A DNA stretch of 35,838 nucleotides from an uncultured Opitutaceae bacterium. GTDB taxonomy: Bacteria; Verrucomicrobiota; Verrucomicrobiia; Opitutales; Opitutaceae. Below the pieces are notes generated by a model that made no database searches, had not been told where the DNA came from, and saw nothing but the letters and a program-made list of their open reading frames with translations. This document shows positions 1 through 35,838 of the stretch, piece after piece. The DNA is taken from positions 1 to 35,838 of the forward strand of contig CAIOYO010000289.1 of assembly GCA_903862595.1 (NCBI GenBank). Direction: 5' to 3'. Each line of letters starts with the position of its first letter. Within the stretch, counting starts at the first letter, position 1. The translations under genes and the position numbers were made by a program.

Positions 1-1065
1 GAGAATTCCGCGCTCGCGGGCCCAGCGGCAGATGTCCCACACGCACAGGAAGTACCCGGCGAACCCGAGCTTGGCGATGACCGTGAGCTCGCGATCCAGC
101 TGCGCACGGTGGCGTGCGGTGAGCGCGGGAAAGCGCGCGGGTGCGGCGGCGAGGGTCTGGTGTCGCAGCCATGAATCCGCAGATTCGCCGGGCGGCGTGG
201 GAAAGGTCGGGAATTGGTAGCCGAGGTCGCGGAGGGTGAACGCGAGCTCGGCAGCAACCGCGCCAGCCTGGGCCAGCAGCGCCGGTCGGTCGGCGAAGAG
301 ATGCTGCATCGCGACGGGGCTGCGCAGGTGTCGCGCGTTGTTTGGGGCGAGCAGGCGGCCGGCGCCGTCGAGTGTGGTGTGATGTCTCAGGCAAGTAAAT
401 ACATCAGCGATCTCCCGGTCCTCCGGCCGCGCGTAGGCGACGCCGCCGGTGGCGAGTTGTGCGAGCCCGAAGCGGCGGGCCAGTGTGTCGAGCATGGCCT
501 CGGTCCGGGGTTCCCCGCGCACGCGGTGCCGCTGGACCTCGATGAAGAGGCGCCGCGGGCCGAAAATCCGGATCAGCGGCAGCAGCGCTGCGGCGGCGGC
601 CTCGGGGCCGCCGGTGGCCCAGGCGCGCAGCACGGGGCCGTCGGCGTCGCCGGTGAGGGCGATGAGCCCGTCGGCGTGGGCGGCTAGTTCTTCCCAGGTG
701 GCGTAGCAGGGGCGCTTGCGCTCCCGGGCGTCGGGGAAGGGGAGGTCGGCGGAGCGTTCGACCAGCCGGGCGGTGGTGAGGAGGCGGCAGAGGTTGCGGT
801 ACCCGGTGCGGTCGGCGACGAGCAGCGGGAGGGCCGCACCGTCGGCGAGGGTGAGTTCGCAGCCGACGAGGGCGCGGATGCCGTGGTCGCGACCAGCGTG
901 GTACAGGCGCGGCGCGCCGTACACGCCGTCGCGGTCGCACAGCGCGAGTGCGGGCAGGCCGAGGGCGGCGGCCTCGGCGGCGAGGTGCTCCGGCAGGCTG
1001 CCACCGCGGAGAAAGCTGAACGCGCTCCGGGCGTGCAGTTCGACATAGCCCGCGGGGTCAGTCAT
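1..1065 (-). CDS. dnaE2: Error-prone DNA polymerase DnaE2 (partial, N-terminal 355 residues)
   Basis: Translesion replicative-type polymerase, the catalytic subunit of the ImuA-ImuB-DnaE2 mutasome. The reading frame is open from the ATG at 1065 to the window edge. It begins with a PHP domain: the first motif includes ELHARSAFSFLRGGS (about residues 9-23), followed by ALCDRDGVYG (about 41-50). The visible part stops at a YFLCVWDICRWARERGIL stretch, just before the catalytic palm acidic residues, which lie outside the window. The start overlaps the imuB stop by 8 bases, and a GGAGG lies about 6 bases upstream inside imuB, so translation is probably coupled. Identification rests on PHP similarity plus the cassette context. 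It differs from housekeeping DnaE in the RSAFSFLRG form of the first motif. The 3' end is not visible. Confidence 0.93.
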   Translation of the reverse strand, partial: MTDPAGYVELHARSAFSFLRGGSLPEHLAAEAAALGLPALALCDRDGVYGAPRLYHAGRDHGIRALVGCELTLADGAALPLLVADRTGYRNLCRLLTTARLVERSADLPFPDARERKRPCYATWEELAAHADGLIALTGDADGPVLRAWATGGPEAAAAALLPLIRIFGPRRLFIEVQRHRVRGEPRTEAMLDTLARRFGLAQLATGGVAYARPEDREIADVFTCLRHHTTLDGAGRLLAPNNARHLRSPVAMQHLFADRPALLAQAGAVAAELAFTLRDLGYQFPTFPTPPGESADSWLRHQTLAAAPARFPALTARHRAQLDRELTVIAKLGFAGYFLCVWDICRWARERGIL

Positions 1066-2563
1066 ACTCGCCCTCCAGTTGCCAGCCGTCCGGCCGGTGC
1101 AGGAGTCGGTAGAGTCCGCCGGAGTCGAGGCGTACGTCCCATTCCTCGCGCTGCCAGGCGAGGTCGGCGCGCCACCATTCACCGCTGGCGAGCCATGGGC
1201 CGACGCAGGCGGTGACCTCCCCAGCCACCTCTGTGCTGCGCACGAAGGAAGGGCGGTGTGCGGAGAGTTCCACCCAGGCGGCGCGGGGCGGACGGAAGCG
1301 GCGCAGGGGTGGGCCGAGCACCGCCGGTGGAGTGGCGGAGGCGCAAGGTGACAGCGGAGGCAGGAGGGCCGGCGGAGGAGAAAGACGAAACGCGTCGGGC
1401 CGGCGGCTGTCCTCGACTGAGGGGGTGCCGGCGCGGTCGGCTCCGACCAACGCGGTGGTGCGGGCGAGCGTCTCAGCGAAGCCGTGCGGATCGCGCAGCG
1501 TGGCGTCGAGCAAGCCGGGTTGCCGCAGCAACGGGCGTGTGGGCGCGAGGCGGAGCGTCAGGCCCACGACGGGTGACGCCGTGTGCAGCGACTCAAGGCG
1601 AGTGGCGAGGACGCGAAACAAGGTCGCCGGGTCGCTGCAGGGATCAGGTAGTGAAATATAAGAGACAAAATCGGGTGGATCTTCCAGATGCAGCTGCAGT
1701 TCCACCCGGCCGGTGGCGAGGCCGGCGTTGACGAGATCGAGGCAGAGGCGATCGAGCTGGCGACGCAGGATGACGTGCACGGGCTCGAGTGTGCCCACCT
1801 CGTGATCGAACGTATGGCGGGCGATGAAGTGCGCGGGCGGGCGGGCAGGCGTGAGCGGTCGAACGGTTTCCCCGGCGGCCCGCTCCCAGAGGGCGAGACC
1901 CTCGGCGCCGAGCCGGCGGGCGATTTCCGCGCGCGGCAGGTCGGTCAGGTCGCCGAGGGTGCGCACGCCCCAGCGGGCGAGGATGGATTGCAGCGTCTCC
2001 GGAGGAGCGGCGGCGGAGAGTGGCAGCCCGGCGAGGAAGGTGCGCGGATGTGCGATGATTCGTACCTCTCCGGCGGGGCATTCCCGGGCGGCGTAGAGCG
2101 CGAGCAGCGGGGTCGCGGCAAGGCCGGCGGAGACCCGCAGGTCGAGCTCGCGTAACTGCGCGACGGCGGCCCGCAGGCGCGGCTCGCGCTGGAGGGGGGC
2201 GTGACCGGAGAGTTCGAGGGTGCAGATTCCCGGTTCCGTTTCCTCGACCACCGGAGAAAGTGAAAAGCTGACCGCCAGCAAGGCGGCGGTGGCCTCCGCC
2301 TCGGCGGATGGGTCGGCGGGCTGGAGTTGCAACCGCGGGCATCGGGCGAGGGCTTGGGACGGGGATGAGCCGGGCACGACGCCGGCGGCGCGGGCCTGCG
2401 CGCAGGCGGCGAGGATCACGGCGCGGCGGTGCGTGCCGGACAAAAGGCCGAGCGGTTCCTCACGCTCGCGCTCGTGGCGAGTGCGCCGCAGGGCCTGCAG
2501 CGGGAAGTCGGCCGCGAGCAGGACCGAGAAAGCGGGCGCCTTCGCTGATGCTGATTTCTCCAT
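1058..2563 (-). CDS. imuB: ImuB, Y-family polymerase-like mutasome protein
   Basis: A 501-residue DinB/UmuC-like protein that bridges the sliding clamp, ImuA and DnaE2 during SOS mutagenesis. The fold is recognisable, with the first strand VLLAADFPLQALRR at about residues 13-26, a helix-hairpin-helix-like RWGVRTLGDLTDLPRAEIARRLG, and a C-terminal tail. The catalytic acidic residues are not conserved: the first Asp of the usual DMDxFFAxVE motif is Ala, and the SIDEAFLD motif is replaced by PGICTLELSG. It is therefore predicted to be catalytically dead, as is usual for ImuB. It lies 15 bases after imuA and overlaps dnaE2 by 8 bases. Before the ATG at 2563 the sequence is pyrimidine-rich rather than Shine-Dalgarno. 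Regulation is presumably through the LexA operator before lexA. Confidence 0.93.
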   Translation of the reverse strand: MEKSASAKAPAFSVLLAADFPLQALRRTRHEREREEPLGLLSGTHRRAVILAACAQARAAGVVPGSSPSQALARCPRLQLQPADPSAEAEATAALLAVSFSLSPVVEETEPGICTLELSGHAPLQREPRLRAAVAQLRELDLRVSAGLAATPLLALYAARECPAGEVRIIAHPRTFLAGLPLSAAAPPETLQSILARWGVRTLGDLTDLPRAEIARRLGAEGLALWERAAGETVRPLTPARPPAHFIARHTFDHEVGTLEPVHVILRRQLDRLCLDLVNAGLATGRVELQLHLEDPPDFVSYISLPDPCSDPATLFRVLATRLESLHTASPVVGLTLRLAPTRPLLRQPGLLDATLRDPHGFAETLARTTALVGADRAGTPSVEDSRRPDAFRLSPPPALLPPLSPCASATPPAVLGPPLRRFRPPRAAWVELSAHRPSFVRSTEVAGEVTACVGPWLASGEWWRADLAWQREEWDVRLDSGGLYRLLHRPDGWQLEGEYD

Positions 2564-2578
2564 GAGGCTGGAGAGAGC

Positions 2579-3277
2579 TCAGGCACCCGCGAGACGGCCG
2601 AAGGCGGATCGGTGGCGATCCACCTCGGGCTGCAACTGCGTGAGCAAGGCCGATTGGTCCTCGTGCAACGAGGTGAAGGCATGCGCGTGACGCAGCCGCA
2701 AGCGCACGCGCGTGCATGGGATGAGGGGAAGAGGGGAAAGAATCAGACCCGCCACGCCGGATGACTCGACGGCTCGTTGCAGGCGGTACCACGGCTGAGT
2801 GGGCAGGCGGCTCAACCGAGTGGCTGGTACACCCCGCAGATCGAGCACCACCCAGGCGAGATTGGCATCGCGGGCGAGTAGATCGGCGGCGGCCAGTGCC
2901 TCCTCGGGGGTGCGTGGTCGCACCCAGACCAGGTGCTCCAACGAAGCGGTGGCGTAGGAAGCGGGATCGAACGCATCGGCCGCATCGACCAACGCGACGC
3001 GGAGCCGCGCCTGGCGCGTCGTGGCCAGCAGCCCGGCAAGCAACAAATGCCCCCCGCAGCTGGGCGAGTCACAGACGATCTCCGTCAAGGCGGCGTGGGG
3101 CAGGCCCCCGAGAACCTGATCGATGCTGGGCAGGCCGGTGAGCAGGGAGGATTCCGTGGTGCTGGCGGAAGACGGGGAGGCGTGTCGCCGGGCGATGAGT
3201 TCCCGCAGTGTGTTGAGGGTGGAGGTAGACGAGGTTGACGCAGACGGGGTGGAGGTGACGGAAGACACGGGATGCAT
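2579..3277 (-). CDS. imuA: ImuA, RecA-like mutasome accessory protein
   Basis: A 232-residue protein related to the RecA/SulA core, required with ImuB for DnaE2-dependent mutagenesis. It shows the typical opening LPSIDQVLGGLPHAALTEI, a degenerate Walker A region (CDSPSCGGHLLLAGLLA), and a Walker B-like strand LAWVVLDLRG. The P-loop Lys/Thr is absent, so ATP hydrolysis is doubtful. The frame stays open upstream to a TTG at 3331 (250 residues). I prefer the ATG at 3277, because neither start has a good ribosome site and the extension is low-complexity. It lies 164 bases downstream of lexA with no obvious terminator or second LexA box between them, which suggests one transcript lexA-imuA-imuB-dnaE2. 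Confidence 0.88.
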   Translation of the reverse strand: MHPVSSVTSTPSASTSSTSTLNTLRELIARRHASPSSASTTESSLLTGLPSIDQVLGGLPHAALTEIVCDSPSCGGHLLLAGLLATTRQARLRVALVDAADAFDPASYATASLEHLVWVRPRTPEEALAAADLLARDANLAWVVLDLRGVPATRLSRLPTQPWYRLQRAVESSGVAGLILSPLPLIPCTRVRLRLRHAHAFTSLHEDQSALLTQLQPEVDRHRSAFGRLAGA

Positions 3278-3441
3278 GGCGGAGGGCGCGGGCGGGCGCG
3301 CGGAGGCGCGGACGAAAAAAGGAATCGGCAACGTGTGACGCGCAGGGTTGCGCGCCGCTGGCCGGGGAAGTGGCCTCGGTGGAGCGAAGGCGGCGGCGCG
3401 CGGCGCGGACGGCGGAGAAGAAGCGCGGGCGGAGCGACGGA

Positions 3442-4080
3442 TCAGACGGTGGCGCGCAGCAGTCCGACCATGACGCCTTGGATCGTGAGATCGACGGCCG
3501 GCAGTAGGTCGGGATAGCGGGGATTCTCGGCGCGCAGGCAGGTGCGGCCCTCGTGGCGGATGAAGCGCTTGAGCGTGGACTCCCCGTCGATCAAGGCGGC
3601 GACGATGTCGCGGGGCCGGGGCTCGCGTGGAGTGAGGAAGACGATGTCGCCGTCGAGGATGGCGGCGCCGGTCATGGAATCTCCGCGGACGCGCAAGGCG
3701 TAGACGGGCGTGCCGTGGCGCAGCCCGAGGGAGGTGACATCTAGGGCGAGGAAACGATCGGGCTCGCGCTCGTTGGCGGCGGGCAGTCCGGCGGGGATCA
3801 CACCGTACAAGGGCACGTCGGCCAGCGTCGGGCGACGCGTGGAAGGCCCCGGGGGCAGCAACCCACGGGCGTGGCCGGGAAGTCGCCTCAGCAGGCCCTT
3901 CGCGGTGAGAACCTGCAAGTGGCGTTGCACGCCGTAGGGGCTGGCGAGTTTGCAGTGCGCCTGGATTTCCCGGATCGAAGGCGAGACCCCCTGCCGTTCG
4001 CGATGCGCGAGGATGAAGTCGAGAATCTGACGTTGGCGCGGCGACAAGGTACTGGGCATAGTGTACAAATGAACACTCAT
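3442..4080 (-). CDS. lexA: LexA repressor, SOS response
   Basis: Self-cleaving transcriptional repressor of the SOS regulon. The 212 residues show an N-terminal winged helix (STLSPRQRQILDFILAH and recognition region SPYGVQRHLQVL). A cleavage site Ala97-Gly98 lies in GVIPAGLP, catalytic Ser135 in RGDSM and Lys171 in ESTLKRF, so the S24 protease should be active. Two in-frame ATGs are possible, at 4080 and 4059. The LexA-like dyad at 4060-4077 lies exactly between them, so the operator either sits inside codons 2-7 or directly abuts the second ATG. Neither start has a clear Shine-Dalgarno sequence. The gene heads the imuA-imuB-dnaE2 cassette. Identification is secure and only the start is uncertain. 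Confidence 0.95.
   Translation of the reverse strand: MSVHLYTMPSTLSPRQRQILDFILAHRERQGVSPSIREIQAHCKLASPYGVQRHLQVLTAKGLLRRLPGHARGLLPPGPSTRRPTLADVPLYGVIPAGLPAANEREPDRFLALDVTSLGLRHGTPVYALRVRGDSMTGAAILDGDIVFLTPREPRPRDIVAALIDGESTLKRFIRHEGRTCLRAENPRYPDLLPAVDLTIQGVMVGLLRATV
4060..4077 (-). promoter_or_regulatory. LexA operator (SOS box)
   Basis: On the minus strand this 18-base dyad reads AGTGTTCATTTGTACACT, with 7 of 9 base pairs symmetric. The core TGTTC-ATTT-GTACA (4062-4075) differs by one base from the Verrucomicrobia LexA consensus TGTTC-N4-GAACA, quoted from memory of published work. It lies at the very start of lexA, so it fits autoregulation of the whole cassette. Confidence 0.8.
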
Positions 4081-4124
4081 CCGGATGGCCGCAACCCTAG
4101 TTTGGTTTGGAATGTGACCGTTTT

Positions 4125-4167
4125 CATAAATGTCTTATGAGTTGGAATTTACCCGTAAATCGACGGG
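4125..4167. promoter_or_regulatory. Cluster of short dyads in the divergent lexA/hypothetical promoter region
   Basis: The AT-richer 210-base gap between lexA and the 4291 gene holds three short inverted repeats: CATAA-N5-TTATG (4125-4139), TTTAC-CC-GTAAA (4148-4159) and CCCGT-N6-ACGGG (4152-4167). The last two overlap. None matches the LexA core. They may be operators or transcript structure; no factor can be named. I see no convincing -35/-10 pair on either strand. Confidence 0.35.
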
Positions 4168-4263
4168 AATTAGGGATACTGGGGGTGGGTGGAACGGGCT
4201 GCTTCCGCAAAAGCGCTTGCCACCCTAGGGGGCGCGTGGACACTCGCCCCACCAAGCAACTCC

Positions 4264-4280
4264 GGTGGGCTCAGCCCGCC
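4264..4280 (+). other. Tight hairpin just upstream of the 4291 start codon
   Basis: GGTGGGC-TCA-GCCCGCC forms a 7-pair stem (one G-U) with a 3-base loop. It ends 10 bases before the ATG at 4291, where a ribosome site would normally lie. It could limit translation initiation or be incidental in this GC-rich DNA. Confidence 0.4.
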
Positions 4281-4290
4281 TGACTCCGTC

Positions 4291-6174
4291 ATGGACGAAA
4301 CGCCCACACCCGAAAATCCCGATAAGAAGGGATTTAACCCGATTGATCTGAGCCAGCTTCAGGGCTTCAGCTTCGGCACGCAATGGTCCCAGGAAAAAGC
4401 GGATCCGAACGCCCGTTCGGGGTCGCGTGAGGACTCGCCGCGGCGCGAGGGTGGGCCGGGGCGGGATCGGCGGGGTTTCCGTCGTCCGCAGGGGTTCTCC
4501 GGCGAGATGGGTGGTGGAGGCGGCGGTGATCGTCCGGATTCCCGTGGCCCGCGTGAGCCGCGTCCGTTCGGCTCCGGTGAGAACCGGGGTGGTCCGCGCC
4601 GCGAGGGTTTCGGTGGCCCGCGCTTTGGCGACCGTGGTCCGGGAGCTGGAGCGGGTGCCGGCATGGGTGCGGGTGAGCGTCGCCCGGGTGGCCCGCGCTT
4701 TGGCGGTCCGCGCGAAGACTTTGTGCGCCCCGAAGATCGTGGGCCGTACATCAGCCCGTATTTTGCGGTGACGTTCTATCCGGAGGACGCGAGCTTTACG
4801 GCGCTGGCCAAGACGATTCGTTCGTCCTGTCGCACGTTTGAGTTGTTCGACATCGCAAAGACGGTGATCGGCAAGGCTGAGCGGTTTGTCGTGGTGCTGG
4901 CCCGGAAGACGCCGGAGTCCGACGCGGCCGCGAAGCCGGGGCCGATCTCGGTGTCGGTGCCGGATGGCCTGCCCTTTGAGTCGGATGAGGCGGCGATCGC
5001 GCACGTGCTTGATCAGCACCTCGGTCTGTTCTTCGACGTGGCGGACGTGGAGATCGACCCGCCGAAGGGAAATTTCCAGGTGATCAACAAGTGTTCGATC
5101 ACCGGCGAATTGCTCGGGCCGCCGAACTACCATCGTTACAACCAGATTCTGCAGCAGCATCACGCTTCGCGGATCAAGGGGCTCCCCTTCGAGGCGTTCC
5201 GTGGCCGGGTGGAATCCGTGCGCGACCCCGAGGCGGTGGCGCAGTGGCAGGCGAAGATGCGGAAGGCGACGCGGTACACCTGGAAGCAGGGCTCCGCAGC
5301 CGTCGCTGCTCCGGCGGTGGCGCCGGTGGAAGGTGAGGCCGCCGCTGCTGCAGAGGCTCCGGCAGCGCCTCCGGCGCTGGCATTCGACTCCTTTGAGGAG
5401 GCGCGGCTCTACCTGCTGACCCACGCGCGGGAGAAGCTCGTGCGTCCGATGGATAGCGTACGTTTTCACGGGGCGATTCTGGCGACGCTCCCGGCTGGCG
5501 AAGTCCGCCGGGCGGTGGAGGGTGCCTTGGAGCGTCAGCGTCGTTTTCCGCTGGATACAGCAAACGCCCTGCGCGGACGGCTGCGCCGCGAGAACTTCAC
5601 GATCTTCAAGAAGGGCTCGAAGGGTGTGAGCTACGTGTGCGCGGTGAAGCGTAAGTTCCGCATCCCGGGGCAGACGTTCTCGGAGAGCATCGGCGCTCTC
5701 ATCACCTACATCGAAGCGCATCCGATGGTGCGTGCGTCCGAGCTGCCGGTGAAGGTGCTGGGCATCGAGTTGCCTGCAGCGACGGGTGCGGCCAAGGAAG
5801 GTGCGCCGGCGGAGGCGCCGGCCGCTGCTGCGCTCACGCCTGAGCAGCAGAGCCGCGTCGCCCGCATGCAGGGCGACCTGCGGTGGCTGGTGACGGAAGG
5901 GTACGTGACGGAGTTTCTCGATGGCCGACTGTTTGCGCCGCCGGCAATGGTGGATGCGCGCAAGAAGGAAATCGAAAGCGCTGAGCACGATCCGGAGAAC
6001 TTCCCGGAGGTTCCCGCCTCCGAGCAGGCTCCCGCAGCCGCCCCGGCGGTGGCGGCCGAGTCCGCTCCGGCGGCCGCGACGGAGCCCGTGGCCGAGGCCG
6101 CGGCTCCCGTCGTCGAGGCTCCCGCTGCGGTGGCGGAAGGAACGTCGGAAACGACCGCTCCGGCGGCATCCTGA
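4291..6174 (+). CDS. Unrecognised protein with RGG-like disordered N-terminus
   Basis: I do not recognise the family. The 627 residues fall into four parts. The short head (1-35) contains FNPIDLSQLQGFSFGTQW. A disordered Gly/Arg/Pro-rich segment (about 40-145) has repeated GGPRFG and RGP units and resembles RGG boxes of RNA-binding proteins. A folded region with many charged residues (about 150-500) is interrupted by an Ala/Pro/Glu linker. A C-terminal part contains RMQGDLRWLVTEGYVTEFLDG, which reads like a winged helix, and the Ala/Pro/Glu-rich tail has no predicted fold. There is no signal peptide or membrane segment, so it is probably cytoplasmic. The ATG at 4291 is preferred over an upstream GTG at 4189, because the extension looks non-coding. 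Divergent from lexA. A nucleic-acid-binding role is inference only. Confidence 0.85.
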   Translation: MDETPTPENPDKKGFNPIDLSQLQGFSFGTQWSQEKADPNARSGSREDSPRREGGPGRDRRGFRRPQGFSGEMGGGGGGDRPDSRGPREPRPFGSGENRGGPRREGFGGPRFGDRGPGAGAGAGMGAGERRPGGPRFGGPREDFVRPEDRGPYISPYFAVTFYPEDASFTALAKTIRSSCRTFELFDIAKTVIGKAERFVVVLARKTPESDAAAKPGPISVSVPDGLPFESDEAAIAHVLDQHLGLFFDVADVEIDPPKGNFQVINKCSITGELLGPPNYHRYNQILQQHHASRIKGLPFEAFRGRVESVRDPEAVAQWQAKMRKATRYTWKQGSAAVAAPAVAPVEGEAAAAAEAPAAPPALAFDSFEEARLYLLTHAREKLVRPMDSVRFHGAILATLPAGEVRRAVEGALERQRRFPLDTANALRGRLRRENFTIFKKGSKGVSYVCAVKRKFRIPGQTFSESIGALITYIEAHPMVRASELPVKVLGIELPAATGAAKEGAPAEAPAAAALTPEQQSRVARMQGDLRWLVTEGYVTEFLDGRLFAPPAMVDARKKEIESAEHDPENFPEVPASEQAPAAAPAVAAESAPAAATEPVAEAAAPVVEAPAAVAEGTSETTAPAAS

Positions 6175-6196
6175 CGCTTCAGGTAGGCGAAGGATC

Positions 6197-6235
6197 GGAC
6201 CGGCTCGCACGATTTTGGTCGCGCGTGGCCGGTCC
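6197..6235 (+). other. Hairpin after the 4291-6174 gene
   Basis: GGACCGGC (6197-6204) and GCCGGTCC (6228-6235) form an 8-pair perfect stem 22 bases after the stop codon. No T-run follows, so this is at best a weak or factor-dependent terminator, or a 3' stabilising structure before the cupin gene. Confidence 0.4.
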
Positions 6236-6256
6236 TCCTGTGTAGGGACCGGGGGT

Positions 6257-6712
6257 ATGATCATCGCTGACATCGCCAAGATCCCGGGCCGGACCTTCCC
6301 TGCGCGTCGCTGGACGCGCGGCATGGTGGGGCAGGCCGGGCAGCCGATTCCCGCCAAGGGATTTGCCATGGGTTACGTGGTCCTGGAGCCCAAGGGCGGC
6401 CAGGTGCCGTGGCACAATCAGGAGCAGGAAGAGGTGTACATGGTCCTTGAAGGTCAGGGGGAAATCTGTGTCGGCGAAGAACGCCGGGAGATCTCCGCCG
6501 GGCAGGCGGTATTCCTTCCCCCCACGGTGTTTCACCAACTCACAAACACCGGCGATGAGCCGCTTCACATGATGTACATCTACTGCCCCGGTGGCGATGT
6601 CGCGCACTGGCGGCAGGAGTTGGATGGCACCTTGCCCCCCGCGGGGGTTTCTCCCACGCCGCCCTTGCCGGCGGGTGCGGCGCCCCAGTGCACGCTCAAG
6701 CCCGGGGCTTGA
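6257..6712 (+). CDS. Small single-domain cupin protein
   Basis: A 151-residue cupin_2-type beta-barrel. The two cupin motifs are visible: motif 1 around WHNQEQEEVYMVLEGQGE (His53, Glu58/59) and motif 2 around FLPPTVFHQLTNTGDEPL (His93), enough for a metal site. Such proteins may be isomerases, dioxygenases or sugar-binding sensors; the substrate cannot be read from sequence. The frame is open upstream into the preceding gene, but the ATG at 6257 is where cupin-like sequence begins and it clears the upstream stop by 82 bases. It converges on the AraC gene with only 9 bases between stops. Confidence 0.85.
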   Translation: MIIADIAKIPGRTFPARRWTRGMVGQAGQPIPAKGFAMGYVVLEPKGGQVPWHNQEQEEVYMVLEGQGEICVGEERREISAGQAVFLPPTVFHQLTNTGDEPLHMMYIYCPGGDVAHWRQELDGTLPPAGVSPTPPLPAGAAPQCTLKPGA

Positions 6713-6721
6713 GTCGGCGGC

Positions 6722-7534
6722 TCAGGCGCGGCGCGACCGCAGGGTCGCGCGGCGCCAGGCGCTTGGGGTCTGGCCGGTCTGGCGCCGGAACCAGCGTGCA
6801 AAGTAGTTCGGATCATCGAAGCCGGACCGGGCTGCGGCCAGGCTGACCTCGTTGACCTCCCTGAGTGCTTGCTGGGCGGCCTCGAGGCGGAGTTGGTCGC
6901 GCATGCCGCGCAGGCTGAGTCCGTGTTCGCGTTTCAGGCGGCGGGTGAGGGCGTCGCGGGCGTATCCGGACGCTCGGGCGACCTCGGCGAGTGAGTGGGC
7001 CGAGCGGAGTTGCGTTCGCACCTGCTCGAAGAGCGGAGGCGGTGAGGCACTGCCTTGGCTGGGGCGGCGGGCGCCTTCGGTTGCGACTTTCCGGGGTTCG
7101 AGTAGGCGGGCCACCACGGCGATGATGGCGGGGTAGTCGGAGAGGGTGGGGCGTCCCTTGGTCGGAACCCGCGCGAGCAGAGCGTGCAGGTCGTTCAGCG
7201 CGTCCTGCGGCAGACGGCGGTGGGCCAGGCGGGGTGGCCGATGAGGCGTCGCGTAGTCGAGCACGAGGCAGAGCGGGCGACTGGTCCCGACGACGGAGAA
7301 ACCGTGGGCGGTCCCAGCGGGAATGAGAAACAGATCGCCGGCCCGGGCCTCGAGGGAACGAGTGCCGATCCGCTGGCGGCCCTCGCCGGCGAGGTAGAGG
7401 ATGAGTTGACTGTACGGGTGTCGGTGCAGGGCCACCTCGGCTTCCCGGTGTCGATTCAACTGCAGTTTGCGCAGCACGAATCCAAGGGCGTGGATTTCGA
7501 TCTGCTGAATCAGGATGGGACTCCAGGCGAGCAT
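6722..7534 (-). CDS. AraC-family transcriptional regulator
   Basis: A 270-residue regulator with an N-terminal cupin-like sensor (about 10-110; HRHPYSQLILYLAGEG and LFLIPAGTAHGF) and a C-terminal AraC double helix-turn-helix (about 170-265; SLAEVARASGYARDALTRRL and AAARSGFDDPNYFARWFRRQ). The sensor fold is typical of regulators that bind sugars or small organic ligands. It is transcribed away from the Gfo/Idh/MocA oxidoreductase at 7660, sharing a 125-base promoter region, so that gene is its likeliest target. The 3' end carries a large hairpin and nearly touches the convergent cupin gene. The ligand is unknown. Confidence 0.92.
   Translation of the reverse strand: MLAWSPILIQQIEIHALGFVLRKLQLNRHREAEVALHRHPYSQLILYLAGEGRQRIGTRSLEARAGDLFLIPAGTAHGFSVVGTSRPLCLVLDYATPHRPPRLAHRRLPQDALNDLHALLARVPTKGRPTLSDYPAIIAVVARLLEPRKVATEGARRPSQGSASPPPLFEQVRTQLRSAHSLAEVARASGYARDALTRRLKREHGLSLRGMRDQLRLEAAQQALREVNEVSLAAARSGFDDPNYFARWFRRQTGQTPSAWRRATLRSRRA
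6725..6756. terminator. Large hairpin at the cupin/araC convergence
   Basis: A 14-position stem (13 pairs, one mismatch) with loop GCAG lies in the last codons of araC and just past the cupin stop. It has no T-run. It is well placed to end the cupin transcript, or to slow araC transcription, but an intrinsic terminator is not proven. Confidence 0.4.
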
Positions 7535-7659
7535 GGCGGATTTGTGCTAAAATCAGACGGATTCGTTCTAGCGGCAAGTTCCCGTTTGGCCTATGCTAGC
7601 GACACTCTGGAATTACGTCGCCGCACCGGTCTCGTTTTTCCCGCCCTCCTCACCTTACT

Positions 7660-8808
7660 ATGACCACACACAAGATTGGCATCATCATGAACGGCGTCAC
7701 GGGACGCATGGGCACCAACCAGCATCTCCTGCGCTCGATCAAGGCGATCATCGACCAGGGCGGCGTGAAGCTTTCCGATAGCGAGGTGATCATGCCCGAC
7801 CCGATCCTGATCGGGCGCAGCGAAACCAAGCTCGCGGCGCTCGCGGCGCGCGCGGGGGTGAAGCGCTACTCGACGCAGCTGGATCAGGCGTTGGCGGACC
7901 CGGCGAACCAGATCTACTTCGATGCGACCCTGACCGGCCAGCGGCCGATCGGCGTCCGCAAGGCGATCGCGGCGGGCAAGCACATCTACTGCGAGAAGCC
8001 GAGCGCGACGACCTCGGACGAGGCGCTTGCGCTGTATCGCGAAGTCACGGCGGCTGGGCTCAAGAACGGCGTGGTGCAGGACAAGCTGTGGCTGCCCGGT
8101 CTGGTGAAGCTCAAGTACCTGATCGATACCGGCTTTTTCGGGAAGATCCTGTCGGTCCGCGGTGAATTCGGCTATTGGGTGTTCACGGGCGAGCACGAGA
8201 AGCTGCAGCGTCCGTCGTGGAATTACCGCAAGGAAGAGGACGGCGGCATCATCGTCGATATGCTCTGTCACTGGCAGTACGTGATCCAGAATCTCTTCGG
8301 CGACATCAAGTCGCTCTCCTGCTTGGGTGCGACGCACATCCCGCAGCGCTGGGATGAAGCCGGCAAGCCGTACAAGTGCACGGCGGACGACGCCGCGTAT
8401 GCGACCTTCGAGCTGACCAACGGGACGATCTGCCATTTCAATTCGTCGTGGGCCGTCCGCGTTCGCCGCGATGACCTCCTGACTCTTCAGGTCGACGGTA
8501 CGCACGGCTCGGCGGTGGCTGGCTTGCGCGACTGCACGGCCCAGCACCTCTCCTCGACGCCGCGGTGCGTGTGGAACCCGGACATCGATAGCCCGATTAA
8601 GTATCTCGACGGCTGGACGCGGGTCCCTTCGAACGACAGTTACGACAACGCTTTCAAGGTACAGTGGGAGGCCTTCCTGCGCCACGTGGTGAAGGATACG
8701 CCGTTCCCGTGGAACCTCCGGGAGGGAGCGAAGGGCGTTCAGCTCGCCGAACTCGGTCTCAAGTCCTGGGCGGAGCGTCGCTGGGTCGACGTACCCGCCC
8801 TCGGTTGA
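7660..8808 (+). CDS. Gfo/Idh/MocA-family oxidoreductase
   Basis: A 382-residue NAD(P)-dependent dehydrogenase-like protein. The N-terminal Rossmann region begins KIGIIMNGVTGRMGTNQ, and the family EKP motif occurs as YCEKPSATT with Lys113. The C-terminal alpha/beta domain has DGGIIVDMLCHWQYVI, where the catalytic His would lie. The substrate is probably a sugar or cyclitol, but the sequence does not say which. The nucleotide-binding loop is NGVTGRMG rather than the usual GxGxxG. Upstream of the ATG is a tract with 25 pyrimidines in 29 bases and no Shine-Dalgarno sequence. Divergent from the AraC regulator, which probably controls it. Confidence 0.92.
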   Translation: MTTHKIGIIMNGVTGRMGTNQHLLRSIKAIIDQGGVKLSDSEVIMPDPILIGRSETKLAALAARAGVKRYSTQLDQALADPANQIYFDATLTGQRPIGVRKAIAAGKHIYCEKPSATTSDEALALYREVTAAGLKNGVVQDKLWLPGLVKLKYLIDTGFFGKILSVRGEFGYWVFTGEHEKLQRPSWNYRKEEDGGIIVDMLCHWQYVIQNLFGDIKSLSCLGATHIPQRWDEAGKPYKCTADDAAYATFELTNGTICHFNSSWAVRVRRDDLLTLQVDGTHGSAVAGLRDCTAQHLSSTPRCVWNPDIDSPIKYLDGWTRVPSNDSYDNAFKVQWEAFLRHVVKDTPFPWNLREGAKGVQLAELGLKSWAERRWVDVPALG

Positions 8809-8839
8809 TCCGGCGGCGGCCCTGACGCGATGCCGTCAT

Positions 8840-8863
8840 CGCCTCGCCGACTGCGGCGAGGCG
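8840..8863. other. Perfect 10-pair hairpin after the oxidoreductase
   Basis: CGCCTCGCCG-ACTG-CGGCGAGGCG lies 31 bases after the 8808 stop. It is strong but has no T-run on either side. It may protect the mRNA end or act as a weak terminator. Confidence 0.5.
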
Positions 8864-8933
8864 TGATGGCCGCGGGCAGCGCTTCGCAAAAGCTTGGCGC
8901 AGCGCGGGCTGGAGCAGCGTGGTGTAAACGAAT

Positions 8934-8952
8934 CCCGGTTTTCCAAACCGGG
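8934..8952. other. Perfect 8-pair hairpin upstream of the zinc peptidase
   Basis: CCCGGTTT-TCC-AAACCGGG forms an 8-pair stem with a 3-base loop, 117 bases before the ATG at 9070. No T-run follows. The rest of the 261-base gap (8809-9069) shows no gene or clear promoter. Confidence 0.45.
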
Positions 8953-9069
8953 TCAGTTCCCCTTGCAATCCCCGGGGGGTGAGTAGGCTTTCGCCGTTGG
9001 TTCGCAGTGCGGGTGCTTCGCATCCCGGGTTGCACCTACGGTCAAATCGTTGTCCCTTTTCTCACTACC

Positions 9070-9759
9070 ATGCTCATCTGGATCGCCCTGGTTATTGTTC
9101 CGATGCTCTTCGGCCTCTACGCGCAAATGCGCGTCTCGAGCGCCTATAACAAAAACGTTCAGATCCCTTCGCGCGGTCGCATCACCGGTGCGGAAGCAGC
9201 CGAAGCCGTCATGCGCTCGGCGGGCGTGACGGGCGTCGAGATCGTGCAAGTCCCCGGTCAACTCACCGATCACTACGATCCGGTCAACCGTCGCCTGGCT
9301 CTGTCGGAAATGAATTACCACGGGACGAGTTTGGCGGCTCTGGGCGTGGCCGCGCACGAAGCGGGCCATGCGATCCAGCACAAGGTCGGCTATTCGATGA
9401 TGACGCTCCGTCAGACGCTCGTGCCGGCGACGCAGATCGCGGCGGGTGTTTCGAACTTCGTCATGATCGCCGGTATCTTGCTCATCAGCACGGCGATTGG
9501 TGGCAAGCTGCTCATGCTCGGCGCGATCGCGCTCGCGGTGATTTGCTTGTTTCAGTTGGTCACGCTGCCGGTCGAGTTCGACGCGAGCCGCCGTGCGCGG
9601 CAGCAGCTCGTCTCGCTTGGCGTGATCGATCGCGATGAGATGCCGGGGGTGAGCGAGACGCTCAACGCGGCGGCGCTCACCTACGTGGCGGCGTTCGTGG
9701 CCTCGCTCGGCTCGCTGTTGCACATCCTCATGCTCCTCTCCGGTCGGAAGGAGGAGTGA
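9070..9759 (+). CDS. Membrane-bound zinc metallopeptidase (YugP-like)
   Basis: A 229-residue integral membrane protein of the DUF/YugP neutral zinc peptidase family. It starts with a transmembrane helix (LIWIALVIVPMLFGLYA), followed by a cytoplasmic or periplasmic domain with the zinc motif HEAGH (96-100). Two more hydrophobic segments follow (about 125-160), as does the conserved PVEFDASRRA, which often supplies the third ligand. The last helix is near 205-225. The physiological substrate of the family is not known. The ATG at 9070 is chosen over an upstream GTG because hydrophobic sequence begins there. The leader has 16 pyrimidines in 19 bases. A strong terminator follows, so it is probably monocistronic. 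Confidence 0.92.
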   Translation: MLIWIALVIVPMLFGLYAQMRVSSAYNKNVQIPSRGRITGAEAAEAVMRSAGVTGVEIVQVPGQLTDHYDPVNRRLALSEMNYHGTSLAALGVAAHEAGHAIQHKVGYSMMTLRQTLVPATQIAAGVSNFVMIAGILLISTAIGGKLLMLGAIALAVICLFQLVTLPVEFDASRRARQQLVSLGVIDRDEMPGVSETLNAAALTYVAAFVASLGSLLHILMLLSGRKEE

Positions 9760-9793
9760 TTCCTTTGCCGGCTCGCTTGCCGGGCTCCCTTTG

Positions 9794-9822
9794 GGCCGCG
9801 CCTCCGGGCGCGGCCTTTTTTT
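9794..9822 (+). terminator. Rho-independent terminator of the zinc peptidase gene
   Basis: A perfect 9-pair stem GGCCGCGCC/GGCGCGGCC with loop TCCG is followed by seven T residues (9816-9822), 34 bases after the stop codon. It is a textbook intrinsic terminator. Confidence 0.93.
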
Positions 9823-9969
9823 GCGGTCCTTGCGGCTGCAGGGCTCGCGGGCGCGCTGCGTTCAGCCCATCACCGTCCAGTGAGCAGGCGTGAGCGGATG
9901 GGTGGTGGCTCCCGATCGCCTAGCTCAACGCTGAGCACGTCTCCCAACTCCGTCCGGGAGGGCCCGGCG

Positions 9970-9987
9970 GCCCCGGCGTGCCGGGGC
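9970..9987 (-). terminator. Hairpin directly after tyrS
   Basis: GCCCCGGC-GT-GCCGGGGC abuts the tyrS stop codon (TAA at 9988-9990). The stem is perfect but no T-run follows on the minus strand, so it may be a factor-assisted terminator. Between 9823 and 9969 I see no gene. Confidence 0.45.
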
Positions 9988-11262
9988 TTACGTGAGCGTC
10001 AGCAGCGCGTAGGTGCGCTTGCCCTTGCGGAGGAGGATGTGGCGGCCGAAGAGGATGTCTGCCGGCGTCAGGGTGCGGGCAGCCTCGGTGATACGCTGGT
10101 TGTTCACGTAGATTCCGCCGCCCTCAATGTCCTTGCGAGCCTGGCCCTTCGACGGACAAAGGCCGGCGTGAACAAGCGCGTCGGCGAGTGATAGTCCGGC
10201 TTGGATGCGCGGGGTCTCGATGGGCTTCGATGGAAGCTCATCGGCCACGTCCCGGAAGAGAGCCTCGGACAATCCCTCCAGGCCTCCGCCGAACATGACC
10301 TCGCTGGCGCGGATGACATCCGCGCAGACGGCCTCGCCGTGGACGAGTGTGGTGACCTCGCGAGCGAGGGCGCGGTGGGCTTCACGGGCACCGGGATTTG
10401 CGGCGTGGCGCGCTTCGAGTGACTCGATCTCGCTGCGGGGCAGCAGCGTGAATTTCTTCAAGTAGCCGATCACCATGCTGTCCTCGGTATTCACAAAGAA
10501 CTGATAGAACTTGTACGGACTGGTCTTCTGGGGATCGAGCCAGACCGCTCCGCCCTCGGTTTTGCCGAACTTCGTGCCGTCGGATTTGGTGATCAGCGGG
10601 AAGGTGAGGCCCCACGCCGGAACGCCGAGCTTCTTGCGGATCAGATCCGTGCCGGCCGTGATGTTGCCCCATTGCTCCGTGCCGCCAATCTGCAGCTCGC
10701 AGTTTAGGTGGGAGCGAAGGTGCGTAAAGTCGTTGGCCTGGAGGAGCTGGTAGCTGAACTCGGTGTAGCTGATGCCGGACTCGCTCTCGAGGCGGGACCG
10801 CACGCTGTCCTTGGCGAGCATGGAGCTCAGCGAGAAGTGCTTGCCGACATCGCGGAGGAAGTCGAGGAAGCTGACGGGCGCCGTCCACTCTGCATTGTCG
10901 ACGAGGCGGGCCGGATTTTGGGGTGCTTTGAAGTCGAGGAGGCGTTCCAGCTGGAGTTTGATCCGGGCCACGTTGTGGCTGAGCTGTTCGCGGGTCAGCA
11001 GATTGCGTTCGGCTGACTTGCCGCCTGGGTCGCCGATCATGCCGGTGGCGCCCCCGGCGAGGGAGACAGGGTGGTGGCCGGCCAGCTGAAAGCGGCGCAG
11101 GAGCAACTGGGGGACGAGGTGTCCGACGTGGAGCGAGTCGCCGGTGGGATCGAAGCCGCAGTACAACGTGATCGGTCCCTGGGCGAGGCGCTCGGTCAGC
11201 GCGGGGAGATCGGTGCAGTCGGCGATGAGGCCGCGCCACTGGAGGTCTTCGATGAGGGTCAT
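9988..11262 (-). CDS. tyrS: Tyrosyl-tRNA synthetase
   Basis: Charges tRNA-Tyr with tyrosine in the cytoplasm. The 424 residues are normal for bacterial TyrRS. The class I HIGH motif is HVGH (45-48) in DPTGDSLHVGHL; the KMSKS equivalent is KFGKT (231-235). Substrate-recognition elements YTEFSYQLLQAND and GGTEQWGNITAG are present, and the C-terminal S4 RNA-binding domain covers about 360-424 (RKDIEGGGIYVNNQRI). This is the TyrS1-type with KFGKT. No T-box-like leader is visible. The sequence before the ATG is 15 pyrimidines in 18 bases instead of a Shine-Dalgarno. Divergent from the peroxiredoxin gene. Confidence 0.97.
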   Translation of the reverse strand: MTLIEDLQWRGLIADCTDLPALTERLAQGPITLYCGFDPTGDSLHVGHLVPQLLLRRFQLAGHHPVSLAGGATGMIGDPGGKSAERNLLTREQLSHNVARIKLQLERLLDFKAPQNPARLVDNAEWTAPVSFLDFLRDVGKHFSLSSMLAKDSVRSRLESESGISYTEFSYQLLQANDFTHLRSHLNCELQIGGTEQWGNITAGTDLIRKKLGVPAWGLTFPLITKSDGTKFGKTEGGAVWLDPQKTSPYKFYQFFVNTEDSMVIGYLKKFTLLPRSEIESLEARHAANPGAREAHRALAREVTTLVHGEAVCADVIRASEVMFGGGLEGLSEALFRDVADELPSKPIETPRIQAGLSLADALVHAGLCPSKGQARKDIEGGGIYVNNQRITEAARTLTPADILFGRHILLRKGKRTYALLTLT

Positions 11263-11463
11263 GGCAGGGGGACGGACGGGGGAGTAACACCCGGTCCGTC
11301 CGGTCCCGCAAGAGCGTTTCTTATGGCCGCCGTGAGCCCGTCAGAAAGCGTCCTTCTGGCGGGAAATCAGGGTTGCCGGTTTGGCGGGCGCCATCCACCT
11401 TGCTCCTCCGGTCCCGGCGTCCGCCGGCGTCCACGAATCCCTAACCTTCGTCCCCGCTTCACC

Positions 11464-11937
11464 ATGCCTATCGCTGTTGGCTCCAAGGCCCCTGACTTCA
11501 CGCTCAAGACCAAGACCCCGGAGGGTCTGAAAGACATCAAGCTCAGCGAGCAGTTGGCCCAGGGGCCGGTGGTACTCCTGTTCTTCCCGCTGGCCTTCAC
11601 GGGCGTGTGCACGTCCGAGATGTGCGACGTCACGTCGGGGCTGGGCGAGTACGAGAAGCTTGGTGCCTCGGTGATTGCCCTCAGCGTCGACAGCCCGTTC
11701 GCGCAGGAGGCTTGGGCCAAGGCGAACGGTATCAAGGTGACGCTCGTCAGCGACCTCAACAAGGAGGTCACGCAGGCTTACGGCGTGCTCTTCAAGGGTA
11801 TCGCGGGCATCGGCGATTCGTCGGCCCGCGCGGCCTTCGTCATCGGCAAGGGCGGCGAGGTCAAGTACGCTGAGCAGACGCCGACGCCGAAGGATCTCCC
11901 GAATTTTGCGGCCGTTAAGGCGGCGCTGGCCAGCTGA
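11464..11937 (+). CDS. Peroxiredoxin (AhpE/BCP-like)
   Basis: A 157-residue thiol peroxidase that reduces hydrogen peroxide or organic peroxides. The thioredoxin-fold motif FPLAFTGVCTSEMC holds the peroxidatic Cys49 after the usual P-x-x-x-T segment, and Cys54 follows at C-x4-C spacing. This spacing resembles the resolving Cys of some BCP/PrxQ enzymes and could allow an intramolecular disulfide. The longer context (ALSVDSPFAQEAWA) fits the AhpE/BCP branch; the exact subclass is uncertain. Start at the ATG at 11464; the extended upstream frame is non-coding. The 201-base gap to divergent tyrS has no clear promoter I can name. Confidence 0.93.
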   Translation: MPIAVGSKAPDFTLKTKTPEGLKDIKLSEQLAQGPVVLLFFPLAFTGVCTSEMCDVTSGLGEYEKLGASVIALSVDSPFAQEAWAKANGIKVTLVSDLNKEVTQAYGVLFKGIAGIGDSSARAAFVIGKGGEVKYAEQTPTPKDLPNFAAVKAALAS

Positions 11938-12029
11938 GCTGAGCCTGATTGGCGGCGATGCTGGCTGCGGGTCGTGGAGACCCGGCGGTGTCGCCTGACT
12001 GCGTGCGACCCACTTCCCCGTTTCCGTCC

Positions 12030-14729
12030 ATGTCCCTCCCGAATCCCTTCAACACGCTGGGCCGTTTTTCGGCCAACGGCGCGTCCCATTCCTTCTATTC
12101 GCTGCCGGCGCTGGCGCAGGCGGGTTTCTCGCGGGTGCCCCGCCTGCCGGTCTCGATCCGGCTGGTGCTGGAGTCGCTGCTGCGCAATTGCGATGGGCGT
12201 CGCGTCTCGGAGCAGGCGATCCGCGACCTCGCGGGCTGGGGGGCGACCTCGCCTCGTACGGAGGAGATTCCGTTCGTGGTGGCGCGCATCGTCCTGCAGG
12301 ACTTCACCGGCGTGCCGCTCCTCGTGGACCTCGCCGCGATGCGCGCGGCGGTGGCGCGCTTGGGGAAGAACCCGAAGATCATCGAGCCGCTTGTCCCGGT
12401 GGATCTGGTCGTGGACCACTCGGTGCAGGTCGACTTCTCCGGCAGCGCGGATGCGCTGCGGAAGAATCTGGAACTGGAGTTCTCGCGCAATCGCGAGCGC
12501 TACCAATTCCTGAAGTGGGGCATGCAGGCCTTCGACACGTTCAAGGTCGTGCCCCCGGGCATCGGCATCGTTCACCAGGTCAATCTTGAGTACCTCGCCA
12601 AGGGCGTGCTCGCGGATCGGCAGGGCGTCATCTACCCGGATACGCTGGTCGGCACGGATTCCCACACCACGATGATCAATGGCATCGGGATCGTGGGCTG
12701 GGGCGTGGGTGGCATTGAGGCCGAGGCCGGTATGCTGGGGCAGCCGGTGTACTTCCTCACCCCTGACGTCGTCGGCGTGCATCTCACCGGCGCCCTCCGC
12801 GAGGGCGTGACTGCGACGGATCTGGCGCTGACCCTCACCCAAATGCTGCGCAAGGCGAAGGTGGTCGGAAAGTTTGTTGAGTTCTTTGGTCCGGGCGCCG
12901 CGGCGCTGCCGGTGGTGGATCGTGCCACGATCGCCAACATGGCTCCCGAGTACGGCGCGACGATGGGCTTCTTCCCGATCGACGCCGAGTGCTCGAATTA
13001 CCTGCGCGCGACGGGTCGCGACGACTCGGCGGTGGCGTTGTATGAAGCGTATTACAAAGCCCAGGGCCTGTGGGGCATCCCCCAGCGTGGCGACATCGAT
13101 TACTCCACCGAGCTGTCCCTCGATCTGGCCACCGTGGTCCCGAGCGTGGCCGGGCCGAAGCGGCCGCAGGACCGGATCGAGTTGCCGAAGCTCAAGCAGG
13201 AATTCGTCGGCGCGTTCTCGAAGCCCGTTACGGAAAATGGTTTCGGCAAGAAGGCGGAAGAGTTCTCCCTGCGCACGCCCGTCGCCGGCACGGCGAACGG
13301 CACCCTTGGTCATGGCAGCGTGCTGATCGCGGCGATCACCAGCTGTACCAACACCTCCAATCCCTCGGTGATGCTGGCGGCCGGCCTCCTCGCGAAAAAG
13401 GCGGTCGAGAAGGGACTCAGCGTGAACCCGCTGGTCAAGTCCTCGCTCGCCCCCGGCTCGCGTGTGGTCACGGACTACCTCGAGAAGACCGGCCTGCAGC
13501 CCTACCTTGACCAACTCGGTTTCCAGACCGTCGGCTACGGCTGCACGACCTGCATCGGCAACTCGGGCCCGTTGGCCCCGGCGATCGAGGAGGCGGTGGT
13601 GAAGAGCGACCTCGTCGCCGCGTCGGTGCTCTCGGGTAACCGCAACTTCGAGGCCCGCGTCCATCAGAACATCAAGAGCAACTTCCTCATGTCGCCGCCG
13701 CTGGTGGTGGCGTTCGCGCTCGCCGGTCGGGTGGACATTGATCTCACCCAGGAGCCGCTCGGGACCGGTCGGGACGGGAAGCCCGTCTTCCTGCGTGACA
13801 TCTGGCCTTCGCTACAGGAAGTGCGCGATCAGCTGCAGGCGGCGCTCAAGCCGGACGTGTTTCGCCGGCTTTACACCGACTTCGCCGCGCAGAATCCGAA
13901 GTGGAATGAGATTCCCTCGTCGAAGGGTGATGTCTACGCGTTCGAGGCGTCATCGACGTACATCCAGGAGCCCCCGTTCTTCGCTCAGTTCTCGATGAGC
14001 GCGGGCCGGATCGAGGAGATCCGCGGCGCGCGGGCGCTCGGGATCTTCGGCGACTCCGTGACGACCGACCACATCTCGCCGGCGGGTGCGATCAAGAAGT
14101 CGTCGCCGGCGGGCCGCTTCCTGCTCGAGAACGGCGTGACGTTCGAAGATTTCAACAGCTACGGATCGCGTCGCGGCAACGACCGCATCATGACCCGCGG
14201 CACCTTCGCGAACGTGCGGATCAAGAACCTCATGCTCGGTGGCGAGGAAGGCGGCAACACGCTGTTCCAGCCCTCGGGCGAGAAGCTTTCCATCTTCGAT
14301 GCGGCGGTGCGTTATGCCGAGCAGCGGACGCCGCTGATCGTGCTCGCCGGGCAGGAGTACGGCACGGGCTCGTCGCGCGACTGGGCCGCCAAGGGGACGA
14401 ATCTCCTCGGCGTGAAGGTCGTGGTGGCGCAGAGCTTCGAACGCATCCACCGGTCGAATCTGGTCGGCATGGGCGTCCTGCCGCTGCAGTTCAAGGAAGG
14501 TACGACCGCACAGACGTTGAAGCTCGACGGTACGGAGACGTATGACGTGATCGGCCTGACCGGTGCGCTCAAGCCGCAGCAAGACGTGACCCTTCGCATC
14601 ACCCGCCGCAGCGGCGCGGTCGAGGAGGTGGTCGTGCGCTGCCGGATCGATACGCCGATCGAGATCGATTATTACCAGCACGGCGGCATCCTGCCCTACG
14701 TGTTGCGCCAGATCATTGCGAAGGCCTGA
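12030..14729 (+). CDS. acnA: Aconitate hydratase A
   Basis: Interconverts citrate and isocitrate in the TCA cycle. The 899 residues match the AcnA/IRP family. The 4Fe-4S cluster ligands are Cys439 ([11 protein letters not shown]), Cys505 and Cys508 ([11 protein letters not shown]). Substrate-binding stretches include [12 protein letters not shown], and the swivel-domain signature [16 protein letters not shown] lies near the C-terminus. In some bacteria the apo form binds mRNA, but nothing here shows that. The ATG at 12030 is preferred to upstream in-frame starts because [13 protein letters not shown] resembles the family N-terminus. The leader before it has 16 pyrimidines in 19 bases. A long hairpin follows. 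Confidence 0.97.
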
Positions 14730-14743
14730 CGTGCCGAGTGCGC

Positions 14744-14785
14744 CGCCGCCGTTCGGGATCGTGATCAAGATCCTGGACGGCGGCG
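14744..14785 (+). other. Long hairpin between acnA and the STAS gene
   Basis: A continuous 17-pair stem (two G-U pairs, no bulges) with an 8-base loop (14761-14768) starts 14 bases after the acnA stop and ends 21 bases before the next start. There is no T-run. It could stabilise the acnA mRNA end, attenuate readthrough into the downstream genes or be a processing site. Confidence 0.6.
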
Positions 14786-14806
14786 CGTGACGGAGCCTCT
14801 TTCTCC

Positions 14807-15316
14807 ATGGCGGACGTTTCCCGACCGGTCTTCTTGGTGGATCCGGAGAGCGACCCGGTCGCGGTGCGCATCGAGGGACGCGCATCGTTCCAGAACAGTG
14901 GATCGCTGGAGCAGTTCTGCAAGGAACGGCTGAGCCAGGGACGAGTACGGTTCGTCATGGACTTCGCGGGCTGCACCAGCATGGACAGCACGTTTCTGGG
15001 CGTCTTGGCCGGTCTGGCGATCCAGCTACGGCGTCGGACGCCCGCGGGGTCGCTCGTGCTGGCGCGCTTGAATGCCCGCAACCTCGAGTTGGTTCGCAAT
15101 CTTGGCCTGCATCGACTTGTAACGATCGACGACGGCGCGCTTCCGGGTGCGGCGGCGGGTGCGGCGAACCCGCTGGCGGAGAAGGCGCGGTCGGAAATCG
15201 AGAGCGCGCGTCTGGTCCTCGCGGCGCATGAGAATCTCGTGGCGGCGGACGAAACCAACCGTGCGCGCTTCGCGGACGTGGTCGCGCTGGTACGGCAGCG
15301 CATCGACCAAGGCTGA
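14807..15316 (+). CDS. STAS-domain protein (anti-sigma factor antagonist-like)
   Basis: A 169-residue protein with an N-terminal STAS domain (about 8-110). The family phosphorylation region appears as [19 protein letters not shown], with Ser61 after Asp60 as the likely phosphosite. The C-terminal 50 residues are helical and charged ([20 protein letters not shown]), an extra segment absent from minimal SpoIIAA-type antagonists. No anti-sigma kinase, sigma factor or phosphatase is encoded nearby, so its partner is unknown. It lies between acnA and trpB. The spacing to the trpB frame is only 22 bases if the upstream trpB start is used. Confidence 0.88.
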
Positions 15317-15407
15317 TCGCGGCCCGGAGGGCGGGGAAATGTCGGACGGGAGCGGAGTGCAAATGCCGTTTGCCACCGGGACCGAGGGCGGTTTTCCTTG
15401 TGGAAGC

Positions 15408-16625
15408 ATGTCCGTCGCCGCCCTTGTTGACCCGCAGTCGCTTCCGACCCCGGCCGGCCATTTCGGCCGTTACGGGGGTGTGTTTGTGCCCGAGACCCTG
15501 ATGACCGCGTTGTCGGACGTCGGTGCGGCCTATACGGCGGCACGGCAGGATCCGGCGTTTCGCGATGAACTGAATCATCACCTGAAGGAGTTCGCAGGGC
15601 GTCCTACCGAGTTGTATTTTGCCGAGCGCCTCACGCAGCATTGCGGCGGGGCCAAGATCTACCTCAAGCGCGAGGATCTGCTGCACACCGGTGCCCACAA
15701 GATCAACAACGCTCTGGGTCAGGCGCTGTTGGCGCGACGGATGGGTAAACGTCGGATCATCGCCGAGACCGGCGCGGGTCAGCACGGCGTCGCAACGGCG
15801 GCGGTCTGCGCGAAGTTCGGCCTTGAGTGCGTGGTCTACATGGGCGCCGTCGACATGGAGCGGCAGGCCCTGAACGTCTTCCGCATGCGCCTGATGGGCG
15901 CGGAAGTGCGCGGGGTGGAGGCGGGACAGAAGACGCTGAAAGATGCGGTGAACGAAGCGATGCGCGACTGGGTGACCAACGTGCGGGGCACGCATTACAT
16001 CCTCGGTTCGGCGTTGGGCGCTCATCCGTATCCGATGATGGTGCGCGACTTCCACCGCGTGATCGGATCGGAGACCCGGCGCCAGATTCTGGAGCGGGAA
16101 GGTCGGCTGCCGGACGAGATGGTCGCCTGCGTGGGTGGAGGTTCGAACGCGATCGGATTCTTCTTTGACTTCCTTTCGGATGCTCAGGTGCGCCTGATCG
16201 GCATTGAAGCCGGTGGCCATGGCATTCGCCGCGGTGAGCACGCCGCCCGGTTCGAGGGCGGGCGCCTTGGCGTGTTGCAGGGGAGCAAGACCTACATTCT
16301 CCAGAATCCTGACGGCCAGATTGAGCTGACTCACTCGGTGAGCGCGGGGCTCGACTACGCCGCGATCGGACCGGAGCACGCGTACTACCGCGAGCAAGGC
16401 CGGATCGAATATGCCTACGCGTGTGACGATGAGGTGCTGGAGACCTTCCAACTCGTCTCAAGACTCGAGGGCATCCTGCCCGCGCTGGAGTCGACTCATG
16501 CCCTGGTGCACGGGCTCAAGCGGGCGCGGGAGCTGAAGTCGGATCAGATCGTGGTCATCAATCTCTCGGGCCGTGGTGACAAAGATGTGAACCAGGTGGC
16601 GCGCCTCCTGAACGTGAAGCTCTAG
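15408..16625 (+). CDS. trpB: Tryptophan synthase beta chain
   Basis: Condenses indole with serine using PLP, normally with TrpA. The core is fully conserved: PLP lysine Lys98 in [17 protein letters not shown], the glycine-rich phosphate loop VGGGSNAIG, and [12 protein letters not shown] around the catalytic Glu. From the ATG at 15408 it has 405 residues, the usual TrpB1 length. An in-frame ATG at 15339 has a better Shine-Dalgarno (GGAGG, 8 bases upstream) and would add 23 residues without family resemblance; the choice is open. No trpA or other trp gene is in the window, so this trpB is separate from a classical trp operon at least on the upstream side and for 18 bases downstream, where yicC begins. 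Confidence 0.95.
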
Positions 16626-16643
16626 CGTGGGAGTCGTACGCCG

Positions 16644-17516
16644 ATGCGCAGCATGACCGGATACGGGCGGGCGGTCGCCACCGTGGGTGGCTTGCAGGTG
16701 ACCGTCCAAGTGAGCTCGGTGAATCGCAAGGGTCTGGAAGTGACATTGGCCTTGCCAGACGAGTGGGAAGCCTTGGAGCCCGGAGTGGGCGAAGCGGTGC
16801 GCCGCGTCGCCTCGCGCGGCAAGGTGCACGTGGCGGTCGAATGTGAGCGCCCGGCGGGCGAGGCGGCGGAGACCTGGGATGAGGCAGGAGCTGAGCGCCA
16901 GTTGGCGCGATTGGAGACGTGGGCGCGCCAGCGTGGAGTGCCGTTTGCTCCCTCCCCAGAACTCCTGTGGTCGGTGCTCAGCTCGGTACGACGCCCGGCT
17001 GGACTGCCCACAGCGGAAGTGGCCGGCCCGGCGCTGATGGCGGCGCTCGAGGAAGCCTTGAGGGCCTTTGCGGCCATGCGGCGGACGGAGGGTGCAGCCC
17101 TGTTGACGGATTTTCTGGCGCGGCTCGGTACCCTCCGCTCCAACGTCACGCTGGTCGGGGACCGTGCCCCTGCCGTGGCGCCGCACTACCGCGATCAACT
17201 CCAGCAACGGTTGCGTCAGGCCGGACTCTCGCTGGACATCGCGGACGAGCGGGTGCTCAAGGAAGTCGCGCTTTTCGCGGATCGTTGTGATGTCACCGAG
17301 GAACTGACCCGACTTGGCAGCCACTTGGAACAGTTGGAGGCGTTGCTGCGATCGGATGGGGAGATGGGTCGCAAGGCCGAGTTTATCCTTCAGGAGATCG
17401 GGCGTGAAGTGCACACGATCGGGAGCAAGGCGAACGACCTTTCGATTTCGCGGGCCGTGATTGAACTCAAGAATGAGCTGGAGCGCGTGCGCGAGCAGAT
17501 CGCGAACGTCGAGTGA
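16644..17516 (+). CDS. YicC-family endoribonuclease-like protein
   Basis: A 290-residue protein of the YicC/YloC family, which includes reported RNases that act on small RNAs and mRNAs. The N-terminus MRSMTGYGRA and the C-terminal signature GRKAEFILQEIGREVHTIGSKAND are diagnostic; the middle (about 95-190) is more variable. It is cytoplasmic with no membrane segment. It starts 18 bases after trpB in the same direction, so cotranscription is likely. It converges on the response-regulator gene 30 bases away, with no strong terminator in between. Function in this organism is inferred from the family only. Confidence 0.93.
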   Translation: MRSMTGYGRAVATVGGLQVTVQVSSVNRKGLEVTLALPDEWEALEPGVGEAVRRVASRGKVHVAVECERPAGEAAETWDEAGAERQLARLETWARQRGVPFAPSPELLWSVLSSVRRPAGLPTAEVAGPALMAALEEALRAFAAMRRTEGAALLTDFLARLGTLRSNVTLVGDRAPAVAPHYRDQLQQRLRQAGLSLDIADERVLKEVALFADRCDVTEELTRLGSHLEQLEALLRSDGEMGRKAEFILQEIGREVHTIGSKANDLSISRAVIELKNELERVREQIANVE

Positions 17517-17546
17517 CGGAGGCCCTGGAGCGGTGGCGTGGTTCGC

Positions 17547-19091
17547 CTAGGCGATCGCGTCGTTGAAATCCCCGCTCGCGCGATATTCCTGCAGCTTGTT
17601 GCGAAGCGTGCGGATCGAGATGTTGAGCAACTCGGCCGCGCGCGTGCGGTTTCCGCCGGTTGACTTGAGCGCGGCGAGAATCGCGCGTTTTTCCATCTCA
17701 TCCAGCGGGATCACGGCCTCGGGCTGGTGTGGCGCCGGGGTGGCCGGCTCGTGGGCTCCCGTGCTTCGTGGCGGGCTGATCGGCTCGCTCGGAAGCGGGA
17801 TGAAGTGAGGTGTCGCGGCCGACTCCAGGGCGGAAAACGGGTTGCCCGCGGATAAGGCGGACGTCGGTAGGGCGGCGGGCGCGGATACCGGAGGAATGGG
17901 GGCACCCACGGCGGCAAATGAGCGCACCAAAGACGGGAGCCCAAGGGCTGCAGCACTGACGGGGCGGCCGGACTCGGACAAGATCACGGCGCGCTCGAGT
18001 GTGTTTTGCAGTTCGCGCACGTTTCCTGGCCAAGGGTAGGCATTGAGGGCTGAGATCGCCGCGTCGGAGAACCCCGGGATCTTCAGACCGTGTTTGCGGG
18101 AGAGCCGCCGCAGGAACGCTTCCGCGAGGAGCACGATGTCCTCGGGTCGCTCGCGCAACGGGGTGACGTGTACCGGAAACACATTCAGCCGATAATAGAG
18201 GTCCGAGCGAAACGAACCACGTTCCACGAACTGCAGTAGGTCGCGATTCGACGTCGCAAGGATACGGACGTTCACCTTGATCGTCTTCGTGCCGCCGACG
18301 CGCTCGAATTCTCGCTCCTGAAGCACGCGAAGCAACTTGGCCTGTAGGTTCGGGGGGATCTCGGACACCTCGTCGAGGAGAAGCGTACCGCGGTTCGCTA
18401 GTTCGAAACGACCCTCGCGTCGATCCGTAGCCCCAGTGAAGGAGCCCTTTTCGTGTCCAAATAGCTCACTTTCAATTAGTTGCTCAGAAAGAGCAGCGCA
18501 GTTGATCTTGATGTAGGGCTCACTGCGGCGGGGCGAGTTGCGCCAGAGTTCGCGGGCGACCATTTCCTTGCCGGTCCCGTTCTCGCCGGTGATCAAAACG
18601 GTCGCATCGGTCGGGGCGACTCGCTCGATCAACTGGCGGAGTCGCTGCATGGACGGCGTCCGGCCGAGCAGATCGCCTTCGCCACCGTCCTGTTCGCTGA
18701 AGTAGCGATTGACCTTGATGAGCTGGCGGAACGAATCGGCTTTTTTCAGCACGATCTCGATCTGCGAGGGGGCGAAGGGTTTGATCAGGTAGTCGAAGGC
18801 GCCGCCGCGCATGCAGGCGACGGCGCTCTCGATCGTCCCGTGGCCGGTCATCATGACGACCAAGGGACGGTCTGGAAGGGTGGTCAATCGCTCAAGTAGC
18901 TGTTGGCCATCGCCATCGGGAAGGCGTACGTCCAGCATGACGAGATCAAAGCTCTCCCGGGCGAGGACTCCCTCGGCTTGGGCGATGCTACCGGCGATCG
19001 AAACCGTGTACTTTTTGCGCCGGAAAATCTCCTCGAGCACCTTTTGGATGATCGGCTCGTCATCAATCACGAGGATACGCTCGAGGGACAT
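17547..19091 (-). CDS. NtrC-family sigma-54-dependent response regulator
   Basis: A 514-residue activator with receiver, AAA+ and DNA-binding domains. The receiver has phospho-acceptor Asp54 (LVMLDVRLPDGDG). The AAA+ core has Walker A GENGTGKE (169-176), the sigma-54 contact loop as GSFTGA (216-221, Ser in place of the usual first Ala of GAFTGA), Walker B GTLLLDEVSEI and the arginine-finger region. A Pro/Ala/Ser-rich linker of about 80 residues separates this from the C-terminal Fis-type helix-turn-helix (GGNRTRAAELLNISIRTLRN). It follows the hybrid kinase on the same strand by 85 bases, so they are a likely pair. Nearness to flagellar genes suggests a FlrC/FleR-like role, which is inference. 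Confidence 0.93.
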   Translation of the reverse strand: MSLERILVIDDEPIIQKVLEEIFRRKKYTVSIAGSIAQAEGVLARESFDLVMLDVRLPDGDGQQLLERLTTLPDRPLVVMMTGHGTIESAVACMRGGAFDYLIKPFAPSQIEIVLKKADSFRQLIKVNRYFSEQDGGEGDLLGRTPSMQRLRQLIERVAPTDATVLITGENGTGKEMVARELWRNSPRRSEPYIKINCAALSEQLIESELFGHEKGSFTGATDRREGRFELANRGTLLLDEVSEIPPNLQAKLLRVLQEREFERVGGTKTIKVNVRILATSNRDLLQFVERGSFRSDLYYRLNVFPVHVTPLRERPEDIVLLAEAFLRRLSRKHGLKIPGFSDAAISALNAYPWPGNVRELQNTLERAVILSESGRPVSAAALGLPSLVRSFAAVGAPIPPVSAPAALPTSALSAGNPFSALESAATPHFIPLPSEPISPPRSTGAHEPATPAPHQPEAVIPLDEMEKRAILAALKSTGGNRTRAAELLNISIRTLRNKLQEYRASGDFNDAIA

Positions 19092-19176
19092 GGCGATGGG
19101 GCTATGTAGTCAAAGCGTGGTGACGGCGTGAGAGGTAAGCGGCTGTTTCGCTGACAGGGAAGGAAAAACCCCTCGC

Positions 19177-21153
19177 TTACCCGTGGTGGGCCGTAACCGT
19201 AAGCGGCTGATTTGCCGTGAGTCGCTGAACCTGCTGGATCACCGCCGAGGGAAAGAACGGCTTACTGAGGCAAACGAGCGGTTCGGCGAGGCCTGACGCC
19301 GTCCGGTCGTTCGGCTGGAAAGCCCCGCTGGTGATCAAAATGGGAAGATGGGGGTCCAACTCGCGCAGGGACTGGGCAAGTTTCCAGCCGCTCATGCCCG
19401 GTAGCCCCACGTCGGTGAACAGGAGTCGAATGTCGTGGCGGTGGCGATGGAACAGGGTGAGCGCCTCATCCCCGTCCCGAGCCCAGACATGGGGAATGCC
19501 ATGGCTGGTGAACAAGCCGTCCCAAAGGCGGCCGATGTCGACCTCGTCCTCGACGATCAATACGGTGCCTTGGGCCGCCGGCTGGGTGAGTGCGGCAGGT
19601 TCTGGGGGTGGTTGGGCTGCCGTGGCTGCCCGGCACGGAAAGTGGAGATCGATGCGGTTGCCGCGACCTGGCTCGGTGGCGACCTCGATGCGTCCCTGGT
19701 GGGCACGCATGATGCCGTAGACCACGGCGAGGCCGAGCCCGCGGGTGCCGGCGCGTGACTGAGGTGCCGAGAAGGGATCGAACAGCTTGGCGCGTCGGGA
19801 TTCATCCATCTCCGGTCCTTCGTCGACGATCGATGCCACGACGGTTGCTGCCTGACGGGCTCCGGGGGAGGCCTTTTGGTCAACGATATGCGTCCTCAGC
19901 GTCAGGGTTCCGCCGGATTCCATGGCATCACGTCCGTTTTGCAGGAGGTGCCTGAGGCCAAGGAGGACATGGGAAGAATCGAGCTCCACGACGAAAGGAC
20001 GCGGGGTAAACTCGCGGGCGACGGTGATGCCGTCCGGCGGGCTTGGGAAGGCGTGCGCGACGGCCTCCTCCATCAGAGCGTGGAAATCGACGGGGCGGCA
20101 CTCCGGAGGATGGTGGTGCGCGAAAAGCTGGAGTTGGCGCACGATGTCCGCACCGCGATTTCCCGCCTCGAGAATCGCCGACGTGGCGCGACCGATGCCT
20201 CCGGAAGGATCAGCGTGATCACGGAGCAGGCCACCGTACCCGAGGATGATGGTGAGCAGATTATTGAAATCGTGCGCGATGCCGCTGGCGAACGTTCCCA
20301 GACTCTCCAGGCGTCGCGTTTCCTCACGAAGGGCATTGGCCGCGTCGCGAGCCCGGACATCGTGCAGCGTCAGCAGTTGCCATGGCTCGGACCCGACCGG
20401 AACGGAGCCAAGGGTGAGCTCGAAGACTTCGGGCTTTCCGGTGGTGGATGGGAGCGAGACGGGAAGCGCTGCGGCAGTGGCGGGAGCGCGAGAAGCGACG
20501 GCCAGCGCGGCAGAAATCTCCTGGAGTGCAGGTTGGCCTTGGAGCGTCTCGGGAGTAACACCCAGGCAGTCAGCGAAGGCGCGGTTTGCCACGCGCAGAT
20601 GGCCGGTGGGGTCCACCAGTGCGAGCCCGACGGGAATCTGCAGGTAGAGAGCCGCCAGGGCGCCCGGCAGAGAGTCGGCCGCCGACGTCGTCGTGGCGCT
20701 CGGCGATGCAACCGACGCCGCGGGGGTGGCCGCTTCGATGGGTTGCTTACGACCGATCACCCAAGCGCAGTGGGACAAGAGGCCGCGTTCATCGGGGAGC
20801 GGTACCACGTCCAGAGAAACCCTCCGAGCCCCGTCGGGTGTCGCCGTGAGGCGAAGGGTAGAGGAGTGGGCGAGCCCGACATCCACTGCCTCGCGTACCT
20901 GCTGGCGGTCCGCTTGGTCGACGAAGCGATCGTAGAAGGCGGGTAAGTCCACTCCCGCGAGTGTCCCGGGAGCCACTCCGAGCAGGCGGTGCAGGGAGGG
21001 GTTGGCGTAGACCACCCTGGATGGGAATCCACGCTTTATGAGGAGGACGCTGAGCGGAAGCTCGCTGACCAGTTGATCGAGCAAGGCTGCGGACAGACGC
21101 GGCAGGATGGAATCCGAGACCGAGGCGGGGAGGCGTGGGGGTGCATCGGACAT
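19177..21153 (-). CDS. Soluble PAS hybrid histidine kinase with C-terminal receiver
   Basis: A 658-residue sensor kinase without signal peptide or membrane helices, so probably cytoplasmic. Order: PAS-like domain 1 (about 25-135), Ala/Ser/Thr-rich linker, PAS-like domain 2 (about 165-270), HisKA with His294 in GIAHDFNNLLTIILGYGG, HATPase with N-box Asn406 (HLLQNGRDAM) and G-box GTRGLGLAVVYGI, and a receiver with Asp581 (LLFTDVGLPGMSGW) and conserved Lys in CLSKPFF. The HDFNN H-box places it with the NtrB/FlrB-like kinases that partner NtrC-type regulators. The gene downstream is one. The stimulus is unknown; the pair may regulate the adjacent flagellar block. Confidence 0.92.
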   Translation of the reverse strand: MSDAPPRLPASVSDSILPRLSAALLDQLVSELPLSVLLIKRGFPSRVVYANPSLHRLLGVAPGTLAGVDLPAFYDRFVDQADRQQVREAVDVGLAHSSTLRLTATPDGARRVSLDVVPLPDERGLLSHCAWVIGRKQPIEAATPAASVASPSATTTSAADSLPGALAALYLQIPVGLALVDPTGHLRVANRAFADCLGVTPETLQGQPALQEISAALAVASRAPATAAALPVSLPSTTGKPEVFELTLGSVPVGSEPWQLLTLHDVRARDAANALREETRRLESLGTFASGIAHDFNNLLTIILGYGGLLRDHADPSGGIGRATSAILEAGNRGADIVRQLQLFAHHHPPECRPVDFHALMEEAVAHAFPSPPDGITVAREFTPRPFVVELDSSHVLLGLRHLLQNGRDAMESGGTLTLRTHIVDQKASPGARQAATVVASIVDEGPEMDESRRAKLFDPFSAPQSRAGTRGLGLAVVYGIMRAHQGRIEVATEPGRGNRIDLHFPCRAATAAQPPPEPAALTQPAAQGTVLIVEDEVDIGRLWDGLFTSHGIPHVWARDGDEALTLFHRHRHDIRLLFTDVGLPGMSGWKLAQSLRELDPHLPILITSGAFQPNDRTASGLAEPLVCLSKPFFPSAVIQQVQRLTANQPLTVTAHHG

Positions 21154-21251
21154 CCGGGGGGGTGGGTGCGCTGCGTTAAATCGGCCCGGCGATGCAAAAA
21201 TACAGCGAAGAGGTTCAAGCTGAGGCCTAAACGTGACGAGTTCCAGTCGTC

Positions 21252-21650
21252 ATGTCGTTGCGGTTGCTCTCGTTTCTCTCGCTTATTCAGCAGCGGCTTG
21301 AGCGCACTGTTCCTGCAGGCGGCGCACACTCGGCCATTCGCTCGGTCAATTACGAGCAGGGTCTGGGGCGTTTGCTCTTTCGCGAAGGTGGTTCAATCAC
21401 TCTTCACGTACCCGGCGGAGCCTCGCCCCAAGGGTGTATCAAAGCGACGTTGACGTGGCCGCAGAGCGGTGCGCGGGAGACGCGGAATTTCTTTCCGGGC
21501 ACGAGTGGCCACGACTGGGCAGCGGCGGCGGAAGCGCTCGCGCTGGCTTGGACCGCGGGCCCGACCCCGAGCGGTGCTGTCGAGCGTAGTGCGCCCGCGA
21601 CGGTGGTGCCGGAGCGCACGGCGCTTCGTCGCGAAGCGGTTGCAGTGTAG
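21252..21650 (+). CDS. Hypothetical protein (132 residues)
   Basis: I do not recognise this protein. It begins MSLRLLSFLSLIQQRLERTV and has a middle part with a strand-rich look (LLFREGGSITLHVPGG, IKATLTWPQSG), followed by an Ala-rich helix and a disordered tail. No signal peptide, membrane helix or metal motif is clear. It is the only plus-strand gene between the histidine kinase and the flagellins, facing the FliT-like gene. Codon third positions are G/C-rich like the neighbours, which supports coding, but the length is modest and opposite-strand frames are also open, so it could be spurious. Confidence 0.55.
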   Translation: MSLRLLSFLSLIQQRLERTVPAGGAHSAIRSVNYEQGLGRLLFREGGSITLHVPGGASPQGCIKATLTWPQSGARETRNFFPGTSGHDWAAAAEALALAWTAGPTPSGAVERSAPATVVPERTALRREAVAV

Positions 21651-21707
21651 GTCTGGCCGCGTAGGCGGGCACCCTGCAGTTCTGCCTCAGGAAGTGTCCG
21701 CCACGGT

Positions 21708-22100
21708 CTAGGCAGCGCCGGTCAGGCGCGCGCCTGAGAGACCGGGCTCATCGGCTTTATGGTAACGCGGGAGGACCGCATGGGCGGTGGCGCGGAGCTG
21801 GTCGAGCCCGTCGCGTTCCGCGCGCAACAGCTGCGCGGCGGCGTCCAATCGACTGAGGCAGCGCTGGTGGTGTTCGATCAAGGCGCGAGCGCGCTGCTGG
21901 AAAGCCGGGGACGAACCGGGGGAGTGGGAGAGAGAGCAGAGCTCGGCGAGGCCCTGGGTCAGCATGCCTGCGCGGGCCGTGCACGCGTCGAGGGCCTGCC
22001 AGTCCTCGGTGGTGATCAGAATCTCCTGTTCGCGCGCCAGTGTCTCGAGGTCACGGAGCAGGCGGTCGGACTGATCGGTGCCGGCGCCGGCGGGATTCAT
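21708..22100 (-). CDS. FliT/FlgN-like flagellar chaperone (putative)
   Basis: A 130-residue, mostly helical, charged protein that starts 6 bases after the fliS stop. Helices such as DRLLRDLETLAREQEILITTEDW and RALIEHHQRCLSRLDAAAQLL suggest the antiparallel bundle of FliT, the FliD export chaperone, or of FlgN. Sequence similarity in this family is weak, so the call rests mainly on size, helical pattern and position after fliS, the usual fliDST order. It would be cytoplasmic and act with the flagellar export gate. The C-terminal 25 residues are Gly/Ala-rich and probably disordered. Confidence 0.65.
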   Translation of the reverse strand: MNPAGAGTDQSDRLLRDLETLAREQEILITTEDWQALDACTARAGMLTQGLAELCSLSHSPGSSPAFQQRARALIEHHQRCLSRLDAAAQLLRAERDGLDQLRATAHAVLPRYHKADEPGLSGARLTGAA

Positions 22101-22106
22101 GGCGCG

Positions 22107-22535
22107 CTAGGCGACGCCGCGGGCCCCGCTGTTCGGATTGGCCTCGTCCTTGCGCAGCATTTCGGCCCAGCCGTCGCGCAGTTGCCGGAGCAGCCGCTCG
22201 ACCTCATGGACGGGTTCTGGGCGCTTCTGGAGGTTGGCCTCGAGCAGTCGGCGCAGGTAATAGTCGTAGAGTCGAGCGAGGTCCGCGGCGTACTGGCCGC
22301 CGGCTTGGTGATCGAGATTGGATTGGAGCTCGATGAGAATGTTCTGGGCGCGCAGAATCGACGTATTGATGTGTTCGATGCGTCGTGGTGAAGCCTCGTC
22401 GGAGGCGAAGGCCGCCTGGGCTTGGCCGAGGAAGCGCAGTGCGCCATCGTAAAGCATCAGGACCAGTTGACCGGGGCTGGCCGTCAGAATCGACTGGGCG
22501 TAGTACGTGCGGGCACCGCCGTGGGGGAAGGACAT
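22107..22535 (-). CDS. fliS: Flagellin export chaperone FliS
   Basis: A 142-residue four-helix cytoplasmic chaperone that binds the C-terminus of flagellin and prevents early polymerisation. Family features are the ARTYYAQSILTASPGQLVLMLYDGALRFL opening, seen here in parts at about residues 8-36 with the key LVLMLYDGALRFL, then INTSILRAQNILIELQSNLD and DLARLYDYYLRRLLEAN. It lies 11 bases after the FlgM-like gene and 6 bases before the FliT-like gene, so the three form an operon, probably from the sigma-28-like element at 22914-22940. The start has a GGAG close to the ATG. Confidence 0.93.
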   Translation of the reverse strand: MSFPHGGARTYYAQSILTASPGQLVLMLYDGALRFLGQAQAAFASDEASPRRIEHINTSILRAQNILIELQSNLDHQAGGQYAADLARLYDYYLRRLLEANLQKRPEPVHEVERLLRQLRDGWAEMLRKDEANPNSGARGVA

Positions 22536-22546
22536 GGCTCCAGGAG

Positions 22547-22840
22547 TTAGGCCTGTTCGCTAGGATCGGCGGACTGGAGAAGGACCTTGGCCAACTCCTC
22601 GATGATCTGCAGCGGAGGATAATTAGGATCAATGGCGAGATGGCGCCCCTCGGCGACTACCTCCGGCCGGATTTCTGGCGTGGCAGCGAGGGCCGCACGC
22701 AGGGATTCAGCGCCCGCGAACGACAGGTGATCTGAGCCGGGAAGCGAGGCGATTGATGAACGATCGCCGATCGGCGCTGGAGGCGTCGGGGTGCCCGCGA
22801 CGCGCGGGGACCCTTGGTAAGGAAACGAGGGTTGGATCAT
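22547..22840 (-). CDS. Small FlgM-like protein (putative anti-sigma-28)
   Basis: A 97-residue protein with a disordered Pro/Ser-rich first half and a helical second half. The tail RPEVVAEGRHLAIDPNYPP and QIIEELAKVLL matches the general pattern of FlgM C-termini, a basic 'R-x-E-x-V' helix, a short spacer and a final amphipathic helix that binds FliA. Size, disorder and position at the head of the fliS operon fit FlgM, which holds sigma-28 inactive until hook completion and is then exported. Similarity is limited, so it may be another small flagellar protein. No other FlgM or FliA gene is in the window. Confidence 0.6.
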   Translation of the reverse strand: MIQPSFPYQGSPRVAGTPTPPAPIGDRSSIASLPGSDHLSFAGAESLRAALAATPEIRPEVVAEGRHLAIDPNYPPLQIIEELAKVLLQSADPSEQA

Positions 22841-22913
22841 GGTGCTATTCCGTGGTTGGTACGGTCAGCCCTCGGGAGAACGAGTCAGGGAACGCCGTGA
22901 CGAGATGAGAAGT

Positions 22914-22940
22914 GGATCGGATGGAAAATCGATTTCTTGA
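22914..22940 (-). promoter_or_regulatory. Candidate sigma-28 (FliA) promoter of the flgM-like/fliS operon
   Basis: On the minus strand, TCAAG is followed by 15 bases and CCGAT, the same spacing as the classical TAAAGTTT-N11-GCCGATAA. The full boxes are TCAAGAAA and TCCGATCC, so only about 9 of 16 positions match. It is 76 bases before the start at 22840. Confidence 0.5.
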
Positions 22941-22963
22941 GAAATTAACGTGAGCTTGAGGCA

Positions 22964-23635
22964 TCAGCGGGCGGGGAGCGTGCGGAGCAGCGCGGCGGCG
23001 ACGTACGACGCGAATCGGTCCGGATTTTGGAGGACCGTGTAGGTAAGATCCCCTGGTGATCCAGGCTGCGGGGCCGGCGATGCGGCGTGACGACGGGCGG
23101 AGTTGCGCACGGCGGCGAGGTTGGCATCGAAGAGCTCATCGCAGGCCCACAGGGTCTCTTGGGTGTCGGTGGTCACGAGTCGCCCGCGAATGCCCAATGC
23201 GAGGGGAGGATAGGCGCGGTACGACGTAACCTCGAGGAAGAGCACGGCATCCGCCGTGGTGCTCTCGCGTAGACGGCTCAGGAAGCGATCCGGAAGCGGT
23301 TCCGTCGCGCGCACCCGGCGTTCACCGGCGAGCCGCTGGAGACGATCGCCATCGAACACGAGGAGCTCCGCGCGGGCGGCGCGGGTGAATTCAGCGTGGA
23401 ACGCGGTCCCGATCGCATTGAGCGTCTCGTGCGAGACGTCCTCTGGGCCGGCGACCGGGAGAACGACCACCCGGGCAATGGAGTGCGGCATCGACGGCGT
23501 GGCGCGGATGTTCTTCGGCGTGTGGAAGGGCCCCACCACCGACCCGTCGGGACGTGGAATGGACTTGCAGCCTCCAAGACCGACGATCGAAACGAGGGCG
23601 AGGACGGAGGCCAGCGCGCGGGAGGGTAGCTTCAT
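22964..23635 (-). CDS. Putative outer-membrane lipoprotein coupled to fliD
   Basis: A 223-residue protein with a lipoprotein signal (MKLPSRALASVLALVSIVGLGGC; the lipobox LGGC gives Cys23). After the signal it has a compact alpha/beta domain: ARVVVLPVAGPEDVS, a strand-helix with ELLVFDGDRLQRLAG, and DAVLFLEVTSYRAYPP. This pattern recalls the periplasmic CsgG/TolB-N-like or GNA1162-like lipoproteins that bind at the cell envelope, but I cannot assign a family. Its ATG overlaps the fliD stop by 4 bases (ATGA), so it is translationally coupled to fliD. That coupling is unusual and points to an envelope role tied to the flagellum, by inference. Confidence 0.85.
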   Translation of the reverse strand: MKLPSRALASVLALVSIVGLGGCKSIPRPDGSVVGPFHTPKNIRATPSMPHSIARVVVLPVAGPEDVSHETLNAIGTAFHAEFTRAARAELLVFDGDRLQRLAGERRVRATEPLPDRFLSRLRESTTADAVLFLEVTSYRAYPPLALGIRGRLVTTDTQETLWACDELFDANLAAVRNSARRHAASPAPQPGSPGDLTYTVLQNPDRFASYVAAALLRTLPAR

Positions 23636-25371
23636 TTGGTGGAGGTGCTGCCAAGGCCGAAGGCCCGGGTCAGCTGGGACTGCATTTGCTGGAGGCGGGA
23701 CTGAGCGGTCTCCATCGCGATGAAACTCGCCTCCAACTGGCTCCGGCGCTGGGCGAGGCGCCGCTCGAGCGCGGAAATCTGGTCCGCGATTCCGGCCGTT
23801 GATCGATTGATCTGGCCGGTCTGCGCGCCGAGGGCCCCGGAGCTCGCGCCGTTGCCCAGCGTCGCCTTCATCAGGCTGTCCAATCGCGCGGTGAAGCCGG
23901 TCGTGCTGTTGCGCAGCAGGGCGTCGACCTCGGCGGGACGATCGCGCAAGGCCGCCTCAAGCCGCGCGGAGTCCTTCACCGTCAGAAGCGACTTGCCGGC
24001 GGCGAAATCAATGCCGAGGTCCTCTAGGCGACGGAGGCGCCCGGCGGGCTCGTCGGAGGCGGCAAAGGCGGCCGAACGCAGCGACTGAGCCCAGGCCTGC
24101 ACCTCTCGATTGCCGCTCAGGACGGAGTTGGTCACCTTGCCATCCGCGACAGTCACCTTGGTCTGCTCCTCGAGAAAAGTCTGCGCGTTGTTGTAGCGCT
24201 CGATGAAGCTGTCGATCGCGCTGCGCAGGGGTGCCGGATCGGATCCGACGGTCAGGGTTTCGCGTCCGGTGCTGCGGACCGTGAGCGCGAGTCCGGCGAT
24301 GCCATGGCTCATCGCGTCCAGCGTGTTCGACGAACTCGTCCGCTCCGGGCCGCCGTCGACCGTGAACCGAGCGGGTGTGCCGCGGGTCAAACTGGAGTCA
24401 GACTGCAGGCCGAGCGCGCTCATCAGCCCTCCGCTTGCTTCGCTCACGTGGATGCCGAGATCGCCAGTCACGCTGTTGCGCAGTCGCACGCGATCGGTGG
24501 TTGCGTCATAGTCCGCGGTGACCCCGGCCGTGGTGGCATTGATGCGGCCGATGACCGTTGCGAGCGAGTCGGTATTGAGGTTGTAGGCGATCGTGACGCC
24601 GTTGATGCGGAAGCTGCCGTCGCCCGATGCATCCACAGCCGTCACCGCCTCGGTGAGCCGAGCATTCGCGAGGGGAGCCTGCAGCGAGACGCGACCCAAC
24701 CCGGCGGTGCTCGATGCGGTGAGAGCGCTGGAGTGGGAGAGTTGGAGCGCCGCGAGCAGATTCGACGTGTCGTTGGCCGCACCCAGCGCGAGCGTCGATG
24801 TGCCGCTCAGCGTGATCCGGTCGGTCGCGGAGTCGTAGCTGCCCTGGACCTCGCCGCTGGTGGCAGTCGCGATCCGGTCGAGAATCTCTTGGAGGGAGTC
24901 GGTGCCCGCGACGGAGATCGTCTGGCCATTGACGGTGAAGGAGCCCGCGGTGACCGCCGTGGAAGTCGGCAGCGTCGCGACGGTGAGGCTGGAGAGATCA
25001 CTGCTGGTCGAGAGCGGCGATCCGAGGGCACGCGTGCTTTCACGGCGCGCCGCGGTGGCGAGTGACGTCACCTCGATCGTCCTAGCGCCTGTGCTGGCGC
25101 CGGCGGAGGCCGTCGCACTCCACGTCGAATTCCCGCTGGCCAACGTGACCGATCGTCCCGACGCAAGCGCCGGCGTCCGCAGCGTCGTGATCGACGACTG
25201 GAGGTCCTGCAGGCGCGAACGCACGCCCTCGAGCGCGCTGATCCGCCTGCCTTGTAACGTGCGCTCAGCCTCGAGGCGGCTCACCGGAGCGCGCTCCAGC
25301 TGCATCAGGCTGTCGACGAGACTTTTCCAGTCTAGTCCGGAAGCGAGTCCGGAGAGTTGGAGGCTAGGCAT
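23632..25371 (-). CDS. fliD: Flagellar filament cap protein FliD
   Basis: Hook-associated protein 2, which caps the filament tip and folds flagellin. The 579 residues start MPSLQLSGLASGLDWKSLVDSL, the conserved FliD N-terminus, with the ATG at 25371 preferred to an in-frame start at 25458. Two flagellin_IN-type repeats are visible (about 140-190, FTVNGQTISVAGTDSLQEIL; and about 240-290, FRINGVTIAYNLNTDSLATVI). A FliD_C region with FIERYNNAQTFLEEQTKV follows, then a coiled-coil tail rich in Gln/Arg. It is followed by the overlapping lipoprotein. A sigma-28-like element lies 45 bases upstream. The leader is pyrimidine-rich with ACC before ATG. Confidence 0.94.
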   Translation of the reverse strand: MPSLQLSGLASGLDWKSLVDSLMQLERAPVSRLEAERTLQGRRISALEGVRSRLQDLQSSITTLRTPALASGRSVTLASGNSTWSATASAGASTGARTIEVTSLATAARRESTRALGSPLSTSSDLSSLTVATLPTSTAVTAGSFTVNGQTISVAGTDSLQEILDRIATATSGEVQGSYDSATDRITLSGTSTLALGAANDTSNLLAALQLSHSSALTASSTAGLGRVSLQAPLANARLTEAVTAVDASGDGSFRINGVTIAYNLNTDSLATVIGRINATTAGVTADYDATTDRVRLRNSVTGDLGIHVSEASGGLMSALGLQSDSSLTRGTPARFTVDGGPERTSSSNTLDAMSHGIAGLALTVRSTGRETLTVGSDPAPLRSAIDSFIERYNNAQTFLEEQTKVTVADGKVTNSVLSGNREVQAWAQSLRSAAFAASDEPAGRLRRLEDLGIDFAAGKSLLTVKDSARLEAALRDRPAEVDALLRNSTTGFTARLDSLMKATLGNGASSGALGAQTGQINRSTAGIADQISALERRLAQRRSQLEASFIAMETAQSRLQQMQSQLTRAFGLGSTSTK

Positions 25372-25415
25372 GGTAGAGAACGGCGGAACGAAGGGATGCG
25401 AGGCTAGCGAAGAGC

Positions 25416-25441
25416 ATCGGCGCGCGCGGTCCGCGCCTTGA
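25416..25441 (-). promoter_or_regulatory. Candidate sigma-28 promoter of fliD
   Basis: On the minus strand TCAAG and GCCGAT are present 16 bases apart (TCAAG-N16-CCGAT), one base longer than the standard spacing. It lies 45 bases upstream of the fliD ATG and back to back with the flagellin 1 promoter. Confidence 0.5.
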
Positions 25442-25476
25442 GGAAGCCGCGCAAGCAAAAAAAATCACAGATGCTC

Positions 25477-25503
25477 TAAAGTTTCGTGCGGCGTGGCCCG
25501 TAA
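25477..25503 (+). promoter_or_regulatory. Sigma-28 (FliA) promoter of flagellin 1
   Basis: The -35 box TAAAGTTT is a perfect match to the classical FliA consensus. The spacer is exactly 11 bases. The -10 box GCCCGTAA matches GCCGATAA at 6 of 8. It lies 100 bases upstream of the ATG at 25603, leaving a leader of about 90 bases. Confidence 0.85.
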
Positions 25504-25565
25504 GCACAGTCATCTGCGCGCAGTGCGAGCAGACGGAGCGAGTCGGATCCCACCCCGGCTACGTC

Positions 25566-25596
25566 GCCCTACGGACGGGGTAATCAGATCAAGGAA
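25566..25596 (+). promoter_or_regulatory. Flagellin 1 leader: hairpin with GGA loop plus GGA at the ribosome site
   Basis: CCCT (25567-25570) and GGGG (25577-25580) enclose the hexaloop ACGGAC, the form preferred by CsrA/RsmA proteins. The next ANGGA (AAGGA, 25591-25595) is the Shine-Dalgarno itself, 20 bases downstream. Together they look like a two-site CsrA-type translational control element. CsrA and FliW are not encoded in the window. Confidence 0.5.
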
Positions 25597-25602
25597 GATA
25601 CC

Positions 25603-26418
25603 ATGTCAGTCGTCATTAATTCGAATGCGGCCGCCACTCTGGCGGCGAACAACCTCGCGGCGTCGAACTCGATGCTGCAGAAGAGCCTCAATCGGCTCTC
25701 CAGCGGATCTCGGATCGTCAGCCCAGCGGATGATGCTGGCGGCTTGGCGGTTTCCATGAAGCTCAGTGCGGCGGCGCGCCGCTCGGGCGCGGCGGCGACC
25801 AATGTTTCCAATGCGATCTCGCTCCTCCAGACCCAGGACGGCGTGCTGCAGGTCGCCGGTAAGGTGCTGAGCCGGATTGGTGAGCTGAAGACCCTTTACG
25901 GTGATCCGACGAAGAATGCTTCGGATCGCGCGAACTACGACGCCGAGTTCACCTCCCTCCAGGCCCAGCTCACGGCCCTCAGCGGTGAGACCTTCAACGG
26001 TGAGAGTCTCTTTGGCGCCACGGCGCGGACCGTCCCGGTGACGGAGGACGGCGCGAGCTCGGTGACTCTTGCGGCGCGTGATCTCTCCGCCGCCCCGACC
26101 GGAGTGGGTGACGTCATCGCGGGTACCGTCGTGGACCTCGACGACCTGGCCTTGGCGGACCTGACCACGGCGATTCAGAATGTCGCCACGTTCCGCGCCG
26201 AGAATGGCGCTGAGCAGAGCCGGCTCGGATTCGCCGGCGAGTTGCTCGCCGTCAACAAGGCGAACCTCGAGGCAGCTTCGAGCCGCATCGTCGACGTCGA
26301 CGTCGCGGCGGAGTCCACTCAGCTCGCGCGTTGGAATACGCTGGTCCAGGCGGGTACCGCGATGCTCGCCCAAGCCAATCAGAGCAGCCAGGCCGTCCTC
26401 CGACTCCTGCAGCAGTAA
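25603..26418 (+). CDS. Flagellin 1
   Basis: A 271-residue short flagellin that polymerises into the filament. It has the conserved N-terminal D0/D1 helices (MSVVINSNAAATLAANNL, LNRLSSGSRIVSPADDAGGLAVS) and C-terminal D1/D0 helices (NGAEQSRLGFAGELLAVNKA, SRIVDVDVAAESTQLARWN, VQAGTAMLAQANQSSQAVL). The middle is a small domain of about 60 residues, without the large D2/D3 variable domains. It has a real Shine-Dalgarno (AAGGA, 7 bases before ATG), unlike most neighbours. It comes 169 bases before a second, similar flagellin. The sigma-28 promoter and a putative CsrA element lie upstream. Confidence 0.97.
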   Translation: MSVVINSNAAATLAANNLAASNSMLQKSLNRLSSGSRIVSPADDAGGLAVSMKLSAAARRSGAAATNVSNAISLLQTQDGVLQVAGKVLSRIGELKTLYGDPTKNASDRANYDAEFTSLQAQLTALSGETFNGESLFGATARTVPVTEDGASSVTLAARDLSAAPTGVGDVIAGTVVDLDDLALADLTTAIQNVATFRAENGAEQSRLGFAGELLAVNKANLEAASSRIVDVDVAAESTQLARWNTLVQAGTAMLAQANQSSQAVLRLLQQ

Positions 26419-26513
26419 GTGTAGTCTCGCTCTGGAGCGTCGCGATGGCGGCTCCTCCAACTCTTTCGCCTCAGGTTTCCACCTAGGCTTCCCTTTGGGG
26501 TACTTGCCCTAAT

Positions 26514-26530
26514 CGGCGCGGTCCGCGCCG
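26514..26530 (+). other. Intergenic hairpin between the flagellin genes
   Basis: CGGCGCG-GTC-CGCGCCG forms a perfect 7-pair stem, 96 bases after flagellin 1 stops. There is no T-run, so readthrough into flagellin 2 is possible. No sigma-28-like promoter is visible before flagellin 2, which fits either a shared transcript or a promoter type I cannot see. Confidence 0.45.
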
Positions 26531-26547
26531 TACTTCCCGGACCCGTG

Positions 26548-26577
26548 GCGACGGCGGACGTCGCACTTATCAAGGAA
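26548..26577 (+). promoter_or_regulatory. Flagellin 2 leader: hairpin with GGA loop plus GGA at the ribosome site
   Basis: GCGACG (26548-26553) and CGTCGC (26559-26564) form a 6-pair stem around the loop GCGGA. The next GGA (26574-26576) is in the AAGGA ribosome site, 18 bases after the loop GGA. The layout parallels the flagellin 1 leader even though the sequences differ. Confidence 0.45.
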
Positions 26578-26587
26578 AGATACCACC

Positions 26588-27400
26588 ATGTCAGTTGTCA
26601 TCAATACCAACTACGCCGCGACGGTTGCCTCGAACAATCTCGCTGCTTCGAACAGCATGCTGCAGCGGAGCCTCAACCGGCTCTCGAGCGGCTCCAAGAT
26701 CATCACCCCGGCGGACGACGCTGGCGGCCTCGCGGTTTCCATGAAACTGAGCGCGGCGGCCAAGCGCTCGGGCGCCGTGGCGTCCGGGATCGGTAACGCG
26801 GTGTCCCTGCTCCAGACTGAGGACGGCGCGCTGAAGATCGCGGGCAAGGTCCTGGATCGCATCAGCGAACTGAAGACCCTCTACTCGGATCCGACGAAGA
26901 ACGCGACTGACCTCGCGAACTACGACGCCGAGTTCACGGGCCTGCAGGCTCAGCTGACGGCGCTGGCGACCGAGAAGTTCAACGGCATCGATCTGTTCGG
27001 CGGCTCGGCGCTGTCGGTCTCGGTGTCGGAGGACGGAGCGACGACGGTGTCGGTCAGCGGACGCGATCTCGATGACACCACCGCCGGTGTCGGTACGATC
27101 ACGGCCGGTGCGGTCACCGACCTCGGCGACATCGATCTGTCGGACATCACGGATGCCATCCAGAACGTCGCCACGTTCCGCGCTGACAACGGCGCGGAGC
27201 AGAGCCGCCTCGGCTTCGCTTCCGAGCTGATCACCATCAACAAGGCGAACCTCGAAGCCGCTTCGAGTCGCATCGTGGATGTGGACGTCGCGGAAGAGTC
27301 CACGCAGCTCGCGCGCTGGAATACGCTGGTCCAGGCCGGCACGGCGATGCTCGCGCAGGCGAATGGCTCGGCTCAGACGGCACTGCGACTCCTCCAGTAA
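26588..27400 (+). CDS. Flagellin 2
   Basis: A 270-residue flagellin closely similar to flagellin 1 over the N- and C-terminal helices (SLNRLSSGSKIITPADDAGG; SRIVDVDVAEESTQLARWN). The two differ mostly in the central part (about 120-185), where flagellin 2 carries SVSVSEDGATTVSVSGRDLD. It is a tandem paralogue, probably from duplication followed by divergence of the exposed domain. The ATG has an AAGGA ribosome site 11 bases upstream. A strong terminator follows at 27448. It may form a mixed filament or be used under different conditions. Confidence 0.97.
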   Translation: MSVVINTNYAATVASNNLAASNSMLQRSLNRLSSGSKIITPADDAGGLAVSMKLSAAAKRSGAVASGIGNAVSLLQTEDGALKIAGKVLDRISELKTLYSDPTKNATDLANYDAEFTGLQAQLTALATEKFNGIDLFGGSALSVSVSEDGATTVSVSGRDLDDTTAGVGTITAGAVTDLGDIDLSDITDAIQNVATFRADNGAEQSRLGFASELITINKANLEAASSRIVDVDVAEESTQLARWNTLVQAGTAMLAQANGSAQTALRLLQ

Positions 27401-27447
27401 GCCGCCCAGAAACGAACCCTAAACCCGTCCTTGCGACGGTTGCAACC

Positions 27448-27487
27448 AGCCGCCCCGGTCGAGTCCCGACCGGGGCGGCTCTATTTT
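27448..27487 (+). terminator. Rho-independent terminator after flagellin 2
   Basis: A perfect 14-pair stem (AGCCGCCCCGGTCG with CGACCGGGGCGGCT; loop 27462-27466) is followed by CTATTTTA. It lies 47 bases after the flagellin 2 stop and is the only strong terminator of the flagellin pair. Confidence 0.9.
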
Positions 27488-27553
27488 AAGTCCCGCGTTG
27501 GAATGCACCTGCGGGTTGCCTCCCGGCGCGTGGCCGCTATGGTTGGGGCGCTT

Positions 27554-28111
27554 ATGAAATTCCATCCGACCCTCCTCGTCGCGACCGCAGCGTTCAGCCT
27601 GACGCTCGGCTGCTCGAAGCAAGAAAGTGCCCCTGCCGCTGCGGCTGCCAAGCCGGCGGTCGCGGCCCCGACCGCCGCTGCCGCGCCTGCGGCCGCGACC
27701 GCTCCGGCGGCTGCCCCCGCCGCCGCTGCTGCGCGCGTCATCACGATCGAGGCGAACGACGCGATGAAGTTCAACGTCACGCGCATCGAAGCCAAGCCAG
27801 GCGAGTCGCTGAAGATCGTCTTGAAGAACGTGGGCACGCTCCCCAAGGAGGCCATGGGCCACAACTGGGTGCTGTTGGCGAAGGGCACCGATGTCATGGC
27901 CTTCAGCACGGCCGCGATGCAGGCTCGGGCCACCGAGTACATCCCGGCGGCTCTGGCCAAGCAGGTCGTGGCTCATTCCAAGCTGCTGGGACCGAAGCAG
28001 ACGGACGAAATCTCCTTCACCGTGCCGTCCGAGCCGGGTGACTATCCCTACGTCTGCAGCTTCCCGGCCCACGCCATGGCGGGCATGCGCGGCGTTCTGG
28101 TCGTCAAGTAA
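27554..28111 (+). CDS. Azurin/auracyanin-like blue copper lipoprotein
   Basis: A 185-residue single-domain type 1 copper protein for electron transfer at the cell envelope. The signal ends at lipobox LGCS (Cys20). An Ala/Pro-rich linker (about 25-60) probably spans from the membrane anchor. The cupredoxin domain (61-185) has the four ligands: His103 (MGHNWVL, azurin-like), Cys168, His173 and Met178 in CSFPAHAMAGM. The C-x4-H-x4-M spacing resembles auracyanin more than classical azurin (C-x4-H-x3-M). The start at 27554 is chosen because the lipoprotein signal begins there. It lies beside haem A and oxidase-assembly genes, so a role in respiration is likely. Confidence 0.93.
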   Translation: MKFHPTLLVATAAFSLTLGCSKQESAPAAAAAKPAVAAPTAAAAPAAATAPAAAPAAAAARVITIEANDAMKFNVTRIEAKPGESLKIVLKNVGTLPKEAMGHNWVLLAKGTDVMAFSTAAMQARATEYIPAALAKQVVAHSKLLGPKQTDEISFTVPSEPGDYPYVCSFPAHAMAGMRGVLVVK

Positions 28112-28161
28112 ACGAAGCTCTGATCACGGGTGGTGGTGCTCCGCCGCCTGGTCCACAGAGC

Positions 28162-28196
28162 AAAAAGGCCGGATCCCTGGGGATCCGGCCTTTTTT
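28162..28196. terminator. Bidirectional terminator between the azurin-like gene and DUF420 gene
   Basis: A stem with GGCCGGATCC/GGATCCGGCC, loop CTGG, has an A5 run on the left (28162-28166) and a T6 run on the right (28191-28196). It fits termination of both convergent transcripts (stops at 28111 and 28211). Confidence 0.92.
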
Positions 28197-28210
28197 GCGA
28201 CTGCGCGGCG

Positions 28211-28651
28211 TCAGCTGACGCGCGCGGCAGGCCACCACACGTAAAGAAACAGGTAAACCAGCACGCCGGTCACGCTCACGTAGTACCAGATGGGAAACGT
28301 CCAGCGTGCCCATGCACGGTGACGTTCGAAGTCTCCCTTGATCGCGAGCAGGAACGTGCGGGGCACAAGGTAGGCGATCGAGATCGCGAGGATGATGTGC
28401 GAGATCAACATCGCGTAGTACACAGTGCGAATGGCGCCTTCGCCGCCGAAGGGCGTGTGGACTCCGCGGACGAGGATCTTGTGGGCGACGTACCCGACGA
28501 GGAAGAGGGCCGAGACGGCTCCGGCTCCGAGCATGCAGCGGCGGTGGGCGTCGCGGTTACCCCGGTGGATGAACACGAAACCTGCCGTCATCAGTGCAGT
28601 GGCGAGGGCATTCAACGACGCATTCAGCGCCGGGATGTCATGGAGGGTCAT
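28211..28651 (-). CDS. DUF420-family membrane protein (oxidase assembly)
   Basis: A 146-residue protein with about four transmembrane helices (ALNASLNALATALMTAGFVF; AVSALFLVGYVAHKIL; VYYAMLISHIILAISIAYLV; WYYVSVTGVLVYLFLYVWW). Conserved histidines are visible (FIHRGNRDAHRRCML, YVAHKI, ISHIIL, FERHRAW), as in DUF420 proteins. This family includes YozB and, as I recall, the staphylococcal CtaM protein needed for haem-copper oxidase function. The ATG overlaps the ctaB stop by 4 bases, so the genes are translationally coupled. Its sequence before the ATG has 19 pyrimidines in 21 bases, inside ctaB. The exact role, perhaps haem or copper delivery to the oxidase, is inferred. Confidence 0.88.
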   Translation of the reverse strand: MTLHDIPALNASLNALATALMTAGFVFIHRGNRDAHRRCMLGAGAVSALFLVGYVAHKILVRGVHTPFGGEGAIRTVYYAMLISHIILAISIAYLVPRTFLLAIKGDFERHRAWARWTFPIWYYVSVTGVLVYLFLYVWWPAARVS

Positions 28652-29577
28652 GGGGAGAGGGAAGGAGCAACGAACAGGAATCGATCGACGACCAGTGCCC
28701 CCAGTTGCAGAGGCAGCCAGATGATCGAGGCGTAGAAGAGCCGTTTGGCTGCGGTGTCCCGCGACTTCGAGCGGGCGAAGGCGAGGGCGCAGGTGAGGAA
28801 CCAAAGTCCAAGCAGCGCGGTGAAGAAGAGGTAAGCGAGCGACGCGAAGCCCCGCAGGCCTGGCCACAGGGCGCAGCCCACGACCAAGACGGTGTTGATC
28901 AGGGACCAAGCCGCGACGCGACCGCCTGACGCGTCACGCACGGCGAGCATCGGGAACTTAACCTCCGCGTAGTCGTGGCGATGCGTCCACGCGATGGCCA
29001 TGAAGTGCGGGATCTGCCAGAACAGGAGAATTGCGAAGAGCGCCCAGCCCAATTCGGTGACGGAATTGGCGGCGGCCGCCCAACCGATGAGGGGAGGGAA
29101 TGCCCCCGCGACGGCGCCGATTTCGGTACTCAGAGGCGAAAAGCGCTTCGCCGGAGTGTAGATGGCGAGGTACGACACGATGGTGGCTAGCGCGAAGAAC
29201 GCCGAGAGACCGTTGACCTGACGGAAGAGCACCCCGAGCCCGATGGCGCAGAGGCCCCAGCCCATCACGAAAGCGGAGCCGCTGGCGACGCGGCCCGCCG
29301 GCAGTGGGCGGTCCTCGGTGCGCCGCATCCGGGCATCCGTGTCGGCCTCCATCCATTGATTGAGCGCGGCGACGCCGGCGGCGCAGAGCGACGTGCCGAG
29401 AAGCGCGAAACCAAAGCGGGAACCGTCCCATGGACTCCTCGCCACGAGGTAGCCCACGATGGCCGTGAGCACGGAGAGCAGGCTGAGGCGCGGCTTGGTC
29501 AGCTCTAGATAGTCGGAGAAGCGCGCCGCCGGCCGGGGTTGGGTGGACTCCTCGGAATCCGTGGAGACGGAGTTCAT
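28648..29577 (-). CDS. ctaB: Protohaem IX farnesyltransferase (haem O synthase)
   Basis: Adds a farnesyl group to haem b to make haem O, the first step of haem A synthesis. The 309-residue UbiA-family membrane protein has the first Asp-rich motif NQWMEADTDARMRRTEDRPL, the segment TIVSYLAIYTPAKRFSPLST, the second loop FWQIPHFMAIAWTHRHDYAE, and about nine hydrophobic helices. It is joined to ctaA upstream and the DUF420 gene downstream by ATGA overlaps. Downstream, haem O would pass to CtaA to become haem A for a cytochrome aa3-type oxidase that is not in the window. Confidence 0.95.
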   Translation of the reverse strand: MNSVSTDSEESTQPRPAARFSDYLELTKPRLSLLSVLTAIVGYLVARSPWDGSRFGFALLGTSLCAAGVAALNQWMEADTDARMRRTEDRPLPAGRVASGSAFVMGWGLCAIGLGVLFRQVNGLSAFFALATIVSYLAIYTPAKRFSPLSTEIGAVAGAFPPLIGWAAAANSVTELGWALFAILLFWQIPHFMAIAWTHRHDYAEVKFPMLAVRDASGGRVAAWSLINTVLVVGCALWPGLRGFASLAYLFFTALLGLWFLTCALAFARSKSRDTAAKRLFYASIIWLPLQLGALVVDRFLFVAPSLSP

Positions 29578-30587
29578 GAACGGGTGGACGCGAGCGGGGC
29601 GCCGGAAGCCCGGACGTCGATGGCGTCACGGTACGACCACCATGCGAGTCCAAAGCACGAGGCCAGCATCAGCGCGCCCACGAGGACGTGCGCGGTCGTC
29701 GCATAGGCATGACGGTAGGTCAGCACCGAGGCGGCGCCGAGGACGATTTGGACGACCAATAGGACGCAGAGCCCGAGGGAAACCTGCCGTGCGGCGCGCC
29801 CTGCAGCGGGGTCGCGGTGGATGCGGACGGCGAGCCAGATGATCGTGACGGAAAGGACGACCGCCATCGCGCGGTGCGCGAAGTGGATCCCGACCCGGAA
29901 GTTCCAGTCCGCCGGAAGGACATCGCCTGCGGGTGTGCTCCACGGGAACGTCGGAATCGCCAAACCGGCGAAGCTGTGTCGCATCACGGCAGCGATCGCG
30001 AGCTGAAGAATCAGCAGAGCGACGCATCCCACGGCCAGACCACGCCACGGGATGCGAGTGCCGGCGGTCTCGGTGACGCGGCGCTCAATCCAGGGGCGGG
30101 TTACGGGAAGTACGAGAGCGAGCAGCGTGCAGATGTAGATCTGGGCGAGACAGGCGTGCGCCATCGCGAAGATGCGGCCGACGCTGGTGTTCACGGTCTC
30201 GATATGCAGATGATCCAGCAGCACGCGCAGACCACCGACGAGAGCCTGTGCGAAGACCAGAGCCACCGCGAAAACGGCGAGCCGGCGCAGCCACGGACGC
30301 GACTCGCGTCGATGCATGAACACCGCGATCGAGACGGTGAGCAGGCTCATCACGCCCGCGCTCAAGCGGTGCGAATGCTCCGCGAACATCGCCAGATCCG
30401 TCAGCCAGCCCGCGGGATTGATCGAGCCATTCGAAAGCGGCCAGTCGGGAAACACCATCCCCGCACCAATGCTGGTGGTGAACGCCCCCAGCATCACGAG
30501 GACGAAGACCCAGGCCCCCGCGATGGCGGTGAACCAAGCGAGAGCAGGCTGATAGGCCGGACCGGAGGAGGGCGCAGACGTCGGCAT
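29574..30587 (-). CDS. ctaA: Haem A synthase CtaA
   Basis: Oxidises the C8 methyl of haem O to the formyl group of haem A. The 337-residue membrane protein has eight hydrophobic helices and the pseudo-twofold His ligands: EHSHRLSAG and AHACLAQIY in the first half, FAHRAMAV and TAHVLVGAL in the second. The opening helix is AIAGAWVFVLVMLGAFTTS. The frame stays open to a TTG at 30608, but the ATG at 30587 is used here. Its last four bases overlap ctaB (ATGA). It is divergent from the YtkA-like gene at 30773; the 185-base gap has a TTGACA at 30640-30645 with no matching -10. Confidence 0.95.
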   Translation of the reverse strand: MPTSAPSSGPAYQPALAWFTAIAGAWVFVLVMLGAFTTSIGAGMVFPDWPLSNGSINPAGWLTDLAMFAEHSHRLSAGVMSLLTVSIAVFMHRRESRPWLRRLAVFAVALVFAQALVGGLRVLLDHLHIETVNTSVGRIFAMAHACLAQIYICTLLALVLPVTRPWIERRVTETAGTRIPWRGLAVGCVALLILQLAIAAVMRHSFAGLAIPTFPWSTPAGDVLPADWNFRVGIHFAHRAMAVVLSVTIIWLAVRIHRDPAAGRAARQVSLGLCVLLVVQIVLGAASVLTYRHAYATTAHVLVGALMLASCFGLAWWSYRDAIDVRASGAPLASTRS

Positions 30588-30772
30588 GGGAGTGAAGGAC
30601 TCTGGCAAGGAAGCGAGGAGGCTAGGCTCGGCAAATGCGTTGACAAATTATTCCGACGCCAACGGGCGTCGTCCGTGACGAGCCGCCGCCCGTTTGCGTC
30701 TCGTCCAGACGGCGCGATTGCTGGTTCTCCCGTTTGACGCCGCGATGTTCCGGTGCACACCGTACGGTCTTC

Positions 30773-31687
30773 ATGAGTGCTTCGCTCTCCCGTCCGCAGT
30801 GGATCCAGATGGCCGCGATCACTGCGGTGTCCGTGGGCCTTTACGTGGGTTTCCGGCTTCTGCCGATCGGAACTAACCTGAACCACATGGACTTCCGGGT
30901 GGCGGAGGGTAACGCGATTGAGTTTTGCGACCCGGCGAATCCGCAATTCATCCCGGTAATCGCGGTGCGTTCGCCGGTTTCCATGACGCTTACCTCCGAC
31001 GCGCCCGCCCGGGCGGGACAGGCGGTGCGGGTGACGGTGAGGCTGGCGACCTCGACGGGCAAACCGCTCGCGCCGGCGGATCTGCGCGTTGAACACACGC
31101 GGCGGCTCCACCTGCTGCTGGTGGATCCGTCGCTGGACGACTATCAGCATCTGCATCCCGAGCCCGGGGCTCGGCCGGGCGATTGGGTGTTCGAATTCAC
31201 CCCGCGTTTCGGCGGTGACTACCGGGTGTTTGCCGACTTCGTACCCATTGCGACGAGTCGTGGGCTCTATGCCGGAACGGACTTTCGCGTTGAGGGCCCG
31301 CTTCATCCGGCGGAGTTCAACCGCCCGACGCAGGAGACGGTGGAACAATCGGGCGTGCGCTTCCACCTGCGGGTCGCCGAAGGCGCAGTGCGCGCGGGCG
31401 TGACGGCGGACCTCATTTTCTCGGTCGAGCGGGTTGATGGAGGCGAAGTGGTGCTCCAACCCGTGATGGACGCCTATGCGCACCTCGTGGCGTTTGACTC
31501 CGCTCGCGGCGGATTCGCGCACCTGCACCCGATGGACGCGGGATTGGCGCAGGCGCCGGATCGCCGTCAGCCCACGCTGCGTTTCAAGGTGACCATTCCG
31601 GAACCGGGGCCCTACGTCGTCTGGGCGCAGGTGGGCCTGGAGGGGCGCGATGTGTTTGTGCCGTTCTGGCTGAACGTCGGGCGCTGA
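30773..31687 (+). CDS. Membrane-anchored protein with two YtkA-like domains
   Basis: A 304-residue protein with an N-terminal hydrophobic helix (QMAAITAVSVGLYVGFRLL, about 12-30) that probably anchors it at the cell membrane with the rest outside. Two beta-sandwich-like repeats follow, each with a His-rich signature: HLLLVDPSLDDYQHLHPE (about 113-130) and AYAHLVAFDSARGGFAHLHP (about 235-260). These resemble the YtkA-like/FixH-type domains linked to copper and respiratory oxidases. The His pairs could bind metal. Divergent from ctaA, so a role in oxidase maturation is possible. A direct family assignment is uncertain. Confidence 0.8.
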   Translation: MSASLSRPQWIQMAAITAVSVGLYVGFRLLPIGTNLNHMDFRVAEGNAIEFCDPANPQFIPVIAVRSPVSMTLTSDAPARAGQAVRVTVRLATSTGKPLAPADLRVEHTRRLHLLLVDPSLDDYQHLHPEPGARPGDWVFEFTPRFGGDYRVFADFVPIATSRGLYAGTDFRVEGPLHPAEFNRPTQETVEQSGVRFHLRVAEGAVRAGVTADLIFSVERVDGGEVVLQPVMDAYAHLVAFDSARGGFAHLHPMDAGLAQAPDRRQPTLRFKVTIPEPGPYVVWAQVGLEGRDVFVPFWLNVGR

Positions 31688-31702
31688 ACCCGCTGGGCGG
31701 CC

Positions 31703-32473
31703 CTAGAACTTCAGGTGCTTGACCGTCAGTCCGCGGTTAATGAGCTGCTTGAGAGAATCGATTCCGATCTTCAGGTGGTCGGTCACGTAGCGCTCGTCGA
31801 CTTCGGCATCGCTCTCGGACGTCTTGACGCCCTCGGGAGTCATGGGCTGGTCGCTGACGAGAAGCAGGGCGCCCGTCGGGGTCTCGTTGAAGAAGCCGGT
31901 CATGAAGACGGTCGCCGTCTCCATGTCGACCGCCATGGCGCGGATTTTCCGCAGGTACTTCTTGAACTTGTCGTCGTGCTCCCAGACGCGGCGGTTGGTC
32001 GTGTAGACGGTGCCGGTCCAGTAGTCGCGGGCGTGGTCGCGGATCGTGGTTGAGATGGCCTTCTGCAGGGCGAACGCCGGCAGCGCGGGGACTTCGGGTG
32101 GGAAGTAGTCGTTGCTGGTGCCGTCGCCGCGAATGGCGGCGATCGGGAGGATGAGGTCGCCGATTTCCGCGCGGTGTTTGATGCCGCCGCATTTTCCGAG
32201 GAAAAGGACGGCCTTGGGATCGATGGCGCTGAGCAGATCCATCACCGTTGCGGCGGTGGCGCTGCCCATGCCGAAGTTGATGATGGAGATGCGGCCGGCG
32301 GTGGCGCTGGGCATCGGCTTGTCGCGGCCGCGGACGGGGACCCGGTGCCACTGCGCGAACAACTTCACGTAGCGGTGGAAGTTCGTCAGGAGGATGTAGT
32401 CACCAAAGCCATCCAAAGGTACCCCGGTGTAGCGCGGAAGCCAGTTACGGACGATTTCCTGTCGCGTTTTCAT
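31703..32473 (-). CDS. amn: AMP nucleosidase (short form)
   Basis: Hydrolyses AMP to adenine and ribose 5-phosphate. The 256 residues cover the PNP/UDP-family catalytic domain: INFGMGSATAATVMDLL, LFLGKCGGIKHRAEIGD, and the purine-site motif AVDMETATVFMTGFF. The regulatory N-terminal domain of the long enterobacterial Amn is absent, as in the short enzymes of several phyla. It lies 44 bases after lipA in the same direction and converges with the YtkA-like gene. The leader has 16 pyrimidines in 18 bases. The link with lipoate genes has no obvious metabolic logic. Confidence 0.93.
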   Translation of the reverse strand: MKTRQEIVRNWLPRYTGVPLDGFGDYILLTNFHRYVKLFAQWHRVPVRGRDKPMPSATAGRISIINFGMGSATAATVMDLLSAIDPKAVLFLGKCGGIKHRAEIGDLILPIAAIRGDGTSNDYFPPEVPALPAFALQKAISTTIRDHARDYWTGTVYTTNRRVWEHDDKFKKYLRKIRAMAVDMETATVFMTGFFNETPTGALLLVSDQPMTPEGVKTSESDAEVDERYVTDHLKIGIDSLKQLINRGLTVKHLKF

Positions 32474-32517
32474 GGGGAGGGAAGGAACCGGTGAGAGGCT
32501 GACGATCGCGGTTTAGG

Positions 32518-33414
32518 TCAGGCGTCGGCGAGCGAGTTGGCGGTGTTGAGATGTTCCGCGCCGGTGAAGCGTTCCGACTGTTCGTCGGCGTGGTAGCTGG
32601 AGCGCACCATGGCGCCGCTCTCGACCACGCCGATGCCCAGAGAGAGTCCGAAGGACTTCCAGTGGGAGAATTCGTCAGGGTGAACCCACCGGTGGACCTT
32701 CCAGTGCTGAGGGGTGGGTTGCAGGTACTGGCCGATGGTGAGGATGTCCGTGCGATCGGCGGCGATGTCGCGCAGGGTGACTTCGACCTCAGCAGCCTCC
32801 TCGCCGAGCCCAAGCATGATTCCCGTCTTGGTGGTAAAGCCGCGGTCCTTGGCGTGGCGGAGGACGAGGCGGGACCGATCGTAGCGAGCCTGCACGCGCA
32901 CCGGGCGCTGGAGCCGCTCGACGGTTTCCAGGTTGTGGTTGAAGATGTCGGGGCGTGCGTCGAGGACGATGTCGACGTGCTCGAGGCGGCCCTTGAAGTC
33001 GGGCACCAGTACCTCGATCGCCGTCTGCGGATTGCGGTGACGCACCGCGCGGATCGTGGCGGCCCACACCGATGCGCCGCCGTCGGTGAGTTCGTCGCGG
33101 GCGACGCTCGTGAGCACGCAGTGCTTCAGGCCCATGGTGGCGACGGCCTCGGCAACTCGGGCGGGTTCGCCTAGGTCCAACTCCGTCGGGCGGCCCGTCT
33201 GGACCGCGCAGAAGTTGCACGAGCGGGTGCAGATGTTGCCGAGGATCATCAGGGTGGCGGTACCCCGGGACCAGCACTCTCCTAGGTTCGGGCACTGCGC
33301 GCTCTGGCAGACGGTGTGAAGTCGGTGCTCGTCGACCAGCTTGCGGACGGCGGTGTAGCCGGGGCCGCTGGGCAGCTTGGCGCGGAGCCAGGACGGTTTG
33401 CGTGAAATGTCCAT
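32518..33414 (-). CDS. lipA: Lipoyl synthase
   Basis: Radical SAM enzyme that inserts two sulfurs into protein-bound octanoyl groups to make lipoate. The 298 residues show the auxiliary cluster motif Cys36-x4-Cys41-x5-Cys47 (CQSAQCPNLGEC), the radical SAM motif Cys62-x3-Cys66-x2-Cys69 (CTRSCNFC) and the C-terminal RSSY (271-274) whose Ser ligates the auxiliary cluster. The frame is open to a GTG at 33465, but the ATG at 33414 gives the usual family length. It follows lipB, 119 bases away, so the two form the lipoate-synthesis pair for 2-oxoacid dehydrogenases. Confidence 0.97.
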   Translation of the reverse strand: MDISRKPSWLRAKLPSGPGYTAVRKLVDEHRLHTVCQSAQCPNLGECWSRGTATLMILGNICTRSCNFCAVQTGRPTELDLGEPARVAEAVATMGLKHCVLTSVARDELTDGGASVWAATIRAVRHRNPQTAIEVLVPDFKGRLEHVDIVLDARPDIFNHNLETVERLQRPVRVQARYDRSRLVLRHAKDRGFTTKTGIMLGLGEEAAEVEVTLRDIAADRTDILTIGQYLQPTPQHWKVHRWVHPDEFSHWKSFGLSLGIGVVESGAMVRSSYHADEQSERFTGAEHLNTANSLADA

Positions 33415-33533
33415 CGCGTAGCCGAGAACGTGGGCCGAGAGGCGCCGTTCCGCCACGAAAAACACGTCCCAAGTCCCAGATCCCTGGGGTCCAGCAGCGT
33501 CAGTGCAGTTGCAAACTGTTCCCCGGCATAATT

Positions 33534-34217
33534 TTACTTATCCATCGACTCACCGGCCAAGAAGGTGGGCCACGCGGATTGGAACGCGTGGATGAGCGCA
33601 GCTTGGGCGGCGGCGAGGGAGGGGGGCTGAGGCAGTTCGCGGGCGAGCGAGGTCACGGATCCCTCTGCCGCGGGAATACCGCAGGGGATGATCCCGCCAA
33701 AGGCGTCGAGGTCGGGGTTAACATTGAGGGAGACGCCGTGGTACGCTACCCAGCGCCGGACCGCGATGCCGATGGCGGCGACCTTGCGCGAACCGATCCA
33801 GAGGCCAGTTTTGCCCGGGCGCCGAGCGGCCGGCAATCCGAAGGCGGCGGTCGTCGCGATCAGAACATCCTCCAGAAAGCGGAGATAGGCATGGAGATCG
33901 CGCCGAGGCTCCAGTGAAACGATGGGGTAAGCGATCAACTGCCCGGGGCCGTGGTAGGTGATGTCGCCGCCGCGGCTGGTTTCTACGAGGTCGATCCCTC
34001 GGCGGGCGAGCTCCGCGGCTTCGAGGAGCAGGTTCTGCGCGGCTCCGGCTCGCAAGCCGACCGTGTAGACGGGCTCGTGCTCGGTCAGCACGAGGGTATC
34101 CGGCGCCTGTCCCGCGATCCGCGCCGCGAGGCGTGTCTCCTGCACGGCGAGGGCGGCTCGGTAGCGCGTCCGCCCCCAGTCGACCACGGCGACGGGGGCG
34201 GAGGGCGGCGAGGCCAT
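33534..34217 (-). CDS. lipB: Octanoyltransferase LipB
   Basis: Transfers octanoate from acyl carrier protein to the lipoyl domains of 2-oxoacid dehydrogenases and GcvH. The 227 residues have the family signature RGGDITYHGPGQLIAYP (about 82-98), the catalytic Lys145 (SRKVAAIG) and the acyl-accepting Cys179 (GIIPCGI). It is cytoplasmic. It acts before LipA, encoded next. It is 38 bases after the MetE-like gene. Sequence before the ATG is CT-rich and ends ACC, with no Shine-Dalgarno. Confidence 0.96.
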   Translation of the reverse strand: MASPPSAPVAVVDWGRTRYRAALAVQETRLAARIAGQAPDTLVLTEHEPVYTVGLRAGAAQNLLLEAAELARRGIDLVETSRGGDITYHGPGQLIAYPIVSLEPRRDLHAYLRFLEDVLIATTAAFGLPAARRPGKTGLWIGSRKVAAIGIAVRRWVAYHGVSLNVNPDLDAFGGIIPCGIPAAEGSVTSLARELPQPPSLAAAQAALIHAFQSAWPTFLAGESMDK

Positions 34218-34255
34218 GGTGCGCGGGTGGGGAGCGACGATGGCCGTCGACCGCG

Positions 34256-35278
34256 TTAGCGGCCGAGGTAGAGGTCGCGTCCGCGGACGAGGGCCTCGAT
34301 CTTCCGATCGGCGATGGAGCGCTTGAGCATCCAGAAGCCGCAGTCTGGGTGGACCCAGCGAACGCGGCCGGGACCGACCTTGCGCTCGACGGCCTCGATG
34401 CGGGCGGCGACCTCGTCGGGCGTTTCGATGTGGTTGACCTTGATGTCGATGACGCCGATGCCGAGGGCGATCTTCTTGTCGATACCCTTGAGTGCATCGA
34501 GGTCCTCCTTCGGGCGATGGGCGAGTTCGAGGACGAGGTGGTCGGTGTGCAGAGCGTTCAGGAACGCGAGCAGCTTCTTCCAGTTGCCCTTTTGGATGGT
34601 CTGTCCGCCGTAGTTACCGAAGCAGAAGTGCACGGCTCGCTCGGTGCCGCGGTCAATGGCGTCGAGCACGAGATTCATGGCCTTGGCGGCGAGCGGGGCA
34701 TCGGACGGATTGCCGGGAATGTTGGCTTCGTCGACCTGAATGCAGCTCGCGGGCAGCCCGGGCATCTGGGCGGCGAGCACTTCGCCGAGGGCCAGCGTGA
34801 GCTTCTCGAAGTCGCGGTAGTGGTGATCGAGGAGCGTGCGGGCGAGCATGTACGGGCTCGTCACGGTGAACTTGAACGGTCCCTGCGCCACGGCGGCCGC
34901 GCGCTGGCAGTCGGCGAGGAGATTGAGTGAACCCTCGCCGAGCGGTCCGACGACGACACCGGCCGGCTTGCGGCGGAAGCCCATCGGGTGGTGGCGGGAG
35001 AATTCATCCGTGACCGACCGGCCGACCGCACCGGAGACGCCGGCCATTGGACGGATGAAGTATTCGATCATCCCGTTCGTGTCCGGGTGGTTGACGTCGA
35101 ACCGGTAGAGCTCGCCGTCGGTCGGGAGATCGATCCCCGCCTGCCGCTGGATGTCGAAGACGACGCGCGTGGCGTCGATGACCGCTTGCTCGCTGGGGAG
35201 GGCAGCGAGCCAATCCGGGATCGAGTACGATCCGACCGTGGTCGTGAGGATACGTGGTTGGGAACGTTTGGTAGCCAT
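34256..35278 (-). CDS. Stand-alone MetE catalytic-domain protein
   Basis: A 340-residue protein of the cobalamin-independent methionine synthase (MetE C-terminal) family. The zinc ligands can be read as His217 and Cys219 (HFCFGNYGG), Glu251 (LVLELAHR) and Cys313 (HPDCGFW). The N-terminal domain of full MetE (about 750 residues) is missing, so it is a 'core MetE'. Members of this class include archaeal methionine synthases with other methyl donors and the epoxide:coenzyme M transferase, so the substrate is not assured. The start at 35278 is preferred over a longer frame to 35452. Leader sequence is pyrimidine-rich. It heads the strand carrying lipB, lipA and amn, which may be one transcript. 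Confidence 0.88.
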   Translation of the reverse strand: MATKRSQPRILTTTVGSYSIPDWLAALPSEQAVIDATRVVFDIQRQAGIDLPTDGELYRFDVNHPDTNGMIEYFIRPMAGVSGAVGRSVTDEFSRHHPMGFRRKPAGVVVGPLGEGSLNLLADCQRAAAVAQGPFKFTVTSPYMLARTLLDHHYRDFEKLTLALGEVLAAQMPGLPASCIQVDEANIPGNPSDAPLAAKAMNLVLDAIDRGTERAVHFCFGNYGGQTIQKGNWKKLLAFLNALHTDHLVLELAHRPKEDLDALKGIDKKIALGIGVIDIKVNHIETPDEVAARIEAVERKVGPGRVRWVHPDCGFWMLKRSIADRKIEALVRGRDLYLGR

Positions 35279-35442
35279 GGAGAAAGGAAGCAGTCGTCGC
35301 ACATCGGGATAGCGCTGCGTGGAGGGAGAGGAGGCTTGTCGCCCGGCCGGGGGAGGGCGAGCCGGAAAACCAGTGGCCGGGATCCTTGCGCTTGCTCTCA
35401 TCCGAGGGTTGCACCGGGCAGGGCAGCGGACAAGATGAGGTC

Positions 35443-35838
35443 GTGATCGCATCGATCGCCTTTCATAACTTCAAGGCGCTGCGCAGCGCATCGGTGCGGC
35501 TCGAGCGATTCAACCTGCTGATCGGTCCGAATGGGTCCGGGAAGTCGAGCCTCATTGAAGGCATCATGCGGATGGGGGCGCTGGCGCGACTGCCGGCGAG
35601 CGACCTGCCGGGTGATGGCCAGGATGGCGGTGACCGGGCGGAAGTGCGCTTTCAGTTCATGCCTCCGTTTGCGGCATGGGAGGTGGTGATGCGGTGTGCG
35701 ACGCGCGACGCCTGTGATGCGCTGCAGTGGTCGCGTCGGCCCGACTCCGGCGACGGGCCGGTCGACTGGGAGGAGCTTCGGTCTCGGCTCCAGCGCGTGC
35801 GCCGGTATGAGTTTGAGCATGCGGCGATGGTGCGCGGA
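35443..35838 (+). CDS. AAA/SMC-like ATPase (partial, N-terminal 132 residues)
   Basis: Start of a RecF/SMC-like AAA ATPase. The opening IASIAFHNFKALRSASVRLERFN leads to Walker A GPNGSGKSS (residues 28-36), typical of OLD/RecF-type or DUF-type ATPases of this order. The start is a GTG at 35443; an ATG at 35435 is out of frame. The rest lies beyond the window, so whether it has a nuclease (TOPRIM) or other domain cannot be seen. It is divergent from the MetE-like gene with 164 bases between. Confidence 0.82.
   Translation, partial: MIASIAFHNFKALRSASVRLERFNLLIGPNGSGKSSLIEGIMRMGALARLPASDLPGDGQDGGDRAEVRFQFMPPFAAWEVVMRCATRDACDALQWSRRPDSGDGPVDWEELRSRLQRVRRYEFEHAAMVRG

Follow-up and report, generated by a model that had tools for sequence, protein, structure and literature searches.

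Two tandem flagellin genes, fla1 and fla2, lie within the 35,838-nucleotide stretch of an uncultured Opitutaceae bacterium analysed here (the window), and their leaders raise the question of whether flagellin translation in this group is controlled by CsrA. The initial annotation had described, in front of both genes, a hairpin with GGA in its loop and a second GGA at the Shine-Dalgarno (SD) sequence, a layout resembling paired CsrA sites. Both hairpins (P4) and both SD GGAs were located exactly where they had been placed, separated by 20 nt in fla1 and 18 nt in fla2 (Table 1). Single-sequence nested folding disfavoured P4 of fla1 (pair probability ~0.04), whose stem is weakened by two G-U pairs, and favoured that of fla2 (~0.9); folding z-scores of 0.22 for the fla1 leader and -1.16 for the other were uninformative as evidence. 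Support for the predicted fla1 P4 is thus comparative, not energetic.

Table 1. Features of the flagellin region of the window. A1, alignment of 59 fla2-type leaders; A2 and A3, alignments of 24 and 23 fla1-type leaders, respectively.
Feature	Position	Strand	Composition	Basis or remark
Sigma-28-type promoter before fla1	25477..25503	+	TAAA-N15-GCCCGTAA	Pattern scan
fla1 leader P1 hairpin	25513..25533	+	UCUGC/GCAGA	Covarying helix, A3
fla1 leader H-type pseudoknot	25535..25560	+		Pseudoknot search; covariation in A3
fla1 P2	25535-25537 with 25548-25550	+	GGA/UCC	Part of fla1 pseudoknot
fla1 P3	25541-25546 with 25555-25560	+	AGUCGG/CCGGCU	Part of fla1 pseudoknot
fla1 P4, upstream predicted CsrA site	25566..25581	+	GCCCU (25566-25570), hexaloop ACGGAC (25571-25576), GGGGU (25577-25581); loop GGA 25573-25575	
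fla1 SD, second predicted CsrA site	25591..25595	+	AAGGA; GGA 25593-25595	AUCAAGGA invariant in A2 and A3
Flagellin 1 (fla1)	25603..26418	+	271 aa	Flagellin_N and Flagellin_C
fla2 leader P1 hairpin	26494..26513	+		Covarying helix, A1
fla2 leader H-type pseudoknot	26514..26543	+		Pseudoknot search; covariation
fla2 P2	26514-26518 with 26526-26530	+	CGGCG/CGCCG	Part of fla2 pseudoknot
fla2 P3	26520-26525 with 26538-26543	+	GGUCCG/CGGACC	Part of fla2 pseudoknot
fla2 P4, upstream predicted CsrA site	26548..26564	+	GCGACG (26548-26553), loop GCGGA (26554-26558), CGUCGC (26559-26564); loop GGA 26556-26558	
fla2 SD, second predicted CsrA site	26572..26576	+	AAGGA; GGA 26574-26576	CAAGGA invariant in 59/59 A1 sequences
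Flagellin 2 (fla2)	26588..27400	+	270 aa	Flagellin_N and Flagellin_C
Intrinsic-terminator-like hairpin after fla2	27448..27480	+		

Such a layout might be accidental, since GC-rich DNA and SD sequences alike abound in GGA and hairpins are easily found. Taken alone, the fla1 and fla2 leaders yielded it with a stem of at least five pairs in 3.3% and 2.4% of dinucleotide shuffles, respectively, and since an SD GGA is common, only the upstream GGA site carries much information. At this chance level of 2-3% per leader, the two-leader evidence of the initial annotation was suggestive only, and the layout was settled by comparison with a set of distinct flagellin leaders (n = 179) from Opitutaceae and relatives, the named relatives being Opitutaceae of the Verrucomicrobiota (MAGs, Opitutus, Lacunisphaera and Pelagicoccus). 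A hairpin with GGA in its loop, mostly ACGGAC or ACGGA, was present in 175 of the 179, usually with 17-23 nt between loop GGA and SD GGA; the remaining four failed the hairpin search yet retained a GGA near a mismatched stem. A strict test combining a stem of at least five pairs with a GGA spacing of 17-23 nt was passed by 158/179 leaders, compared with 21/1780 shuffles (1.2%) and 3/178 non-flagellin genes, the latter a small set with mechanically assigned start codons in which a gene subset stands for the genome-wide background. The same leader recurs in nearly all flagellated relatives.

The P4 stem, in turn, showed clear covariation. Within the hexaloop frame, the GGA was invariant across 43 distinct hairpins and 215/215 cells were paired, a completeness that partly reflects how the hairpins were chosen, namely by pairing of at least four positions; unaffected by this choice, compensatory double changes occurred at all five stem pairs. 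None of 500 shuffles reached the P4 covariation score. Loop GGA and stem pairing, the two properties that the initial annotation had proposed to compare among relatives, were therefore both conserved, with compensatory changes, and an explanation by chance or a plain SD sequence is refuted by the comparison, its probability being negligible. The initial annotation had also taken the hairpins of fla1 and fla2 as unrelated and their common layout as a sign of selection. Conservation of the layout held across the relatives, but independence of the hairpins did not: the two leaders are members of a single family, in which P1, pseudoknot, hairpin and SD follow in a common order, and their hairpins are not independent inventions.

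The genome (G000) encodes the matching regulators. A search for csrA and fliW, likewise proposed at the outset, retrieved one copy of each on a contig (C187) other than that of the flagellins, with fliW (PF02623, E 8e-32) immediately 5' of csrA (PF02599, E 4e-24) in the order flgI-flgJ-flgN-flgK-flgL-fliW-csrA (flgI, flgJ and flgL identified partly by sequence reading). By-eye counting of residues indicated that the 89-aa CsrA keeps L4, R44 and N55 and carries a C-terminal extension; R44 is an RNA-binding residue of CsrA, and N55D a FliW-site mutant (PMC6529632, PMC7652899, PMC4894983). Its best PDB matches were B. subtilis CsrA (1t3o) and the CsrA of a crystallised CsrA-FliW complex (5dmb), and FliW matched chain A of 5dmb. 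Across 100 Opitutaceae genomes, csrA occurred in 51 and fliW in the identical 51, always close together and csrA never without fliW. Flagellin-like matches were found in 57, that is, in six genomes beyond the csrA-fliW set: three have fragmented genes or incomplete assemblies (G001, G014, G087), two give very weak flagellin matches (G010, G056), and one is a real gap (G039), with two conserved leaders and neither csrA nor fliW found in a 93%-complete assembly. Because csrA is found only alongside fliW in the family, Opitutaceae CsrA may regulate flagellin specifically and not act as a global regulator, a reading that bears on the original role of CsrA. In many relatives (L189-L208), a third, divergent flagellin gene directly follows fliW-csrA; in this genome, no such gene occupies the csrA-adjacent place. 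Control of the third flagellin by a leader was rejected, as no structured leader was found there in these relatives and mostly no clear SD, and this gene may escape CsrA control.

The recurrent paired-site leader makes CsrA-FliW feedback very probable, and on sequence grounds we are highly confident that both flagellin mRNAs of the window are under translational control by this homeostasis loop. The initial proposal of CsrA-type control as in Bacillus thus gains support from the csrA-fliW pair and the conserved, covarying GGA hairpin. By homology, a CsrA dimer would place one RNA pocket on the P4 loop GGA and the other on the SD GGA ~20 nt downstream, and bridging the two would block the ribosome. 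FliW, from the same operon as CsrA, would take CsrA off the RNA, and unexported, cytoplasmic flagellin would restore repression by binding and titrating FliW.

The leaders resemble known CsrA targets. In published work, CsrA binds ANGGAN hexaloops with high affinity and bridges two sites best when they lie at least ~18 nt apart (PMC6529632, PMC7652899, PMC4894983). Hairpins of the typical form C[ACGGAC]G conform to the high-affinity CANGGANG hexaloop and to the spacing of 18-21 nt that has been reported in Campylobacter (PMC4894983), and a closing AC...GU, as in GAC[ACGGAC]GUC, fits the CsrA SELEX sequence RUACARGGAUGU (PMC7652899). Similarities to the Campylobacter jejuni flaA 5' UTR extend to a sigma-28 flagellin mRNA with ANGGA in the hexaloop of an upstream hairpin and again at the ribosome site, compensatory base changes, a GGA spacing that is 21 nt there, and FliW as antagonist with no known sRNA antagonist (PMC4894983). 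The flaA leader, however, comprises 45 nt and two stem-loops (PMC4894983), whereas the leaders here span ~90 nt, contain an extra P1 and H-type pseudoknot, and have an SD site outside any conserved hairpin. The Bacillus subtilis hag leader similarly has a pair of CsrA sites, of which one covers the SD, together with a fliW-csrA gene pair and a CsrA with C-terminal extension and N55 (PMC6529632, PMC7652899); in contrast to hag, several flagellin genes here each carry a leader copy, a pseudoknot is present and the phylum differs. In the E. coli glgC leader, a GGA in a hairpin loop likewise anchors a CsrA dimer, which then reaches across to the SD, but the gene is not a flagellin and the antagonists are the sRNAs CsrB/C (PMC7652899). 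In line with the initial annotation, which knew of no described example in the phylum, we found no report of CsrA-FliW flagellin control in Verrucomicrobiota in the open-licence papers searched. Strong comparative RNA evidence would extend the CsrA-FliW flagellin checkpoint to this phylum, and the leaders offer a natural series of well over 100 covarying predicted CsrA sites for the study of CsrA recognition.

Two further elements common to the leaders lie 5' of P4 and were absent from the initial annotation, namely the P1 hairpin and an H-type pseudoknot, in which the loop of P2 (CGGC/GCCG), for example GGUCCG, pairs with the strand directly 5' of P4 (P3, CGGACC). All four helices were supported in the three alignments, with 88-92% of cells paired and 12-19 pairs showing double changes; the observed four-helix covariation score was reached by 0/500 shuffles, and slid structures scored far lower. 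P3 covaried by itself (scores of 0.62 and 0.49, 0/500 shuffles), and a pseudoknot score of at least 14 was obtained for 47% of leaders versus 2% of shuffles. The loop lengths, 1-3 nt for L1 and ~4-9 nt for L3, are sterically normal for H-type pseudoknots. The element appears to be without precedent in Rfam: no gathering-score match was obtained in the window, and no plausible match in its leader region (E up to 10) or in the leaders of 16 relatives (E up to 1). This rules out a known Rfam element for the leaders tested, including the Termite-flg motif (RF01729), a candidate structured RNA whose name likewise suggests flagellar genes but which is reported from the termite hindgut only (PMC2864571). 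A search with a covariance model of the fla2-type leaders gave 126 matches at 70 loci, lying by position at flagellin leaders. Within the genome of the window, the leaders of fla1 and fla2 alone stood out, that of fla1 weakly (E 0.34), and a further match fell on contig C24 (E 0.67). Across 387 Verrucomicrobiota genomes, convincing matches were confined to Opitutaceae; for three others from beyond the family (L177-L179), no flagellin was seen to follow, and they look like chance. As modelled, pseudoknot and P1 are therefore confined to flagellin leaders. The pseudoknotted architecture is new, the principle of gene control known, and a conserved pseudoknotted 5' UTR without Rfam match here precedes mRNAs that are usually very highly expressed.

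As to its role, the pseudoknot probably sets P4 apart, keeps it accessible and adds stability to the 5' end: P1 and P2/P3 would most likely hold the 5' UTR folded with P4 exposed before the SD, and protect a very abundant mRNA. Alternatively, the pseudoknot could be a separate device that feeds a second signal into flagellin translation, either as a ligand-binding riboswitch or by binding FliW, flagellin or some other protein. Its conservation, its covariation, its canonical H-type loop lengths and its place directly before the predicted CsrA site would suit such a device, and FliW is reported as a weak binder of the B. subtilis hag leader, for reasons unknown (PMC6529632). We nevertheless regard it as unlikely, since the unpaired positions 5' of P4 appear, by eye, to vary in A1-A3, with no obvious strongly conserved unpaired core of the riboswitch kind, and since Rfam gave no match. 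Similarly speculative is a composite RNA, in which a pseudoknot with its own input (FliW, a flagellin chaperone, the ribosome or another factor) alters exposure of the CsrA module; if true, flagellin translation would integrate two signals.

We then considered how the two leaders are transcribed. A strict sigma-28-type promoter match was found by pattern scan in 29/83 fla1-type leaders, with the end of the -10 box ~100-105 nt 5' of the ATG in nearly all 29, and in no fla2-type leader. P1 of fla1-type leaders begins ~10 nt after the -10 box and would consequently form the mRNA 5' end. Since a terminator-like hairpin follows fla2 and none was found in the fla1-fla2 gap, which also yielded no promoter, a shared transcript is likely, and the two genes likely form an operon with its own leader before each gene. 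Between fla1 and the fla2 leader, just 5' of P1 (26419-26490 in the window), we observed in many relatives an additional strong GC-rich hairpin and a recurring GTTCTTTGA-like stretch, possibly a processing or stability element.

The position of fla2 within a likely operon, with neither promoter nor terminator found between the genes, could suggest that the leader hairpin is itself merely structural, serving mRNA stability, ribosome standby or intercistronic processing with an incidental loop GGA, the more so as the leader holds two more covarying elements that need no CsrA. A stability element, however, would not hold the hexaloop GGA invariant while every stem pair changes, and the hairpin GGA keeps a fixed distance to the SD in genomes carrying csrA-fliW. 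As the GGA hairpin also occurs in other families lacking the pseudoknot, we consider a purely structural role very improbable and retain CsrA-FliW control as the preferred reading.

Beyond the family, fliW was detected in 41 of the 387 phylum genomes, and all 21 fliW genomes outside Opitutaceae also carry flagellins. In a partial survey of the flagellins of these distant fliW genomes, with start codons located for about half and counts taken without shuffle control, most of those with a located start codon had a hairpin 5' of the SD with GGA in its loop; the stems were unrelated, as in CUCUGAC[AAGGAC]GUCAGAG and GACUGCAC[AGGGAC]GUGCAGUC. With such hairpins before flagellins in other families, the predicted CsrA module looks phylum-wide. 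The pseudoknot is largely restricted to Opitutaceae: most distant families lacked it in the flagellin leaders examined, with a single clear case from the same order (L221) and possible ones from the same class (L220) and a distant family (L222). The last is a long predicted pseudoknot with an A-rich third loop before a flagellin, either homologous or convergent.

Elsewhere in the window, Pfam matches to fliD and fliS adjoin the flagellins on the minus strand (22110-25368). Also on the minus strand, ORFs at 1058-4080 named by eye only as lexA-like (3442-4080), imuA-like (2579-3331) and imuB-like (1058-2563) resemble an SOS mutagenesis cassette.
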